A DNA stretch of 64,000 nt from a methanogenic archaeon ISO4-H5. GTDB lineage: Archaea > Thermoplasmatota > Thermoplasmata > Methanomassiliicoccales > Methanomethylophilaceae. Positions 1 through 64,000 of the stretch are shown piece by piece. A program made the translations under genes and the position numbers. The stretch is taken from NCBI GenBank assembly GCA_001560915.1, contig CP014214.1, positions 124,001-188,000 of the forward strand. The letters are read 5' to 3'. Below the pieces are notes generated by a model, which ran no database searches, was not told where the DNA came from, and was given only the letters and a program-made list of their open reading frames with translations. The first letter of the stretch is position 1. Each line of letters starts with the position of its first letter.

Positions 1-1
1 T

Positions 2-625
2 GTGGATTCAGACGCAGACCTTCTCAAGGCGTTCGGAGTGGTGCTCGATTCCAAGATCCAATATCCCGCAGCATGCAATGCCGTGGAGAAGGTGCTGGTC
101 AATGGGGCCATCGCACCTTACTTCCTTCCCCGCATGGCCGACCAGTTCAAGGCCAACGGTGTGGAGATGAGGGTGGAGGAATCCCTCGCCAAGTACCTGC
201 TCGGATTCGATTACAAGATTGCTACCGAAGAGGATTGGACTGCGGAATACGACGGTCTCACCATAGCCATCAGGTCTGTGAAGGATCTTGAAGAGGCAAT
301 CACCATCATCAACAGCAACGGCTCCCACCACACCGACTGCATCATCACTGAGAACAAGGAGAAACAGGACGAGTTCGCCCGCAGGGTAGACTCCGCGGAT
401 GTGTTCATCAACGCCTCCACCCGTTTCGCTGACGGATTCCGTTTCGGCAAGGGTGCCGAGGTAGGAATATCCACCAATAAGATCCATGCCCGCGGACCCA
501 TGGGCATGGAGGGACTTATGATCTACAAGTACGTCCTTGTGGGCAACGGCCACATGGTCAAGGATTATGTCGGCAAGAACGCTAAACCCTACACCCACCG
601 CAAGATCGACCTCAGGGAGGACTGA
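2..625 (+). CDS. proA: Glutamate-5-semialdehyde dehydrogenase (gamma-glutamyl phosphate reductase), C-terminal half
   Basis: Second step of proline synthesis: NADPH-dependent reduction of glutamyl 5-phosphate to glutamate semialdehyde in the cytoplasm. The window starts inside the gene, so only about 207 C-terminal residues are present of a family usually just over 400 long. The catalytic cysteine is visible in PAACNAVEKVL at fragment residue 25, and the C-terminal part has the family's HTDCIITEN and GISTNKIHARGPMG stretches. Its TGA lies 2 bases before proB, so the two form an operon with the reductase first. The GTG at base 2 is an internal codon, not the start. Confidence 0.95.
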   Translation: MDSDADLLKAFGVVLDSKIQYPAACNAVEKVLVNGAIAPYFLPRMADQFKANGVEMRVEESLAKYLLGFDYKIATEEDWTAEYDGLTIAIRSVKDLEEAITIINSNGSHHTDCIITENKEKQDEFARRVDSADVFINASTRFADGFRFGKGAEVGISTNKIHARGPMGMEGLMIYKYVLVGNGHMVKDYVGKNAKPYTHRKIDLRED

Positions 626-627
626 GC

Positions 628-1755
628 ATGGTCTCGAGGAAGGAGCAGCTCGCCAATGTGGAAAGAGTGGTAATCAAAGTCGGTACGTCTTCTATCACGC
701 AGGGTGGCAGCACTCCTTCGGAAGCTTTCATGGATCTGGTCGCCAAGCAGATTGCCGAGATCAAAAAGGCAGGTATCGAGGTACTGATCGTGTCTTCCGG
801 TGCCGTGGGTATCGGACTCAAAGCGATGAACGCCACCCCCAAGCCCAACGAGATCCCCATCAAGCAGGCCGCTGCCTCCGTAGGTCAGGGCATTCTCATG
901 CAGAAGTGGAACGACAGCTTCCAGAAGTTCGGGCTCAACGTGGCGCAGATCCTCATCACCCTTGACGACTACTCGGACCGTGACACCGTACTCAACCTGA
1001 ACAATACGATCACTACTCTTCTGAAGTATGATGTGATACCCATCTTCAACGAGAATGATGCGATATGCATCAAGGAGATCGGAGCCGCCTTCGGCGATAA
1101 CGATACTCTCTCCGCAGTCATCGCGAGCAGGGCGGATGCGGACCTTCTCGTCATCCTGTCAGATGTTGCCGGATTGTACACCGCGAATCCCAACACAGAC
1201 CCTGACGCAAAGCTCATCGACACTGTCGGCGAGATTACCCAGGAGATCGAGGACATCGCAGGCGGGCCCGGCACCAAACTCGGTACCGGCGGTATGAAGA
1301 CCAAGATCAAAGCCGCTAAGATCTGTCAGGATGCCGGATGCATGATGATCATCGCCTCCAGTTCTGAGAACGATGTGATTTCCCGCACAGTGCTCGGAGA
1401 GCAGATCGGTACTCTGTTCACTGCGGATTCCGCCATCACCAAGAAGAGGCGCTGGATGAAATCCGCCAAATCCAACGGCAAGATCATCATCGACGACGGT
1501 GCCATGAAAGCACTGCTGGAACATCGTTCCCTGCTCCCGGTGGGAATCAAATTCGCCGAGGGTACATTCGAGCCTGGAGAGGTCGTCGATATAGAATGTG
1601 CGGGCACCGTCGTGGCAAAAGGATGTCCCGATTACGGTTCTGAGGACATCAACCGCGTCCGCGGAATGCGTTCCGATGTTGCAAAGAACGTCCTCGGACC
1701 CAAGATGAAGCACAAGGACATCATCCTCAGCGAGAACATTGCTCTGATGCCTTGA
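628..1755 (+). CDS. proB: Glutamate 5-kinase
   Basis: First step of proline synthesis: ATP-dependent phosphorylation of glutamate. The 375 residues fit the family. An amino-acid kinase domain fills roughly the first 260 residues (KVGTSSITQGG near the N-terminus, then SSGAVGIGL, FNENDAI, FGDNDTLSA). A C-terminal PUA domain begins near residue 275 (SNGKIIIDDGAMKALLEHRS). The ATG follows proA by 2 bases and is preceded by an AGGGAGG-like ribosome site inside the proA end. Proline feedback on the kinase is known for the family and was not read from this sequence. No proC is seen nearby. Confidence 0.96.
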   Translation: MVSRKEQLANVERVVIKVGTSSITQGGSTPSEAFMDLVAKQIAEIKKAGIEVLIVSSGAVGIGLKAMNATPKPNEIPIKQAAASVGQGILMQKWNDSFQKFGLNVAQILITLDDYSDRDTVLNLNNTITTLLKYDVIPIFNENDAICIKEIGAAFGDNDTLSAVIASRADADLLVILSDVAGLYTANPNTDPDAKLIDTVGEITQEIEDIAGGPGTKLGTGGMKTKIKAAKICQDAGCMMIIASSSENDVISRTVLGEQIGTLFTADSAITKKRRWMKSAKSNGKIIIDDGAMKALLEHRSLLPVGIKFAEGTFEPGEVVDIECAGTVVAKGCPDYGSEDINRVRGMRSDVAKNVLGPKMKHKDIILSENIALMP

Positions 1756-2310
1756 TCAGTTACGTCTATCAGCGACCGTTTTACGGATAAGCGTACAGGT
1801 TTTCACAGCGGTCTCTGCGAATACGTCGCACCCGAACCTTTCGGCCACCTGTTCGGATACAGCGCCTCCGCCTGCGTTCAGGAGTATCCTGTCGCGGATG
1901 CCCATCTCCTTCAGAAGTCTGTCTGCCTTTCCGATATTCTCCAAGTCCCAGGTGGCCTGTACCGACAGGCACAGGACCGTGACCTCTTCGTCACAGCAGA
2001 GTTTCACTATATCTTCGATGGGGGTGTCGCGTTCCACACGTACCGTGCGGAAGCCGTTGGCTTCCAGCAACATAGAGATGAGGTCACGGCCTTCGGTGTG
2101 GCGGCTGAAAGATGCCACCACGGCAGTGCCCAAGGCAGGATCCCTGGAGATAGTGCCTCTTTTGGATTCCATTTCGCGGAGGAATGTCATAAGGGGAATC
2201 TTCCCGCGGTCGAAAGCCTCGACCAGTTCCTTCTCGGACTCCCAGAAATCCGTCATGACCGATGAATCGGGCTGTGGGAATATGTAATTTCGCGCAGATA
2301 GGTTACGCAT
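1756..2310 (-). CDS. B12-binding-domain (corrinoid-protein-like) protein
   Basis: About 184 residues from the ATG at 2310; a later ATG at 2256 is the alternative. The last 125 residues follow a cobalamin-binding Rossmann domain of the methyltransferase corrinoid-protein type: GTAVVASFSRHTEGRDL near residue 61, LLEANGF, CLSVQAT and NAGGGAVSEQVAERFG. The usual D-x-H-x-x-G cobalt-ligand motif is S-x-H-x-x-G here (His71, Gly74), so the axial histidine is kept and the aspartate is lost. A helical N-terminal part resembles the cap of MtaC/MtbC-like proteins. It lies 23 bases downstream of the ABC ATPase on the same strand and is likely co-transcribed. A corrinoid carrier, sensor or storage role is inferred; the partner is unknown. 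Confidence 0.7.
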   Translation of the reverse strand: MRNLSARNYIFPQPDSSVMTDFWESEKELVEAFDRGKIPLMTFLREMESKRGTISRDPALGTAVVASFSRHTEGRDLISMLLEANGFRTVRVERDTPIEDIVKLCCDEEVTVLCLSVQATWDLENIGKADRLLKEMGIRDRILLNAGGGAVSEQVAERFGCDVFAETAVKTCTLIRKTVADRRN

Positions 2311-2333
2311 CACGCCGGTAGCCGAGCAGCAGT

Positions 2334-3104
2334 TCAGAGGATGATAAGGTGCTTTGAGCCCCTGATTGTTTCGATGCAGGAATCGACTCCGAACACTTCT
2401 TTTATGTTCTCCGAGGTGAGGACATCTTCGGTTCTGCCGAAACATACAATGTTACCTTCGTTCAGCAGGATGGATTTGTCACAGAACCTGAGTGCCAGAT
2501 CGAGATCATGGATAATCGCGCATGCACTGATGCCCTTTTGATCAACAACAGTGCGGACCGAGTCCATGACCTCACGTTGGTATTTGACATCGAGGTTGGA
2601 GGTAGGTTCGTCCAACAGGAGTACTTTTGCTTCCTGGGCCAGAGCTCTGGCCATAAGGACTCTCTGACTCTGACCGCTACTGAGACTGTCGAACGGGTTT
2701 GCAGCAAGATGTCTTACACCCATTTCGTCCAAGCACTGCCAGGTTATGTCGTAATCTTTCTTTCCGTACTGCCAGGTTATGTGTGGTCTTCTTCCCATCA
2801 GGACTATTTCGAAGACGTTCGGGGTGCAAAGATCCATCTTTGCGTTCTGCGGAACGTAACTGATGCATTTCGATATATCCAGATGAGACATTTCAGAGAG
2901 ATTATTGCCATCTAGGAGAATGCTTCCCTGCTGAGGTATCAAGAGTCTGTTGATACATTTCAGGAGCGTTGTTTTACCGGATCCGTTGGGGCCTAATATT
3001 CCCAGTATCTGAGAAGGTTCCAGTTCCAAACTTATGCCCTTGAGTATTTCCTTTTTTGCGTTTTTACCGTAGGAAAATCTCACTCCGTCAATCGATAATG
3101 ACAC
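2334..3104 (-). CDS. ABC transporter ATP-binding protein, FecCD/BtuCD type
   Basis: ATPase of an importer for corrinoids, haem or iron chelates, acting at the inner face of the membrane. Walker A is GPNGSGKTT at about residues 38-46, the Q-loop lies in YVPQN near 84, the signature LSSGQ is at 141-145 and Walker B LLLDEP at 162-167, followed by the D-loop SNLD. The 256-residue length is typical. It is transcribed away from the binding protein and permease genes, which is unusual because btuF, btuC and btuD genes mostly run together. The substrate cannot be read from the ATPase, but the adjoining corrinoid-protein-like gene favours a corrinoid. Confidence 0.9.
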   Translation of the reverse strand: MSLSIDGVRFSYGKNAKKEILKGISLELEPSQILGILGPNGSGKTTLLKCINRLLIPQQGSILLDGNNLSEMSHLDISKCISYVPQNAKMDLCTPNVFEIVLMGRRPHITWQYGKKDYDITWQCLDEMGVRHLAANPFDSLSSGQSQRVLMARALAQEAKVLLLDEPTSNLDVKYQREVMDSVRTVVDQKGISACAIIHDLDLALRFCDKSILLNEGNIVCFGRTEDVLTSENIKEVFGVDSCIETIRGSKHLIIL

Positions 3105-3179
3105 ACTACCCGACTTTAATAATACTATTTAATCTTTAACAACATACCTTTTAATACTTTTTTTAATTTTTGTGCTACC
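3105..3179. promoter_or_regulatory. Divergent AT-rich promoter region between ABC ATPase and binding-protein genes
   Basis: This 75-bp gap is markedly AT-rich. On the plus strand, TTTTAATACTTTTTTTAA lies just before the binding-protein ATG. On the minus strand, TTATTAAAGTCGGG lies just upstream of the ATPase start. These look like back-to-back TATA elements serving two transcription units with very short leaders. No riboswitch-like structure fits in so short a leader. Confidence 0.5.
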
Positions 3180-4595
3180 ATGAATACCAAGATTGTTGCT
3201 ATTCTGATTGTAGCGGTCATGGTCGGAGCAGGGGTCGGCGGGTACGCCCTGTATAAGAGCCATGGCAGCTCTTCCAAATCAATTAACATAGATGTGAATC
3301 TGGAGGTCTTCGGCAATGCCGACAAGGACGGAAAGATTACCGAAGACGATGCTAAGATGGTCGAGAAATACATCAAGGCCAAAGCTGATGATAACAAGAC
3401 CGTTCTCGACGAGCTCGCCATAACCATGAGTTCGGACTTCGCCGACGCCGATAGGAACGGTTCGATCGAACAGGCAGACGCCGATCTGATTAGGCAAATC
3501 GTGGCCTGTACCGAGAAGTATATCTGGATTCTCGACGGCCAGGGCAATGTGAAAAAGGTCAATGCTGAATCCAAGAGAATCGGATGCGAATACTTCGCCA
3601 ACACCGAACTCTGCCTCATCCTGGGTCTCTCCGACAGGATTGCGGCTGTCGATTTCGCCCCTTACAAGTACAGGAGCTTCTACTTCTCCGAGGAGAAGGC
3701 TAAGACAATCGGTGACTTGGGCAACATGTCCGAACCCAACTACGATGAGGTAAACAAACTAGATTTGGACACCCTCCTCACTTTCTACATAAGCAACCAG
3801 GAAGCCAAGGAGACCAAGATCTACAACTGTGACGTTCTTTACCTCGGCTGTTACAACCCTGATATCACCAACACCGAGAAATCCGCATTTATCCAGGGAA
3901 TCCTGAAAGCGGGATACATCTTCAAGGTGGTCGAGCGTGCGGAAGAATACGCCAACTGGCTCCTCAACTACAGGGATCAGCTTCTCAGCATAGCAAACGG
4001 CATCCCCGAGGCCGACAAGCCTACTGTGATGAGCGCCACCTATGGTACTGCTTATTTCAACGACGGTTCCAACAAGACCGTAACCGTTTACAAGCCTGCA
4101 GATCCCCTCGGTCAGGCCATCGAACTCGCCGGCGGACACAATGTCTACAAAGACATCAAGGAAGGCGACATTACCAAGAGCAGCCTTTACGGTGCCACCG
4201 TCAACATCGATACCGTTCTGGGTACCAATACGACTGTCAAGCACATCTACCTCCACATGGTCAAATACACCTACGGGGGAATGGAGCAGGAAAGCACTCC
4301 CAAGCACGGATATCTTATCGATGATACCACCGAACTCGCAGCAGGTCTTGCAAAGATGAAAGCTCTCGAGCTGGTCGAAGACGACATGAGCGTTAAGCTC
4401 ATCGCCGGAGAGTTCAGGAACGGATGCTCGGCAGGAGTCCTCCTCGGAGCGTTCATGGGTAAACAGATCAATCCTGAGGCGTACAAGACCATCGATCCTG
4501 TCAAGATGATGAACGAGTACATTGGATGGATGGGAATCAAGGATTTCGATGCAGGAGTACACGGACAGTACGTATATCCTGGACTGACCGCTTGA
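3180..4595 (+). CDS. ABC transporter substrate-binding protein with N-terminal dockerin-type EF-hand repeats
   Basis: Extracytoplasmic binding component of the corrinoid/iron-chelate importer, 471 residues. A hydrophobic signal or anchor segment covers residues 4-22. Residues 46-57 (NADKDGKITEDD) and 89-100 (DADRNGSIEQAD) are two calcium-loop motifs, each followed by a helix, arranged as in type I dockerins. From about residue 115 a BtuF/FepB-like domain follows (GCEYFANTELCLILGL, VDFAPYK, later IYLHMVKYTYGG). The permease gene follows after 16 bases. The dockerin-like module may bind a cohesin-like partner or simply calcium; cohesin-based tethering is speculation. Assignment to the solute-binding family is firm, the substrate is not. 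Confidence 0.85.
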   Translation: MNTKIVAILIVAVMVGAGVGGYALYKSHGSSSKSINIDVNLEVFGNADKDGKITEDDAKMVEKYIKAKADDNKTVLDELAITMSSDFADADRNGSIEQADADLIRQIVACTEKYIWILDGQGNVKKVNAESKRIGCEYFANTELCLILGLSDRIAAVDFAPYKYRSFYFSEEKAKTIGDLGNMSEPNYDEVNKLDLDTLLTFYISNQEAKETKIYNCDVLYLGCYNPDITNTEKSAFIQGILKAGYIFKVVERAEEYANWLLNYRDQLLSIANGIPEADKPTVMSATYGTAYFNDGSNKTVTVYKPADPLGQAIELAGGHNVYKDIKEGDITKSSLYGATVNIDTVLGTNTTVKHIYLHMVKYTYGGMEQESTPKHGYLIDDTTELAAGLAKMKALELVEDDMSVKLIAGEFRNGCSAGVLLGAFMGKQINPEAYKTIDPVKMMNEYIGWMGIKDFDAGVHGQYVYPGLTA

Positions 4596-4611
4596 AACAG
4601 ATCCCGGGGAG

Positions 4612-5700
4612 GTGATGTTCATCGAAAATCAGAATGATGCGATAGAAGTCGATTCTGCCGTTCAGACCTTGGACAGGATGAGACTGTTCAAAATCGCCTA
4701 CATCGTAGGTGTCACGGTACTGATGGCCGTTATCGCGTCATTTTCGGTGACTTTCAACTCCTCGGGAGTAACTTTTTCGGAGGTATACGGTACCTTCGTT
4801 AACCAGCTTCTTCCAAACACCTTCGATATCCCTGCCAAGACGCAGTACATCGTGATGAATGTCTACGCACCGCGTGTCATCATGGCCATCCTGACCGGAG
4901 CCATACTTGCCATCGGGGGGTGCATTACCCAGACCATTCTGAAGAATCCTCTGGCAACCCCTTATACACTGGGTGTGTCGTCAAGTGCTTCGTTCGGAGC
5001 AGGGTTGGTTATCATCCTGGGAGTCACGACTTCCATCGGAAGTTTTCCGATGGTGATGAATGCATTCCTCTTCTCCATGATCCCTGCAGCAGTCATCCTG
5101 CTCACCTCGATCAGGCGTAATATGATGGCTACGACGCTTATTCTGATAGGCGTCTCTATATCCTACCTATTCAGTGCAGCCAACACCCTGCTCCAGTATT
5201 TCGGCAACGCCGATGCAGTCAAAGCGGCGCTTTTCTGGACAGTCGGAGACTTGAACAGTGCATTACTTTCACAGATACCCTATATCGCCGCAACGTTGGT
5301 AATGACAACAATCGTTGCAGTTTTCCTTCTCAAGGACATCAATATCATGAAGATGGGCGACGATACTGCAGCCTCATTGGGTGTGAATGTCAGGCTCATC
5401 CGTACCGGATCCATCATCCTGGCATGTTTCTCTGCGGCAGTCGTTGTCAGCTTCGTGGGCGCAATCGGCTTCATCTGCCTTCTCGGCCCACAGATTTCGC
5501 GCATCTGCATCGGAGGAGACCTCAAGTATCTGCTGCCAGCGTCAATGGCAACAGGTGCACTTCTGATGGTTATCGCGGATTTCGTCGCTAAAGCCGCAGT
5601 TGCTCCAATCATACTTCCCGTGGGCGCAATCACCGCCGTGGTAGGTGCTCCTGTGCTAATCTATCTGCTTATCAGGAACAAGAACATGGTGGTTTCGTGA
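4612..5700 (+). CDS. ABC transporter permease, FecCD/BtuC family
   Basis: Membrane channel of the importer. The protein is highly hydrophobic, about 362 residues with around ten predicted helices after a 25-residue polar N-terminus. The family motif around GGCITQTILKNPLATP, then LGVSSSASFGAG, and the C-terminal SFVGAIGFICLLGPQISR stretch (coupling to the ATPase) are visible. The first codon could be the GTG at 4612 or the ATG at 4615; both abut a GGGGAGGTG ribosome site. Its stop overlaps the next gene by GTGA, showing translational coupling. Confidence 0.92.
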   Translation: MMFIENQNDAIEVDSAVQTLDRMRLFKIAYIVGVTVLMAVIASFSVTFNSSGVTFSEVYGTFVNQLLPNTFDIPAKTQYIVMNVYAPRVIMAILTGAILAIGGCITQTILKNPLATPYTLGVSSSASFGAGLVIILGVTTSIGSFPMVMNAFLFSMIPAAVILLTSIRRNMMATTLILIGVSISYLFSAANTLLQYFGNADAVKAALFWTVGDLNSALLSQIPYIAATLVMTTIVAVFLLKDINIMKMGDDTAASLGVNVRLIRTGSIILACFSAAVVVSFVGAIGFICLLGPQISRICIGGDLKYLLPASMATGALLMVIADFVAKAAVAPIILPVGAITAVVGAPVLIYLLIRNKNMVVS

Positions 5701-6509
5701 CAAATTGTTGGACCGTAGAGGCGTGGGAACGTGACAGATTCAGACACCCTCTGCTGGGGGAGCATGTGCCGGAAGCAGACATTGAACGTTTGTGGGACGA
5801 CAGTGCCGCGCATTATGATTGCGCCCGTTATGCGAGTATTGTCAGTAACGTGATTGCAAAACTCCATTCCGAAGGGCTTCTCTCGGGGACCGTTTTGGAT
5901 ATAGGGTGCGGACCTGGCACATTCGCAATCCCTTTCTCGCGGAGAGCAAACAAGATCATAGCTTTGGATTCCAGCAGACCTATGCTCGAACGCCTGAAAG
6001 AGACCTGTGCAAGCGAGGGGATTACCAACATCAATCCTGTCGAGGCAGACTGTAAAAGCATTCCCGAAGATATCCGCTGCGACCTGGCATTTTCATCCCT
6101 TTGTCCGCCTATGAATAATCCCCAATCGATTCTCTCCATGGAGAAACACGGCAAAGTGTGTGCCTATCTATCCTCGGCAAACATCGGTACTTCCATAGAA
6201 ACCGAGATCTGGTCCGAACTCGGAGAGGACTACTCTTATATGGGGTATCACACGGAATATCCCCGTCATTTTCTGCAGTCCCAGAGAAGGAAACCGGAAC
6301 TGATCTTCTATAGTCAGGAGTATAGTATCGATGAGGACGAGACTGCTGTAACCTCAAGGCATCTGGCCTCTATGGCACGTTTCCGCCCAATCACCGATGA
6401 AATCCGGAATGCCGTAATGTCTGTGGTATCAAGGCATTCGGAGAACGGAAGAGTCAGGATAAACGGTAAAACCATTATGGGCCTGTTAATCTGGCAGTCG
6501 GAATATTGA
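5697..6509 (+). CDS. Class I SAM-dependent methyltransferase
   Basis: A 270-residue methyltransferase with the SAM-binding glycine loop VLDIGCGPGTF at about residues 66-76, the acidic ribose-binding residue in IIALDSS, and a later motif EADCKSIPEDIRCDLAFSS. It starts with GTG overlapping the permease stop, so it belongs to the importer operon. A role in processing or using the imported corrinoid, or in methylating a metallophore, is inferred only from position. The methyl acceptor cannot be named. Confidence 0.85.
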   Translation: MTNCWTVEAWERDRFRHPLLGEHVPEADIERLWDDSAAHYDCARYASIVSNVIAKLHSEGLLSGTVLDIGCGPGTFAIPFSRRANKIIALDSSRPMLERLKETCASEGITNINPVEADCKSIPEDIRCDLAFSSLCPPMNNPQSILSMEKHGKVCAYLSSANIGTSIETEIWSELGEDYSYMGYHTEYPRHFLQSQRRKPELIFYSQEYSIDEDETAVTSRHLASMARFRPITDEIRNAVMSVVSRHSENGRVRINGKTIMGLLIWQSEY

Positions 6510-6552
6510 TCAAATCCGAATCAATCCGATTTTAAGTGAGGGGTAGAAAGGA

Positions 6553-6628
6553 TGGTGGGCCCGGCCAGATTTGAACTGGCGACCTTCACAATGTCAATGT
6601 GACGTCATAACCCCTAGACCACGAGCCC
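6553..6628 (-). tRNA. tRNA-Val(GAC)
   Basis: Folded by eye on the minus strand. The acceptor stem is GGGCTCG/CGGGCCC, the D-stem has 3 bp (GTC/GAC), the anticodon stem is TCACA/TGTGA with loop TTGACAT (anticodon GAC), and the T-arm is GCCAG-TTCAAAT-CTGGC. The 73-nt body covers 6556-6628 with discriminator A, and the CCA tail is genomically encoded at 6553-6555. No intron is seen. Confidence 0.95.
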
Positions 6629-6738
6629 AGTAAACCACCATATTGGCTTGATGTATTTATACCCTACTTATCGCCCATGAGGCCAGCGAAAAATCTCCTT
6701 TGACTAAAACTTAATACACCGATTCAATCAAAGTAACG

Positions 6739-7722
6739 ATGATAACGCTCGGCATAGAGGGTACTGCGCACACCATGAGCGTGGGAATAGTCGATTCGGA
6801 GGCACATGTGCTATCCAACATCATCGACCTGTTCCGTCCGCCCCAGGGGGGATTGCATCCCCGCGAGGCGGCCAACCACCATGCCGATGCCGTGGCCAAG
6901 ACCATTGTGGAGGCGGTGGAGACCGCAGGCATATCCCTCAAGGATGTGGATCTGGTCTCCTTCTCCATGGGTCCCGGATTGGGTCCGTGTCTCCGTGTGG
7001 CGGGAACCGCAGCACGTTCGTTATCCTGTGCATTGGGTGTTCCCATCATCGGAGTAAACCATTGTATAGCGCATATCGAGATCGGCAATGCCCTCACGGG
7101 ATGCACCGATCCCTGCCTCCTGTACGCCTCGGGCGGCAATACCCAGATCATCGCTTATTCGGATCAGAGGTATCGTATCTTCGGAGAGACCCAGGATGTC
7201 GGAATCGGCAATATGCTCGACAAGCTCGGACGCGATCTGGGTCTTGGTTACTATGCGGGTCCGACCATCGAGAAGATGGCCCTTGACGGCGACAAGCTGT
7301 TGGATTTGCCCTATTCCGTAAAAGGTATGGATATCTCGTTCTCCGGCATCCTGACCGCCGCGGTGGCGTACCGCGACAAGGGCTGCAGGATCGAGGACAT
7401 CTGTTATTCGGTGCAGGAGACCACCTTCTCCATGCTCACCGAGGTCACCGAGCGCGCCATGGCCCACATCGGGAAGGACGAGGTCCTTCTGGGAGGAGGG
7501 GTGGCTCAGAACACCCGTCTCCGTGAGATGGTGGCCGAGATGGCCAAGGAACGCGGGGCCAAGATGTTCGTTCCGGAGAGGCAGTTCTGCAGGGATAACG
7601 GAGCCATGATCGCATGGCTCGGCAACATCATGTACCAGTCCGGTGTGAGGATGGACATCGACGAGACCGAGGTCATGCAGAGGTACAGGACCGATGCGGT
7701 GCCCGTTACCTGGCGGGATTGA
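6739..7722 (+). CDS. kae1: tRNA N6-threonylcarbamoyladenosine synthase subunit Kae1 (KEOPS)
   Basis: Catalytic subunit of the KEOPS complex, which transfers threonylcarbamoyl from TC-AMP to A37 of ANN-decoding tRNAs. The ASKHA-fold N-terminus reads MITLGIEGTAHTMSVGI. The metal-binding H-x3-H is His108/His112 in NHCIAHIEIG, and the nucleotide-binding YASGGNTQ and LLGGGVAQN follow. At 327 residues it is the stand-alone form; in several euryarchaea it is fused to the Bud32 kinase, which is absent here. The last codons overlap the 3' end of a convergent gene by 17 bases. Confidence 0.96.
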   Translation: MITLGIEGTAHTMSVGIVDSEAHVLSNIIDLFRPPQGGLHPREAANHHADAVAKTIVEAVETAGISLKDVDLVSFSMGPGLGPCLRVAGTAARSLSCALGVPIIGVNHCIAHIEIGNALTGCTDPCLLYASGGNTQIIAYSDQRYRIFGETQDVGIGNMLDKLGRDLGLGYYAGPTIEKMALDGDKLLDLPYSVKGMDISFSGILTAAVAYRDKGCRIEDICYSVQETTFSMLTEVTERAMAHIGKDEVLLGGGVAQNTRLREMVAEMAKERGAKMFVPERQFCRDNGAMIAWLGNIMYQSGVRMDIDETEVMQRYRTDAVPVTWRD

Positions 7723-8047
7723 TGGAATCCACCCTATTCATCGTTTTTAGTTCAACATGAACTAATAGCTCGGGAAGCGGTCTCGTATAGTTCTTGTAAC
7801 GGACGAATCCGCCCGAATCGATCCCGGCAGGGGGCATGATTTGTATGGCTCCCAGGATGCACATGTTGAGAAGTATGGGTGTTTCCACATCCTTGTAGGT
7901 CACCAACACTTTCCGTTTCCCGCCTACCGAAGGGAGCTTAACGAATTCCCCCGGTCCGGCTGTCACTCCGAACTGGGTGTCCTCTATCGAGATATGGATA
8001 GGTTCCTCGAGCGAAGGATCCGCATAGATCGTGACCTGGGGCATCAT
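7706..8047 (-). CDS. Conserved-looking hypothetical protein, 113 aa
   Basis: Not recognised. The protein is soluble, beta-rich in appearance and without a signal peptide (starts MMPQVTIYADPSLEEP, later GPGEFVKLPSVGGKRKVLV). Two consecutive ATGs at 8047 and 8044 are possible starts. It lies 45 bases downstream of the DHH nuclease gene on the same strand, so it may be the last gene of the S15-nuclease unit. Its end overlaps kae1 tail to tail. The codon pattern matches its neighbours, which supports a real gene. Confidence 0.6.
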   Translation of the reverse strand: MMPQVTIYADPSLEEPIHISIEDTQFGVTAGPGEFVKLPSVGGKRKVLVTYKDVETPILLNMCILGAIQIMPPAGIDSGGFVRYKNYTRPLPELLVHVELKTMNRVDSINPAR

Positions 8048-8092
8048 TTTATCCAGGTAATAGGGGGTAGAAAAAATTGCCGACGTCAGGCA

Positions 8093-9442
8093 TCAGTGTT
8101 TGGAGATCTGCTCGCCGACTATCTTATCGACATTCTTCAGGAACTCGTCGTGTCTGGCACTGTCGAAAGAGCCGCCCGCGGCGATCCTGTGTCCCCCGCC
8201 CTCTCCGCCTACCGAGGCGCATCCGCGCTTCATGGCATCGGCGAGATCCACTCCCCTGTCGAGCAGAGGGAAGGTACCTCTCGAAGAGGCCTTCGCCATG
8301 GATTCGGAGCAGTTGACCCCGATGGTGGGCTTGTTGGGGTTTCCGAGGAAGCTCATGACGACACCGCACAGCATTCCGGTATAACCCGAGTCGGAGGAAT
8401 CGAACCATACGATGTGTTCCATCTCCTGGATCTTGGACTTGTTAACGATATCGCAGACCGCGTCCATGACCTTCTTCCTGGAGTCGGCGTCTATGTATTT
8501 GGCCTGTTCAAGGGCACTTCCGTCTCCCAGGCATACCGATACGCCCACGCCCGGCTGTTCCTGGCGGCCGCAGGCATTGATGACCGAGGACATGGTCTCC
8601 GCGTCGGTGCCCCAGGAAGGCAGGTAATACCTGGTCCTGGCACATTCCTCTAACTTGTCCCTGGTGACCCCCTGTTCGATGAGCTTCACGGCAATCATCG
8701 AGGATAGTTTGATGGACTCCTCGGGCGTGAGGTTGCTCAGGTTCTTGTCGGGACCGATCCCGGCTTCTTCCAGGAATCTTCTGGTTCCGTCGGAATCCCC
8801 GCTGACTCCTTTGATGAAGGGTTCGGTGCTCATGTAGAGCTCGGTCGATATGTTGCCGTACGGGATGAGCGATCCCTGCATGGTCTTCACCATGCCTCTC
8901 TTGGAGGCCTCGGCGAAGATGTGGGAGTTGATCCCGGACATGCCGTTGAGGTGCTGTCTGTCCCCTACCATACCTATGATGGACAGGGGCGCCAAGTCCC
9001 AGTTCTTCTCGTCCAGGGTGATTGCGAAAAGGAACGACATGCTGGCTCCGCATCCGGAGGTCATGCCGTCGATGCCGTAGAGGTGGGGATTTGCGTAGCA
9101 AACCCTGGTTGCAAGGTCCCCGACTGTGTGGTGGTCGAGAATCACGACATCCTGTTTCATGGCATCGAAACGCTTCACATACGAAGCACCGAGGTCGGTG
9201 ACCAGGACGCATTCGTCTTCCGCTTCTTCGATGACTTGCATCTGCGATTCGGTGAGCGTGGGGAAGATGGTGACAATAAACTCCTTCCCGGCTCTGGCGA
9301 GTGCCTTGGCGGCTATGCCGGCGGCGGTCAGACCGTCGGTATCGAAATGCGAATAAATGTGAATAAAGTCGTGGCCGCGGATGATCTCCGCGGCCAGTGT
9401 AAGGTCTGTAAGAAGTTTGGAAGGGAGGACGGAATCGTCCAT
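8093..9442 (-). CDS. DHH-family phosphoesterase, archaeal RecJ-like
   Basis: Predicted single-strand-specific exonuclease or related phosphoesterase. Conserved DHH motifs are visible: HFDTDGLTAAG near residue 33, LVTDLG, and LDHHTVGD near 108. The C-terminal DHHA1 part has the glycine-rich GGEGGGHRIAAGG. About 449 residues from the ATG at 9442; a GTG at 9451 overlapping the S15 stop is the alternative. The S15 gene directly upstream is a common archaeal arrangement. Archaeal relatives include the GINS-associated nuclease GAN, and a replication or repair role is inferred from that. Confidence 0.88.
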   Translation of the reverse strand: MDDSVLPSKLLTDLTLAAEIIRGHDFIHIYSHFDTDGLTAAGIAAKALARAGKEFIVTIFPTLTESQMQVIEEAEDECVLVTDLGASYVKRFDAMKQDVVILDHHTVGDLATRVCYANPHLYGIDGMTSGCGASMSFLFAITLDEKNWDLAPLSIIGMVGDRQHLNGMSGINSHIFAEASKRGMVKTMQGSLIPYGNISTELYMSTEPFIKGVSGDSDGTRRFLEEAGIGPDKNLSNLTPEESIKLSSMIAVKLIEQGVTRDKLEECARTRYYLPSWGTDAETMSSVINACGRQEQPGVGVSVCLGDGSALEQAKYIDADSRKKVMDAVCDIVNKSKIQEMEHIVWFDSSDSGYTGMLCGVVMSFLGNPNKPTIGVNCSESMAKASSRGTFPLLDRGVDLADAMKRGCASVGGEGGGHRIAAGGSFDSARHDEFLKNVDKIVGEQISKH

Positions 9443-9447
9443 GTACC

Positions 9448-9903
9448 TCACTTAAGCATCAGTTCTGCGTTAGCGAGAGAGTACTTCCAGGTGTCAGGAA
9501 GAACTCCTTTTTCCTTGTAGTAGCACTCGAGACGCCTGATCTTGGCCTCAATCATCGCAAGACCCCTCTTGTTGGAGATGTCCTTGTGGTTGACCTTGAG
9601 GTGGTTGTTCAGGTTGATGGCGCGGACCATGAGCTGGGCGAGGTCGGCGGGAAGGTCTTCCTTGACTCCTTTCTCGGCCTGGATCTCAGTAACGGTCTTG
9701 CCGGTTGCGAGCTTGACGTTGGGAACTGCGTACTGGTCCCTGAGGATCATTCCGATCATAGCGGGGCTGACACCCTCTTTGGTGAACTTCTCGACCAGGT
9801 CCTCGATTTCGGTGGCATTGAGGGGGACCCAGGAGGGGTTCTCGGAGATCATGGGGCGCTTGCTGCAAGCTTTTCCCTTTCTTCTTGTGTGCATTCTTGC
9901 CAT
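9448..9903 (-). CDS. rps15: 30S ribosomal protein S15 (archaeal S15/eukaryotic uS15)
   Basis: A 151-residue small-subunit protein of the archaeal/eukaryotic length, with an N-terminal basic extension (MARMHTRRKGKACSKRP) and the core RNA-binding helices (LAQLMVRAINLNNHLKVNHKD, then NKRGLAMIEAKIRRLE). It binds 16S rRNA near the central-domain junction. A TATA-like ATATATA stretch lies at about 9953-9960, upstream on the minus strand, giving a short leader. Its stop overlaps the possible GTG start of the DHH nuclease. Confidence 0.97.
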   Translation of the reverse strand: MARMHTRRKGKACSKRPMISENPSWVPLNATEIEDLVEKFTKEGVSPAMIGMILRDQYAVPNVKLATGKTVTEIQAEKGVKEDLPADLAQLMVRAINLNNHLKVNHKDISNKRGLAMIEAKIRRLECYYKEKGVLPDTWKYSLANAELMLK

Positions 9904-9972
9904 AATGTTTCACTCCATTAGGCGGCGAGGCTGAACCTCGTTATTATAAGGGTATATATAAAGATAGAGGAG

Positions 9973-10338
9973 TCAGAATCCTTCCGTCTCCTTCTTTGCC
10001 CAGGGCACCACATCCTCGTATTCGGCCCTGTCGAAGAACAGTTCCTCGGGGATCTCGTCGAAGAGTTCCACCCTCATCTCGGGTGTTTCCTGGAGTTTCT
10101 CGCCGAGTACGGCGGCGAAGACGTGGCAATATCCCAGATCCCTCATTTTGACCACTCTGATAGCATATCCCGCCTCCTCCGCGAATTCCCTAACGACACC
10201 TTCTTCGAGGGTCTCGCCGGTCTTCACGTGTCCGCCGGGCATCTCCCACCCTTTGCGCTTGGGATTCCATACCATCAGGAATCTTCCCTCTTTGAAAGCG
10301 ACTGCGTAAACGGTCTGATCCGTATCAGTCTGGGTCAT
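9973..10338 (-). CDS. NUDIX hydrolase
   Basis: A 121-residue single-domain Nudix protein. The Nudix box G-x5-E-x7-REUXEEXGU is complete (GHVKTGETLEEG followed by VVREFAEEAGY, residues about 36-58). The substrate, a nucleoside diphosphate linked to another moiety, cannot be deduced. Its ATG overlaps the flpA stop by 3 bases, so the two are translationally coupled. Confidence 0.9.
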   Translation of the reverse strand: MTQTDTDQTVYAVAFKEGRFLMVWNPKRKGWEMPGGHVKTGETLEEGVVREFAEEAGYAIRVVKMRDLGYCHVFAAVLGEKLQETPEMRVELFDEIPEELFFDRAEYEDVVPWAKKETEGF

Positions 10339-10994
10339 GCTCTCTCCACCACGATCATCTCGTGCGAGTCTTCGAAGGGTTCGAGGCTCAGGGTATCGAT
10401 TATTTTGAACCCTCTTTCCCTCAGACGCGCCTCCGCCCTCTGGAAGATCACCTTCGGATTCTCGGCGACATCCTCTGAGCGGGCTTTCACGGCGACCATG
10501 CCGTATTTGGCCGAGAACTTGTCCATGTTGTCAGCCAGTATATCAGCCTGATTCTTCTGTGCCACATCCTGGTAGACGACATCGATCCCGGAGACCATGA
10601 ACTCGTATTCCGAGGGTTTGGTGGCATCCGCGAGGATGGGCATCATGTTCGGGCGGGATTCGGAGTTCTTCACGAGTTCCCTGAACATGCGGGGGGCGAA
10701 TTCCACGCAGTAGACTTTCCCGTCCCCGACGATATCCGACACGTGGGAGGGGGTGGTTCCGCTGGATGCACCGAGATAGAGGACGTTGGTCCCTTTCCTG
10801 ATAGGAAGCACCTTCCCTCCGTTGGTAAGGTATGCGGAAAGCTTGCTGCGCATCGGCGACCACTCGCGGTATTCGATTCCGTCGATGACAGGGGTGCGTT
10901 CGCCGTAGGTGCGCTTCCCGGGGGCGGCCGAGACGGTGTAGAGCTTCCTCCGCTCCGAGAATACCGTACCGTCCGTGAATGCCAGGGGTTCCAT
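10335..10994 (-). CDS. flpA: Fibrillarin-like rRNA/tRNA 2'-O-methyltransferase
   Basis: Catalytic methyltransferase of C/D-box sRNPs, guided by small RNAs to rRNA and tRNA targets. The 219 residues show REWSPMRSKLSAYL, then the SAM loop VLYLGASSGTTPSHVSD, VEFAPRMFREL, and the catalytic-region VYQDVAQKNQ, all fibrillarin hallmarks. In most archaea flpA follows nop5; here no nop5 is adjacent and a Nudix gene follows instead. The start at 10994 gives a typical N-terminus. Confidence 0.95.
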   Translation of the reverse strand: MEPLAFTDGTVFSERRKLYTVSAAPGKRTYGERTPVIDGIEYREWSPMRSKLSAYLTNGGKVLPIRKGTNVLYLGASSGTTPSHVSDIVGDGKVYCVEFAPRMFRELVKNSESRPNMMPILADATKPSEYEFMVSGIDVVYQDVAQKNQADILADNMDKFSAKYGMVAVKARSEDVAENPKVIFQRAEARLRERGFKIIDTLSLEPFEDSHEMIVVERA

Positions 10995-11069
10995 GCTCCT
11001 TTGATGGTCTTCTTCTTAATAGCCATTCGCACGCGATATTGTTAAGAACCGTGCGCATGATAACCATTC

Positions 11070-12683
11070 ATGGATTCTTTGCTGGAGACACTGTCCGCTA
11101 TCGCGGATGCCGTGAAGAAAGCTGTCGACCTCATCCCCACCCTCGAGGAAAGGGGTAAGGACCTGGGTATGGGAGCCGACGGCACGTCGACCTCCGAGGT
11201 GGACAAGATAGCGGAGAATACCGTTCTGGATTACATCGCGCGCCATAACGTCCCCCTGAACGTCCTCAGCGAGGAGATCGGCTATGTGGACAACGGTTAC
11301 GAGGAAGTTTTGGTTCTCGACCCCATCGACGGCACCTCCAACTGTATCGCGGGAGTGCCCATGTTCACCATCTCGATGGCCGTGGGAAAGTCCAAACTGT
11401 CTGACATCCACACCGCCTACCTGCGCAACCTGACTACCGGAGAAGCTATGTGGGCTCTCCGCGGAAAGGGTGCTTACAAAGACGGGAAACAGGTGCATGT
11501 CCGCGACCTCAATCCCCGCGATATGTTCATGATGATCTATCTCGGCAACGGCGCCGACCCCAAGGCATTCGCATTGGCCAAGAGGGTGCATTCCTCCCGT
11601 TCCTACGGCTGCGCATCCATCGAGATGGCGCTGGTCGCAGAGGGACAGGCAGACGGATTCTACATGCATTCCGAGAATTTCAACCGCGGCATCAGGGTGG
11701 TCGACATAGCCGCCAGCTATCTCCTCCTCAAGGAGGCGGGAGGACATGTGTTCGACCTCGAAGGCAACCCCCTGGATATGCCGTTCTCTCTGGACGCCCG
11801 TTCCAGTTTTTTCGCCTGCGGACAGCCCGAGCTCTTCGATTTCGCCGTGAACGGACATCCGTTCATCAAGAAGGACCGTAAATACGGTCTGCTGGTGAAT
11901 CCGAACGTCCCCAAGGCCAAGGAATATGTCGAGAGGGCATACAGCTGTCTGAAGGGACAGGACGTGGTCGTCGATCCCGTGGCGGGAGAGATGCTGGGTA
12001 TACAGTCCGTACCTGTTCCCGACATGGATGTGGACATCATAGTAACCATCGGCGGTGACGGAACGATCCTGAGGACCGCCATGAGCAATTCAGCAGCCAT
12101 TGTCGGCATCAATGCTGGGGGAGTCGGATTCCTGGCGGAGATCGACATCGACGACATCGAGGAAGGCTTGGCACGCCTCATCCGCGGCGAGTTCTCCATC
12201 GACGAGCGTTTCAAGCTTGACACGTTCTACAACGGCAAGAAACTCGAGCCCGCGGTCAACGAGACCGTGGTGCACACCGACACCGTCGGCAAGATCAGGC
12301 AGTTCAAGGTCTATGTGGACGGAAGGCTCGCGACAGAACTCCGTGCGGACGGAATAATCATCTCCACCCCTACCGGATCCACCTGTTATGCTATGAGTTT
12401 GGGAGCACCCATCATCGATCCCAATGTCAATGCATTCGTCATCGTGCCCATGGCCGCCTACAAGTTCGCCTGCAGGCCCATCGTGGTCCCTGCCGATGCG
12501 GACATTACCGTGGAATGTGTTCTCGACAGAGGATGTCTGCTGGTCATCGACGGTCAGGCGGAGCATCAGGTGCCCGGACAGGTGAAGATCGACTTCCAGC
12601 GCTCCAAGGAGAAGGTGCGCTTCGTCATGTTCGGCAAGGACTTCTATTCCCGTGTCAGGGAGAAACTGGTGAACGCGATATGA
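11070..12683 (+). CDS. Bifunctional inositol monophosphatase-family phosphatase / NAD kinase fusion
   Basis: A 537-residue fusion. Residues 1 to about 265 are an IMPase/FBPase-like phosphatase with metal ligands EE at 68-69, DPIDGTSN at 84-91 and the late motif VVDIAASYLLLKEAGG. Residues from about 271 are an NAD kinase with GGDGT at 328-332, NAGGVGFLAEI and TPTGSTCYAMS near 432. The same fusion order is known from Methanocaldococcus MJ0917, which has NADP phosphatase and NAD kinase activity, so control of the NAD/NADP balance is likely. It is divergent from flpA and its stop overlaps the next start (ATGA). Confidence 0.93.
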   Translation: MDSLLETLSAIADAVKKAVDLIPTLEERGKDLGMGADGTSTSEVDKIAENTVLDYIARHNVPLNVLSEEIGYVDNGYEEVLVLDPIDGTSNCIAGVPMFTISMAVGKSKLSDIHTAYLRNLTTGEAMWALRGKGAYKDGKQVHVRDLNPRDMFMMIYLGNGADPKAFALAKRVHSSRSYGCASIEMALVAEGQADGFYMHSENFNRGIRVVDIAASYLLLKEAGGHVFDLEGNPLDMPFSLDARSSFFACGQPELFDFAVNGHPFIKKDRKYGLLVNPNVPKAKEYVERAYSCLKGQDVVVDPVAGEMLGIQSVPVPDMDVDIIVTIGGDGTILRTAMSNSAAIVGINAGGVGFLAEIDIDDIEEGLARLIRGEFSIDERFKLDTFYNGKKLEPAVNETVVHTDTVGKIRQFKVYVDGRLATELRADGIIISTPTGSTCYAMSLGAPIIDPNVNAFVIVPMAAYKFACRPIVVPADADITVECVLDRGCLLVIDGQAEHQVPGQVKIDFQRSKEKVRFVMFGKDFYSRVREKLVNAI

Positions 12684-13072
12684 AGATCAAAGGCGTGAGT
12701 GTCGATTTCATAGACGGACTCAACGAGGCCGCCAAGTCGACCTATCCCGACGAGTTCATCTGTCTCCATCGGGCTCACGACGGAATCATTGATGAGATCG
12801 TGATGCTGCCCGGCACCATCTTCGGGGATTCTCACAGCTTCATCATGGAGTGGATGGATCCCATCGATTACTCCCGTTCCGGTTCGGCACACTCCCATCC
12901 TGGTTTTTCAGCGGAGGCCTCGGAGGATGATTACGAGGTGTTCGGGCACATGGGAGGCATTCATTTCATTACGTGCCAGCCGTACGACCGTAACAGCTGG
13001 AGGGCCTACAATTCCTTCGGGGACGAAATCACAATCCCTCTTCTTTATGCGGATGGCACAGAAGTCAACTAA
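12680..13072 (+). CDS. JAMM/MPN-domain metalloprotease-like protein
   Basis: About 130 residues from the ATG that overlaps the NAD kinase stop; the same reading frame stays open far upstream but inside the kinase gene. The zinc-protease signature H-x-H-P-x6-S-x2-D is intact (His71, His73, Ser81, Asp84), and Glu25 in YPDEFICLH is a good candidate for the catalytic glutamate. Archaeal JAMM proteins remove ubiquitin-like SAMP modifiers, so a desampylase role is possible. The protein is near the minimum size for an MPN domain. Confidence in the fold is good, in the substrate low. Confidence 0.8.
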   Translation: MKIKGVSVDFIDGLNEAAKSTYPDEFICLHRAHDGIIDEIVMLPGTIFGDSHSFIMEWMDPIDYSRSGSAHSHPGFSAEASEDDYEVFGHMGGIHFITCQPYDRNSWRAYNSFGDEITIPLLYADGTEVN

Positions 13073-13087
13073 AAATTGACAACGACT

Positions 13088-14422
13088 TCAGATACAGAAT
13101 CCAATCATGTCCTTGGCCTGCTCCAGCATGGTGATGAGATAGACTAGGTCCGATGATTCAGCGAAGATGACCAGTTTCTTGGGGTCGGTATCGCTGCGCT
13201 TGATGGTATAGGTGCCGTGCTGCAGGATAATCTTCCACGCGTCTCCGGCGATGCTGCGGTCCACAATGTCGTAGTAACCGATCCTTTCCTCGAGCTTGTT
13301 GGCGAATTTCTTCATGTCGCCGTCGAAGTCAATCCTGAACGATCTGTTGGAGTATACGGGGATGTCTTCCAGGACGTTGCGTATGCTCCTCTTTCCTGCG
13401 AGCTCGCTGATGACCGCGGAAGCGTATAGGGCATCGGGGCAGTATCCGAGTTCAGGGAAGATGAAGGTACCGTTGTTCAGTGCGCCGAAGTCCGCATTGT
13501 ATTCCTTCATGGCGGTGATGATAGATTGCAGGTCATTCTTGGCCCTGATAAGCTTCCTGTCGGGTTCGAGTTCTCCCTTGAGGCCGAGAGGGTGGTTGAA
13601 GGCATCCTCCACCACACAGGGGGAATCGAACGGGATGACTGCCACGGTGGGCTGCAGATACATCAGCATGAGGGCGCAGAGCCTGTCACCGGGGACGTAC
13701 TTTCCGCTCTCATCCATGAGTGCGAGGCGGGTACCGTTGCCGTTGTAGGCGATACCGATGCTTCCGATGCTGGCGTTCACGAAGTTGGCGATGTTCATCA
13801 GGTTGGTTTTGCTGAGTCCGGGGTGACGGGGCAGTTTACCTGCGCAGTCGTATGCGTCGAAGGTGACCACGTCGGCTCCGATGGCCTTCAGCATCTGCGG
13901 GGCGCATTTGGAGGTGCTTCCGCAACCGCAGTCGATGATCACATAACCCTGGGAGGACACACCGGTGGACGCGATCTTGCTGAGGTACTTCTTCTCTGCA
14001 TCCGTCACACGGACGTAGCGTCCCACGCCTTTGTAATCAGGAAGTTCCTTGGCCTCCTGACGGAGGATCTCGTGGATCTCCTCATTGTCCAAAGGCGCAC
14101 CGTCGTAGGAATAAGCTACAATGCTGCTGACCTTGCCGTCCTCGTCCGGGTCACCCACTGAAAGGATGCATCCACAATCGGCCGAGAATGCTGCCAAGGC
14201 TTCCGGTACCGATATGAGGTCGGCATCGTAGACAGTGGCACCAGCTGCGAGAAGTCCGGAGATGAGTGCCTGCGAGATCATCTCGCTGCTCGGGTCGGAG
14301 TCTCTGATGACTGCGACCGAGGGGAATTTCAGTCCGAATTTGATTCCGATAGCGGCCGCTCTCTCTGCGGTCATGTTGTTGTCTTTATCGGAATCCAATG
14401 ATAGTTTCGGACGTCCTTCCAT
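13088..14422 (-). CDS. Phosphohexomutase-family protein with degenerate active-site motifs
   Basis: 444 residues with the four-domain outline of phosphoglucomutase/phosphomannomutase, but every catalytic motif is altered. The phosphoserine loop TASHNP is replaced by LSVGDP (about 87-92). The metal loop DGDxDR is NGNGTR (227-232). The sugar-binding GExSGH is GALNNGT (313-319). The phosphate-binding RPSGTEPK is RSDTDPKK (409-416). Surrounding scaffold such as RHPGLSKTN, ESGKYVPGDRLCALM and IFPE is kept and the frame is uninterrupted, so it looks like a maintained non-mutase paralogue rather than a decaying gene. A TATA (TTTTTATAAAG) lies about 25-30 bp upstream of the start. Function unknown. 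Confidence 0.82.
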   Translation of the reverse strand: MEGRPKLSLDSDKDNNMTAERAAAIGIKFGLKFPSVAVIRDSDPSSEMISQALISGLLAAGATVYDADLISVPEALAAFSADCGCILSVGDPDEDGKVSSIVAYSYDGAPLDNEEIHEILRQEAKELPDYKGVGRYVRVTDAEKKYLSKIASTGVSSQGYVIIDCGCGSTSKCAPQMLKAIGADVVTFDAYDCAGKLPRHPGLSKTNLMNIANFVNASIGSIGIAYNGNGTRLALMDESGKYVPGDRLCALMLMYLQPTVAVIPFDSPCVVEDAFNHPLGLKGELEPDRKLIRAKNDLQSIITAMKEYNADFGALNNGTFIFPELGYCPDALYASAVISELAGKRSIRNVLEDIPVYSNRSFRIDFDGDMKKFANKLEERIGYYDIVDRSIAGDAWKIILQHGTYTIKRSDTDPKKLVIFAESSDLVYLITMLEQAKDMIGFCI

Positions 14423-14598
14423 ACGTTCGTGAGAGCCTTTTCTTTATAAAAAGGGTGGTTTGTGGAAATCTTGATGTTGGAGGAATATTCCATCTAAATC
14501 TGGGACATAGGGTGTGTAAAAAAAGGTGTTAATGTGTTACGTATCCAACAATAATTGTTACTATGGGGATGCTGGCAATTAGAAAACAGCAAAAAACA

Positions 14599-14608
14599 AT
14601 ATATATAC
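14599..14608 (+). promoter_or_regulatory. TATA box of the small ORF at 14659
   Basis: ATATATATAC in a poly-A-rich setting (AAAAAACA just upstream). Transcription would start near 14628, which lies past the ATG at 14620 and before the ATG at 14659, and so decides the start of the next gene. Confidence 0.6.
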
Positions 14609-14658
14609 GCTAAGCGGATATGAACACATTCAGCCAATGGACGGCTGGGGGATTAGAA

Positions 14659-14883
14659 ATGGCAATGGACAAATGCAAGGATATGGATGAAGTCATCAAG
14701 ATCGCAACCAAGAAAGGTCTTAAAGCAGGCCGTGTCCGCGACACCGAGGATGGAATCCAGTTCACTAAGGGAACCAACAACAGGCTCGTCGTCATCAGCT
14801 GGGAAGAGTTCGAGGCATTCCTCAAGAAGAGGAATCTCGCAGTCTACCGCAGCAACGGTTGGCTCAAGATCATGAAAGCCTGA
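14659..14883 (+). CDS. Small hypothetical protein, 74 aa
   Basis: Not recognised. Starting at the second candidate ATG, the product begins MAMDKCKDMDEVIKIA and has a compact alpha/beta look (GLKAGRVRDTEDGIQFTKG, LVVISWEEFEAFLKKRN, VYRSNGWLKIMKA). It has no signal or membrane segment. It stands alone with its own promoter between the phosphohexomutase-like gene and tRNA-Leu. A tidy mixture of charged and hydrophobic residues supports a real gene. Confidence 0.65.
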   Translation: MAMDKCKDMDEVIKIATKKGLKAGRVRDTEDGIQFTKGTNNRLVVISWEEFEAFLKKRNLAVYRSNGWLKIMKA

Positions 14884-14982
14884 TAGGGCCCATTCATTGT
14901 CATCGGCATCGGGTCGTTCCGATGCCAAAACCAAACCATTTCACCACACTTTTTATAGTACTGTGGTTTGACGGAACATAAC

Positions 14983-15069
14983 GCAAGGGTAGTCAAGCCT
15001 GGCCAACGACGTTAGATTCAGGGTCTAATCCATAGCGGTCCGCGAGTTCGAATCTCGTCCCTTGCACCA
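14983..15069 (+). tRNA. tRNA-Leu(CAG)
   Basis: Type II tRNA of 87 nt including an encoded CCA (15067-15069). The acceptor stem is GCAAGGG/CCCTTGC, the D-stem GTC/GAC, the anticodon stem TTAGA/TCTAA with loop TTCAGGG (anticodon CAG). A long variable arm follows and the T-loop is TTCGAAT. A TATA-like TTTTTATAGTA lies about 30 bp upstream. Confidence 0.94.
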
Positions 15070-15142
15070 TTTCCCTTTTCCGCATTTCGGTTTCTTCGGT
15101 CAAGTTCTATATCCTTTCCCGTTATCCCATATCCGATAATCC

Positions 15143-16495
15143 ATGGTACAGACCGTGCTGTTCGAAGAGGAGAAGAAACCATCCGAGCCCGATGCCAGCA
15201 TGCCGCTGGCAGGCCGTATGCGTCCCCGTACCTTCGACGAGTTCTGCGGTCAGCGCCATCTGATCGGCGAGGGACGGATCCTCCGCAACATGATTGAGCA
15301 GGACCGTATAACTTCAATGATCTTCTGGGGTCCGCCCGGTGTGGGAAAGACCACTTTGGCCACCATCATTGCCAATTACACCAAGGCCGAGTTCGTGCCC
15401 TACAGCGCAGTGACCGGCGGAAGCAAGGAGGTCAAGGAGATCATGGCGGCCGCCGAGAAGAGACGTTCCATGGGTCGCCGCACCATCCTCTTCGTGGATG
15501 AGATCCACCGTTTCAACAAGGCCCAGCAGGATGCCTTCCTGCCGTTCGTGGAGAAGGGCAGCATCATCCTCATCGGTGCCACCACCGAGAATCCCTCGTT
15601 CGAGGTGAACTCCGCTCTGCTATCGCGCTGCAAGGTCTTCGTCCTGGAAGGTCTCAGCACAGAGGATATCGAACTTCTGCTCAAACGGACCCTTACAGAC
15701 CCCCGCGGATTCCCGGGTCTGAAGGTCGACATCGATCCGAAGATCCTCAGTGCTATTGCTAATTACGCCAACGGGGATGCGAGGACCGCCCTCAATACCT
15801 TGGAGGCAGCGGTCGCCAACTGTCCCGTCAAAGATGGAAAAGTAACCGTCACCGAGAAGGCCGTGGAGGACTGCATCTCCCGCCGTTCCCTCCTGTACGA
15901 CCGCAACGGAGAGGAGCATTACAACATCATCTCTGCGCTTCACAAATCCATGAGGAACAGCGACCCCGACGCAGCCATCTATTGGCTAGCCCGCATGCTC
16001 GACGGAGGGGAGGATCCGATCTACATCGCCCGCCGTCTCATCGAGTTCGCCGGTGACGATGTCGGTCTTGCCGACCCCAACGCTCAGGTCATGGCAACAT
16101 CCTGTTTCTACGCCTGTAAGAACATGGGCATGCCCGAATGCAGGTATGCATTGGCTGAGACTGTGGCATATCTGGCACTTGCACCGCGTTCCAACTCCAT
16201 CGCCATGGCCATCGACCAGGCCCTGAGCGATGTCCGCAACAGTCCTGCGGAACCGGTCCCGCTGCATATTCGCAATGCCCCCACCAAACTGATGAAGAAT
16301 CTAGGTTATGGGAAGGGCTATGAATATGCGGAAGGAACCGAGGAGAAGATCACACGCATGCAATGCCTTCCCGACTCGCTCAAGGACCGGAGATACTACG
16401 AACCCGGCGACAGGGGCAACGAGGTCTATTACCGCAAGAAGCTCGACGCGATTAGGGATTGGCGTGCCGGAAAACGCGAGGACCCGCCCAAGTGA
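15143..16495 (+). CDS. rarA: Replication-associated recombination protein A (RarA/MgsA) AAA+ ATPase
   Basis: 450-residue AAA+ ATPase related to bacterial RarA and eukaryotic WRNIP1, acting at stalled replication forks. The N-terminus has LAGRMRPRTFDEFCGQ; Walker A is GPPGVGKTT near residue 61, Walker B FVDEIHRFN, sensor 1 GATTENPSFE. The tetramerisation and C-terminal parts include RRSLLYDRNGEEHYNIISAL and YEPGDRGNE. The gene is more typical of bacteria, so past transfer into this lineage is possible. A short leader separates it from tRNA-Leu. Confidence 0.95.
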   Translation: MVQTVLFEEEKKPSEPDASMPLAGRMRPRTFDEFCGQRHLIGEGRILRNMIEQDRITSMIFWGPPGVGKTTLATIIANYTKAEFVPYSAVTGGSKEVKEIMAAAEKRRSMGRRTILFVDEIHRFNKAQQDAFLPFVEKGSIILIGATTENPSFEVNSALLSRCKVFVLEGLSTEDIELLLKRTLTDPRGFPGLKVDIDPKILSAIANYANGDARTALNTLEAAVANCPVKDGKVTVTEKAVEDCISRRSLLYDRNGEEHYNIISALHKSMRNSDPDAAIYWLARMLDGGEDPIYIARRLIEFAGDDVGLADPNAQVMATSCFYACKNMGMPECRYALAETVAYLALAPRSNSIAMAIDQALSDVRNSPAEPVPLHIRNAPTKLMKNLGYGKGYEYAEGTEEKITRMQCLPDSLKDRRYYEPGDRGNEVYYRKKLDAIRDWRAGKREDPPK

Positions 16496-16765
16496 TCAGG
16501 TGAAGTAACTGAGCAGGCTGCCTGCCACGAGGATTATTATCAGCAGGACTGCGACCTTTACCCATTTCCAATCTTTCTCTTGGATGAGGCATTTGGTGGA
16601 GATTACGACTCCTGCCGCAGGGGTGAATATCAGCACGAGGATTCCCGCTGCGATGATGTCCTCGCTGAATCCTGCAAAGGAAAGGACGAGTCCGACAGCC
16701 ATGATCGCAAGGCCGACCACGGTGCCCCATCTCAGGACCCATGAGGTCTCGTCGTTGAGGCTCAT
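16496..16765 (-). CDS. DUF1634-family membrane protein
   Basis: 89-residue protein with three hydrophobic segments, opening MSLNDETSWVLRWGTVVGLA and containing GILVLIFTPAAGV. DUF1634 genes are commonly found directly after TauE/SafE transporters, as here, where the start overlaps the tauE stop (ATGA). Probably an accessory subunit of the transporter. Its stop is one base past the rarA stop, tail to tail. Confidence 0.8.
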   Translation of the reverse strand: MSLNDETSWVLRWGTVVGLAIMAVGLVLSFAGFSEDIIAAGILVLIFTPAAGVVISTKCLIQEKDWKWVKVAVLLIIILVAGSLLSYFT

Positions 16766-17586
16766 AGGTATCCTCCTGCCTTTGCCAGCATGATGATGCA
16801 GATGAAGAAGAACACCACTGACATGTATCTCTTGATGGCGGAGGCGTTGACCCTCTCGGATATCTTGGTTCCGAGGATGGCTCCGAAGTAAGCGCCGATG
16901 GCAACGGTGGCAGCGATCTGATATGAAATCGCTCCCTGTATGAAATAGATAATAGCACCGGAGAATGCGGTGATCCCGATCATGTAGTTGCTGGTGGCGC
17001 TCGCCACCTTGATGGGGACGTGCATGTAGATGTTCATCAGGGGGACCTTGATGCTCCCTCCTCCGACACCGGTCATGGAGGATACAGCTCCGGCGATGGT
17101 GCAGAGCGCCATTCCGCTCTTGCAGTTCTTGACCGTGTACGGTCTGTTCTCCACTCCCGATGCGGGATCAGAGTACATGAAGGTCATATTTGAGGAACCT
17201 TCCTCCTCTGCGATGATCTTCTCGGGAGACATTGCCATCTTGATTCCGCTGTATAGCATGACCATGGAGAACACCACGAGAAGGGCCCAATTTGCCATGT
17301 AAGTGGCTATAATCGCTCCGATTATGGCTCCGACGGTGGTCGTGATTTCCATAAGCATGCCTAGACGAACATTTGACAAACCTTTTTTGACATATCTCTT
17401 GGCAGACCCGGTAGACGTCGCTACGATACCTACCAGACTCGCGGCTGCCGCAGTAGTGGCATCCTGTCCGAAGATGATGGTCAGGACGGGGACGAAGATG
17501 ATTCCGCCACCCAATCCGAAAAGCGCACCTACGATACCCGCTCCCACGGAGATGAGCAGAAGCACCAAGAGCATCATAGGTTCCAT
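16762..17586 (-). CDS. TauE/SafE-family anion (sulfite/sulfonate) exporter
   Basis: 274-residue integral membrane protein with about eight helices in two related halves: GIVGALFGLGGGIIFVPVL in the N-terminal half and SSMTGVGGGSIKVPLMN in the second, both family signatures. The substrate is a sulfur-containing anion or small organic acid in known members. It is co-transcribed with the DUF1634 gene. The start MEPMMLLVLLL at 17586 places a membrane segment right at the N-terminus. Confidence 0.9.
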   Translation of the reverse strand: MEPMMLLVLLLISVGAGIVGALFGLGGGIIFVPVLTIIFGQDATTAAAASLVGIVATSTGSAKRYVKKGLSNVRLGMLMEITTTVGAIIGAIIATYMANWALLVVFSMVMLYSGIKMAMSPEKIIAEEEGSSNMTFMYSDPASGVENRPYTVKNCKSGMALCTIAGAVSSMTGVGGGSIKVPLMNIYMHVPIKVASATSNYMIGITAFSGAIIYFIQGAISYQIAATVAIGAYFGAILGTKISERVNASAIKRYMSVVFFFICIIMLAKAGGYL

Positions 17587-17647
17587 ATTTGCCGTCTAGT
17601 GTCATAAGTTATAATAACTCTGCCCTTGTTTTCCATGTAGGTGAAAC

Positions 17648-18511
17648 ATGGCAATCCTCCTGATGCGTTATTCTGAAATCGGCCTCAAAGGCATCAAGGT
17701 TAGGAACAACTGGGAGAACCGTCTCAAGGACAACATCATCCAGATGTTTTCAGCCGACGGAGTGGAGGCATTCGTCATCCGTGGTCAGGCCCGTTTCTTC
17801 ATTGAGACCGCTGATGTGGAGGCTGCCGTCAATTCGCTCAAGAAGGTCTTCGGAGTGGGTTCTGTGTCACTCTGCGAGACCGCAGGCACCGCCATGGAGG
17901 AGATCACCGCCAAGGTAGCCGAATACTCCAAGAGCAGGATGGTCGAGGGAAAGACTTTCGCCGTCCGTGCCAGGCGTGAAGGGAACCAGAAGTTCAACAG
18001 TATGGAACTCGCAAAGGCGTGCGGCGATGCCATCTGGAACGCCAACCTCGACAAGGATCCCAAGGTAGACCTCCACAACCCCGACATCATATTCTGGGTG
18101 GAGGCAAGGCCCAGGGAGACTTACATTTTCCAGGATTACATCTACTGCCACGCAGGACTCCCCATCGGAACGCAGGGACACATACTTGCCGAGGTGGAGA
18201 ACGAACGCGGTCTGCTTTCAGCGCTTCTGATGATGAAGAGAGGATGCAAGGTATACGTCAAGGGCGATTATGGCCTCGACGTGCTCCGTGAGTTCGATCC
18301 AAACCTTAAGGTCGTCGACGACGGAATCTTCTCAAGCAAGTACCTGGGAATTTCCATGGGATTGGACATCAATCAGATTGCCGATTTCGAGCAGGGCGAT
18401 ATGCCTGTGTTCTTCCCTTCAATCGGAATGACCGATGACGAGGTCGCAGAGCAGATGAAGGTCTACCGTGCGGAAGCGGAGGCCTCTCCCCGCAGGCGTC
18501 TCGCACAGTGA
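17648..18511 (+). CDS. ThiI-like THUMP-domain protein lacking the PP-loop
   Basis: 287 residues. The N-terminal ferredoxin-like and THUMP domains of the tRNA sulfurtransferase ThiI are clear (LLMRYSEIGLKG; GKTFAVRARREGNQKF near 101; HNPDIIFWVEAR). The domain boundary LPIGTQG (171-177) and the helix ending MMKRGC (195-200) are kept. Between them the ATP-pyrophosphatase signature SGGxDS is replaced by AEVENERG, and only about 90 residues follow, without the catalytic cysteine region or a rhodanese. It should bind tRNA but cannot adenylate U8 as ThiI does. It is an intact frame with a normal start, so probably a functional derivative. Confidence 0.85.
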   Translation: MAILLMRYSEIGLKGIKVRNNWENRLKDNIIQMFSADGVEAFVIRGQARFFIETADVEAAVNSLKKVFGVGSVSLCETAGTAMEEITAKVAEYSKSRMVEGKTFAVRARREGNQKFNSMELAKACGDAIWNANLDKDPKVDLHNPDIIFWVEARPRETYIFQDYIYCHAGLPIGTQGHILAEVENERGLLSALLMMKRGCKVYVKGDYGLDVLREFDPNLKVVDDGIFSSKYLGISMGLDINQIADFEQGDMPVFFPSIGMTDDEVAEQMKVYRAEAEASPRRRLAQ

Positions 18512-18565
18512 ATCCGTACCGCGATACCCGCGACAGGGAAATCGTCTTTTCAGTTGATTTCAGAT

Positions 18566-18602
18566 AAAAGTACTGAGTGTGGCCTGCCCCCGAAGGGGCA
18601 GG
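18566..18602 (-). terminator. Hairpin terminator after rpl15e
   Basis: CCTGCCCC/GGGGCAGG (8 bp) with a CGAA loop at 18583-18602. On the minus strand it is followed by a short T-run at 18566-18569. It lies just after the L15e stop. Confidence 0.6.
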
Positions 18603-18613
18603 TGGAATCAGGC

Positions 18614-19234
18614 TCAGTTGTTCCTGTTTCCGTTAGCACCGCCGGAAGGCCTTACCTTCTCGGCTCCGTGGCCCTTGTTCCTGAGTCCACGGCCCTTGGC
18701 ACCGGCGGAGGTGAGTCCGCGGTACACACGGTTCTTGTGTTTGTTGTTGCAGATCCAGCTGATCTTGGGGTCGTGCTGGATGACGGGGTGTCCGGGGTCA
18801 ACGAGGATAACCTCGTACCACTCGTTCTGTCCGTCTGCGCCAACCCAGTAGGAGTTCAGGACCTCGAGGTTCTTGTATCTCTTCTGAGTCCTCTCTTCGG
18901 CCATCCTCTGAAGGGATTTACCGACGATGAGCTGTTCCTCTCCTTTCCTCTTGGCACGCCTACCGTGGTTGATGTGCCTCTTCTGGAAGGCTCCTTTCCT
19001 GACCTTTGCCCTGACAAGGACGTATCCCTGTTTGGCTTTGTATCCGAGAGCCCTTGCCCTGTCGAGCCTGGTGGGCTTCTCGATGCGGAGGAAGTTCTCT
19101 TCCCTCCTCCACTGGATCCTTCTCTCAATGTTCAGTTCCTTCACGTAAGTCTTGGAAGGGACGTTCCAGGCCTCAGCGATGTACCTGTACATGCTTTTTC
19201 CCTGGGGGTGTGCTGCAGTGTTTTCGTCTGCCAT
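18614..19234 (-). CDS. rpl15e: 50S ribosomal protein L15e
   Basis: Archaeal/eukaryotic large-subunit protein, about 206 residues, containing [14 protein letters not shown], the [20 protein letters not shown] motif and a basic glycine-rich end ([18 protein letters not shown]). The ATG at 19234 is chosen because GGTGAT sits four bases upstream; a GTG at 19243 is in frame but overlaps that ribosome site. A TATA at about 19318-19327 gives a leader near 60 nt. It ends the minus-strand information cluster. Confidence 0.96.
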
Positions 19235-19366
19235 ATAAATCACCTATAGCGGATTCGCCCATTAGGGTACATTTCCGACGGAGCCTACGGTTCCGTGAAT
19301 CGAAAGCATTACTATCCCGTATATAAACCGTGCTCCCGCGCTATATAATAAAATGATGCGCGCGAC

Positions 19367-21805
19367 TCAGAAGAAGTCGTCTAGCGAGACCTTCTTCTTG
19401 GGCTTGGTTTCCTCGGGAGCGGGTTTCTTCTCAGCAGGTTTGCTCTCCGCAGGTTTAGGTGCGGGACGCGGTGCTGAGAAACTGTCGCTGAACAAGGTCG
19501 TCTGCTGGGATCCCCTGAGCAGATCATCTTCCGCCCATCCGTATACCTCGGTAATCCTTCCGGCCATCTGTGCCAGACGTTCCGCGTAATACTTGTAATC
19601 GGGGGTGGCGGTGAACGGTACGCCGCTGATGAACGGTTCCACCTGCTGGGGTGTGGACTTGGCATCGGTGACTATCCACGAGATTTTCATCCCGGGGATG
19701 AAGTTGTAACCCATCTGGATCATCTTCTTGGCTGCCTGCACGTTGGCCATGCGTTCCGGGTTCTCGTATGCGTCGAGTCCCTTGCAGCTGCGGGAGATGA
19801 CCAGGTCATCGGGTTTCACGTTTCCCTGAAGGGTGTTCTTGACGGTGTTTTTCACAAGTGCCAGCGCACCGTCTTTGTCCTCATCGAGGACCTTCTCGAA
19901 GAGCTCGGTGAGCATCCTGCTCTGGAGGTCGAACGAGTCGGATCTCCTGATCTCGTAACCCCTTACGAGGAGTTCCTCCTGCTTCTCGGGCCAGATGATT
20001 CTGCCCACGTATCTCTTCTTCTTTCCGTGGGAGAACAGGGGTTCCACCAGTTTCTCGAACTCCAGGACCTTGGCGCCCTGGGAGAACCTCTCCGCCTGTT
20101 CGGTACCGAACTTCACGGCCTGTTCCAGGTTGTGGTAGGGGGAGAGGACGAACACCGAATCAGTGTCTCCGTAGATCACGGGGATGCCGTCGATCTCCAG
20201 CTGATTGATTATACCCAGGATGTTGGATCTGGCGAAGGCGGTGATGGAGGCACCGATGTTCTTGTCGGTGAATCTGTAGAATGAGGAGGCGAAAACACCG
20301 TAGAATGTGTTCATCACAACCTTGACTGCAGCCTGCAGACCGTTGAGGTATGCGTGCTCGGCAGGATCATCGGTAGCTTTCATTCTCTTCTTGATGGAAT
20401 CCCTTTGGTCCATGAGGTTCGAGAGGATGGTGGGCAGCAGACCCTTCTTCCTTTCGGGAGACATATAGCGTGCGCCGGACGGCGCCACGATCTCCCCGTC
20501 ATCGGACAGGGTGGTGAAGCAGACGTTGTTGGCGATGATCAGCGAGGGGTACATCGATTTGAAGTCCAGGACACAGACCCAGTGGTACAGTCCCGGTTTC
20601 ATGGTGTGCACATATCCTCCCTCGATCTGTTCCTCTCCGCGGGCCAGTCTCCGGCCGTTCATGGGCACTCCCACGCCGGACCTGTCGGCTTGTCTGATAA
20701 GCAGCGAATCCGCCAGGGTGGAGGTTCCCGACACCAGTACATCCTCGACCGGGAGCTTAGATACCGCGGCTAAATCCATACCCTTCCTGACGGTACCGAC
20801 CTTCAGCAGAATCTTAAGTGCCAGGAAGGCATCCTGAATGCAGTATTCGATGACCTTGTCGCGGTTCTCCTTCCATTCGCGGTCCATGTGTTTGGGGTCC
20901 ACGTCGAGCTTCTGCTCGCCGAGAAGGAGCATGGAGACGGCGTTGAGGGTTTCCTGCTTGGGGCGCAGTTCCCTCTTGACCGCCCACCAGGCGTCGACGA
21001 TGAGTCTTCCCTTGACCCTCCAGAATCTCTCGGAGAAGATCTTGGGCTGACCGCCGTCCCTTCCCCAGGGAAGGGCATCCTTCATCTTGTTGGCCTCGGC
21101 CCTTTCGACGATCTTGCGGATATCGTAATTGTAGATGTTGTATCCCGTGATGACGTCGGGATCGATCTCGGTGATGAGGTCGGAGAACCTCTTGATGATC
21201 TCCTTCTCGGTGCCGTACACGGGCTCGGGAGTGAAGAATTCCCCACCTTCTTCCACTTTGGTGCATATGCAGTAGATGGTCTGGTCCTCGATGCTGTTCT
21301 CGATATCGAACGAAAGGAACCTGAGTCCGGGGTCGAAGGAGTCGATGTTCTCGAAGGAGGTCATCTTCGCCACGATGTCGGTGGTGTACTTCTTGAGCTC
21401 GATATCCTCGCCGGTGGCCCTGATGCAGGAGCCCATATCCATGTCGTAGATGTACCTGTCCTGATACTGGATGTCACCTGCGAGGATCTTGAAACGGGAG
21501 GACAGACGGTTGCGGTAGGTGGGAACCATCCACGGGCTCTTGAGGACCACCTTGAGGGTGTCATGGACATCCCGGCGGTACTCCAGTTTCACATGTTCCA
21601 GACTGTCTACCTGGGCATCGTTTTTGAGACCTTCCTCGGCGGAGGGCGTGGGGTCGACGATGAAGAAATAGGGTTTGAAATCGTAGACCACAAGGGTGAT
21701 GGACATCCTGTCGCGGGTCTTGCCGAACAGCTCGATATAGGGATTGCCCTGTTCGTCGCTGGCGTAAGACGCGTTCAGAATCCTTACATCCCATGTGCCT
21801 GTCAT
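19367..21805 (-). CDS. polB: Family B DNA polymerase
   Basis: 812-residue replicative-type polymerase. The 3'-5' exonuclease Exo I motif is FLSFDIENS, with further exonuclease residues in VITGYNIYNYD. Polymerase motifs A (DFKSMYPSLI), B (KVVMNTFYGVFASSFYR) and C (YGDTDSVFV, about residue 543) are intact. The last residues KVSLDDFF resemble an archaeal PCNA-interacting peptide, preceded by a proline/lysine-rich linker. It is 6 bases after the YchF gene. No intein is present, unlike in many archaeal polB genes. Confidence 0.97.
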   Translation of the reverse strand: MTGTWDVRILNASYASDEQGNPYIELFGKTRDRMSITLVVYDFKPYFFIVDPTPSAEEGLKNDAQVDSLEHVKLEYRRDVHDTLKVVLKSPWMVPTYRNRLSSRFKILAGDIQYQDRYIYDMDMGSCIRATGEDIELKKYTTDIVAKMTSFENIDSFDPGLRFLSFDIENSIEDQTIYCICTKVEEGGEFFTPEPVYGTEKEIIKRFSDLITEIDPDVITGYNIYNYDIRKIVERAEANKMKDALPWGRDGGQPKIFSERFWRVKGRLIVDAWWAVKRELRPKQETLNAVSMLLLGEQKLDVDPKHMDREWKENRDKVIEYCIQDAFLALKILLKVGTVRKGMDLAAVSKLPVEDVLVSGTSTLADSLLIRQADRSGVGVPMNGRRLARGEEQIEGGYVHTMKPGLYHWVCVLDFKSMYPSLIIANNVCFTTLSDDGEIVAPSGARYMSPERKKGLLPTILSNLMDQRDSIKKRMKATDDPAEHAYLNGLQAAVKVVMNTFYGVFASSFYRFTDKNIGASITAFARSNILGIINQLEIDGIPVIYGDTDSVFVLSPYHNLEQAVKFGTEQAERFSQGAKVLEFEKLVEPLFSHGKKKRYVGRIIWPEKQEELLVRGYEIRRSDSFDLQSRMLTELFEKVLDEDKDGALALVKNTVKNTLQGNVKPDDLVISRSCKGLDAYENPERMANVQAAKKMIQMGYNFIPGMKISWIVTDAKSTPQQVEPFISGVPFTATPDYKYYAERLAQMAGRITEVYGWAEDDLLRGSQQTTLFSDSFSAPRPAPKPAESKPAEKKPAPEETKPKKKVSLDDFF

Positions 21806-21811
21806 ACGATT

Positions 21812-22999
21812 TCACTTGTTTGCCACGATGCGGATGATGTCCCCGGGTTCGAGGACGTAGTCGGCACCGACGGTACGGTGGTTCCTGCAGTTGACCGCCC
21901 TGATGAACTTGTCGCCCAGGTCGGTGTGGATCCTGTAGGCCAGGTCCCTGGCGGTGGATCCCCTCGGGACCAGGTGGCAGTCGGGCAGCACGCGTCCGAA
22001 GTGGTCGCACAGCTTGCTCTCGTCCTCCACCGGGTAGACGGGGATGTAGTCAAGGGTCTTGTAGACAGCGTCCTCCAGGCACTTCTGGATTCCGGTTCCG
22101 CCGTACTTCTCCATGTTGGTCTTCATGTACTCGAGGGCTTTCTTCTGACCCTCGTTGAGGTTGATGCCCTCTTTGATTGTGAACGTGGCATCGCCGGGGA
22201 CGTACTCGATGAGTCCCGCTTTCTCGGCTTTCCTGAGAGCGAGTTCTGTCTCCGCCATGGTGGGCACCGCTTCCTCGCCCAGACTCTTCAGTTTGTCGAA
22301 GTTGCCCTCGGGTGCGATGTCGGCCTTGTTCATGGCGATGATCATGGGTTTGGAGAGTTTCCTGATCTCGGTGGTGAGTTTGAGCAGGGATTCGTCGTCC
22401 CATTTGGTGGGATCCTGGGGCAGGGGGACCTTCTGCAGGGCCTCCTTGATCTGCGATTCGGTGACCTTCAGTCCGGCGAGCCTCTCTGCCAGGATGGTCT
22501 CGGGCTTGCTGCCGTTCATCTTGGCTGCTCTGGCGATCTTTCCGAGTCCGTCCTTGATGATCTCCCTCATCCAGCAGTCGATCTCGTTGCGGAGGAAGGT
22601 GACATCCTCGGTGGGGTCGAACTCTCCGGGTTTGCCGGGGAGACCCTCGATGTTGGTGCTTCCACTGGCATCGACCACATTGACGAAGGCATCGGCCTGC
22701 CTGAGGTCGTCCAGGAACTTGTTTCCCAGTCCTTTGCCCTGCCATGCGTCGGGGACCAGTCCCGCGACGTCCAGCAGTTCCACGGGAATCATCCTGGTGC
22801 CGTTCACGCAAAGAGAATTATGGGGGTTGCAGGTGACTCCGAGCTGTTTACAGGGACATTCGTAACGTACGTAACCCACTCCCTTGTTGGGTTCGATGGT
22901 GGTGAAGGGGTAGTTCGCGATCTCGACGGGGGCCATGGTGGCGGCACCGAACATCGTGGATTTTCCTACGTTAGGTTTTCCGACGATTCCAATCTGCAT
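21812..22999 (-). CDS. ychF: YchF/OLA1-family Obg-like GTPase
   Basis: 395-residue translation-associated P-loop NTPase. G1 is GKPNVGKST at residues 7-15, the switch region contains NYPFTTIEPN, and G3 reads LLDVAGLVPDAWQGKGLGN. A zinc-like CPCKQLGVTC segment follows, as in archaeal members. The C-terminal TGS domain holds TARDLAYRIHTDLGDKFIRA. The nucleotide-specifying motif is NKAD, so GTP rather than ATP preference is plausible. The gene lies between ksgA and polB on the same strand. Confidence 0.94.
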   Translation of the reverse strand: MQIGIVGKPNVGKSTMFGAATMAPVEIANYPFTTIEPNKGVGYVRYECPCKQLGVTCNPHNSLCVNGTRMIPVELLDVAGLVPDAWQGKGLGNKFLDDLRQADAFVNVVDASGSTNIEGLPGKPGEFDPTEDVTFLRNEIDCWMREIIKDGLGKIARAAKMNGSKPETILAERLAGLKVTESQIKEALQKVPLPQDPTKWDDESLLKLTTEIRKLSKPMIIAMNKADIAPEGNFDKLKSLGEEAVPTMAETELALRKAEKAGLIEYVPGDATFTIKEGINLNEGQKKALEYMKTNMEKYGGTGIQKCLEDAVYKTLDYIPVYPVEDESKLCDHFGRVLPDCHLVPRGSTARDLAYRIHTDLGDKFIRAVNCRNHRTVGADYVLEPGDIIRIVANK

Positions 23000-23029
23000 A
23001 TAATCAATGGGTGATGCAGGTTCACAGAA

Positions 23030-23824
23030 TTAATGCTTGTCTTTCAGGCTGGCTATCGCATCGGCGATCTCCCCGATCTCCACGGGCCTGAGATGCTCTA
23101 TGCGCTCGTCGGCATAGGGTATCTGGTCGGCGGAATCGATCAGCCTGGCCGCTTTCAGGGAGGTGCCGATCTTCTTCCTGCGGTGGTCGAAGCAGACCTG
23201 TGTGACCTTGAAGAAGATCTTCTCGTCCTTTACCTGGAAGGGTGCGGGACGGGGGGTTATGGATACCAGGCAGGAGTCCACTTTGGGTTGGGGCTTGAAC
23301 CTGGATTTGGGAACGTTTTCGACTATCTGGCACTCTGCTTTGTAGAACAGGTTCACGGTAAGGCGGGAGTAGTCGGGACTGCCCACGTCGGCGACCATGC
23401 GCTCGGCGAACTCCTTCTGCACCATGACCACGGCTTTCTTGAAGGGGTACTCGAGAAGCTTGAAGATGATGGGGGTCGAGACGCTGTAAGGTAGGTTGCT
23501 GACGAATCTGTCGAACGGGGGGAAGGGGACCTTCACGGCATCGCCGTGGATTAGGGTGAGCTGATCCCCATAGGTCTCTTCGATGTACTTGGCGAGGATG
23601 TCGTCAATCTCTATGCAGGTGAGCGATTCGCCCTTGCCTATGAGTCTCTGCGTCAGAATACCCAGGCCGGGCCCTACCTCGAGTACTTTGTCTCCGGGTT
23701 CGATCTCGGCATAGCCGATGTGGCGGTCAGCCACACGGCCGTCCGTGAGAAAATTCTGTCCCTTGCTCTTGGTGGGTACGACGCCGGTCTCGGCGATGAG
23801 TCTGCTGGTCTCTCCGGGATTCAT
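23030..23824 (-). CDS. rsmA: 16S rRNA dimethyladenosine methyltransferase KsgA/Dim1
   Basis: 264 residues. It dimethylates the two adjacent adenosines in the 3' hairpin of 16S rRNA during 30S maturation. Motifs include KSKGQNFLTD, the SAM loop VLEVGPGLGILTQ, IEIDDILA and the catalytic NLPYSVST. The start overlaps the end of the DUF655 gene by 4 bases. The order L21e-rpoF-DUF655-ksgA is a conserved archaeal arrangement. Confidence 0.97.
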   Translation of the reverse strand: MNPGETSRLIAETGVVPTKSKGQNFLTDGRVADRHIGYAEIEPGDKVLEVGPGLGILTQRLIGKGESLTCIEIDDILAKYIEETYGDQLTLIHGDAVKVPFPPFDRFVSNLPYSVSTPIIFKLLEYPFKKAVVMVQKEFAERMVADVGSPDYSRLTVNLFYKAECQIVENVPKSRFKPQPKVDSCLVSITPRPAPFQVKDEKIFFKVTQVCFDHRRKKIGTSLKAARLIDSADQIPYADERIEHLRPVEIGEIADAIASLKDKH

Positions 23825-24354
23825 CTTTCCACGAAGAGGTAGCGCTTCCTGTCCGCATCCATGATCTCGAGCATGATGCGGGCCACGATGAGCTTCTCGG
23901 GGTTCTTGACGGAAGGAACTCTGGCGGCGATGTCGGCGAGGTCCTTGAACTCTTCCTTGCTCCTCTCCTGGATGATCGCCATCATGCTCTTCTTTCCGAG
24001 TCCGGGGAGCTCCTCAAGGATGTGCTTCTTGATGTTGATGGGTCCGGCGGTGTTGAAGAACTTGACGAAACGTGCCTCGTCTGCTTTCACTGCGAGGCTG
24101 ACGGCATATTCCAGTTCGGACTGCGCGGTGGGGGAGAGCTCGTCGTATCCGATCCTCCTCTTGACGTGGTCGATGGCGGTCCTCTGCTCAGCTTCCTTTC
24201 CTATGTAGACGCGGTCCTCGAACTGGAGGACGACACCTGCTTTGTAAACGAGCTCGAAGAGCTTGAAATCCCTGTCTCCGACGGCGTAGCAGATGTTCTC
24301 GCGCCTTCCGTGGGACTGCGGCGGTATGTCTAATATGTATGCGTATTCTTCCAT
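23821..24354 (-). CDS. DUF655 protein with helix-hairpin-helix
   Basis: 177 residues. The N-terminal half is OB-like (YAYILDIPPQSH, VLQFEDRVYIG). The C-terminal half has a helix-hairpin-helix (ILEELPGLGKKSMMAIIQER), suggesting RNA or DNA binding. Its fixed place between rpoF and ksgA across archaea points to ribosome assembly or transcription, but no activity is established to my knowledge. Confidence 0.9.
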   Translation of the reverse strand: MEEYAYILDIPPQSHGRRENICYAVGDRDFKLFELVYKAGVVLQFEDRVYIGKEAEQRTAIDHVKRRIGYDELSPTAQSELEYAVSLAVKADEARFVKFFNTAGPINIKKHILEELPGLGKKSMMAIIQERSKEEFKDLADIAARVPSVKNPEKLIVARIMLEIMDADRKRYLFVER

Positions 24355-24369
24355 TTCTGTCCCTCGCGT

Positions 24370-24720
24370 TCAGTTTGCGTATTCAGCGACAGTATCGAGA
24401 ATCTGCTGGATCATATCAGGCGAAAGGGTGACTCCCCTCTCTTTTGCAAAAATCGCGCGGACCTCCACAGGGTACTTGGGGAGGGTGTCCGCGATCTTGA
24501 CGGGGATCATGGCCCTGGAATCCTCGGTCAGGGAGAGATCCGCGATGATCTCGGTGACCTTCGCGATGATCTCGTCCGCCTGTTCCTTGGACAGAGGGCA
24601 GGTGTCGACAGCAGTGTTCATTGCCGCTTTAAGGGAGGGGATCAGCTCTCCTCTCTTCTCATTCTCCGCGGTAAGCATTTCCTTAACTTCTGCTACAGAT
24701 ACGTATTTGCCCTCTGCCAT
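24370..24720 (-). CDS. rpoF: DNA-directed RNA polymerase subunit F (Rpb4-like)
   Basis: About 116 residues from the ATG at 24720, which has GGGTGA seven bases upstream; an ORF extension to 24729 adds three residues without a ribosome site. It forms the stalk of RNA polymerase with RpoE. The mostly helical sequence (YVSVAEVKEMLTAEN, DTLPKYPVEVRAIFAKER, LSPDMIQQILDTVAEY) is typical. Confidence 0.93.
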   Translation of the reverse strand: MAEGKYVSVAEVKEMLTAENEKRGELIPSLKAAMNTAVDTCPLSKEQADEIIAKVTEIIADLSLTEDSRAMIPVKIADTLPKYPVEVRAIFAKERGVTLSPDMIQQILDTVAEYAN

Positions 24721-24749
24721 TGTCTTCACCCGTCAGTAATTTAATCCGT

Positions 24750-25043
24750 TTATGCGACTGCCTTCACGAGGTGCTCGGGGCGGGAGACGACAATCTTGGT
24801 CTTTCCGCCGACGTTGACCCTGACCTCGTATGCGGTTCCCCTCTCCTGGATAACGAATCCGGTGAGGCCGTGGAACCTGGAGTGGGGCATTCCGCTGTGA
24901 ATGCTGGGGTCGATGACGATGTTGACTTTCTCTCCGGGCTCGAAGGTCTGGAATCCCCTGGTGATGGGGGAAAGACCGCGTGCCCTGGGCTTCTTCTTCA
25001 GAATCTGGCGGGTTTTTGATCTTGTTCCTCTGGATCTCTGCAT
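24750..25043 (-). CDS. rpl21e: 50S ribosomal protein L21e
   Basis: 97-residue archaeal/eukaryotic protein with the basic N-terminus RSRGTRSKTRQILKKKPR and the core FEPGEKVNIVIDPSIHSGMP and FHGLTGFV. It begins 5 bases after the pus10 stop and precedes rpoF by 29 bases. Confidence 0.97.
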   Translation of the reverse strand: MQRSRGTRSKTRQILKKKPRARGLSPITRGFQTFEPGEKVNIVIDPSIHSGMPHSRFHGLTGFVIQERGTAYEVRVNVGGKTKIVVSRPEHLVKAVA

Positions 25044-25048
25044 GTATA

Positions 25049-26284
25049 TCAGTCCTCAGGTTGTTGATAGTCAATTTCTAAGACGTCCAAGAGCTCTACG
25101 CGGCACTGTATGCCGAGTCTCTCGGAGAAACTGGGTGTCGTCCTTCCGTCGTCGCCCGACACGAATTCCTTGACGTAGGTCCCGGACTGTGTCTTGAGCA
25201 CGAGGTCGAAGGTGTCTTCCTCGATGTTCTCCGCCTTTACCCAGTAGACGACCCTGTCCCTGACAAGGTCCGCACGCCGGTGCTCGACTCTCGTTGGAGT
25301 CCTCTGGGCAAGGTGCACGTTCTCGAATGATACAGTGGCTTCAACTACTCTTTCTTTATTAACTTTGCTCTCCGCACGTACTCTCGCGCGATAAGTCTTA
25401 TCGGATTCGGCCTCTTTGTACTCCTTCACGTATTTGCGGGGTACGAAGCGCAGGCTGTTGTACTGTGCCAGAGTGGATTGGTTTGCTTTCTTCTCGAGCT
25501 CGTCGAGATCGATGTCCCTGATACGGGGATGGCTGATCTCGAGGATGAAGGGCCTGCCGGTACCGAGCATGCAGGCGTCTATGTCCTCCCTTCCCATTCC
25601 GTGGAAGAAATGCTCGTCTCCGTCAGCCATCTTGAGGGCGATGTCACCGATGATCTCCTGAACGGAGGTCTGGTACATCTTGCCGGTGTTGTTGCAGCGG
25701 GGGCATCCTTTGCCCTTGCACATACGGCAGGGCCATATGGTCTGGGGGATCTCCCTGCTGAACTTGTTGTAGCGTCCCGCGATGAAGATGGGGGTGATGT
25801 CGAGGGTCACGTCGGCGAAACGGGTGTCGATGCAGGCCACGACCTGGGGGTCCTTGAAGTTGACCGCCCTGTTGATCATGGGCAGTGCGACCTTTCCGAT
25901 CTCGCGGTTCAGTTCGGTCTTGAGGGGTTCGGCGGTCTCGGCCAGTCCGTACTCCTCGATGACCTCCTTCTCCAGCTTGGCCTGGGAGGGGTCGATCTTG
26001 CATCCGACCAAGAAGTTCTCGGATTCCACCTCGTTGACCTTCTCGGCCACCGCTTCGGCGAAGCGGGGCAGCATGGAGAACAGGTCCTCGCAGAGGGGAC
26101 AGATCTCCTCGGGCTCGAACTCCTGTCCGTTCTCCTTCAGGGCGGCCCTGAGCATCTGTCCGCGCTGGAGGTCGGTGAGCTGCTCCCCGCATTTGGCGAA
26201 CATCCTGCCGAGGCAGTGGTCGCAGTATCCGAGTGCCGCGATCTTCGCCGCTTTTTCGAGATTGTCGGAAACCCACTGTTCCAT
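25049..26284 (-). CDS. pus10: tRNA pseudouridine synthase Pus10
   Basis: 411 residues. It makes pseudouridine 54 and 55 in the tRNA T-loop of archaea. The N-terminal zinc-binding part is visible as CDHCLGRMFAKC and CPLCEDLF, with a further cysteine cluster CRMCKGKGCPRC. The catalytic aspartate lies in GREDIDACMLGTGRPF. The start at 26284 follows the KH gene by 9 bases. Confidence 0.95.
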   Translation of the reverse strand: MEQWVSDNLEKAAKIAALGYCDHCLGRMFAKCGEQLTDLQRGQMLRAALKENGQEFEPEEICPLCEDLFSMLPRFAEAVAEKVNEVESENFLVGCKIDPSQAKLEKEVIEEYGLAETAEPLKTELNREIGKVALPMINRAVNFKDPQVVACIDTRFADVTLDITPIFIAGRYNKFSREIPQTIWPCRMCKGKGCPRCNNTGKMYQTSVQEIIGDIALKMADGDEHFFHGMGREDIDACMLGTGRPFILEISHPRIRDIDLDELEKKANQSTLAQYNSLRFVPRKYVKEYKEAESDKTYRARVRAESKVNKERVVEATVSFENVHLAQRTPTRVEHRRADLVRDRVVYWVKAENIEEDTFDLVLKTQSGTYVKEFVSGDDGRTTPSFSERLGIQCRVELLDVLEIDYQQPED

Positions 26285-26293
26285 GAGAAAACC

Positions 26294-26842
26294 TCACAGG
26301 TCGAATCCCATCTCAGCGATCCTGAGCTTGGGGCGCTGGCTCTCCAGGTAGTGGTAGACGGTGGAGTGCTCGCTGCCGTGCAGGAGCATCTCGATGGCGT
26401 TCTTGGCGATGGGGAGGCTGATGCTGTTGCCGATGAGGGAGACGGTGTTGCCGTAGACGCTCATGTAGACATCGGCCAGGTCCTCGATGAGCTTCCTGGT
26501 CTTGCCATCCTTTCCGATGAGGCGTCCCCTGGCCCTGACGACCTGGTTCTGGCGGTCGCCGATGACATCCTTGATATCGATGCTCTCGAAGTACATGTCA
26601 TCGTCATCCAGGAGTTTCATGGCCTTGTCGGGGTTGAATCCCCTGCCGACTGCCTTGATGACATCCATGATCTGCAGTGCCATGATGGGCTCCACGCCCT
26701 CGGCGTTGTCGTCGTAGACGACCTCTCCTTCCTTGTCGATCTGGAGCTTGATCCCGGTCCTCTCCTCGATCATCTTCTTGGAACTTCCGTCCTTGCCCAC
26801 GAGAGCTCCCACGCGGTCGGACGGGATTCTTATCGATCTCAT
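26294..26842 (-). CDS. KH-domain protein of the Pno1/Dim2 (Krr1) type
   Basis: 182-residue RNA-binding protein with two KH domains. The first has VGALVGKDGSSKKMIEERTG, and the second has RGRLIGKDGKTRKLIEDL with the GxxG loop GKDG in both. Pno1/Dim2 acts in small-subunit maturation near the 3' end of 16S rRNA and partners with KsgA/Dim1 in eukaryotes; RIO1 directly upstream fits that. It overlaps rio1 by 4 bases. Confidence 0.93.
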   Translation of the reverse strand: MRSIRIPSDRVGALVGKDGSSKKMIEERTGIKLQIDKEGEVVYDDNAEGVEPIMALQIMDVIKAVGRGFNPDKAMKLLDDDDMYFESIDIKDVIGDRQNQVVRARGRLIGKDGKTRKLIEDLADVYMSVYGNTVSLIGNSISLPIAKNAIEMLLHGSEHSTVYHYLESQRPKLRIAEMGFDL

Positions 26843-27693
26843 TCCTCTTCCTCCTCTTCGCCCTCCGCGTATTCTTCATCGTCGGAGTCATCATCGTACT
26901 CGTCTTCGTCCTCGCTTTTGGGTTTGAAGACCTCTTTCTTGATGGTCTCGGGGTCGATGATGTCCGCCCCGCGGTTCTTGAAGAACCTGTTGATGTTGAC
27001 GATATCCCTGTCCAGCAGCTCCTTGGCGTTGAAGAAGTCGTTGGTCATGGACTGGCCCACGTCGATCACGATGGGTTCGCCGTCCATCATGAGGATGTTG
27101 TATTCGCTGAGGTCGCCGTGGACCAGGTGGGCGTCCCTCCAGCCGTCGATTATGAATGAAACGACCTCGTCGTAGACCTCGGTGGGGTTCTCCATCGCCA
27201 CGTCCCTGAGCTGGGGTGCGGGCCTGCCCTCGTCCCCGATGTACTCCATCAGGAGGCAGTTCTTGTCGTTGGCGATGGGTTCGGGCACGGGGAGTCCGGC
27301 ATCGTAGTACCTTTCCAGGTTCCTGAACTCCTTGGCGGCCCAGGTGTAGATGAACTTCCAGCGGTTGCCGGTGGTCCCCTTGAATCTGGGGTCTCCCTCC
27401 ACGTACTTGCTGACGCGTTTGAAGGTGGAGGTCGAGGTGCGGTATATCTTGAGGGCCACGGGTTCGCCATCCTCGTCGGTGGCGTAGAACACGTTGCCCT
27501 CTTTCCCCGTGGAAATGGGGTAGTGGACCTTGTCTATCAGCCCTCTCTTCATGAAGGTGTAGATCGTCATCAGGGTCTTCCTGTCGAAGACCTCACCTTC
27601 GGTCTGACGTTCGTCGCCTGTCTTGTTGGTCTTGAGGGCGTCGATGCGCTGCTCGAGATAGGCGTACTTCTCGTCGTATGATGTGGAGGGCAA
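26839..27693 (-). CDS. rio1: RIO1-type serine protein kinase
   Basis: 284-residue atypical kinase for 40S/30S maturation. Visible are the flexible loop STGKEGNVFYATDEDG, the catalytic loop HGDLSEYNIL and the metal-binding IDVGQSM. The last 25 or so residues are almost entirely acidic (DEDEYDDDSDDEEYAE and onward), as in several RIO1 proteins. It lies 9 bases after aIF1A. Confidence 0.96.
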   Translation of the reverse strand: MPSTSYDEKYAYLEQRIDALKTNKTGDERQTEGEVFDRKTLMTIYTFMKRGLIDKVHYPISTGKEGNVFYATDEDGEPVALKIYRTSTSTFKRVSKYVEGDPRFKGTTGNRWKFIYTWAAKEFRNLERYYDAGLPVPEPIANDKNCLLMEYIGDEGRPAPQLRDVAMENPTEVYDEVVSFIIDGWRDAHLVHGDLSEYNILMMDGEPIVIDVGQSMTNDFFNAKELLDRDIVNINRFFKNRGADIIDPETIKKEVFKPKSEDEDEYDDDSDDEEYAEGEEEEEE

Positions 27694-27702
27694 TAGGATT
27701 CC

Positions 27703-28029
27703 TCAGAATATGTCGAGGTTCTTGGGGATCTTGTTCTTCTTGCTGAGGTTCATGGCCTGAGTCTTGGTGTACCTGAACCTGACGTCGCATTTCGAAGGCT
27801 CGAAATCCCATACAGAGATGATGAGAAGGTCGCCCTCCCTGATCCACATCCTCTTCTTGATTTTGCCGGGGATGCGTCCTACGCGGGACTGTCCGTCCTC
27901 GCACATGACACGGATCTTGGATGCTCCGAGGAGCTGATCGGCGATTCCGAACATTTCTGCTTCTTTGATGTTGGGCAGACGTACACGTGTTACGTCCTCT
28001 TCAGTGCTCTCAAATGGTCCATCTACCAT
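27703..28029 (-). CDS. eif1A: Translation initiation factor aIF1A
   Basis: 108-residue OB-fold factor that binds the ribosomal A site region during initiation. It contains VRLPNIKEAEMFGIADQLLGAS, a typical RVMCEDG, RIPGKIKKRMWIREGDLLII and the C-terminal YTKTQAMNL. First gene of the long minus-strand cluster, with TTTATAATACTTG about 40 bp upstream as its likely TATA element. Confidence 0.96.
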   Translation of the reverse strand: MVDGPFESTEEDVTRVRLPNIKEAEMFGIADQLLGASKIRVMCEDGQSRVGRIPGKIKKRMWIREGDLLIISVWDFEPSKCDVRFRYTKTQAMNLSKKNKIPKNLDIF

Positions 28030-28207
28030 GGTAATTCTCCTTTCCCGCCCATCCGTCTCCCTTATTTATAATACTTGCCACGATTTAGTGTATAAATCGT
28101 TGTAAAATGGAGCGCGTAACACGCACATTTCCTTATAAAAGGGGCAAAAGCGTGCGTTTTCCCCGTTCGTAAAGTATTTATTCGGTCCACATATAAGACG
28201 GAATTAC
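28030..28207. promoter_or_regulatory. Divergent promoter region for aIF1A and tRNA-Glu
   Basis: A 178-bp non-coding gap. TTATTTATAATAC near 28060-28072 can serve the aIF1A cluster. TATTTATT at about 28174-28181 fits the tRNA-Glu start 26 bases later. In between, CCTTATAAAAGG (around 28132) is a symmetrical TATA flanked by an imperfect inverted repeat (AACACGCAC / GTGCGTTTT), which could be an operator. Confidence 0.45.
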
Positions 28208-28280
28208 GCTCTAGTGGTGTAGCGGCCAATCATGCGGCCCTTTCGAGGCCGCGACCCGGGTTCAAATCCCGTCTAGAGCA
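28208..28280 (+). tRNA. tRNA-Glu(TTC)
   Basis: 73 nt. The acceptor stem is GCTCTAG/CTAGAGC, the anticodon stem CGGCC/GGCCG with loop CTTTCGA (anticodon TTC), the T-loop TTCAAAT and the discriminator A. The last T-stem pair (49-65) is a C-T mismatch by my fold. No CCA is encoded, unlike tRNA-Val and tRNA-Leu in this window. Confidence 0.92.
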
Positions 28281-28368
28281 CTATTCACATTCTTCGGTTC
28301 CTGACAGGACTATGCCGCGTTCCTTGTGAGAACGATTCCCAAGCGTATCGAAAAAACGTACGTCTGGG

Positions 28369-29505
28369 TCAGTTATTTTTGACCGGTTTCTTCTCGTACT
28401 TCTTGAACAGTTTGGTACGGAAAGCGTCGCTCTTGGCGGCGATCTCGGAAACGTTGTCGCGGGTGACGCGGTAGACCTCGGGGAGTTTCTTGGGATGCCT
28501 CCTCAGCATGTCGTCGACCAGGTTGCGGTCGGGGAAGTCCGCAGTCTCCAGGTATTCCCTGTTCCAGTTGTCGGCCAGATCGAACACGCCCTGGATACCG
28601 GTGTCGTAGAATTTGGATACCAGTACGGTGACCACTGTGGCATCCTCGGAAAGAATCGCGATGTTGCTTCCGTGAACGGCGAACTCAGCACCGTTGAACG
28701 ATATAGCCAGACCGTTGCCGTCCTTGACCAGGTCGAGTACCTGGAAGTCGGATTGTTCGCCGCCTACGTAGGCGGTGCCGTCCAGGTCCACCTGGGTCCC
28801 CTTTCTGATGTCGAGCAGGGCATAAGCCTTCTCATTGGAACCGACCATGCTGGTGTTCTGCATGAGTTCTCCGGCCTCGGATTTCTGCAGTTTCCTAAGG
28901 AACACCTCGTCGAGGGCGGATATCATGTTGACCTCGTCCTCATCCAGTTCCACGGGCACGTTCAGCTCGTACTGGGTCTTGGAGATCCTGAGCTTTCCGA
29001 GGTCCCCTGCGATCTTCCTGAGGTCGCGGGCCGTCTGGCGGGAGAGGTTGGTGTTGTCCAGTTCGAGAGTGGACGCGTTCACGATGGAAATGGGGATGTC
29101 AGTAGCCTCGCAGAGGGCATAGGCAGCATGCTCGTACATCCTGGTGTCTATGAAAGTGGGCAGGGTGTTGAGGAAGTATCTCATGGCCTCTGCCGCACCC
29201 GGCATGACCGGGAGGTTCTCGCGGTAGTACTTCGAGAGGTCGTAGTCGCCGGCCTCGAAGGCCCTGAGGAAGGGGGCGAGGAGCTTTCCGGCATCCGAGC
29301 CGTTGCCGACATTGTCCCTGTTGAGGATGTATGTGATGACGCTGTCGTAGCGCTCGAACATATCGTAGAGTTTGGCACCGCGGTCGATGAATTCGGCGGC
29401 CAGGTTCCTGAGCGTGTTGCAGGGGGTCAGGAATCCCTGCGGTTCGATGATGATCTGCTTGTCGTGGACCAGGCCCATCTCGGCCATGGGGTTTACTTCG
29501 TCCAT
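28369..29505 (-). CDS. HAD-like protein resembling archaeal COG4030 (EhaR-type), altered nucleophile
   Basis: 378 residues, tentatively recognised. The first 130 residues follow the archaeal COG4030 pattern of HAD-like proteins (ending with ENLPVMPGAAEAMRYF, LPTFIDTRMYEHAAYALC). Where HAD proteins have the aspartate nucleophile motif, this one reads IIIEPQGFLTP, so the usual D-x-D is not visible. The C-terminal half has a domain I cannot name (FAVHGSNIAILSEDATVV). It shares a one-base overlap with the formyltransferase-like gene upstream. A phosphatase activity should not be assumed. Confidence 0.5.
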   Translation of the reverse strand: MDEVNPMAEMGLVHDKQIIIEPQGFLTPCNTLRNLAAEFIDRGAKLYDMFERYDSVITYILNRDNVGNGSDAGKLLAPFLRAFEAGDYDLSKYYRENLPVMPGAAEAMRYFLNTLPTFIDTRMYEHAAYALCEATDIPISIVNASTLELDNTNLSRQTARDLRKIAGDLGKLRISKTQYELNVPVELDEDEVNMISALDEVFLRKLQKSEAGELMQNTSMVGSNEKAYALLDIRKGTQVDLDGTAYVGGEQSDFQVLDLVKDGNGLAISFNGAEFAVHGSNIAILSEDATVVTVLVSKFYDTGIQGVFDLADNWNREYLETADFPDRNLVDDMLRRHPKKLPEVYRVTRDNVSEIAAKSDAFRTKLFKKYEKKPVKNN

Positions 29506-30323
29506 CAGATCGCCTCATCGACTGCATCGGACAGGTCGTAGGGGCCGTCCAGTTTCTTTCCGTCGCACCAGAGTTTCTTGTCCCTGATGCAAACCTTGCC
29601 GTCGGCGAACAGTCTGATGGTGGCCACGATGAGTGGCAGTTCCCTCTTGGCGCCGTCCTCGCGGATTTTCTTGAAGAGCGGCTCCTCAGTACCCTCTTTC
29701 TCCTTGATCTCGTCGAGGGTGGAGGTCTTCAGCTTCTCGTACATCTGCTCCCACAGCGCGTCGTAGTCCCCTCCGCGGATAGGGAAGCTGCAGTAGGTGA
29801 GTGCGTCGCCGCGGTCGTGTTCCTTGGTGCAGATGTGCATCATGACCCCCTGGGTCTTCGCATCCTCGGAGATGAGCTGCCAGATGACCTCCTGCCAGGT
29901 CCCCTTGGGGCCGGTGGGCAGAGCGGGGTGGAGGTTCAGCATGTCGTAGGCGTCGCAGGTGTCGTCGTCCATCCAGAGCATGTATCCCGCCAGGATTCCG
30001 AGGTCCTGTCCGTAGACGCCGGTCTTCTCCCTGAGCACCTTGCCGTACTCGAATCCCCAGGCGACCTCGTCGGAGGCCCTGAGCTCGGGTTTGAACTTCT
30101 TCCAGGATTCGGTGACGAGAGGGATGCCGTATCCTCTGACCATGTCGAAGAAGATCTCCCTCTGCTCCTTCCTGGAGTTGGGTTCCTCGGTGTTGTCCCA
30201 GTTGCAGAATACGAAGGGGATCTCGATGTCGAGGGTGCCCTTCTCTTTCTCGTCCATGACAGCTTTGAGAAGATTCCTGGAACCGGGGCCCCTTCCCGTG
30301 GAAAACCAACCGAGTTTAAGCAT
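29505..30323 (-). CDS. Formyltransferase-domain protein (PurN-like)
   Basis: 272 residues. The formyltransferase fold is indicated by GWFSTGRGPGSRNLL, LAGYMLWM, the active-site N-x-H in MLNLHPALPTGPKG, and HICTKEHDRGDALTY with the catalytic aspartate. This is the phosphoribosylglycinamide formyltransferase pattern, with a longer C-terminus than bacterial PurN. A role in purine synthesis using 10-formyl-tetrahydrofolate is likely and would fit the folP gene elsewhere in the window, but the exact substrate is inferred. Confidence 0.78.
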   Translation of the reverse strand: MLKLGWFSTGRGPGSRNLLKAVMDEKEKGTLDIEIPFVFCNWDNTEEPNSRKEQREIFFDMVRGYGIPLVTESWKKFKPELRASDEVAWGFEYGKVLREKTGVYGQDLGILAGYMLWMDDDTCDAYDMLNLHPALPTGPKGTWQEVIWQLISEDAKTQGVMMHICTKEHDRGDALTYCSFPIRGGDYDALWEQMYEKLKTSTLDEIKEKEGTEEPLFKKIREDGAKRELPLIVATIRLFADGKVCIRDKKLWCDGKKLDGPYDLSDAVDEAI

Positions 30324-30360
30324 AGTGGATGTAACCCGAAATCCGTATTTATTGATGCGG

Positions 30361-30768
30361 TCACACGTCGAAAAGCACGGTCACCGACGGAGTCTCCCTG
30401 TCGATGTCCATCATGTGGAAGGTTACCGCTTTGATCTCGCCGCGGATCCTCATCTTCGAGCGGTCGAGGGGTTCTCCGCGCGCCGTGCAGGTGATGTGTA
30501 ACCCGTCGATCTTCACCTCGAACTCCTTCAGGATGATGTTCTCGTAGGCCTCGATGAAAAGCAGTTCCGAGAGGAACGAGTAAAGCGCATCCTCGTCGTC
30601 GAATCCGGTGACGTTCACCTCGCGGGTCTCCGTAGGAGTGACGTCCCTGAGATCCACGGTCTGGTCGAACATCCCGTAGGCGAGGTTGGCATAACATTCC
30701 TCGAGGGTGGAACCGTATCCCTTTATCATCAGGTCCGCCGTGTGATCGAGTACCTCGTACCTCTCCAT
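30361..30768 (-). CDS. Archease, activator of the RtcB tRNA ligase
   Basis: 135 residues opening YEVLDHTADLMIKGYG, with the metal-site aspartates and LLFIEAYENIILKEF; the C-terminus is HMMDIDRETPSVTVLFDV. Archease speeds guanylylation of RtcB in tRNA splicing and repair. No rtcB is nearby. It lies 37 bases upstream of the PurN-like gene on the same strand. Confidence 0.94.
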   Translation of the reverse strand: MERYEVLDHTADLMIKGYGSTLEECYANLAYGMFDQTVDLRDVTPTETREVNVTGFDDEDALYSFLSELLFIEAYENIILKEFEVKIDGLHITCTARGEPLDRSKMRIRGEIKAVTFHMMDIDRETPSVTVLFDV

Positions 30769-30927
30769 GCCGACCCGTATCGCTCCAGCGGATTTAGTTT
30801 TGTCGTTTCGAAATTCGTAGAATATATGGTTGATTTTAAGTGAAAAGGTCTAAATAATTTCGAATTACGCATAGGCAATATCGGAATCGGGGAAATACCT
30901 TAATAAGCAACCGTTATTCCGCCTTTC

Positions 30928-31734
30928 ATGAGGATTACAATCGTCGGATGCGGTTCTATCGGCTCCAAGTTGGCCAAGGCCGCCGATGAAATGGATGAGG
31001 TCAAGAGGATCTACCTCGTCGACATCAAGAAGGATATTGCGGACAAGGTAGCTGCCGGTCTGAAGAAGGCTATCGTAGTGGATTCCATTGAAGATGAGCT
31101 CTACCACTGCGACCTGGTCATCGAGGCTTCCACCCAGGAAGCAGCCAGGGAAGTCGCTCCCAGGGTAGTCTCCAGGGGAGTAGACATGATGATCATGTCC
31201 GTCGGATCCCTCGTAGACGACGACTATCGCAAGGCCCTCTTCCAGAAGGCCAAAGAGCACGAGGCGAAGATCTTCATCCCCACCGGTGCACTGTGCGGTG
31301 TCGACGGACTCAGGTCCGCTTCCGGTGACGAGATCCTTTCCGTCACCCTGACCACCACTAAGGGACCCAAGTCCCTGGCAGGCGTGCAGTACCTCATCGA
31401 CAAGGGAATCGATGTCAACGCGGTGAAGGAGAAGACCGTCGTGTACTCCGGTCCCGCCAGGGAAGCAGTCAAGATATTCCCCAAGAACATCAACGTGGCC
31501 GCCACCGTCTCCCTGCTGGGAATTGGTTTCGACAGGACCCAGGTCAAGATTGTTCTCGACCCCATGGCCACCAGCAACTCCCACGAGCTGGACGTTGAGG
31601 GTAACTTCGGTAAGTTCACCTCTCACACCTACAACGTTCCCTCGCCCGACAACCCCAAGACCTCGTATCTTGCCGCCCTCTCGGCCATCGCCGCCCTGAA
31701 GAGGATCTGCAGGAACGAGTGGATCGGAATCTGA
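30928..31734 (+). CDS. nadX: L-aspartate dehydrogenase
   Basis: 268 residues. NAD(P)-dependent oxidation of aspartate to iminoaspartate, the first step of NAD synthesis in archaea lacking aspartate oxidase. The Rossmann start is VGCGSIGSKLAK, and the catalytic domain has PTGALCGVDGL and FPKNINVAATVSLLGIG, with the typical histidine in ATSNSHELDVEG. nadA and nadC are not adjacent. A hairpin terminator follows directly. Confidence 0.92.
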   Translation: MRITIVGCGSIGSKLAKAADEMDEVKRIYLVDIKKDIADKVAAGLKKAIVVDSIEDELYHCDLVIEASTQEAAREVAPRVVSRGVDMMIMSVGSLVDDDYRKALFQKAKEHEAKIFIPTGALCGVDGLRSASGDEILSVTLTTTKGPKSLAGVQYLIDKGIDVNAVKEKTVVYSGPAREAVKIFPKNINVAATVSLLGIGFDRTQVKIVLDPMATSNSHELDVEGNFGKFTSHTYNVPSPDNPKTSYLAALSAIAALKRICRNEWIGI

Positions 31735-31743
31735 AACTCCAAC

Positions 31744-31768
31744 GGCCCTTCGGGGCCTCACTTTTTTT
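31744..31768 (+). terminator. UUCG-hairpin terminator after nadX
   Basis: Stem GGCCC/GGGCC with loop TTCG at 31744-31757, then a run of seven T at 31762-31768. It has the bacterial intrinsic-terminator layout. Confidence 0.7.
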
Positions 31769-31786
31769 CATATCTGGCACAGTCAG

Positions 31787-31795
31787 TTTTATACG
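31787..31795 (+). promoter_or_regulatory. TATA box of the M24 peptidase gene
   Basis: TTTTATACG centred about 25 bases before 31816 predicts an essentially leaderless mRNA for the ATG at 31818. Confidence 0.6.
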
Positions 31796-31817
31796 GTCGT
31801 AGGGACTTCAGGGCCAC

Positions 31818-32909
31818 ATGAAAAGCACCAGGACCGAGAGGTTGATGGAGAACGCCGGCGACCTCGATGCTATCGTCATCGCCAACGACGGGGAGCCGTT
31901 CCTCGATTCTGCATTCTGGTATCTGACGGAGCAGAATTCGGGAGTCTTCGAGGGTTCGTACGCCATCGTGAAGAAGGATGGATCCCTCGACGTCATAGTA
32001 TCCATTCTGGAAGAGGAGGCCGCCCGCTGCGGCAAGGGCGACGTCAAGGTCTATCACAACAGGGATGACTTGGTTGAGCATTTCCAATCCTCTCTGAAGG
32101 ATTGCAAGAAGGTGGGGTTCAACACCCATTCCGTTTCTTATGCGGCCGTCACCGGAATCAGGAAGCTGACCGGGACCGAGTTCGAGATTGCCGATGCCTC
32201 CGACGCCCTGGCGAAGACCTATGCCATCAAGGACGAGAAGGAGATCGAGGCCACCCGCAAGGCATGTAAGATATCCTCCAAAGTCGCATGCGAGATCCCG
32301 GACTACCTGTCCGAAGGGGTCTCCGAGAAGGAGGTCGCTGCCAGGATGGATGCCCGTATGAGGGAACTCGGCGGATCCGGGAATGCATTCGATACAATTG
32401 CTGCATTCGGATCCAACGCCTCGATGCCCCATTATGTCCCAGGCGATTACAGGCTGAAGAAGGGAGACGTCGCCCTTTTCGATTTCGGCACCAAATACGA
32501 CCGCTACTGTTCCGACATGACTCGTTCGGTGTTCCTCGGAGAGCCTCCGGAGATCATGAAACGTGCCTACGAGGTCGTCCTCGAGGCCCAGGAGGCCGGA
32601 ATCGCGGAGTACCGTGCGGGAGCCAAAGCAAATGCGGCAGACCTGGCGGCCAGAAAGATCATCGATGAATCCGAGTTCAAGGACAAGTTCATCCATTCCT
32701 TCGGACACGGAATCGGTATGGATGTCCATCAGCCCATCCACGTATCCCCCAAATCCGAGCAGATCCTGGAAGCAGGGAACATCGTATCGGCCGAACCCGG
32801 AATCTACATCCCCGGAGTGGGGGGTATCAGGATTGAGGACACAATCCTCATCACCGAGAATGGCTGCGAGAGACTCACGAGTTTCCCTCACGAGCTCACG
32901 ATCATCTGA
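31818..32909 (+). CDS. M24-family metallopeptidase (Xaa-Pro dipeptidase-like)
   Basis: 363 residues with an N-terminal creatinase-like domain (to about 130) and a C-terminal pita-bread domain. All five metal ligands are visible: the two aspartates in LFDFGTKYDRYCSDMTRS, the histidine in HGIGMDVHQ, and the glutamates in AEPGIYIPG and RIEDTILI. Likely cleaves the N-terminal residue from Xaa-Pro peptides in the cytoplasm. A single gene with its own promoter and terminator. Confidence 0.92.
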   Translation: MKSTRTERLMENAGDLDAIVIANDGEPFLDSAFWYLTEQNSGVFEGSYAIVKKDGSLDVIVSILEEEAARCGKGDVKVYHNRDDLVEHFQSSLKDCKKVGFNTHSVSYAAVTGIRKLTGTEFEIADASDALAKTYAIKDEKEIEATRKACKISSKVACEIPDYLSEGVSEKEVAARMDARMRELGGSGNAFDTIAAFGSNASMPHYVPGDYRLKKGDVALFDFGTKYDRYCSDMTRSVFLGEPPEIMKRAYEVVLEAQEAGIAEYRAGAKANAADLAARKIIDESEFKDKFIHSFGHGIGMDVHQPIHVSPKSEQILEAGNIVSAEPGIYIPGVGGIRIEDTILITENGCERLTSFPHELTII

Positions 32910-32917
32910 ACTTCTTA

Positions 32918-32948
32918 CATGCCCATACGGGCGTGAATCCTTTCTTAT
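32918..32948 (+). terminator. Hairpin terminator after the M24 peptidase gene
   Basis: CATGCCC/GGGCGTG (7 bp, one G-T pair) with an ATAC loop at 32918-32935, followed by a T-rich stretch at 32941-32948. Confidence 0.55.
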
Positions 32949-33034
32949 TACCATAAATCAACTGTAAAAGCGTCTGCTGAGGCGTCGGAATACTGTTTTT
33001 AGACGAATTTTTCAAACAATGGATTATCAGTAGA

Positions 33035-33171
33035 CAAATATCTAATGGATAGTTCATCACGCAACTTTCGGGGTAATCTGCCCAATTTCGTGGGGTTTTT
33101 CTACCATTTCAGAGATTTCTAAGTACGAAAATAGATATTTATCTAATAATTAGAAATAATTTAGATATTTG
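33035..33171. promoter_or_regulatory. Candidate operator cluster for glutamate dehydrogenase
   Basis: CAAATATCTAA at 33035-33045 is the exact reverse complement of TTAGATATTTG at 33161-33171. Between them TAGATATTTATCTA (33132-33145) and TCTAATAATTAGA (33142-33154) are overlapping perfect palindromes built from the same core. All lie 97-233 bases before the gdhA ATG. A nitrogen- or amino-acid-responsive regulator (NrpR- or Lrp-like) is a guess from the target gene. Confidence 0.5.
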
Positions 33172-33237
33172 AATACCTACAAATATAACGTTATGTCCAT
33201 AAAAACTATACAAATAAATACTACATATGAGTTTTAG

Positions 33238-34641
<1,404 letters not shown>

Positions 34642-34651
34642 AACCTTTCAA

Positions 34652-34667
34652 GGGGGCCTCGGCCCCC
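34652..34667 (+). terminator. Hairpin after gdhA
   Basis: GGGGGC-CTCG-GCCCCC followed by the T-rich ATTCTTTCTT. It lies 2 bases from the stop of the convergent membrane-protein gene and may end both transcripts. Confidence 0.55.
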
Positions 34668-34668
34668 A

Positions 34669-35859
34669 TCATTCTTTCTTGACAGGCAATTCAAAGGATC
34701 CGGGGGAGCTGTTCTCCTCACCTGCCAGCATCAGGATTACTGCGAGCAGGCCGACCGTGCGGATCACAGCCATCGCATCGAATACCGAACCTTCCAGTCC
34801 GCCGAATCCGCACAGCAGCGATGCGACGGAGAACAGTCCGAATGCCGCATAAGTCCATTTTTGTTTTCTGTAAGGCTCCGAGGTCATCTGGGTCATGGGG
34901 AGTAGCATGGCGATCCAGACGTACTGCATCGGGGTGAAGACCGGGAACAGGAACGCCGCGAAGCCCAGGCATACGGCCAGAATCAGGGCCGGCGCTCTCA
35001 TGGAGAGTTCCTCCCTTCTTATCTGGACAGCTGAAAAGAGTGCGAGTACGGAGGTGACGCCGATCACCGTCCCGAACTGACTACTCGCGTCGGGAGCCCA
35101 GTTCACCAAGTCGTACAGCCATCCGAGGACCGAATCCGACGCGGCTCTGTCGGGCAGTGTGATAAAAGGTATCTCGCCGAACGCATGGGTGGGGAAGAAC
35201 CACAATACGATGCAGATTATGAGGAACAGCATGATGCCGGTCCTTGCTTCCGTGAGCCTATGCGAACGCAGCAGGACGAACAGGAGGATGATGAACAGAA
35301 GGGCCGGGTAGAATCCCGTCATGACCGCAAGTGCCAGCATGACGAATGATACCGTATAGTTACGGATGTGGTAGAACCACAGCGACATGATCACGAAGGC
35401 CGCGCAGAACGGTCCGGTACCGACCGTGAGGAAGGATAGAGCACAAAGGAATGTTATCAGCAGCAGGATGTACGCATCCCTCTCGGAGTATCCCGTAGCC
35501 CTGCAGGATTTCAGCATGAAGTGTCCTCCGAGCATGTAGAACGCGAATCCGTATAGGGAGAATAGCACGCAGTACGCCTCGACCGACCATGAGAACAGTT
35601 TGGGCGGGATTAGGAGCAGGACCGTGAGCGGAGGGAGATCCGTTCCCAGCTCGCAGTACGAGAACCTACCGCTGAGGAACCGGTCGGCCACTTGGTAATA
35701 TGATTTCGCATCTCCGAACCCGGAAAAGAACCCGCACCAGAGGATAGTCGCAAACAGTAACGCGAAAACGCAGATCATGAACGTCTGCAGCTTTTTGTCC
35801 GTTGTGAGAAGGCGGTAATTCTCACGGTAGGAATCTTCGAGCATCTTTCTTAGATCCAT
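34669..35859 (-). CDS. Polytopic membrane protein, GT-C-glycosyltransferase-like (tentative)
   Basis: 396 residues with about ten hydrophobic segments after a 25-residue polar N-terminus. The layout, with FFSGFGDAKSYYQVADRFLSG after the first helix and a mid-protein polar loop, recalls DUF2029/GT87-type polyprenyl-phosphate mannosyltransferases, whose catalytic acidic residues sit in the first external loop. I do not see a decisive motif. The insertion sequence lies just upstream of its start, so its own promoter region has been disturbed (28 bases remain, including one target duplication). Confidence 0.55.
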   Translation of the reverse strand: MDLRKMLEDSYRENYRLLTTDKKLQTFMICVFALLFATILWCGFFSGFGDAKSYYQVADRFLSGRFSYCELGTDLPPLTVLLLIPPKLFSWSVEAYCVLFSLYGFAFYMLGGHFMLKSCRATGYSERDAYILLLITFLCALSFLTVGTGPFCAAFVIMSLWFYHIRNYTVSFVMLALAVMTGFYPALLFIILLFVLLRSHRLTEARTGIMLFLIICIVLWFFPTHAFGEIPFITLPDRAASDSVLGWLYDLVNWAPDASSQFGTVIGVTSVLALFSAVQIRREELSMRAPALILAVCLGFAAFLFPVFTPMQYVWIAMLLPMTQMTSEPYRKQKWTYAAFGLFSVASLLCGFGGLEGSVFDAMAVIRTVGLLAVILMLAGEENSSPGSFELPVKKE

Positions 35860-35878
35860 GTTTCTCGCCGTACGGATT

Positions 35879-35887
35879 CATCGTCTG
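35879..35887. repeat. 9-bp target duplication of IS copy 1
   Basis: CATCGTCTG at 35879-35887 is repeated exactly at 37297-37305, directly flanking the element. Confidence 0.95.
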
Positions 35888-36151
35888 TACAACGTTCGGC
35901 AATTCTCCGAATGACTTGTGACGGCCCCGATCTGCGGTAATCTCGACCGCCTGTTTTAGTTTCCAGTGGAAATAGTATTTAAATAAACCACCGTTTCGTG
36001 TGCACTTCTAATATTTAGTTTTTTCGGTATTAAATAGTAGAAATGCATACCGTATACTGCCAGTAAAAACAACTGCTGGCTCATTCGAAAACAGAAGTAC
36101 GCCCGTATCGATTACCACACCTTGCGGGCGGCCACCTGGAGATGACAACAG
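35888..36151 (+). other. Non-coding left part of IS copy 1
   Basis: 264 bp between the left end and the transposase start. It holds AT-rich AATAGTATTTAAATAAACC and TATTAAATAGTAG stretches (possible transposase TATA boxes), a hairpin around GCCAG...CTGGC near 36060, and GCGGGCGGCC just before the ribosome site. No ORF of note is present apart from an 8-codon leader (ATG at 36142, stop TAA) overlapping the transposase start in another frame. Confidence 0.6.
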
Positions 36152-37240
36152 ATGACAAGAAGGAATAAGGCTCAGAGGAATTTAAAGACCGATGCTCGGA
36201 TGACCCCCTACGATGTGAAGGTTAAGGGCACATTCGCCGAACCGCCTAAGAAAGAGAAGCTTCCGCCGAGGAAACCGACTTCCGAGGAACAGCGGGCGAA
36301 CAACCTCGCCCCGGTCGAATTCTCCAGGGAATCGGCTTCGGTCGGAAACTGGATCCCGCTGTTCCGGAAGGAACTGGCGGAGATGAACTCGGGGAAGGTC
36401 GGGAGACCTTATTCTTTCTGTGATTCGATGATTTTCTGGATCATCTCCCTCCAGACACTGATCAAGGGCACGTACCGTACGGCCGCCGGCTTGGCGGCGG
36501 CCATACTGGAGGGCCACGGCATGAAGGCACCTTCGTATTCCAGACTCTTCGAACGTTCTGCGGAAATACTGGACAGGCTTCTTTCAGAGAATGGCGGAAC
36601 GTACATCCTCAGGGCAGGAAGCAACGTCATCGGCCGCCCGCGCAACGTAGGCATAGATTCTTCCGGATTCAACCTCTCGAACACCTGTCTCTGGAGGAAG
36701 GAGAAATGGGGGACTGGTCCGAAACGCAGGGGATGGCTGAAACTCCATGTGCTGTCCGATGTGGATACGGGAGAAGTCATCGCGTTCGCGGTGACGGACA
36801 AGACCGTGGGCGATTCGCCGCTGATGATCCCCCTGCTGGATGCGGCGGTGGCCGCAGGCCACCGTATCGGCACTGTGTATGCCGACGGGGCATACAGCTC
36901 GGCGGAGAACTTCGATCACGTCTGCGGAAGACTCGGGTCAAGATTCGTCACCAGCTTCAAAGTGAACACGAAGCCTGTGAACGGCGGTTCTCGTTACAGA
37001 GGAGAGGCGACCAGACTCTGGTGCAGCATGCCATATGCGGAATGGGTTGAGAAAAGCGGTTACGGACGCCGTTGGAAATCGGAATGCGGATTCAGCGACG
37101 TGAAACGTCTCTTCGGAGAGTCGATACATGCGTTCACGATGAAAGGGGCTGTCCGCAAGCTGCTGATGAAGACGGAGACATTCAGCCGGTACAAGGAACA
37201 GAGGGCGATTCTGCTGAGCGGATGCCTGGCATCATCCTGA
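36152..37240 (+). CDS. IS transposase (DDE, YREK signature), copy 1
   Basis: 362 residues. Basic, proline-rich N-terminus (LPPRKPTSEEQRAN), then the DDE/RNase-H core: first Asp in GIDSSGF, second in VYADGAYSS, and the C-terminal Y-x2-R-x3-E-x6-K motif exactly as YGRRWKSECGFSDVK. GGAGATGA lies 6 bases before the ATG as ribosome site. The frame is intact and identical to copy 2, so the element is probably still active or very recently moved. Confidence 0.93.
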   Translation: MTRRNKAQRNLKTDARMTPYDVKVKGTFAEPPKKEKLPPRKPTSEEQRANNLAPVEFSRESASVGNWIPLFRKELAEMNSGKVGRPYSFCDSMIFWIISLQTLIKGTYRTAAGLAAAILEGHGMKAPSYSRLFERSAEILDRLLSENGGTYILRAGSNVIGRPRNVGIDSSGFNLSNTCLWRKEKWGTGPKRRGWLKLHVLSDVDTGEVIAFAVTDKTVGDSPLMIPLLDAAVAAGHRIGTVYADGAYSSAENFDHVCGRLGSRFVTSFKVNTKPVNGGSRYRGEATRLWCSMPYAEWVEKSGYGRRWKSECGFSDVKRLFGESIHAFTMKGAVRKLLMKTETFSRYKEQRAILLSGCLASS

Positions 37241-37310
37241 TGCCGGCATCGGTTCTGGCAGCAATCATTGTTGCGAATTAATTATCGAACGTTGTACATC
37301 GTCTGGCAAC

Positions 37311-37320
37311 CTATATATAG
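37311..37320 (+). promoter_or_regulatory. TATA box of the 5S rRNA gene
   Basis: CTATATATAG centred about 26 bases before the mature 5S start. Only GCAAC separates it from the IS target duplication, so the BRE region is just preserved or partly replaced. Confidence 0.75.
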
Positions 37321-37341
37321 GGAATGCACATCTGGAGTTTT

Positions 37342-37465
37342 GGTCTGACGGCCATAGCGGAGGGGTTCACCCGGTCCCATTTCGAACCCGGCAGTTAAGC
37401 CCTCCCGCGTAGATGTCGCGTACTGTGTTGCGCAAGTGCACGGGAAAGCATCCACGCTGTCAACC
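37342..37465 (+). rRNA. rrf: 5S ribosomal RNA (unlinked)
   Basis: About 124 nt. The two ends pair (GGTCTGACGGC with GCTGTCAACC, one bulge), and the conserved loop sequence CCCATTTCGAACCCGGCAG followed by TTAAGCC is present. No 16S or 23S gene is in the window, matching the scattered rRNA genes of Thermoplasmata. The ends are estimated to within a few bases. Confidence 0.9.
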
Positions 37466-37541
37466 ACTTCTTCACTTCTCTTGTCTGGGGGCACCCTGTT
37501 TATATCTCGGTGTTTCCATACACCAATCACAAAAGGATGGG

Positions 37542-37895
37542 ATTTTAACGGCCAAGAAGAAGAGTTTCCTTGACAAGGTCGCTACCAAGACGACCAATAA
37601 GCTCGCGGATAAGGTAGCATCAGGTATCGTTAGGTCCATAACGACCAAGCCCAAGAGCAGGGATTCAGGTAACTCGACCGTGGCCAAAAGCACCTCGACC
37701 AAAAGGGGTACCGCCAAGAAGGAAGCTGCTGACAAGCCCGATGCGGACACTATGGCGATGAGGTATAATACCAAGAGATGTCCGGAGTGCCAGGCACTCT
37801 GTTTCAACTCCCCTGCGGTATGTCCTTACTGCGATGCGGATCTCAAATCGGTGAAGCCCCTGACTCCCAAAGAGTTCGATGAGCTGTCCGAGTGA
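37542..37895 (+). CDS. Lysine-rich zinc-ribbon protein, start codon anomalous
   Basis: About 118 residues: a basic, Lys/Thr/Ser-rich N-terminal half (FLDKVATKTTNKLADKVASG) and a C-terminal zinc ribbon CPECQALCFNSPAVCPYC (C-x2-C...C-x2-C). Function unknown; nucleic-acid binding is plausible. No ATG, GTG or TTG lies in frame between the 5S gene and the coding part. The best ATG (37537, after AAAAGG) runs into TAA three codons later; one extra T in its TTTT run would give MGFLTAKKKSF. I give the ATT at 37542 as a provisional start. A TATA-like TTTATATC lies near 37498-37505. Confidence 0.6.
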   Translation: MLTAKKKSFLDKVATKTTNKLADKVASGIVRSITTKPKSRDSGNSTVAKSTSTKRGTAKKEAADKPDADTMAMRYNTKRCPECQALCFNSPAVCPYCDADLKSVKPLTPKEFDELSE

Positions 37896-38276
37896 TCAGA
37901 TTATCTGATCGAGGGTTATGTTCTGCCTGTCCCCGGATTCCTCCAGGGTGCTGCAGTCTCCTATGATTCTTCCGATCTTGATGCACTTGTATTTCCATAC
38001 GGGTTTTCCGTCCTCGCCGCTGAGCGGGGTGGGTCCATAGAAGATTACCAGTGCATTGACGCCGGGCCACCATGCGATGTCCCCGACCTCGAAGACGGTC
38101 TGCCTCTCGGCGTCGCTCTCGATGTCGACAGGCATCTCGAAATAAAGAGTCCCGGTCAGATCATTGGCCGCGACGGTAAAATGCGATGCGGAGAACCAGA
38201 CTGCCTGGGATATTTCCGAATCGTCAAGTTCGGCTTCGTATTCGCCGCACCTGGTGACGATCCTCATCTTCAGCAT
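37896..38276 (-). CDS. Cyclophilin-like-fold protein
   Basis: 126 residues resembling the small archaeal/bacterial cyclophilin-like family (TM1367 type): KMRIVTRCGEYEAELDD, later VFEVGDIAWWPGVNALVIFYGPTP. Known structures have the cyclophilin barrel but no proven prolyl isomerase activity. GGAGGACC precedes the ATG at 38276. It lies 25 bases downstream of ilvC and is probably co-transcribed with it. Confidence 0.75.
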   Translation of the reverse strand: MLKMRIVTRCGEYEAELDDSEISQAVWFSASHFTVAANDLTGTLYFEMPVDIESDAERQTVFEVGDIAWWPGVNALVIFYGPTPLSGEDGKPVWKYKCIKIGRIIGDCSTLEESGDRQNITLDQII

Positions 38277-38301
38277 GTCCGGTCCTCCGTTTGGAGTTTA
38301 A

Positions 38302-39303
38302 TCAGTTCTTGCGCTCGAAGAGAGCCCTGACCTCTTTACCGGTGGTCTCGAGGAGGGTCTTGGAGTCAGCGTCCATGAGGGCGTGGAGCTTGGCAAGGTG
38401 GTTCTGCTCGTACTCGGCGCGCCACTCCTTCTTGAACTCTCCGGACTCGATCATGTCGTAGACCTTCTGCATTCCCTTGACGGACTCGTCGGTGATGATG
38501 AGGTCCCTGCGGGTCAGTCCACCGTATTTGGCGGTGTTGGAGCAGACGTTCCACATGTAGGGCATACCGCCCTTGACGACGAGGTCGATGATGAGTTTGC
38601 ACTCGTGGCAGCACTCGAAGTATGCGACAATCGGGGGGAAGCCCTGCTTGACGAGGGTGTTGAATCCTTCCTCGATGAGTTTGGAGAGACCACCGCACTC
38701 AATGGCTTGCTCGCCGAACAGGTCGGATTTGGTCTCCAGGTCGAAGTTGTCGACAGCGAAGGTTCCGGCGCGGGTGCAGCCCATTCCCTTTGCGAGAGCG
38801 AGGGCGATGTCCTTTGCCTTTCCGGTGTAGTCCTGGTGGACAGCGATGAGGGCGGGAACTCCGAATCCCTCGAGGAACTGCTGCCTCTCTGCGTCTCCGG
38901 GGGACTTAGGTGCCATCATGATGACATCGACGTCCTTGGGGGGAACGATGAGCTTGTAGGTGATAGAGAATCCGTGGGCGAACTCGAGGGCTGCTCCGGA
39001 TTTGAGGTTGTCCTTGACGTATTTGTCGTAGATCTCAGGCTGGACCTCATCAGGCAGGAGCATCATGACGATGTCTCCCTCAGCGGCGGCCTTGTCCATG
39101 GTGGTGACTTTCATTCCGCCGTCTTCCTTTGCCTTGTTCCAGGATGCTCCGTTCTCCCTGACTCCGACGATGACGTCGAGGCCGGAGTCGCGGAAACAGA
39201 GTGCCTGTGCGCGGCCCTGTGCACCGTATCCGAGAACTGCAATCTTCTTGCCTTTGAGGACTCCAAGGTCGGCATCCTCGTCGTGGTAGATTTTCATGTC
39301 CAT
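38302..39303 (-). CDS. ilvC: Ketol-acid reductoisomerase
   Basis: 333 residues (class I), starting at the ATG at 39303; the open frame extends upstream into the IS but a TATA at 39336-39345 rules this out. NADPH-dependent isomeroreduction of acetolactate in valine and isoleucine synthesis. The Rossmann motif is VLGYGAQGRAQALCFRDSG, the catalytic part ECCHECKLIIDLVV. The IS copy 2 now separates it from the acetolactate synthase genes upstream, but its own promoter appears intact. Confidence 0.96.
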   Translation of the reverse strand: MDMKIYHDEDADLGVLKGKKIAVLGYGAQGRAQALCFRDSGLDVIVGVRENGASWNKAKEDGGMKVTTMDKAAAEGDIVMMLLPDEVQPEIYDKYVKDNLKSGAALEFAHGFSITYKLIVPPKDVDVIMMAPKSPGDAERQQFLEGFGVPALIAVHQDYTGKAKDIALALAKGMGCTRAGTFAVDNFDLETKSDLFGEQAIECGGLSKLIEEGFNTLVKQGFPPIVAYFECCHECKLIIDLVVKGGMPYMWNVCSNTAKYGGLTRRDLIITDESVKGMQKVYDMIESGEFKKEWRAEYEQNHLAKLHALMDADSKTLLETTGKEVRALFERKN

Positions 39304-39335
39304 GGTAATTACCTTGGGGGTGCGATTACCTAAAC

Positions 39336-39345
39336 GGTATATAGG
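39336..39345 (-). promoter_or_regulatory. TATA box of ilvC
   Basis: CCTATATACC on the minus strand, centred about 38 bases before the ATG, predicts a leader near 13 nt. GCAAAA separates it from the IS target duplication. Confidence 0.7.
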
Positions 39346-39351
39346 TTTTGC

Positions 39352-39360
39352 ACGCGTGCG
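39352..39360. repeat. 9-bp target duplication of IS copy 2
   Basis: ACGCGTGCG at 39352-39360 is repeated exactly at 40770-40778. It differs from the duplication at copy 1, which shows an independent insertion. Confidence 0.95.
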
Positions 39361-40769
39361 TACAACGTTCGGCAATTCTCCGAATGACTTGTGACGGCCC
39401 CGATCTGCGGTAATCTCGACCGCCTGTTTTAGTTTCCAGTGGAAATAGTATTTAAATAAACCACCGTTTCGTGTGCACTTCTAATATTTAGTTTTTTCGG
39501 TATTAAATAGTAGAAATGCATACCGTATACTGCCAGTAAAAACAACTGCTGGCTCATTCGAAAACAGAAGTACGCCCGTATCGATTACCACACCTTGCGG
39601 GCGGCCACCTGGAGATGACAACAGATGACAAGAAGGAATAAGGCTCAGAGGAATTTAAAGACCGATGCTCGGATGACCCCCTACGATGTGAAGGTTAAGG
39701 GCACATTCGCCGAACCGCCTAAGAAAGAGAAGCTTCCGCCGAGGAAACCGACTTCCGAGGAACAGCGGGCGAACAACCTCGCCCCGGTCGAATTCTCCAG
39801 GGAATCGGCTTCGGTCGGAAACTGGATCCCGCTGTTCCGGAAGGAACTGGCGGAGATGAACTCGGGGAAGGTCGGGAGACCTTATTCTTTCTGTGATTCG
39901 ATGATTTTCTGGATCATCTCCCTCCAGACACTGATCAAGGGCACGTACCGTACGGCCGCCGGCTTGGCGGCGGCCATACTGGAGGGCCACGGCATGAAGG
40001 CACCTTCGTATTCCAGACTCTTCGAACGTTCTGCGGAAATACTGGACAGGCTTCTTTCAGAGAATGGCGGAACGTACATCCTCAGGGCAGGAAGCAACGT
40101 CATCGGCCGCCCGCGCAACGTAGGCATAGATTCTTCCGGATTCAACCTCTCGAACACCTGTCTCTGGAGGAAGGAGAAATGGGGGACTGGTCCGAAACGC
40201 AGGGGATGGCTGAAACTCCATGTGCTGTCCGATGTGGATACGGGAGAAGTCATCGCGTTCGCGGTGACGGACAAGACCGTGGGCGATTCGCCGCTGATGA
40301 TCCCCCTGCTGGATGCGGCGGTGGCCGCAGGCCACCGTATCGGCACTGTGTATGCCGACGGGGCATACAGCTCGGCGGAGAACTTCGATCACGTCTGCGG
40401 AAGACTCGGGTCAAGATTCGTCACCAGCTTCAAAGTGAACACGAAGCCTGTGAACGGCGGTTCTCGTTACAGAGGAGAGGCGACCAGACTCTGGTGCAGC
40501 ATGCCATATGCGGAATGGGTTGAGAAAAGCGGTTACGGACGCCGTTGGAAATCGGAATGCGGATTCAGCGACGTGAAACGTCTCTTCGGAGAGTCGATAC
40601 ATGCGTTCACGATGAAAGGGGCTGTCCGCAAGCTGCTGATGAAGACGGAGACATTCAGCCGGTACAAGGAACAGAGGGCGATTCTGCTGAGCGGATGCCT
40701 GGCATCATCCTGATGCCGGCATCGGTTCTGGCAGCAATCATTGTTGCGAATTAATTATCGAACGTTGTA
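39361..40769 (+). mobile_element. Insertion sequence copy 2, 1409 bp
   Basis: Same length, ends and internal layout as copy 1 and in the same orientation, 3473 bp further on. It lies between ilvC and the acetolactate synthase gene, with its left end 6 bases (plus the 9-bp duplication) upstream of the ilvC TATA box. No sequence difference from copy 1 was noticed, indicating very recent movement or gene conversion. Confidence 0.95.
39625..40713 (+). CDS. IS transposase (DDE, YREK signature), copy 2
   Basis: 362 residues, protein identical to copy 1. Transcribed against the surrounding ilv genes. DDE residues and the YREK motif are intact, as is the GGAGATGA ribosome site. Convergent with the 3' end of the downstream acetolactate synthase gene, whose terminator lies about 40 bases away. 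Confidence 0.93.
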   Translation: MTRRNKAQRNLKTDARMTPYDVKVKGTFAEPPKKEKLPPRKPTSEEQRANNLAPVEFSRESASVGNWIPLFRKELAEMNSGKVGRPYSFCDSMIFWIISLQTLIKGTYRTAAGLAAAILEGHGMKAPSYSRLFERSAEILDRLLSENGGTYILRAGSNVIGRPRNVGIDSSGFNLSNTCLWRKEKWGTGPKRRGWLKLHVLSDVDTGEVIAFAVTDKTVGDSPLMIPLLDAAVAAGHRIGTVYADGAYSSAENFDHVCGRLGSRFVTSFKVNTKPVNGGSRYRGEATRLWCSMPYAEWVEKSGYGRRWKSECGFSDVKRLFGESIHAFTMKGAVRKLLMKTETFSRYKEQRAILLSGCLASS

Positions 40770-40810
40770 ACGCGTGCGCGTGTCTCCTAATAGGGCTTAA
40801 TCGGCCGGAA

Positions 40811-40839
40811 GTAAAAAGAGAACCGGGGCAGGGCCCCGG
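40811..40839 (-). terminator. Hairpin terminator after the second acetolactate synthase gene
   Basis: CCGGGGC/GCCCCGG (7 bp, 3-nt loop) at 40823-40839. On the minus strand it is followed by TTCTCTTTTTAC. Confidence 0.7.
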
Positions 40840-40848
40840 AATGGAGTT

Positions 40849-42513
40849 TCAGTATGCGCAGCGGCCCTCGATGGGAGGGATGCTGGGGTCGGGGGGAAGC
40901 ATCGGGAGGATATCCTCTTCGGGGTCGACGTGGATGTCGACGATGCAGGTCTTGCCGCAGTCGAAGGCGAACTTGAGTGCGTCCTGCACCTCTCCCGCCC
41001 TCTCGACGGTGATTCCCTCTGCTTTGTATGCCTTGGCGATCTGCACGAAGTCGGGGTCGTCCTCGAGAAGGGTCTCGGAGTAACGCTTGTCCCAGAAGAG
41101 CTTCTGCCACTGCTTGACCATACCGAGCCATCCGTTGTTGAGCAGGACGATGACCACGGGCAGGTCCTCTGCCACAGAAGTGGCCAGTTCCTGGATGACC
41201 ATCTGCAGTCCTCCGTCTCCCACGACAGTGGCGACTTTGCAGTCGGGGCGGGCGGCCTTGGCGCCGATGGCGGCCGGCAGTCCGAATCCCATGGTACCGA
41301 AGGAACCTGACGAAAGGAACTGTCTGGGTCTCTTGATATCGAGGAAGTGCATGGCCCACATCTGGTTCTGTCCGACGTCGGTGGTGATGATGGTGTCGTT
41401 GTCGATGAACTTGTTCAGTTCCCACATGACCTTCTGGGGGATGATGGGATGGGTGAAGTAGTTGAAGTCGACGTTCCTGCGCTCCTTGTATCCCTTGGCG
41501 GTCCTGGCCCATGAATCGTGGACGGCGGTGTTGCCGACAGCGTCGATGAGCATCTGCAGGGCCTTCTTGGCGTCGCATTTGAGGTTGACGGAGGTCCTGT
41601 TGCTCTTACCGAACTGGGTTCCGTCGATGTCGATCTGGATGACGCCGCACTTCATGCCGGGTGCGGTGTGGGGGCTGTAGGTCCTGTCGGAAAACTTGGT
41701 TCCTACGGCGATGACCAGGTCGGCCTCGGTGAAGGCCTCCTTCGCGCAGATCCTTCCGTGCATTCCGAGGGGACCCATGTTGAGCGGGTGCTGGGTGGGG
41801 ATGGAGCCGATACCCATCATGGGAGTGACCACGGGAGCGGAGATCAGTTCGGCGAAGCGGACCAGTTCCTCGGACGCATTGGCTGCGATGACTCCTCCTC
41901 CGGCCATGATGACGGGTTTGACCGAGCTTTTGATGAGGGCTACTGCATCAGCAAGTCCGGAAACGTCTTCGGTGGGCTCTTTGATTCCGAATTCCTGGTA
42001 GAGCAGTTCCTCATCGATCTGTGCGTTGATCTGGTCGACGGGAAGGTCGACGTGGACGGGTCCGGGCCTGCCGGACTGGGCGATCTTCCATGCCTCGTTG
42101 ATGGCGTGGGGAAGCCTCTTGACGTCGGTCACACGGAAGTTGTGCTTGGTGACGGACATCATCAGACTGTATGCATCCACTTCCTGGAATGCCTCCGATC
42201 CGAGCACCTTGGAACCGACCTGACCGGTAAGTGCCAGCATGGGAATCGAATCAGCATAAGCGGTGGCTATTCCGGTGACCATGTTGGTGGCACCGGGACC
42301 GCTGGTGGAAAGGCAGACTCCGGTCTTTCCGGATGCCCTGGCGTAACCGTCTGCTGCGTGTGCCGCGCACTGTTCGTGTCTCACGAGGACGTGCCTGATG
42401 GACGAGTCGCGGATCTCGTCGTAGATGGGGATGACCGCACCTCCGGGGTATCCGAACATGGTCTCGACATTTCTGTCCTCCAACATTTTGAGCAAAGCTC
42501 TTGAGCCCTTCAT
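40849..42513 (-). CDS. ilvB: Acetolactate synthase large subunit, second tandem copy
   Basis: About 554 residues from the ATG at 42513 (MKGSRALLKMLEDRN). An ATG at 42537 is in frame, but the TATA box at 42543-42551 would place the transcript start downstream of it, and the paralogue starts at the equivalent of 42513. ThDP-dependent condensation of pyruvate for valine, leucine and isoleucine. Motifs: GYPGGAVIPIYDE, the catalytic glutamate in RHEQCAAHAADGYAR, and the ThDP-binding GDGGLQMVIQELAT with LLNNGWLGMV. No regulatory small subunit (ilvN) is adjacent. Confidence 0.95.
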   Translation of the reverse strand: MKGSRALLKMLEDRNVETMFGYPGGAVIPIYDEIRDSSIRHVLVRHEQCAAHAADGYARASGKTGVCLSTSGPGATNMVTGIATAYADSIPMLALTGQVGSKVLGSEAFQEVDAYSLMMSVTKHNFRVTDVKRLPHAINEAWKIAQSGRPGPVHVDLPVDQINAQIDEELLYQEFGIKEPTEDVSGLADAVALIKSSVKPVIMAGGGVIAANASEELVRFAELISAPVVTPMMGIGSIPTQHPLNMGPLGMHGRICAKEAFTEADLVIAVGTKFSDRTYSPHTAPGMKCGVIQIDIDGTQFGKSNRTSVNLKCDAKKALQMLIDAVGNTAVHDSWARTAKGYKERRNVDFNYFTHPIIPQKVMWELNKFIDNDTIITTDVGQNQMWAMHFLDIKRPRQFLSSGSFGTMGFGLPAAIGAKAARPDCKVATVVGDGGLQMVIQELATSVAEDLPVVIVLLNNGWLGMVKQWQKLFWDKRYSETLLEDDPDFVQIAKAYKAEGITVERAGEVQDALKFAFDCGKTCIVDIHVDPEEDILPMLPPDPSIPPIEGRCAY

Positions 42514-42542
42514 TTGAATCGGGTTGTAATCGGGCATGTCGT

Positions 42543-42551
42543 TTATATATT
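42543..42551 (-). promoter_or_regulatory. TATA box between the two acetolactate synthase genes
   Basis: AATATATAAA on the minus strand, inside CCTTAATATATAAACG. It lies directly after the terminator of the upstream paralogue, giving the second gene its own promoter. Confidence 0.65.
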
Positions 42552-42558
42552 AAGGGGT

Positions 42559-42585
42559 AAAAAAGGGCCTGGGAAGGACCCAGGC
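42559..42585 (-). terminator. Hairpin terminator after the first acetolactate synthase gene
   Basis: GCCTGGG/CCCAGGC (7 bp) with a 5-nt loop at 42567-42585. A run of six T follows on the minus strand at 42559-42564. It has the strongest intrinsic-terminator look in the window. Confidence 0.75.
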
Positions 42586-42592
42586 AGGAGTT

Positions 42593-44254
42593 TCAGTAGG
42601 GGCATCTGCCCTTGACGATGGGGACCTTGGGGTCCGCGAGGATCATGGGGCAGATATCCTCCTCAGGGTTGGTGTGGATGTCGACCAGACAGGTGACATC
42701 GGAATCCATGGCCTGTTTGAGGGCGTCTCCGACCTCGGAGGACTTGTCCACGTGGATACCGGTGGCTCCGAATGACTCGGCGAGTTTCACGAAGTCGGGA
42801 TCGGCGTTGAGCTTGGTTCCGCTGAAACGCTTGTCCCAGAACAGTTTCTGCCACTGCCTGACCATGCCGAGCCATCCGTTGTTGAGCAGGACGATGGTGA
42901 CCGGGATATCCTCTGCCACGGAGGTGGCGAGTTCCTGACAGACCATCTGCAGTCCACCGTCTCCGACGATGGTGAGCACCTTCGAATCGGGTTTGGCGAC
43001 CTTGGCACCGAGCGCTGCGGGCAGCCCGAATCCCATGGTTCCGAAGGAACCGGAGGTGATGAACTGTCTGGGTCTCCTGATGTCGAGGCAGTGCATGGAC
43101 CACATCTGGTTCTGTCCGACGTCGGTGGTGACGATGACATCCCCGTCGAGGAGCTTGTTGATCTCGCACATGACCTTCTGGGGTGCGATGGGGTCGGTGT
43201 TGATGTCGAAACTGCACTGACACCTCTTCCTGAGCTTGGCGTACCTCTCGTTCCACTCTGATTTGCAGTCCTTGTATCCCTTGAGGGCGTCCAGGAGGAG
43301 CTTGGTTCCGCGCTTGGCATCGCAGAGGATGTCGACGGAGGCCCTCTTGCTCTTGCCGAACTGGGTTCCGTCCACGTCAATTTGGATGACCTTACAGTTC
43401 TCGGCGGGCATGGTGTGGGGGTTGTAGGTCCTGTCGGAGAACTTGGTACCGATGGCGATGATCAGATCGGCCGACTGGAACAGGTCGAGCGCACCCATCC
43501 TTCCGTGCATACCCAGAGGTCCCATGTTGAGGGGGTGTCCGGAGGGTACGATACCGAGACTCATGAGGGTGGTGATGACAGGGATGTTGGCGAATTCCGC
43601 CAGTCTGACGATTTCCTCGGAGGCGTTGATGGCACCTCCTCCGATGAGAAGAACAGGGCGGGCGGAGTTCTTGATGAGGAGGGCCGCGTCGTTGATGCGG
43701 GAGACATCCGTGGCAGGTTCCTTGACTCCCCATTCCTTGGTGAGCAGGTCCTCGTCGATGTCGGAGTTGATCTGATCGACGGGCATGTCGATGTGGACCG
43801 GTCCAGGCCTTCCTGACTGACAGATCTTCCATCCTTCGTTGATGGCATGGGGAAGACGCTCGGGGTCGAGGACCCTGAAGTTGTGCTTGGTGACAGGCAT
43901 CATGAGGCTGTAGGAATCGACTTCCTGGAAGGCCTCGGCGCCGAGGAAGTTGGTGCCGACCTGTCCGGTGAGTGCAATCATGGGGACGGAATCCGCATAG
44001 GCGGTGGCGATTCCGGTGACCAGGTTGGTGGTTCCGGGTCCGCTGGTGGCGAGACAGACTCCGGGGGTTCCGGTAGCCCTCGCGTAACCGTCGGCCATGT
44101 GGGCGGCGCACTGCTCGTGCCTTACGAGGATATGCCTTACGTTGGACTCCAGGAACTCATCGTAGATGGGGATGACGGTGGCACCGGGGTAGCCGAATAC
44201 GCTGCTGACCCCTCTGTCCTCAAGCATTTTTAACAGTGCTTTCGAGCCTTTCAT
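42593..44254 (-). CDS. ilvB: Acetolactate synthase large subunit, first tandem copy
   Basis: 553 residues, clearly a paralogue of the downstream gene along its whole length. GYPGATVIPIYDEF, the catalytic glutamate in RHEQCAAHMADGYAR and the ThDP motif GDGGLQMVCQELAT are intact, so both copies look catalytic. Differences cluster in surface stretches (for example near residue 330, LLDALKGYKDCKSEWNERY). One may favour 2-ketobutyrate or work catabolically; this cannot be decided here. Each gene has its own terminator. Confidence 0.94.
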   Translation of the reverse strand: MKGSKALLKMLEDRGVSSVFGYPGATVIPIYDEFLESNVRHILVRHEQCAAHMADGYARATGTPGVCLATSGPGTTNLVTGIATAYADSVPMIALTGQVGTNFLGAEAFQEVDSYSLMMPVTKHNFRVLDPERLPHAINEGWKICQSGRPGPVHIDMPVDQINSDIDEDLLTKEWGVKEPATDVSRINDAALLIKNSARPVLLIGGGAINASEEIVRLAEFANIPVITTLMSLGIVPSGHPLNMGPLGMHGRMGALDLFQSADLIIAIGTKFSDRTYNPHTMPAENCKVIQIDVDGTQFGKSKRASVDILCDAKRGTKLLLDALKGYKDCKSEWNERYAKLRKRCQCSFDINTDPIAPQKVMCEINKLLDGDVIVTTDVGQNQMWSMHCLDIRRPRQFITSGSFGTMGFGLPAALGAKVAKPDSKVLTIVGDGGLQMVCQELATSVAEDIPVTIVLLNNGWLGMVRQWQKLFWDKRFSGTKLNADPDFVKLAESFGATGIHVDKSSEVGDALKQAMDSDVTCLVDIHTNPEEDICPMILADPKVPIVKGRCPY

Positions 44255-44434
44255 TTTATAGCCTCTGGATGCGAATACCTCTAACAGTATTAAAGGGGAT
44301 GGTGGGAAAGGCTGGATTGCCGTTACATGTGCCCATCCGTGTTAGGTTTGACCCTTTCTCTTGCTTTCGTTCCTGCGCGCCCCCCCGAATGGTTATAATA
44401 GGTCACGGGATACGGATGCTCAAGTGAAATCCCC

Positions 44435-45448
44435 ATGGCTAAAATCAAGGTCGGAGTAAACGGATACGGTACCATCGGAAAGAGGGTGGCAACCGCAGTC
44501 AGCATGCAGGACGACATGGAACTCGTCGGAGTTACCAAGACCAGGCCCACATTCGAGGCCAGGACCGCCGTCGCCGCCGGTATCGCCCTCTACGTACCCG
44601 CAGAGAACGTGGAGAAATTCGATAAAGCAGGAATCAAGGTCGCCGGAACCATCGACGATCTCATCGGCAAGGTCGACATCATGGTCGACGCCACCCCCGG
44701 AGACTTCGGAGAGGAGTACAAGGCCAAGTACCAGGCCGCCGGAATCAAGGGAATCTTCCAGGGAGGAGAGGAGCACGGTCTCACCGGAGTCTCCTTCAAC
44801 TCCACCGCCAACTACAAGGAGAGCTGGGGAGTCCAGTTCTCCAGGGTCGTCTCATGCAACACCACCGGTCTGCTGAGGACCCTGAGCCTGCTCGACAAGG
44901 AGTACAAGATCGAGAACGCCTACGTCACCATCGTCAGGCGTGCAGCCGATCCCGGAGACAGCAAGACTGGACCCGTCAACGCTCTCGAGCCCTCTGTTTC
45001 CCTGCCTACCCACCACGGTCTCGACGTCAAGAGCATCATGCCCTGGCTCGACATCACCTCCATGGCCATCAAGTGCTCCACCACCCTCATGCACATCCAG
45101 GCCGTCGTCGTCAAACTCGGCAAGGAGGTCACCACCGAGGAGGTCCTCGACCTCTTCAAGAAGGCACCCCGTGTGAGGCTCGTCTCCTCCAAGGACGGCA
45201 TCAAGTCCACCGCCCAGGTCATGGAGCTCGCCAGGGAGCTTGGAAGGTCCAGGTCCGACATGTACGAGATCTGCGTCTGGTCCGACGGTATCAAGGTTGT
45301 CGGAGACACCCTCTACTACTACCAGGCAGTCCACCAGGAGTCCGACGTCATCCCCGAGAACATCGACTGTATCAGGTCCATGTGCAAGGCGATGGAGGGA
45401 CCTGAGTCCGTGGCCAAGACCAACAAGGCCCTTGGAATCGACCACTGA
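44435..45448 (+). CDS. gap: Glyceraldehyde-3-phosphate dehydrogenase, archaeal type II
   Basis: 337 residues with NGYGTIGKRVATAV at the N-terminus and the catalytic cysteine in RVVSCNTTGLLRTL. Archaeal phosphorylating enzyme working mainly in gluconeogenesis. Codon use is heavily biased, suggesting high expression. GGTTATAATAGG at about 44390-44401 is the likely TATA element. pgk follows after 9 bases. Confidence 0.96.
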   Translation: MAKIKVGVNGYGTIGKRVATAVSMQDDMELVGVTKTRPTFEARTAVAAGIALYVPAENVEKFDKAGIKVAGTIDDLIGKVDIMVDATPGDFGEEYKAKYQAAGIKGIFQGGEEHGLTGVSFNSTANYKESWGVQFSRVVSCNTTGLLRTLSLLDKEYKIENAYVTIVRRAADPGDSKTGPVNALEPSVSLPTHHGLDVKSIMPWLDITSMAIKCSTTLMHIQAVVVKLGKEVTTEEVLDLFKKAPRVRLVSSKDGIKSTAQVMELARELGRSRSDMYEICVWSDGIKVVGDTLYYYQAVHQESDVIPENIDCIRSMCKAMEGPESVAKTNKALGIDH

Positions 45449-45457
45449 GGCAGTACC

Positions 45458-46693
45458 ATGGGAGCATACAACACCCTCGGCGACATGAACTTCAAGGGCA
45501 AGAGGGTCCTCCTCAGGGTGGACATCAACTGCCCCATGGACAAGAAGACCCTGAAGATCATCAACGACGTCAGGATCAGGGCAGTCATCCCCACCATCAG
45601 GGAACTGCTCGGAAAGAAAGCGAAGCTTGTGATCCTTGCCCACCAGAGCAGGAAGGGAAAATGGGATTTCACCGACCTGTCCCAGCACGCCCAGCTGCTC
45701 TCCAAGAACCTCAACACCCCCGTCAGGTACGTCAACGATGTCCTCGGCGAGGAAGCCAAGAAAGCCATCCAGGAAGTCAAGGAAGGAGAGGTGCTCCTGC
45801 TCGGAAACGTCCGTGAGCTGGATTCCGAGAGCAAGAGCCTGCCCATGGAGGAACACGCCAAGGGAGAGCTCGTAACCGCCCTCGCACCTCTTTTCGATGT
45901 CTATGTCTGCGACGCATTCGGAGCCGCCCACAGGTCCCAGTGCTCGCTCGTGGGTTTCGACGACGTACTGCCTTCCGCATCCGGCCGTCTCATGGCCAAG
46001 GAAATGTACGCTCTCGAGACCATCTTCAACAACCCCCGCAGGCCTTCCGTATTCATCCTCGGAGGAGCCAAGTTCGGGGATGTCCCCCACATGATCGACC
46101 GTGTCCTCGGAAGTAACACCGCAGACACCGTCATCGTCGTGGGACTCGCCGGCAACGCCTTCCTCATGGCGAGGGGCGTCGACATCGGCGAGGCATCCAA
46201 GGTACCCCTCCAGGAGGAGCTCACCGAGGAGAACTTCAAGAAGGCACAGGATGTCATGGCCAAGTACGGACAGAGGATCCTCCTCCCCACAGATGTGGCA
46301 GTCGAGAAGGACGGCAAGAGGGTCAGCGTCAACATCGGAGACATGGCCACCGCCGGAGCGGCTCTCGATATCGGAGACCAGTCCGTGGAGAAGTTCAGGA
46401 AGGTCCTGCAGGTCTCCAAGACCTCGTTCATGTCAGGTCCCGCCGGAATGTTCGAGAAGGACGGATTCGAAGTCGGAACCAAAGCGATCATGACCGCCAT
46501 GGTCGAGAGCGGAGGTCTTTCCGTTCTCGGAGGCGGACACACCTCTGCGGCAGCGGAGAGGTTCGATCTCGCTGATTCCATGTCCTACGTGAGCACCGGA
46601 GGAGGAGCACTCGAGACCTTCCTGCTGAAGGATCCCCTCCCCGTCATCGTCGCGCTGGAACATTCGAAATCCAAGTTCGGTAACGGACAGTAA
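45458..46693 (+). CDS. pgk: 3-phosphoglycerate kinase
   Basis: 411 residues. The N-terminal substrate domain has RVLLRVDINCPMD and LAHQSRKGKWDF, and the C-terminal nucleotide domain has FILGGAKFGDV and LSVLGGGHTSAAAE. It works with GAPDH directly upstream in triose-phosphate interconversion. A UUCG hairpin follows the stop. Confidence 0.96.
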   Translation: MGAYNTLGDMNFKGKRVLLRVDINCPMDKKTLKIINDVRIRAVIPTIRELLGKKAKLVILAHQSRKGKWDFTDLSQHAQLLSKNLNTPVRYVNDVLGEEAKKAIQEVKEGEVLLLGNVRELDSESKSLPMEEHAKGELVTALAPLFDVYVCDAFGAAHRSQCSLVGFDDVLPSASGRLMAKEMYALETIFNNPRRPSVFILGGAKFGDVPHMIDRVLGSNTADTVIVVGLAGNAFLMARGVDIGEASKVPLQEELTEENFKKAQDVMAKYGQRILLPTDVAVEKDGKRVSVNIGDMATAGAALDIGDQSVEKFRKVLQVSKTSFMSGPAGMFEKDGFEVGTKAIMTAMVESGGLSVLGGGHTSAAAERFDLADSMSYVSTGGGALETFLLKDPLPVIVALEHSKSKFGNGQ

Positions 46694-46704
46694 AACCACA
46701 ATCA

Positions 46705-46722
46705 CAGGGGCTTCGGCCCCTG
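46705..46722. terminator. UUCG hairpin between convergent pgk and hypothetical gene
   Basis: CAGGGGC/GCCCCTG (7 bp) with loop TTCG. Symmetrical, so it can serve both strands; no long T-run follows. Confidence 0.55.
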
Positions 46723-46726
46723 ATAC

Positions 46727-47605
46727 TCATCTATCCTTCTCGAAGCTGTGCATGAATCTCTGCACCGCTTCAAGCTGTTTCTTCAGATCGTTGCGGTGCG
46801 TGAAATCGTAAGGGTCGCAGGCCTCGAGCTGGTTGTTGAGTTCCTCGCTGACCCTGATGGTGTACTTGTACAGGCGCATCTTGGACTGCATGTACCTGTC
46901 GTTCCTGGCCTTCTGCAGGTCGTTGAGCCTCTGGTCGTTTATAATCTCGTCCACTGTATCGGAGATATCCTTCAGAGCTTCGGAGAGAGCAGGCAGGTCC
47001 TTGCCGTACATCGACATGTCGAGCAGGCTGTTGAGCTTACCGCGCATGCGGAAGCATCTCTTCTTGAATAGCGTGGGCATCAGCGTACTGCTCATATCGA
47101 GCATGTCCCAGCAGTATTTCAGGAGGAGCTGTATGGCGTTCAGGTACCTGACCACTTCCGGGATGTCCGCGTCGCTGAGGGCGTAATCGCGTTCCTCAGA
47201 GTATTTCTCGATCTTGCAGACCACCAGGTCCATGAGGCTGGTGTAATCCTCGGCGACCGAGTTCATGGTGGGGTCGCCGAAACGCTCCTCCCTGTCCTCC
47301 AACCCGTTCCCCAGGACGATGAATCTCCCGAGGAGGTGGTTGCGTGCGATGGCCTGGGGGATGCGTGCGACATAGTTCCCTCCGAACAGGAGGTCGTCGT
47401 AATCCAGAGAAAAATCCCCGCGGAGGCAGGTCAGAGCCTTCCTCACCGAATCCGCGGGAGAGGTCCCGGATCCCAAGACCCGGGATTCGAGAGCCGAGAG
47501 ACTCTCTTCGGAGAGGAGATCGGCGCAGTTGCCGTAATCAGCGGAGCTGACGAATTCCGTCAGGATGCCTGCGATAACGGCCTTGTCGGATTCTGCGCCG
47601 GTCAT
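46727..47605 (-). CDS. Hypothetical protein, 292 aa, largely helical
   Basis: Not recognised. No signal peptide or membrane segment. Middle and C-terminal parts look like long amphipathic helices (YLNAIQLLLKYCWDMLDM, SEALKDISDTVDEIINDQRL, a final NDLKKQLEAVQRFMHSFEK), rather like a coiled-coil or helical-bundle protein. It lies downstream of dapL on the same strand, separated by a hairpin, so it is probably not part of the lysine operon proper. Confidence 0.65.
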   Translation of the reverse strand: MTGAESDKAVIAGILTEFVSSADYGNCADLLSEESLSALESRVLGSGTSPADSVRKALTCLRGDFSLDYDDLLFGGNYVARIPQAIARNHLLGRFIVLGNGLEDREERFGDPTMNSVAEDYTSLMDLVVCKIEKYSEERDYALSDADIPEVVRYLNAIQLLLKYCWDMLDMSSTLMPTLFKKRCFRMRGKLNSLLDMSMYGKDLPALSEALKDISDTVDEIINDQRLNDLQKARNDRYMQSKMRLYKYTIRVSEELNNQLEACDPYDFTHRNDLKKQLEAVQRFMHSFEKDR

Positions 47606-47618
47606 TTCCTATTCCGTA

Positions 47619-47631
47619 GGGGCAGAGCCCC
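47619..47631 (-). terminator. Short hairpin after dapL
   Basis: GGGGC-AGA-GCCCC just after the dapL stop; no T-run follows. It may be a weak terminator or a processing hairpin. Confidence 0.4.
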
Positions 47632-47640
47632 GTGAGGGTT

Positions 47641-48798
47641 TCAGTCGTTCCTCTTACCCATCCTGCGGAGGGCTTCCTTGATGGAGTCGATGTTCCTGGT
47701 GACTGCCATCCTGATGTAGCCGTCCTCACCGCCGAATCCAGTTCCGGGGGTGACGATGATTCCCCTGTCGATCATTTCCTTGGTGAAGTCCATGGAGGAC
47801 TTGCCGCAGTCGAACCATACGTAGAAGGTTCCCTTGGGCATCTTCACATCGAATCCGAGTTCCCTCAGACCCTCTACGAGGACCTTCCTTCTCTCTCCGA
47901 ACTCGTCGTTGTTGGACTTGGCGGTTCCGGTGAGGAATCCGTTGCTGTCGTACATGCTGAGTGCGGTGATGGCGGCCTTCTGGATGAAGATGGGTGCACC
48001 GGAATCGATCTGTCCCTTGCATTTGGTAAGTCCGCCCACGAGCTCCTCGTTTCCGACTGCGAATCCGAGCCTGAAGCCGGTCATGCAGAAGGTCTTGGAG
48101 AAGGATCCGAACTCGATGGCATCCATTCCGGCCTGGAGGACGGAAGGTGCCCTGTATCCGTCGAAGGTCATCTCGCAGTACGCGTTGTCGTAGGCGAAGA
48201 TGGTGTTGTGCTTCTGGGTCCAGTCGTATGCCTTCTTTACATAGTCGAGATCGGCAACGGCACCGGTGGGGTTGTTGGGGTAGTTTAGGTAAAGCAGCTT
48301 GGCGTCCTCGGGGACCTCGTTCAGGTCCAGGAGCCAGTCGTTCTCCGCCTTGAGTTTCACTTTGTCGCATACGGCGTTGTTGAAGAGGGTGGCGGCTCCG
48401 GAGTAAACGGGGTAGCCGGGGGCGGGGGCCACGATCTTCTCTCCGTCGTTGACGAAGGCCTGTGCGATGTTGTAGATTCCCTCTTTGGAACCGATGGTGA
48501 TGCAGACGTTCTTGTCGGGGTCCACGTTGACGTTGAACCTTTTCTTGTAGTACTCTGCGACGGCGATCCTGAGGTCCCTCTCTCCCTTGGAGGAGGAGTA
48601 CTTCTGGTTCTCGTTGACGCGGGCGGCCTTGTCCATGGCGTCGAGGACCTCGTTGGGACAGGGGAGATCGGGGTCTCCGATTCCGAAGTCGATCATCTTC
48701 ACGCCTTCCGCCTTCTTCTGGGCGGCAAGTTCCTCCAGCATCACGAAGAGGTAGGGAGGGAGTTTCTGCAGTCTTTCTGCCTGTGTGTATTTTGCCAT
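47641..48798 (-). CDS. dapL: LL-diaminopimelate aminotransferase (class I PLP aminotransferase)
   Basis: About 385 residues from the ATG at 48798; the open frame extends 39 bases into dapF and is not used. PLP-binding lysine in GSFSKTFCMTGFRLGFA, the conserved aspartate/tyrosine in FAYDNAYCEM, YLNYPNNPTGA. DapL converts tetrahydrodipicolinate directly to LL-diaminopimelate; the placement after dapF and the absence of dapD/E-type genes support this over a generic aspartate aminotransferase. Confidence 0.85.
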   Translation of the reverse strand: MAKYTQAERLQKLPPYLFVMLEELAAQKKAEGVKMIDFGIGDPDLPCPNEVLDAMDKAARVNENQKYSSSKGERDLRIAVAEYYKKRFNVNVDPDKNVCITIGSKEGIYNIAQAFVNDGEKIVAPAPGYPVYSGAATLFNNAVCDKVKLKAENDWLLDLNEVPEDAKLLYLNYPNNPTGAVADLDYVKKAYDWTQKHNTIFAYDNAYCEMTFDGYRAPSVLQAGMDAIEFGSFSKTFCMTGFRLGFAVGNEELVGGLTKCKGQIDSGAPIFIQKAAITALSMYDSNGFLTGTAKSNNDEFGERRKVLVEGLRELGFDVKMPKGTFYVWFDCGKSSMDFTKEMIDRGIIVTPGTGFGGEDGYIRMAVTRNIDSIKEALRRMGKRND

Positions 48799-48811
48799 AT
48801 TATCGCCTATA

Positions 48812-49645
48812 TCAGTTGGTGTTTCCTTCGAACACAAACTCGGCAGGTCCTTCCATCAAGACGTAGCCGAGGTCCTTGTCTACTGTGATCTTGAGCCATC
48901 CTCCGGGGAGGTGAACGTCCACGGGGGTGTCGAACGGGACCAGTCCGTTGAGTGCCGCAGCAGTGGTGCTGGCACATGCGCCGGTTCCGCATGCAAGGGT
49001 CCATGCCGCACCCCTCTCGTAGACCGTCACGTAGATCTTCCCGTCCTTCACGGAGCAGAACTCCACGTTGGTCTTGCGGGGGAAGAACTCGCGGTAGCTT
49101 TCGAGGATGGGTCCGAGGCGGCGGACGTTGTCCTCGCCGATGTCGTCGAATGTGATGAAATGGGGGTTGCCCATGGAGACAGCGTTCGCCCTGAACTTCA
49201 CGCCCTCGATCTCGAAGGGCTGGTTGATGAAGCGGCCGTCGAAGTTGACTGGCACTTCCCTTCCTTCGAGGATGGGGGCACCCATGTCGATACGGACGGT
49301 GCTGACCTTGCCGTCGGTCTTGAAGACGGTGGCGATCAGCTTGCCCCTGCCGGTCAGGATTGAGAATTCATCCTTCTTAACGAAGCCGAAGTCGCTGGCG
49401 TGCTTGGCGAGGCATCTGATGCCGTTACCGCACATCTCGGCCTCGGAGCCGTCTGCATTGATGATGCGCATGGTGACATCGCATCCCTCCTCTCCGGGGA
49501 AGAGGTAGAGGACACCGTCGGCACCGACCCCGAAGTGTCTGTCGCAGACCTTCACGCACCAGGGGACGTCGATCTCCAGCTCCTCGGAGATGCCGTCGAC
49601 CAGCACGAAGTCGTTGCCGCAGCCCTGATACTTCCAGAACTTCAT
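48812..49645 (-). CDS. dapF: Diaminopimelate epimerase
   Basis: 277 residues starting MKFWKYQGCGNDFVLVDG; its ATG overlaps the lysA stop (ATGA). It epimerises LL- to meso-diaminopimelate with two cysteines, visible in MCGNGIRCLAK and LACGTGACAS. The frame stays open far upstream inside lysA, but the N-terminal family motif fixes this start. Confidence 0.96.
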   Translation of the reverse strand: MKFWKYQGCGNDFVLVDGISEELEIDVPWCVKVCDRHFGVGADGVLYLFPGEEGCDVTMRIINADGSEAEMCGNGIRCLAKHASDFGFVKKDEFSILTGRGKLIATVFKTDGKVSTVRIDMGAPILEGREVPVNFDGRFINQPFEIEGVKFRANAVSMGNPHFITFDDIGEDNVRRLGPILESYREFFPRKTNVEFCSVKDGKIYVTVYERGAAWTLACGTGACASTTAAALNGLVPFDTPVDVHLPGGWLKITVDKDLGYVLMEGPAEFVFEGNTN

Positions 49646-50904
49646 TGCATGAGCCTCTTGGGGATGATCTGGTGCCTCCACTGCTCCTCGATCTGTTCCT
49701 TCTCGCGGATGAGTTCGGCCTCGCCGTTGTTCACGAGTACCTCTGCGCAGAGGGGCCTGGAATTGTAGTTGCTGCTCATGGAGAATCCGTATGCACCGGC
49801 GTTGTAGACGACCATGACATCGCCCTCGTCGGGCTCGGGAAGCACCCTGTCGTGTCCGAGATAGTCTCCGGTTTCGCAGATGGGTCCCGCGATATCGAAC
49901 TTGGAGGTGCAGGCCTTTCCGAACTTGCTTCCGTTCTGGATGTAGTGGAACGAATCGTACATGGCGGGCCTGATGAGGGTGTTGAATCCCGCGTCGACTC
50001 CGATGTACTTCTTGGTGCCGGCGTCCTTGACGTCGTTGCACCTGGTGAGCAGGATGGTAGCATCGCAGATGAGGTACCTTCCGGGCTCGAGGATGATCTT
50101 CTTGATATTGGTGTTCTGCTCGAACACGTCGGTGACCTCGGAGGCCATCTGTCCCAGATCCATCTCGTCCTCGTTGGGCTTGTAGGGGACTCCGATTCCT
50201 CCTCCGATGTCCACGAACTCGAGGTCGATGCCGGCCTCGCCGATCTGGTTGATGAGTTCAGCCAGGACCTCCGCCTCCTCGACGAAGGGTTCGACGCTCT
50301 GGCCGCCGGATCCGATGTGGGCATGGATTCCGATGGGGTTGAGTCCCAGGTCCTGGGCTCTCAGGTAGGTCTCGACGACCTTGTCCTTGGGGATGCCGAA
50401 CTTGGCTCCCTTGTTGCCGGTGATGACCTTGGCACCGTGTCCGGAACCGATCCCGGGGGTGATCCTGAAGGATACGGGCGCTCCCGGCTTGATCTGTGCC
50501 AGACGTTCCATTTCGGAGACGGAGTCGAGGTTGATCATGACTCCCGTCTCGGCCACCTGCTTGAGTTCCTCGGTGCTCACGAAGACACCGGTGTACATGA
50601 TCTTGTCAGGGCTGAATCCGGCCTTGAGGCAGGCCCTGACCTCGCCGATGGAGACGGCATCGATACCTGCTCCCTCCTGCTGGAGTACCCTCAGGATGGC
50701 GAGGTTGGTGTTGGCCTTGCAGGCGTAGTGAATCTCGGTCTCCATGTACTTGGAGAATGCCTTGTAGACGTTGCGGTAGTTCTCCCTGAGCCTCTGCTCG
50801 TCGGTCACGTAGCAGGGGGTGCCGAACCTGTCTGCCAGGTCGACGACGTCCATGCCGGCGAAGACCATACGGCCGTCCTTGCTCTCGAAATCCCTCATCG
50901 GCAT
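49642..50904 (-). CDS. lysA: Diaminopimelate decarboxylase
   Basis: 420 residues; last step of lysine synthesis. PLP lysine in IHYACKANTNLAIL (near residue 59), the glycine-rich HIGSGGQ, and the active-site GPICETGDYLGHDR. The start overlaps the lysC stop by one base. Confidence 0.96.
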   Translation of the reverse strand: MPMRDFESKDGRMVFAGMDVVDLADRFGTPCYVTDEQRLRENYRNVYKAFSKYMETEIHYACKANTNLAILRVLQQEGAGIDAVSIGEVRACLKAGFSPDKIMYTGVFVSTEELKQVAETGVMINLDSVSEMERLAQIKPGAPVSFRITPGIGSGHGAKVITGNKGAKFGIPKDKVVETYLRAQDLGLNPIGIHAHIGSGGQSVEPFVEEAEVLAELINQIGEAGIDLEFVDIGGGIGVPYKPNEDEMDLGQMASEVTDVFEQNTNIKKIILEPGRYLICDATILLTRCNDVKDAGTKKYIGVDAGFNTLIRPAMYDSFHYIQNGSKFGKACTSKFDIAGPICETGDYLGHDRVLPEPDEGDVMVVYNAGAYGFSMSSNYNSRPLCAEVLVNNGEAELIREKEQIEEQWRHQIIPKRLMQ

Positions 50905-52268
50905 CAGGAGTCCCCCTCTACGAACTTGCTGTGGAGAATCTTGATGACGGAGAGTGCGTCGCCGTTGGAGACCACGAAGTTGATGGCCACATTGGAAGCG
51001 CCCTCGGAGATCATATTGATGTTGGCACCGGCAGCCTTTACAGCTCCGAAGATGTCTCCGCAGGCACCGGTCTCGCTCATGAGCTCGTCGCCGACGCAGC
51101 AGATCAGTGCCACATCGGAGGTGACGTCGATCTTCTCGACGTCGTCGTTGTCCAGCTCGTTGAGCTTGATGAGGGTGTTCTTCACGTCGTTGTTGTGGAT
51201 GAGGAACGCCACGGTGGAGAGCGAGGTTGAGATAGAGTAGATGGCATCGTCGTTCTCGGAGATCTTGTTGAGGATCTTGGAGACGATGTCGGGCCTGTAG
51301 GCGATCTCGGGAGAGCTGATGCTGATGATGGAGAGATCGGTCTTGGTGGCAACGCTCCTGAGGAGCTCGTTGCGGTACTCCCTGAACCTGGAGATGAGGG
51401 TTCCCTCTTCCTTGGGCTTGAAGGAGTTCCTGACCTTGAGGGGGATGTGCTTCTTCCTGACGGGCTCGATGGTCCTGGGGTGCAGGACCTTGGCACCGAA
51501 GTAGGCGAGCTCGGCGGCCTCCGCATAGGACATCTCGTCGATCTTGACAGCATTGGGAACGACCCTGGGGTCGGCGGACATGAATCCGTCCACGTCGGTC
51601 CAGATTTCCAGCATGTCAGCGTTGAGGGCGTTGGCGACCACCGCAGCGGCGTAGTCGGATCCTCCCCTTCCGAAGGTGAGGGGGATCCAGTCGTCCTTGG
51701 TGACTCCGTAGAATCCGGTGATGACGGGGATGTAGCCCCTGTTGATGTAGGGCATCAGGTTGATTCCCATCTGGGTCTCGGTCATTCTGAGGTTGGCGTT
51801 TCCGTTGAGGGGCTTGCCTTCGGCGATGATTCCGCAGTCCTCGCTGGTGAGTGCGACGGACTTGTATCCGAGGGACCTGATCTTGTGGCAGAGGAGCAGC
51901 GAACTGAATCTCTCTCCCTGGGAGGTAACATTATCCTGGTAGTAGGGGCTCTTGGCGGCCTTTTCATCGTAGAGGAGTGCCTTGAATGCCTCCATCCTGG
52001 GGGTGAATTCCTCCATGAACTCGGCGAACTGCTTCTCGTCGAGCATGGCCTTGGCAACGCAGACGTGCTTCTTCTCGAAGACCTCGATGGTCTCCTCTCT
52101 CTGGTTCTCCAGGTCCTCGCAGCATGCGACCAGGAAATTGGTGATGCCGGACATGGCCGAGGTGACCACTACCTTGTTGCCTTCAGTTCCTACCACGATG
52201 TTCGCGACCCTCTCGAGGGCCTCGATGGATCCGACGGAGGTACCGCCGAATTTCATTACAGTTAACAT
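50904..52268 (-). CDS. lysC: Aspartate kinase
   Basis: 454 residues. Kinase domain with KFGGTSVGS at the N-terminus, GRGGSDYAAAVVANAL and EIWTDVDGFMSADPR, then two ACT domains from about residue 300 (DLSIISISSPEIAYRPDIVS; DVALICCVGDELMSETG) that usually bind lysine or threonine. Operon position suggests lysine feedback. An AAGGAGG ribosome site precedes the ATG. Confidence 0.96.
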   Translation of the reverse strand: MLTVMKFGGTSVGSIEALERVANIVVGTEGNKVVVTSAMSGITNFLVACCEDLENQREETIEVFEKKHVCVAKAMLDEKQFAEFMEEFTPRMEAFKALLYDEKAAKSPYYQDNVTSQGERFSSLLLCHKIRSLGYKSVALTSEDCGIIAEGKPLNGNANLRMTETQMGINLMPYINRGYIPVITGFYGVTKDDWIPLTFGRGGSDYAAAVVANALNADMLEIWTDVDGFMSADPRVVPNAVKIDEMSYAEAAELAYFGAKVLHPRTIEPVRKKHIPLKVRNSFKPKEEGTLISRFREYRNELLRSVATKTDLSIISISSPEIAYRPDIVSKILNKISENDDAIYSISTSLSTVAFLIHNNDVKNTLIKLNELDNDDVEKIDVTSDVALICCVGDELMSETGACGDIFGAVKAAGANINMISEGASNVAINFVVSNGDALSVIKILHSKFVEGDS

Positions 52269-52290
52269 TGTATAATGCCTCCTTGGGAAG

Positions 52291-52310
52291 CGGACGCCTC
52301 GCGGCGTCCG
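52291..52310 (-). terminator. Intercistronic hairpin between dapA and lysC
   Basis: CGGACGCC/GGCGTCCG (8 bp) with a TCGC loop in the 57-bp gap. No T-run follows on the minus strand, so partial termination or mRNA stabilisation is more likely than a full stop; lysC has its own strong ribosome site just after it. Confidence 0.5.
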
Positions 52311-52325
52311 TTTGATTGTAAAGTT

Positions 52326-53195
52326 TCATAGATCGTACTGGGAGAGGATCCGTTCGAGCTTCTCCTGTGCTCCTGCCGAAATGGGGGTGAGGGGGAGCCT
52401 CAGTACGTTGTCTCCGAAGCCCATCTTGGACATGATGTACTTGATGGGGATGGGGTTGGATTCCACGAATGCGCCCTTGAAGAGGGGCATGAGCCTGTCA
52501 TGGATCTCCTTGGCCTGTTCCTTCTTGCCCTCGCGGAGAAGGTCCACCATGGTGGAGACCTCCTTGGGCAGGCAGTTGGAGACCACGGAGAACACACCGG
52601 CTCCGCCGGAGCACATGACGTCGTAGGTCATGGCATCGTCGCCGGAGAGGACGGAGAAGTCCTTGGGAGTCCTGTCGATGATCTCCCTAATCTGGTCGAT
52701 GTTGCCGCTGGCTTCCTTGACGCCTCCGATGTTGGGGACCTGGGCGAGCCTGGCCTCGGTGTCGGCGGTGATGTTGCTGTTGGTCCTGCCGGGGACGTTG
52801 TAGACGATGACAGGAATCTCCACTGACTTGGCGATTGCCTCGTAATGGCGGAAGATGCCTTCCTGGGTCGGTTTCACATAGTAGGGAGAGATGGAAAGGA
52901 TTCCGTCTGCACCGAGATCCTCTGCTGCCTTGCTCAGCTCGATGGCCTCCTGGGTGCAGTTGCTTCCTGCTCCTGCCACGACCTTGGCCGACTTGGCCTG
53001 GTCGATGACGATCTCGATGACCTTGAGGTGTTCCTCAGTGTTGAGTGTAGCCGCTTCGCCGGTGGATCCACACGGCAGGAGCATGTCGACACCGTTCTCT
53101 TCCTGGAAGGTGACGAGTCTCCTCAGTTGTTCTTCGTTGACGCTGCCGTCCCTGTTCATAGGGGTTATGAGTGCAGTTCCTGTTCCAAATAGCAT
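52326..53195 (-). CDS. dapA: 4-hydroxy-tetrahydrodipicolinate synthase
   Basis: 289 residues from the ATG at 53195 (MLFGTGTALITPM). Condenses pyruvate with aspartate semialdehyde. The conserved GSTGEAATL, the tyrosine in VYNVPGRTNSN and the Schiff-base lysine in GGVKEASGN are all present. It lies 23 bases after the Lrp-like gene. dapB and asd are not in the window. Confidence 0.96.
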   Translation of the reverse strand: MLFGTGTALITPMNRDGSVNEEQLRRLVTFQEENGVDMLLPCGSTGEAATLNTEEHLKVIEIVIDQAKSAKVVAGAGSNCTQEAIELSKAAEDLGADGILSISPYYVKPTQEGIFRHYEAIAKSVEIPVIVYNVPGRTNSNITADTEARLAQVPNIGGVKEASGNIDQIREIIDRTPKDFSVLSGDDAMTYDVMCSGGAGVFSVVSNCLPKEVSTMVDLLREGKKEQAKEIHDRLMPLFKGAFVESNPIPIKYIMSKMGFGDNVLRLPLTPISAGAQEKLERILSQYDL

Positions 53196-53218
53196 GAATA
53201 TTTCTCTCCAAATGAGAT

Positions 53219-53641
53219 TTAGTTCTCTCCAAAGTGTTCCTTTAAGATAAGGCGGGTACGGGTGCTGAGTACGTTGTCGTACCTGCGGACCCTTTCGATA
53301 ATCTCGTTCAAGCTCTGAGACGACTCCACGTCGACGATGGCGATGATGTCCTGGTCTCCGGTGACCTCGAAAACCTCGGTGACACCGTCGTAGGTGGAAA
53401 GCTCCCTTGCAATTGCCTCGGTATCGGTATTGACGTCGATCTTGACCTCCACCAGTGCCTTGACGTTCTTGGAGCTGGTCTTGATGGTGAATCCGCGGAT
53501 GATGCCTTCCTCGGTCATCCTGTGGACCCTGCTGCGTACGGTTCCCTCGGACACGCCTAGCTTGTCCGCGATCTCGACGTACGGGCATCTGGAATCCTTC
53601 TTCATTATCTCGAGAATACGCTTGTCAAGATTGTCAATCAT
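53219..53641 (-). CDS. Lrp/AsnC-family transcriptional regulator
   Basis: 140 residues. N-terminal winged helix-turn-helix (LDKRILEIMKKDSRCPYVEIA followed by DKLGVSEGTVRSRVHRM) and C-terminal RAM/AsnC ligand-binding domain (VTEVFEVTGDQDIIAIVDVE). It is the first gene of the lysine operon, so lysine or another amino acid may be the effector, as with LysM of Sulfolobus; this is inference. An AT-rich leader (TATATAGAAAAG region at 53680-53695) holds its probable promoter. Confidence 0.92.
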   Translation of the reverse strand: MIDNLDKRILEIMKKDSRCPYVEIADKLGVSEGTVRSRVHRMTEEGIIRGFTIKTSSKNVKALVEVKIDVNTDTEAIARELSTYDGVTEVFEVTGDQDIIAIVDVESSQSLNEIIERVRRYDNVLSTRTRLILKEHFGEN

Positions 53642-53787
53642 GATTGCACCCGTGCTTATCTAACGGGCGGGAGTAGTTGTCTTTTCTATATAATAAATGC
53701 GGGACAACTTACGATTTCCCCATTCCCAAACGGTGTTTGGGTGGGGAAAAAGTGTGATGTTTACGATTATCGTAGGAGATTCTACGA

Positions 53788-55404
53788 TTACTCCGAATCG
53801 TCTGCGGTTTTCGCAGCGCCCTCGCGGGTCTCCGGATTCTTGGCCTCGTGGATGACTATCTGCTGGTAGTCGATGCCGATTCCGTTGGCTGCGAACTTGG
53901 CGATGATGCCCTGCCTGATTTGTCCGCAGATGGCCCACTGGCTTCCGTATTCGTCGACGTAGAATCCCATCTTGATGAGCAGGTTGCTGTCCTCGAAGGC
54001 CTCGAGACGGGTGTACGGCCTCTTGACGCTTCCGTCGGAGATGACGTGGGGGTTCTCGGTGGCCGCTTCCTGCATGAGCTTGCGGGCGAGGTTCACGTCG
54101 CTTCCGTAGGCGATGTCCACAGTGAGGTAGACCTTGCTGATGAGGGTCTCGCGGGTGATGTTCCTGATCTTGTTGGTGGTGATGAGGCTGTTGGGCATGA
54201 CGAACACATCGGTGTTGTCCCAGTTCTCCAGGATGGTGTTCATGACATTGACCCTGCGGACACGGTAGACCATGGCGTCAGCACCGACTGCGATGAGGTC
54301 CCCCTTCTTGAAGGGACGGGTGGCGAGGATCTCCAGACCGCTGAAGAACTGCTTGAGGACATCCTGGGCACCCATGGAGATTCCCAGGGATACGAGTCCC
54401 GCGGAGGTGATGATTGCAGCGAGGTTGAATCCGAGCAGACTCATGATGAGCATGGTTCCGACGATGGCGAGGATGATCTCTCCGATGTAGAGGAACAGGG
54501 GGCGGAAGCTCTTGATATCCGCTTCCGTATCGTTGAGATTGTAATCTCCCACTCTGGATGCCGCTTTACTGATGAGGGTGTCCACGATGAGCTTGTACAG
54601 CTGCCATCCGACGATGATTCCTACCACGACGTAGGCGAGGTAGAACAGCCTGTTGATCAGGTCGATGAGCTCCTCGTCCGCACCGAGGATACGGAATACC
54701 TGTCCGATGACCCACAGCCAGACGATGACCTGACAGAGACGGTACAGGAGCTTCTTGAGCGTCTTCCTCTGGGGATCGTCCTTCTTCATGACGATCCTGG
54801 AGCAGACGGGTACCGCGACGAACATGACTGCGTAACCGATGGCTAGCAGACCGAGGAAAGATACCGCGGCGGTGAACCAGACGTTGCCCATGATTCCGGT
54901 GTAGGTATTGTCGAAGAATCCGAGGAATTTGTTGTATTTGTCGGAGGACAGGTTGGACATCACGTGCAGGGGGAAGTCATAGGTTCCCTGTTCTAGGAAG
55001 GCGGGGTCGCTTCCTTTGTAAATCTTGAAGGACAGGGTGACCGAGTAGTTTCCTTGGTGGGCATATCTGTCGGCGGTGACGGTCATCTTGATGGATGTGT
55101 TCTCGCCTTTGACGAGTTCTATGGGGGCGGTACTGGTGTTGACCTTCGTCGATTCGTTGTTCGAGGTGGCTGCAACGTATGCGACGACATTCTCCGTATA
55201 GCCGTTGTACACGAAGAACGACAGGGTCGTGGAGGAGCTGGCGTTCAGTTCGATGCTCTTGTTGGCGTCATAGATCACGTTCAGGCTCGTACCGCTCATA
55301 TCGGTAGCTGCCTCGGAGTCGTCGCTGTATGCGGCACCTGCCACCGTGAGCAGCATGCAGACTGCGAACAGACTGAAGAAGAGTTTGCCCTTGCCCCTGT
55401 ACAT
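53788..55404 (-). CDS. MscS-family mechanosensitive channel with secreted N-terminal domain
   Basis: About 538 residues from the ATG at 55404. A signal peptide (FFSLFAVCMLLTVAGAAYS) is followed by an external beta-rich domain of about 120 residues with many N-x-S/T sites (SLNVIYDANKSIELNASSS, GNYSVTLSFKIYKG). Then come three or more membrane helices, the MscS pore and beta domain (GLVSLGISMGAQDVLKQF, FKKGDLI, VMPNSLITTNKI) and a C-terminal vestibule. A TATA (CTTTATAAAA, 55424-55433) predicts leaderless transcription exactly at 55404. Osmotic safety valve by family; the external domain may sense the envelope. Confidence 0.9.
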   Translation of the reverse strand: MYRGKGKLFFSLFAVCMLLTVAGAAYSDDSEAATDMSGTSLNVIYDANKSIELNASSSTTLSFFVYNGYTENVVAYVAATSNNESTKVNTSTAPIELVKGENTSIKMTVTADRYAHQGNYSVTLSFKIYKGSDPAFLEQGTYDFPLHVMSNLSSDKYNKFLGFFDNTYTGIMGNVWFTAAVSFLGLLAIGYAVMFVAVPVCSRIVMKKDDPQRKTLKKLLYRLCQVIVWLWVIGQVFRILGADEELIDLINRLFYLAYVVVGIIVGWQLYKLIVDTLISKAASRVGDYNLNDTEADIKSFRPLFLYIGEIILAIVGTMLIMSLLGFNLAAIITSAGLVSLGISMGAQDVLKQFFSGLEILATRPFKKGDLIAVGADAMVYRVRRVNVMNTILENWDNTDVFVMPNSLITTNKIRNITRETLISKVYLTVDIAYGSDVNLARKLMQEAATENPHVISDGSVKRPYTRLEAFEDSNLLIKMGFYVDEYGSQWAICGQIRQGIIAKFAANGIGIDYQQIVIHEAKNPETREGAAKTADDSE

Positions 55405-55454
55405 GATTAACTGCAATACCCGACTTTATAAAATACATACGCGACATAGTACAC

Positions 55455-56315
55455 ATGTCATTCACCCCGATTATCGAATATTCCGTTATCGGAATAACCT
55501 GTCTGGCTATGTTGATGGCCGCCCGTTCGGACCTCCGTACGAGGGTAGTTTCGGATACATATTGGATGATTATCATGCTGACTGGTGCCGCCGGAGGTGT
55601 TGCCGTCCGTATCCTGGACGGAAGCCTCCTGTGGGAAGTACTGGCGGTTGCTTTCGCCCAGCTCCTGTTCATGTATTCGGTCCTCTGCGAGACGAAGATA
55701 CCCCCGCTGTTCATCGAAGGTGCTTCGATTCTCCTCGCTCTGACCCTGCTTTCTTACGGTTCGGGTGATCCCGGGACCGAGGCAGGAGCTGCCTCCGTCC
55801 TGTTCTGTATGTTCTACCATCTGCTGTATGTCCTGGGCATCGTTCGCGGAGGAGCCGATGCAAAGTGCCTCATGTCGCTGTCCATCGCAATCCCATCCCT
55901 GCCGGAGTTCCTCATGAACCCGAACGGGAATGTGCCAGACATCCTGACGAAGGTGTTCTCTCCCTCGGTGTCGGTGCTGTTCCTGTCCTCGGTTTTATCG
56001 GTCGCAGGGGTCATGGTCTACTGTCTGATCCGCAACCGCGGCATGCCTTTCCCCGGGGCCACCCACGGTTACATGATGCCCGTCGCGGATGTGGGCGGAT
56101 CGTTCGTATGGCCCTCCGAGGATATCCGGGACGGGGTCCGTACGAGGTGTCAGATCCCGGACGATGAATCCGTGCCGGACATCTGCAGAAGGTTCGAAGA
56201 GGCAGGCGAAGAAGAGATCTACGTCACGCCGATGGTGCCGTTCATCCTGCCCATGGCGATATCGTTGATACTGGTGCTGCTGATCGGCGATCCGCTGCTC
56301 AGCGTATTATGTTGA
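55455..56315 (+). CDS. A24-family prepilin/preflagellin peptidase
   Basis: 286 residues, polytopic. The two catalytic aspartates of the family are visible: first in AARSDLRTRVVSD, second in the GxGD-like GGADAKCL. A long hydrophilic insert (about residues 195-255, MPFPGATHGYMMPVAD and beyond) precedes the last helix. It processes class III signal peptides of archaeal type IV pili or archaella; no pilin or archaellin operon is in the window. Divergent from the MscS gene; the end overlaps amrS tail to tail. Confidence 0.85.
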   Translation: MSFTPIIEYSVIGITCLAMLMAARSDLRTRVVSDTYWMIIMLTGAAGGVAVRILDGSLLWEVLAVAFAQLLFMYSVLCETKIPPLFIEGASILLALTLLSYGSGDPGTEAGAASVLFCMFYHLLYVLGIVRGGADAKCLMSLSIAIPSLPEFLMNPNGNVPDILTKVFSPSVSVLFLSSVLSVAGVMVYCLIRNRGMPFPGATHGYMMPVADVGGSFVWPSEDIRDGVRTRCQIPDDESVPDICRRFEEAGEEEIYVTPMVPFILPMAISLILVLLIGDPLLSVLC

Positions 56316-57303
56316 GACGGTGTCCGCAGTAGCTGCAGCGGTTTCCGGAGAGTCCCGAGACATGAACGCGGTAGCCGGTCCTCCTGATGACCATCTCTCC
56401 GCACTCGGGGCAGTAGGTGTTGGATCCGTCGTCTGTGAGCACATTGCCCACATAGACGTGATGCATGCCGTTATCCTCGGCGACCTTCTGCAGTTTCAGA
56501 AGGGTGTCCACGGGAGTGGTCCTCACGGCCATCATGTTGTAATCGGGATGGAAGCGGGTGAAGTGGATGGGGGTGTCGGGGCTGAGATGCTCGTGGGCCC
56601 ATTTGACGAACTTCAGGACCTCGTCGACGGTGTCGTTGTAGCCGGGAATCACGAGGTAAGTGAGTTCCAGATGAACCTTCGATGCATAGGCGATCTCGCA
56701 GGATGACTTCACAGCCTCCAGGTCTCCTCCGCAGAGGTTCTTGTAGAATTCGTCCTTGAACGATTTGACATCGATATTGATGGCCTTGATACCCTTGCAT
56801 AGCTCTTTCAGGGGATCCTCGTTGATCATACCGTTGGAAACCAGCACCACATCGAGGTCGGGTGCCAGGTCCATGGTGTCGCGGATGTACTCGTACCAAA
56901 TGGAGGGTTCGTTGTATGTGAAGGCCATCTGGGTATAGCCCTGCTGCCTGCAGAATGCCACCAGGTCTGCGGGTGACTTGTAGGTGGTGCGCTTCTTGCC
57001 GATCGGCGATTGGGATATGGAATAGTTCTGGCAGTAATCGCAGTGCATGTTACATCCTATTCCGCCGATGGAGAATATGCTGGTGCCGGGATGGAAGTGA
57101 TAGAGGGGTTTCTTCTCGATGGGGTCGACCGCCATGGTGGATATACGGCCGTAGTTGTATGCCACGAGCTTACCCTCCACGTTCTTGCGGGACTTGCAGA
57201 GGCCGAACCTGTCGGCGGGGATGACGCATCTGTGGGGACACAGGTCGCATACGATCCTGTCGCCGTCGGCGTGATAGCACTTGGCTTCCAGATTCGGATT
57301 AAT
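56299..57303 (-). CDS. amrS: AmmeMemoRadiSam-system radical SAM enzyme, non-canonical start
   Basis: About 334 residues. Radical SAM motif C-x3-C-x2-C is CNMHCDYCQN; the N-terminal metal-binding CDLCPHRCV and the family stretch TMAVDPIEKKPLYHF are clear, and the C-terminus carries a rubredoxin-like CPECGEM...CSYCGH. Translation must begin well before the GTG at 57180, because the essential CDLCPHRC lies upstream, yet no ATG, GTG or TTG is in frame back to a TGA at 57321. ATT at 57303 (overlapping the thiL stop) or CTG at 57291 are candidates. Partners AMMECR1 and Memo are not nearby. Confidence 0.82.
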   Translation of the reverse strand: MNPNLEAKCYHADGDRIVCDLCPHRCVIPADRFGLCKSRKNVEGKLVAYNYGRISTMAVDPIEKKPLYHFHPGTSIFSIGGIGCNMHCDYCQNYSISQSPIGKKRTTYKSPADLVAFCRQQGYTQMAFTYNEPSIWYEYIRDTMDLAPDLDVVLVSNGMINEDPLKELCKGIKAINIDVKSFKDEFYKNLCGGDLEAVKSSCEIAYASKVHLELTYLVIPGYNDTVDEVLKFVKWAHEHLSPDTPIHFTRFHPDYNMMAVRTTPVDTLLKLQKVAEDNGMHHVYVGNVLTDDGSNTYCPECGEMVIRRTGYRVHVSGLSGNRCSYCGHRLNIIR

Positions 57304-58249
57304 AAATGCCGTTCTCCATCACCTTCCTCTCGTCCCCGTCGTTGAGAACGGGACCTTCACCGTTGGTCACCAGACCGATTATCGAGAATGCGATACCTGC
57401 ATCATACAGTTTCTGGAGGTCTCCCCGGTCCAGGGTGAACAGGAGTTCGTATTCTCCTCCCCACCTGGTAACGGTATCCCTCAGGTCCGCGTGGCTCGCT
57501 TCCAGGATGTCCTTGACCTCGTCGTCGATAGGCAGGAACTCCCACTCTATCTCCATGCCGACATGTGATTGCTTGCAGATCTCGGTGGCAGCGTTGGCAA
57601 GTCCGTCGGACAGGTCCATGCAGGAATGTATTGCACCTGTGCCAGACAGCTTGATTCCGTCTTCCACATGGGGGACCGGGACCATCAGGGAGAAGACCTG
57701 ATCCTCGGCTTCGAAACCGTTCTTGATGGCATAGTATCCGGCAGCCGGACCTCCGAGCATGCCGGTCACCGCGACAATGTCGCCGGGCTGAGCCCCTCTG
57801 CGGGTCATGGGCTTCCTGCCTTCCATGGTACCGAGTGCGGTCCCAGCAACGGCCAGGGAACCGAATTTAGTGTCACCGCCGACGACCTCCGTGTTGCAGA
57901 ACTCGCAGCACTGGTCGATTCCGCTCATGATGTCGTAGAGGACGGATTCATCCTCATCCTCGGGTATCGTCACCGCCGGGAGGAAACCGAGAGGTCTCGC
58001 ACCCATGCTGGCAATGTCGCTGAAGTTCACGGCCGCGGCGGTCCATCCGAACTGCTCGTAGGTCATGGTCTCCGGGAGATGCCTCTCCTTGGTCACGACA
58101 TCGGAGGACACAACTATGTCGCCTGAAGGGTTCCGGATGACCGCGGCATCGTCGCCGGGTCCGATGACGGTGGATTTGGAGCGTGGCCTGATGATACTCC
58201 TGACAGTCTCCACCAGCTGCCTTTCGCCCACGTCCTTCAGCGAACTCAT
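57299..58249 (-). CDS. thiL: Thiamine-monophosphate kinase
   Basis: 316 residues from the ATG at 58249; a TATA-like GATTTAATGG at about 58270-58280 supports a leaderless start there rather than at 58270. ATP-dependent phosphorylation of thiamine phosphate to the diphosphate. Motifs GPGDDAAVI, SSDVVTKERH, VNFSDIASMGARPLGF, VVGGDTKFG and MDLSDGLANAA are complete. Confidence 0.95.
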   Translation of the reverse strand: MSSLKDVGERQLVETVRSIIRPRSKSTVIGPGDDAAVIRNPSGDIVVSSDVVTKERHLPETMTYEQFGWTAAAVNFSDIASMGARPLGFLPAVTIPEDEDESVLYDIMSGIDQCCEFCNTEVVGGDTKFGSLAVAGTALGTMEGRKPMTRRGAQPGDIVAVTGMLGGPAAGYYAIKNGFEAEDQVFSLMVPVPHVEDGIKLSGTGAIHSCMDLSDGLANAATEICKQSHVGMEIEWEFLPIDDEVKDILEASHADLRDTVTRWGGEYELLFTLDRGDLQKLYDAGIAFSIIGLVTNGEGPVLNDGDERKVMENGIY

Positions 58250-58270
58250 GTATTCATAACCGTGAAACAA

Positions 58271-58455
58271 CCATTAAATCGTTTGCCAGGAGGCCCCACC
58301 TGCGTTAATCCATGTCTGGCACAATCGTTTTCCGCATCTATTCCTCAGAAAGGATGTCCGATTTGCCAGGTCTGTGTCCCATTTCGGACTGTCGCGACGG
58401 TTCCCGCGCGGACATACCCTTATAAGCGATGAGGTGGGATAACCCGTTGATACAA
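58271..58455. other. Non-coding gap between thiL and larA
   Basis: 185 bp without a supported gene. It holds the thiL promoter at its left end and the larA TATA (CTTATAAGC, 58419-58427) at its right. TTTGCCAGG occurs twice (near 58280 and 58363), and TCTGGCACA near 58316 resembles a stretch just upstream of the M24 gene promoter. No RNA fold is convincing. Confidence 0.5.
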
Positions 58456-59703
58456 ATGATCGTGGACGTCAGATACGGTAAGGATGGATACCAGAGGGTA
58501 GACATTCCCGAGAAGAACTATGTCGGAACGTATTATCCCAAGGATGTCGTGTGCGAACCGGCAGACAAGGTCATCAACGAATCGCTCGACCACCCCCTCG
58601 GATACGAATCCCTGGAGGCATTCCTGGAGGGAGGCAAGGATATCGTCTTCATCGTCAACGACGGAACCAGGCCCACCCCCACCGCAGCTGTCCTCGACGC
58701 ACTCGAGAGCAGGATGGATCTTCACGCAGCCAGGTACCTCATCGCCACCGGCACCCACCGCGGACCCACCGAGGAGGAGTACCGCAACATCTTCGGCAGG
58801 CACCTGGGGGCACTCCGCGACAGGATCGTCGTCCACGACGCCAAGACCTCGGAGTGCGTGAACCTTGGAACCTCCAAGAACGGCACCCCCATGGAGGTCA
58901 ACAAGATTGCCGTCGATTCCGACAGGCTCATCGTCATCACCAGTGTCGAGCCCCACTACTTCGCGGGCTGGACCGGCGGAAGGAAGTCCTTCCTTCCCGG
59001 AGTCGCCTCCTACAAGACCGTCGAGGCCAACCACAAGATGGCGGTCGGAATGGACGCCCAGGCTCTGGCCCTCAAGGGCAACCCCGTCCACGAGGACATG
59101 ATGGATGCCCTCGAGGTTGTCAGGGGCAAGAAGATTTTCTCCGTCCAGATCGTCATGGACAGGCACCACAACATCTACAAGTCCGCCGCAGGCGACCTGA
59201 ACCCCGCATTCGAGCAGGCCGTCAAGTGGGGAGAAGAGGTATTCATCGTCCCTGTCCCCGAAAAGGCCGACATCGTCATCTCCGCCGCGCCCTACCCGAT
59301 GGACGTTGATCTTTATCAGTCCCAGAAGGCACTCGACAACGGAAAGTGGGCCCTCAAGGAAGGCGGAACCATCATCATGGTCTCCAAGTGCAGGGAGGGA
59401 ACCGGCAGCGACAACTTCCTCAAGCTCCTGTCCTCCTCCAAGGACCCCAAAGAGGTCATCGAGAACATCAAGAAGGGATACAAGCTCGGATACCACAAGG
59501 CCGCCAAGATGGCTGAGATCGCCACCTGGGCCAAGATCTGTGCCGTCACCGACCTGGACCCCGCCATCATCAGCGGAGCCAACATGACTCCCTACAAGAC
59601 CGTCGAGGAGGCCCTGAAGGACGCCCTTGCCGCCAACCCTGACGCCAGGGTTGAGGTCTTCATGGAGGGAAGCGTGACCATCCCCAAGCCCCCGGAGGCC
59701 TGA
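58456..59703 (+). CDS. larA: Nickel-dependent lactate racemase family protein (LarA)
   Basis: About 415 residues from the ATG at 58456. An ATG at 58429 is in frame but lies upstream of the transcript start predicted from the TATA at 58419-58427. Residues for the nickel-pincer cofactor and catalysis are visible: the histidines in GTHRGPT, EPHYFAGW and NHKM, and the lysine in TGGRKSFLPG that binds the cofactor. Family members racemise or epimerise 2-hydroxyacids. The cofactor genes larB, larC and larE are not in the window. Two bases separate it from the Fe-S protein gene. Confidence 0.9.
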   Translation: MIVDVRYGKDGYQRVDIPEKNYVGTYYPKDVVCEPADKVINESLDHPLGYESLEAFLEGGKDIVFIVNDGTRPTPTAAVLDALESRMDLHAARYLIATGTHRGPTEEEYRNIFGRHLGALRDRIVVHDAKTSECVNLGTSKNGTPMEVNKIAVDSDRLIVITSVEPHYFAGWTGGRKSFLPGVASYKTVEANHKMAVGMDAQALALKGNPVHEDMMDALEVVRGKKIFSVQIVMDRHHNIYKSAAGDLNPAFEQAVKWGEEVFIVPVPEKADIVISAAPYPMDVDLYQSQKALDNGKWALKEGGTIIMVSKCREGTGSDNFLKLLSSSKDPKEVIENIKKGYKLGYHKAAKMAEIATWAKICAVTDLDPAIISGANMTPYKTVEEALKDALAANPDARVEVFMEGSVTIPKPPEA

Positions 59704-59705
59704 AG

Positions 59706-60818
59706 ATGAGCAGCGCAGTATTCACCACCGAGAAGATTAACCTCATCAGGGACGCCCTCTCGTCCTGCACCATGTGCGGATTCTGCAAGAGCGTCTGCCC
59801 TTCCTTCAAGGCAATCAACTGGGATACCGACCTCTCCAGGGGACGTATCGTCATGACCTACGGTCTCGCCACCGGACAGCTGAAGGCGGACCCTTCCGTA
59901 GTTCAGAGCATGTACACCTGCACCACCTGCGCCGACTGTGTCAGGAGGTGCCCTTCCAAGGTCAAGATCGTCGATATCATCGAGATTGCCCGTGCGGACC
60001 TCGTCGCCAACGGCTATATTCTGCCCAAGCACAAGGCCATGTGCGAGAACATCCTCAACTACAACAACCCCTTCGCAGAGAAGGAGACCGTCGCACAGGT
60101 CATGGCCAAGAAAGGTTACGTACCTCACAACGCACCCGTTGCATACTTCGCCGGATGCACCGCCACCTACAGGGCGACCAAGACCGCCGACGCTTCGCTC
60201 TCCATCCTGAAGAAGCTCGGAGTCGACTTCACCGTCCTTCCCGAGATCTGCTGCGGTTCTGTCATGGGCCGTGTCGGATGGTCCGAGGAGGATCTCGTGA
60301 AGATCTACCAGAAGAACGTCGACGAGATCGTCAAACTCGGAGTCAAGACCCTGGTCCTCTCCTGTGCCGGATGCTACAGGATGTTCAAGATCGAGTACCC
60401 CAAGCACGTGGAGGTTCCCTTCGAGGTCCTTCACATGACCGAGTTCCTCGCCAAGCAGGATGTCAAGCTGAAATCCCTCGGTGATGTCACCGTTACCTAT
60501 CACGACCCCTGCCACCTCGGCAGGCACTGCGGAGTCTTCGATGCCCCCAGGGACGTCATCAAGAAGTTCCCCGAGGTCAAGTTCAAGGAGATGAAGTACA
60601 GCAAGTCCACCAGCCACTGCTGCGGAGGAGGCGGAGGAGTCCGCGCCGCATATCCCCAGGAGGCTGCGGAAATCGCCACCACCAGACTCGACGAGGCTGC
60701 CTTTGCCGATCTCCTGATTACCACCTGTCCCTTCTGCGTCACCAATCTGTCCGCACAGGTCGGCGACCGTAAGATCAAGGTGGTCGACCTGACCGAGCTG
60801 GTCGACGAGCACCTTTGA
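59706..60818 (+). CDS. HdrD/GlpC-like iron-sulfur protein with two CCG domains
   Basis: 370 residues. Two N-terminal [4Fe-4S] motifs (CTMCGFCKSVCP and CTTCADCVRRCP) and two cysteine-rich CCG domains: the first with FAGCTATYR, ICCGSV and SCAGC, the second with DPCHLGRHCG, HCCGGGGG and TCPFC. This is the architecture of the heterodisulfide reductase subunit HdrD and of 2-hydroxyacid dehydrogenase Fe-S subunits. Its tight coupling to larA favours electron transfer from a 2-hydroxyacid; true HdrD function is the alternative. No flavoprotein partner is adjacent. Confidence 0.85.
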   Translation: MSSAVFTTEKINLIRDALSSCTMCGFCKSVCPSFKAINWDTDLSRGRIVMTYGLATGQLKADPSVVQSMYTCTTCADCVRRCPSKVKIVDIIEIARADLVANGYILPKHKAMCENILNYNNPFAEKETVAQVMAKKGYVPHNAPVAYFAGCTATYRATKTADASLSILKKLGVDFTVLPEICCGSVMGRVGWSEEDLVKIYQKNVDEIVKLGVKTLVLSCAGCYRMFKIEYPKHVEVPFEVLHMTEFLAKQDVKLKSLGDVTVTYHDPCHLGRHCGVFDAPRDVIKKFPEVKFKEMKYSKSTSHCCGGGGGVRAAYPQEAAEIATTRLDEAAFADLLITTCPFCVTNLSAQVGDRKIKVVDLTELVDEHL

Positions 60819-60820
60819 GC

Positions 60821-61615
60821 ATGCGTGCATCGGAACTGCTCAGGCACGGGGCCTCCCGCCCCGTGCTGATGGGCATCCTCAACGTCACCCCCGACTCCTT
60901 TTCCGACGGGGGGAGATGGAATGAACCGGACAGTGCCAGACGTCATTGTTTCGATATGATCGAACAGGGTGCGGGCATCATCGACATCGGCGGGGAATCC
61001 ACCCGTCCTGGCGCCGAACCGGTCCCCGAGGACACCGAGATGCAGCGCGTGATAACCGCCCTCGAAGCGGTCTCTGACTGTACAGTGCCGATCTCCGTGG
61101 ACACCATGAAGGCCTCCGTCGCACGGGCTGCCGTTGAGCACGGGGCATCGATAATCAACGACGTCAGCGGTCTTGCCGACCCGGCTATGGCGGCAACCGC
61201 TGCGGAACTGAACGTTCCCCTCGTTCTGATGAGCAGTTACGGAACCCCTGCCACCTTCAAGACCCAGTTCATCCCTGGAGATCCTGTAATGTATGCCTGC
61301 GATATGCTCGCTGATCTCATCAGGAAGGCAATGGACGCAGGCGTGAAGGAGCACAACATAATCCTCGATCCCGGAGTGGGATTCGGGACCACACCCGAAC
61401 AGGCGATGGAGATGATCATCCATACCTCCGAGTTCTCCTTCGGGAAGTATCCCGTTCTGATAGGACCTTCCAGGAAACGTTTTCTTGCAAAAACATATCC
61501 GCAGTTAGATGCGGATTCCGCCACGGCGGAAGTGTGTGTGCTGGCGGCGGAACACGGCGCAGATATTCTGCGCGTCCACGACGTGTCCGCCACCGCCAGC
61601 AGGTTTAGTGTTTGA
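60821..61615 (+). CDS. folP: Dihydropteroate synthase
   Basis: 264 residues from the ATG two bases after the Fe-S gene. Joins hydroxymethyl-dihydropterin diphosphate to p-aminobenzoate in folate synthesis. GILNVTPDSFSDGG, DIGGESTRPGA, NDVSGL, LDPGVGFG and GPSRKRF are all intact. Such a bacterial-type enzyme suggests the organism makes folate in addition to, or instead of, methanopterin, which fits reports for Methanomassiliicoccales. Third gene of the larA unit. Confidence 0.94.
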   Translation: MRASELLRHGASRPVLMGILNVTPDSFSDGGRWNEPDSARRHCFDMIEQGAGIIDIGGESTRPGAEPVPEDTEMQRVITALEAVSDCTVPISVDTMKASVARAAVEHGASIINDVSGLADPAMAATAAELNVPLVLMSSYGTPATFKTQFIPGDPVMYACDMLADLIRKAMDAGVKEHNIILDPGVGFGTTPEQAMEMIIHTSEFSFGKYPVLIGPSRKRFLAKTYPQLDADSATAEVCVLAAEHGADILRVHDVSATASRFSV

Positions 61616-62242
61616 TCAGGAAGACTCTTCCCTTGCTTTCTCTTCCTCGATGCTCTTCAGCTTGGCGAGGGCTCTTCTGTGCTTCTTGCGGGCACCACAG
61701 AACTCACCGATGGGAATGAGGACACAGCAGAGCATGATCAAAGTGAGGTACTTCCTAAGTCCCTCAAGTCCGACGTTTATTCCTTCGACAGATACGCCGG
61801 CACCGATTGCCATCTCACCCATGCTGTCCATGAGGTTCAGCGAGTTGGATGCTCCGGTGACGACCAGATACAGCCAGAGGATGATTGCGAAACACTTGAT
61901 GATTCCGAAGATCATCCTGCCGTAGGTTCCGAGCCCGAAGTACCTTCCGATACTCTTTAGAATGAGGATGGGGAGGAAACCAACGATGGCGTTAAACAGG
62001 ACTCCTCCCGGTTTAAGCCAGGTGCCTATGTCCTTGCTGATTTCGTTGAAATCCGCAATCTTTCCGGTCTGTACGTAACCCATGATGATGATCACTGCTA
62101 CGAAGATGAGGATGTACTCGATGATATCCCAGATGATCGACTTGAACATCCTGGCCTTGCTGTTGAGGTACTGTTTTTCCTCTTTGCTGAGGTTCATCCT
62201 CTCTTCTTCGTAGTCGTAGTCTACACGAGGTTTCCTGCTCAT
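61616..62242 (-). CDS. Membrane protein of unknown function, 208 aa
   Basis: Charged N-terminus (about 35 residues), then four hydrophobic segments (WDIIEYILIFVAVIIIMGY; LFNAIVGFLPILILKSIG; KCFAIILWLYLVVTG; LTLIMLCCVLIPIGEF) and a basic/acidic helical tail of about 30 residues. Not recognised. Its start overlaps the stop of the next upstream gene (ATGA), so the two work together; it is convergent with folP. Confidence 0.65.
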   Translation of the reverse strand: MSRKPRVDYDYEEERMNLSKEEKQYLNSKARMFKSIIWDIIEYILIFVAVIIIMGYVQTGKIADFNEISKDIGTWLKPGGVLFNAIVGFLPILILKSIGRYFGLGTYGRMIFGIIKCFAIILWLYLVVTGASNSLNLMDSMGEMAIGAGVSVEGINVGLEGLRKYLTLIMLCCVLIPIGEFCGARKKHRRALAKLKSIEEEKAREESS

Positions 62243-63126
62243 GGGTCTACCCCCGCAGTGGTGTAGAGCGTGGTTATGAGTGCGATGAAGGCATCGGCGT
62301 TTTCCTTGGTGATGGTGAACGAGTCCTCTCCGTGTTTGAGGGTGAGCCCGTCCTCTCCGACCGCTTCTGTCAGCAGGGCGACAGCGGACTTGTCTCCGGC
62401 ACCGGCTGCATTGATGGTCAGACCGGTCTTTCCTCCGCCCTCATCGGTGATTTTCACACTGATGGATGCTCCGTTGGCATCGAGGGTGAAATCAGTCATT
62501 CCGGATTCGGTAAGCTTCTCGGTGACTCCGTCGATGAGTTCATTCGCGGAACCGTCCATGACGACCTTCACCTTTGCGGAACGGTCTCCATCTCCGGCAC
62601 CCTTCTCAGGCATACCGACACCCGTGGCCACGGTCATGGTCTGTTTGATGTTCATTCCGAGGTCGACAAGATACACTCCGTACCATTCCATGTACTTGAA
62701 ACCGAATGAAAGAACAAGGGGAACGGTGATGTTTCCTTCCGCGTCTGTGCCGTTGACGGCATAGGCCAGGAGGGCATAGGTCGGTATGATCGACGTGGTA
62801 TTGATCACCGTCGTATCTTTGGCCTTTATCGCACCTATATCGGCGTGGGCGATCTCTGTCCGCATGTTCTTCTCCCCGATGAAGACGTCGATGTAGACTC
62901 CTTCGAGGTTTTGGGGGAGTTTCGTGGCGACAGCTCCGCTCACGGTTATTTTCATGTTCATTCCGTCGTCGATGGATTCGGTGTTCACTGCAAAATCATC
63001 AGTGACACTGAATAGATCATTCATGTTGTGCACATCGGTAGGCACTGCAGCGGCCACTGCGGTGTAGGTGAAGTACACAACGATCGCGACGACGGCAATT
63101 TGAGCAACCAATTTACCTGCGTTCAC
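62239..63126 (-). CDS. Membrane-anchored extracytoplasmic protein of unknown function, 295 aa
   Basis: GTG start at 63126 with a TATA (ACTATATAAC, about 63158-63167) some 30 bases upstream. One N-terminal membrane segment (AQIAVVAIVVYFTYTAVAAAV), then a largely beta, glycine/threonine-rich external part of about 265 residues with N-x-T/S sites (VINTTSI, AVNGTDAEGNITV). Recurrent amphipathic strands (MNMKITVSGAVATKLP; AKVKVVMDGSANELIDG; GASISVKITDEGG) suggest repeated lipid- or ligand-binding folds. Coupled with the downstream four-helix membrane protein. Not recognised. Confidence 0.65.
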   Translation of the reverse strand: MNAGKLVAQIAVVAIVVYFTYTAVAAAVPTDVHNMNDLFSVTDDFAVNTESIDDGMNMKITVSGAVATKLPQNLEGVYIDVFIGEKNMRTEIAHADIGAIKAKDTTVINTTSIIPTYALLAYAVNGTDAEGNITVPLVLSFGFKYMEWYGVYLVDLGMNIKQTMTVATGVGMPEKGAGDGDRSAKVKVVMDGSANELIDGVTEKLTESGMTDFTLDANGASISVKITDEGGGKTGLTINAAGAGDKSAVALLTEAVGEDGLTLKHGEDSFTITKENADAFIALITTLYTTAGVDP

Positions 63127-63182
63127 GGGTAATCACGAATTTGTTATCAAATTGTAGTTATATAGTATTGCGCGCACGCGCC

Positions 63183-63380
63183 TCAGAATATAATGCCCAA
63201 TGCGAGTATAACAGCGACCCCAATCAGTGCCGCCGCACTCCAGAACAGGTCCTTGTACTTCTCCTTGCGGATCACGGCCTGGTCCTTGTGATAGCATTCC
63301 ACCGAGCAGTAGGCCTGGTCGGAGGGGACGCAGTCGCCGCAGTAGCGGCAGTGGTCGTGGTCTGACACTTCAGGACACAT
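63183..63380 (-). CDS. Small zinc-ribbon membrane protein (DUF2116-like)
   Basis: 65 residues from the ATG at 63380, preferred because the TATA at 63402-63410 would start transcription near 63382; ATGs at 63392 and a GTG further up lie before it. Two cysteine pairs in CRYCGDCVPSDQAYCSVEC form a zinc ribbon, followed by one C-terminal membrane helix (FWSAAALIGVAVILALGII). Typical of small archaeal DUF2116 proteins; role unknown. Confidence 0.75.
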   Translation of the reverse strand: MCPEVSDHDHCRYCGDCVPSDQAYCSVECYHKDQAVIRKEKYKDLFWSAAALIGVAVILALGIIF

Positions 63381-63401
63381 GTAAAAATCCATGGCGGTTC
63401 C

Positions 63402-63410
63402 CTTATAAAT
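63402..63410. promoter_or_regulatory. Shared divergent TATA element
   Basis: CTTATAAAT lies between the small zinc-ribbon gene and the E1-like gene. Read either way it sits 25 bases from a plausible start: 63382 on the minus strand and 63431 on the plus strand. Confidence 0.5.
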
Positions 63411-63440
63411 CATCTCTCCGAGTTTTCAACAGGTATCCGA

Positions 63441-64000
63441 ATGCCGAAAGACGAAAGGTTCGACCGCATGGAACGCACTGAGTGGATCGACATGTCCCGC
63501 ATCCACGGGACCCAGGTCTTCGTAGCTGGTGCGGGTGCCCTCGGCAACGAGGTCGTGAAGAACCTCGTCCTGGCGGGTTTCCGCGACATCACCGTGGCCG
63601 ACCCCGATACTGTGGAGAGGAGCAACCTCAGCCGCTGTGTCCTTTTCAGGGAGGAATCGGTAGGGAGGAACAAGGCGGAGGTCATCGCCGAGACCGCCGC
63701 CGAACTGTATCCCGGATGCAGGATAACACCCATTCCTGACGTCATGCAGAGAACTGATCTGTCCCGCTTCGGAGTCCTCATCGGATGCCTCGATAGCATA
63801 AGTGCCAGACTGCATCTGAACGCCCATGCGAGGTTCTTCGGAATACCCTATGTGGACGGTGCCACCGATGGTTTCCGCGGCAAGATGCAGACAGTCTTCC
63901 CGAAAGGGCCGTGTCTCGAGTGCGGGATGAACACCACGCATCTCGATGCGCTGCACAGGACCTTTTCGTGCATTCCGGGGGAGACTGTCAAGGACCCGGT
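63441..64000 (+). CDS. E1-like (ThiF/MoeB/UBA) adenylyltransferase, 5' part
   Basis: 186 residues before the window ends. The nucleotide-binding FVAGAGALGNEVVKNL, the acidic residue in VADPDTVE, the arginine-finger motif RSNLSRCVLF and the catalytic-region IGCLDSISAR are intact. CLEC begins a zinc pair (usually C-x2-C twice). The N-terminal helix with RMERTEWIDMSRIHGTQ resembles archaeal UbaA and eukaryotic UBA-type E1 enzymes. Activates ubiquitin-like or sulfur-carrier proteins. The catalytic cysteine and C-terminal domain lie outside the window. Confidence 0.88.
   Translation, partial: MPKDERFDRMERTEWIDMSRIHGTQVFVAGAGALGNEVVKNLVLAGFRDITVADPDTVERSNLSRCVLFREESVGRNKAEVIAETAAELYPGCRITPIPDVMQRTDLSRFGVLIGCLDSISARLHLNAHARFFGIPYVDGATDGFRGKMQTVFPKGPCLECGMNTTHLDALHRTFSCIPGETVKDP

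Follow-up and report, generated by a model that had tools for sequence, protein, structure and literature searches.

The THUMP-half gene and its lost PP-loop

The window, by which we mean the whole stretch of 64,000 nucleotides analysed here, belongs to a host genome that consists of a single contig of 1.94 Mb, is 99.9% complete and encodes McrA. The gene under study, referred to below as the THUMP half, has the following features:

17648-18511, plus strand: THUMP-half ORF of 287 aa (ATG start, TGA stop), with an N-terminal ferredoxin-like domain (NFLD), a THUMP domain and a shortened PP-loop domain that is dead
17657-17869, plus strand: ThiI_fer, the N-terminal ferredoxin-like domain, residues 4-74 (Pfam PF22025, E 2.1e-15)
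17891-18130, plus strand: THUMP, residues 82-161 (Pfam PF02926, E 8.1e-16)
18155-18178, plus strand: linker motif GLPIGTQG, residues 170-177, read in the translation and partly invariant in relatives
18170-18475, plus strand: shortened PP-loop-fold domain, residues 175-276 (superposition and profile alignment), the proposed docking surface for a catalytic partner
18197-18211, plus strand: lost PP-loop site E184-N185-E186-R187-G188 (alignment to 2c5s)
18401-18445, plus strand: MPVFFPSIGMTDDEV, residues 252-266, corresponding to PVLRPLIGLDKLEI in the catalytic domain

The gene's neighbours are a TauE/SafE-family gene (16762-17586, minus strand), from which it diverges, and rpl15e (18614-19243, minus strand), on which it converges; rpl15e is also found near 48 of 60 THUMP-half loci in the order. 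The TauE/SafE-family gene is directly followed by a small DUF1634 gene, the two together spanning 16496-17586 (minus strand). Elsewhere in the window, a single ORF (11070-12683, plus strand) contains an inositol-monophosphatase domain and then NAD kinase domains. The three tRNA genes of the window have T at position 8, an ordinary feature.

The ThiI profile TIGR00342 (373 positions) matched the window ORF at positions 1-200 alone, scoring 121.4 bits where the cut-off is 264.5. Of the features that characterize a single-chain ThiI/TtuI, the protein has the ferredoxin-like and THUMP domains; SGGxDS is absent and the TIGR00342 score lies below the cut-off. When the protein is aligned to ThiI of B. 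anthracis (2c5s), SGGIDS stands opposite E184-N185-E186-gap-R187-G188, so that the window protein has one residue fewer. A preliminary description had reported the motif as replaced by AEVENERG, which is right within a few residues, and had considered the THUMP domain and the segments GLPIGTQG and LLMMKRGC (residues 193-200) to be preserved, as borne out by Pfam and by the residue positions. Its estimate that the catalytic domain is cut to about 90 residues also holds, with 87 residues after MKRGC forming part of a truncated remnant. Because both the PP-loop and the cysteines are missing from its sequence, the protein alone is predicted to be incapable of making 4-thiouridine, as the same description had proposed. 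The AlphaFold2 model of the protein has a mean pLDDT of 93.5.

From the 61 genomes of the order we assembled 58 distinct THUMP-half sequences, each aligned over 200 residues or more. Duplicate loci were merged, and the second THUMP copy of G036 (a 223-aa piece) was counted within the 58; three shorter fragments were left out, one of 148 aa from G022, one of 84 aa from G020 and one of 65 aa from the broken second copy of G036. SGGxDS occurred in none of these 58 relatives, all aligned through the loop region. The loss of the loop is therefore neither due to chance nor a quirk of one assembly, an objection that the preliminary description had foreseen. Across the 56 rows of alignment A1, 31 columns are invariant. 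These include R7, Y8, E10, G12, L13, K14 and R19 in the NFLD, R109, R110, G112, P145, E152 and F161 in the THUMP domain, G170, P172, Q176 and G177 in the linker, and M196, R198, G199, G238 and P257 in the remnant.

The stand-alone catalytic half and its distribution

The preliminary description had suggested a search for a second full-length ThiI. None was found in the host genome, and the one other ThiI-type ORF there is a separate catalytic half, which that description had missed:

G000:C1:1780018-1780638, strand not given: catalytic half of 208 aa with intact SGGIDS, in the same genome, about 1.64 Mb from the THUMP half

This ORF matched the Pfam ThiI family (PF02568) with E 6.3e-53 (179.8 bits; cut-off 20.5), and its AlphaFold model (pLDDT 95.4) resembles the catalytic domain of T. 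maritima ThiI (4kr6/4kr7) with a TM of 0.93. Other PF02568 matches in the host genome scored 20.6-22.1 bits and were short and partial, inside ORFs of 320-381 aa. The sole other THUMP protein is a 337-aa ORF with DPPYG, which we take to be a methyltransferase-like motif. The catalytic half carries SGGIDSPVA, CILC and a third cysteine, and the resulting CxxC + C motif is the mark of archaeal Fe-S TtuI. Residues S8, G10, D12, S13, C85, C88 and C168 were kept in all 60 distinct catalytic-half sequences of the order (alignment A2, 60 rows), a set that excludes the fragmented, stop-containing sequence of G013 and an 86-aa fragment from G052. The catalytic half of G158, from family f40, is without CxxC.

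Directly before the catalytic half, in the same genome, lies a 61-aa coiled-coil-like ORF (L032:3837-4019, plus strand) that overlaps the catalytic start by 4 nt. It has a conserved C-terminal end (GRxNT/RFNN) and no Pfam match above the cut-off. Similar ORFs were retrieved with a strict pattern in at least 35 of 59 genomes, a lower bound because the pattern misses the host genome's own 61-aa ORF. It is a possible third component.

TIGR00342 matches were detected in all 61 genomes of the order, none of which passed the cut-off, against 8 of 14 named controls in the same search. The matches fall in two ORFs, one covering positions 1-200 (THUMP half) and the other about 174-370 (catalytic half). 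The THUMP half was found in 57 of the 61 genomes (56 longer than 200 aa) and the catalytic half in all 61 (59 longer than 150 aa); both were present at those lengths in 54, and no ORF was matched by both. No THUMP half was detected in G004, G029, G049 and G055, which are 70, 97, 81 and 78% complete, respectively. Some drafts contain broken copies, namely of the catalytic half in G013 and of the second THUMP half in G036. Open frames containing the THUMP half reach 594, 594 and 748 aa in G042, G018 and G028; a fusion to the upstream gene was considered and rejected, and the extra length is taken as open frame, because Pfam yields ThiI-type domains alone.

The phylum set comprised 150 genomes at least 92% complete, searched with profiles of the THUMP half (E<=1e-8) and of the catalytic half (E<=1e-18). 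The two halves were separate in 84 genomes and fused in 40 (28 in family f19, 5 in f15, 1 in f27 and 6 in f30); 6 had the THUMP half only, 1 the catalytic half only and 19 neither. The THUMP-half-only genomes are G168, G183, G194, G219, G236 and G209, the last with a weak partial match. The catalytic-only genome is G029, in which the THUMP half is also missing from the order-level search. No separate NFLD-THUMP half was detected by profile search in any of the 40 fused genomes, and the extra THUMP matches in G069, G107, G180 and G240 are partial and weak. Two fused copies occur in G255; in G180, a catalytic fragment of 156 aa accompanies the fused ORF. Among the 110 genomes without a fused ORF, the halves are found together far more often than independence would give (Fisher p 3.4e-15), a figure that is inflated because the genomes are related. 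Contrasts inside single families are more informative.

Families f40 and f48 together contribute 21 genomes to this set, with both halves in 6, neither in 15 and a single half in none; a phylum search on a partly different genome set gave further genomes with a single match, among them the f40 genome G191, where it is catalytic. One genus of f30 is split (G165, with the THUMP half only in G183 and G236) and its other genera are fused. Of the 100 genomes in a class sample, 14 had a full-length ThiI and gave one match apiece; at least two matches were found in 77, a single non-fused match in 8 and none in 1. The ThiI of the sister family f19 carries a rhodanese-like tail at its end, a feature that excerpts of PMC4041423 report for Thermoplasma. 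Together with the McrA of the host genome, this is consistent with the order being the methanogenic Methanomassiliicoccales. At the thresholds used, 15 of the 21 f40 and f48 genomes (at least 92% complete) have neither half nor a fused ThiI, and s4U8 may therefore be lost there.

The halves are far apart in the host genome and were found linked in only two genomes. The additional pair of G271 runs on one strand as THUMP half, stop, 4 nt and catalytic half, and the second pair of G023 is divergent, back to back, with 231 bp between the genes. Copy numbers are raised in both genomes, with three catalytic and two THUMP halves in G271 (C36, C14, C6) and two of each in G023 (C1). Within the order, a Csl4-like exosome gene was found near 60 of 66 catalytic-half loci and a methyltransferase gene near 57. 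Outside the order, the catalytic half adjoins a ThiF-type E1 gene (G070, G062), a ThiS-family gene (G198) or NifU and class-V aminotransferase genes (G080). These neighbours look like sulfur-transfer genes, and such genes were seen at at least 4 of the 11 catalytic-half loci outside the order that were inspected by eye.

The remnant domain and the origin of the split

By profile-profile comparison, the C-terminal piece of the remnant, PVFFPSIGMTDDEV, is a homologue of PVLRPLIGLDKLEI in the catalytic domain (probability 94.6%, E 6.5e-8). At its other end, the remnant begins with a strand, the dead loop and the helix LLMMKRGC, and the 2c5s alignment pairs these with the beginning of the ThiI catalytic domain. 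Since both its start and its C-terminal part align in this way, the remnant is a reduced catalytic domain, one that has lost its middle and the PP-loop. Residues 175-276 can also be superposed on PP-loop enzymes; TtuA, for example, gives Z 6.4 over 100 residues with an rmsd of 3.0, a score that is middling alone.

Less reduced versions were found in two genomes, each from a deep lineage. The INTERMEDIATE forms of G231 (410 aa) and G198 (447 aa) combine the THUMP half with a nearly full-length catalytic domain without the PP-loop, TIGR00342 matching over 1-324 and 1-315, respectively, and each of these genomes also encodes an intact, separate catalytic ORF. Considering these forms together with the remnant analysis, we think it probable that a full-length ThiI was duplicated and that the copies then underwent complementary loss, the order of the steps being our reconstruction. 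Simple gene fission could also have produced a cooperating pair, with the remnant folding the THUMP half only and making no contact with a partner. The trees leave the history unsettled and so give this alternative some room; however, both ends of the catalytic domain are present on the THUMP half, which is not expected from fission, and G231 and G198 retain a full-length dead catalytic domain. The lack of partner contact also sits poorly with the ThiI dimer interface, which excerpts of PMC4041423 place mainly in the catalytic domains. We consider fission of this kind rather unlikely and favour duplication and complementary loss.

A single origin of the split is allowed by the trees, for the THUMP halves and for the catalytic halves. 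With a quick tree method, 71 THUMP halves fell on one side of a branch with a support of 67.8, and one clade of 73 catalytic halves was not rejected (p-AU 0.83). PH1313 of Pyrococcus horikoshii grouped with the fused forms (quick tree, support 85), and a clade uniting it with the split forms was not rejected either (p-AU 0.73). The halves of the linked G271 pair have non-matching neighbours in the two trees. Mirror-tree distances correlated with r 0.81 over 66 genomes, and 0 of 999 permutations were as high; because there is no control gene, this is a weak signal of co-evolution, reflecting mostly shared species history.

A proposed two-subunit 4-thiouridine synthetase

Most probably, the window protein serves as the non-catalytic chain of a split 4-thiouridine synthetase (TtuI/ThiI), the one that binds RNA. 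The observations behind this reading are the dead loop, the homology of the remnant, the intact partner, the phylum-wide pairing, its alternation with fused ThiI, the occasional linkage and the intermediate forms; the pairing is imperfect, with one half only in 7 of 150 phylum genomes. We infer a physical complex, U8 as the target and Fe-S chemistry. In the T. maritima ThiI-RNA structure, as described in excerpts of PMC4041423, the enzyme is a homodimer in which the NFLD and THUMP domains of one subunit bind the RNA and U8 is placed at the active site of the other. By comparison, the NFLD and THUMP domains of the window protein would hold the acceptor stem and the 3' CCA end of the tRNA, and the protein would measure the tRNA from the CCA end and present U8 to its catalytic partner. 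Its dead, shortened PP-loop domain would dock onto the catalytic subunit (G000:C1:1780018-1780638). Docking and CCA-measuring roles are proposed because a chain with a dead PP-loop and a chain with a live one supply the parts for one ThiI half-site. The catalytic subunit would adenylate U8 with ATP and then insert sulfur, probably via an Fe-S cluster on CxxC + C; ThiI of M. maripaludis has been reported to require an Fe-S cluster (PMC5372739, in excerpts). A ThiI homodimer would thus have become a heteromer in which each chain kept one job.

The preliminary description had offered two roles, a tRNA chaperone or a subunit guiding another enzyme. The second is supported by an intact stand-alone ThiI catalytic domain that tracks the THUMP gene across the phylum. 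A chaperone, or any role outside s4U synthesis, is not, as the partner pairing and the homology of the remnant point to the s4U enzyme. In its strongest form this alternative makes the THUMP protein an RNA chaperone or adaptor for some other tRNA-modifying enzyme, with a catalytic half that works without it. The model would be THUMPD1/Tan1, the partner of the acetyltransferase NAT10/Kre33. Partners of this type are not known to carry a PP-loop-fold remnant, and the window protein has one, homologous to the ThiI catalytic domain itself. THUMP-only partner proteins do exist, including one in Thermococcus kodakarensis according to excerpts of PMC9957541, and two further points fit an adaptor: in G029 a catalytic half was detected but no THUMP half, and the conserved neighbourhoods differ, with rpl15e beside the THUMP half and the methyltransferase and Csl4 genes beside the catalytic half. 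Nevertheless, the split pair alternates with fused ThiI, whose genomes have no separate THUMP half, and linked pairs occur in G271 and G023. An adaptor for another enzyme, whether in general or of the THUMPD1/Tan1 kind, therefore appears improbable.

More doubtful still is a reading, to which we give very little credence, in which the catalytic half acts alone as a sulfurtransferase on another substrate, with the THUMP half a decaying relic. The catalytic half has no recognized RNA-binding domain in Pfam, and some of its members weakly match the sulfur transferase LarE; both points would fit such a reading. Against this, the 31 invariant columns of the 56 THUMP halves speak against decay, the halves are kept or lost together in two families of the phylum set (f40 and f48), and among named matches ThiI comes first for the catalytic half, by Pfam as well as by structure. 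A sequencing artefact or a frameshifted or mis-assembled full-length ThiI, for which nothing in the host genome speaks and only the broken copies in drafts G013 and G036 could be cited, is rejected with near certainty, because the split is shared by 84 of 150 phylum genomes and the host's two halves lie about 1.64 Mb apart on a single, 99.9% complete contig.

Beyond the window protein as a subunit of a split synthetase, we see about an even chance that most of the phylum makes 4-thiouridine with a synthetase that is obligately heteromeric and arose by duplication and complementary loss. G231 and G198 would then be living half-way stages, and fused ThiI would have displaced the split enzyme in some lineages. 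The same reading would make Pyrococcus PH1313 a THUMP subunit and a stand-alone PP-loop protein such as PRK08349 its partner. If so, the PH1313 crystal structure and the recurrent orphan architecture that it represents, a THUMP domain joined to a dead PP-loop domain, would gain a function. Labelling a single half 'ThiI' or 'hypothetical' would overlook the enzyme, and a split enzyme would separate tRNA recognition from sulfur chemistry, so that each could be assayed alone.

Relation to known systems

The best PDB match of the window protein model is PH1313 (1vbk; Foldseek E 4.1e-25; VIA Z 26.0, rmsd 2.9, 270 residues), followed in VIA by ThiI 2c5s (Z 23.7) and 4kr7 (Z 23.3). The two proteins align over 273 of 281 positions (profile E 2.2e-51) at about 26% identity and share the NFLD, THUMP, a shortened PP-loop domain and the absence of SGGxDS. 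As PH1313 has the same architecture, the altered THUMP protein is not new in this respect. We found no sign that the family is already characterized as catalytic, the possibility that would have undone the preliminary description; in excerpts of a 2023 review (PMC9957541), PH1313 is 'ThiI-like', lacks conserved residues and has an activity that 'has not been confirmed'. A scan of genome contigs with the PH1313 sequence returned one locus, a full-length ThiI of 395 aa in a Clostridia MAG (L132:5989-7173, plus strand), with no Thermococcales locus among the results. No description of a split ThiI/TtuI was found in the open-licence PMC literature that we searched. Within that literature, the stand-alone catalytic pairing, its spread in the phylum, the alternation with fused ThiI and the intermediates are new.

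For the catalytic half, the nearest stand-alone counterpart is PRK08349 (NCBIfam NF006222, 'hypothetical protein'), whose 198 aa are about the length of the catalytic half and which is presumably a Thermococcales family. The catalytic half scored 181.6 bits against PRK08349, below that family's own cut-off of 251 bits, and 176.3 bits against ThiI. Compared with full-length ThiI/TtuI (T. maritima 4kr6/4kr7, B. anthracis 2c5s), the NFLD and THUMP domains are conserved and the catalytic half matches the catalytic domain. However, the full-length enzyme is one polypeptide acting as a homodimer, whereas here there are two genes, one with a dead and one with a live PP-loop domain.

An inactive partner is also known in ADAT2/ADAT3, where it is ADAT3, although this enzyme is a deaminase with an unrelated catalytic fold. 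Ctu1/Ctu2 (Ncs6/Ncs2), the eukaryotic U34 thiolase, belongs to another PP-loop subfamily and acts at another tRNA position, and we know of no THUMP domain in it. Excerpts of PMC10067955 propose that this heteromer came from a homodimeric PP-loop thiolase by duplication, with one catalytic subunit and a diverged Ctu2 that likely orients the tRNA. If our reading is correct, split ThiI would be the second case, after Ctu1/Ctu2, of a homodimeric tRNA thiolase turned into a catalytic and a non-catalytic chain, and one with intermediates at hand.
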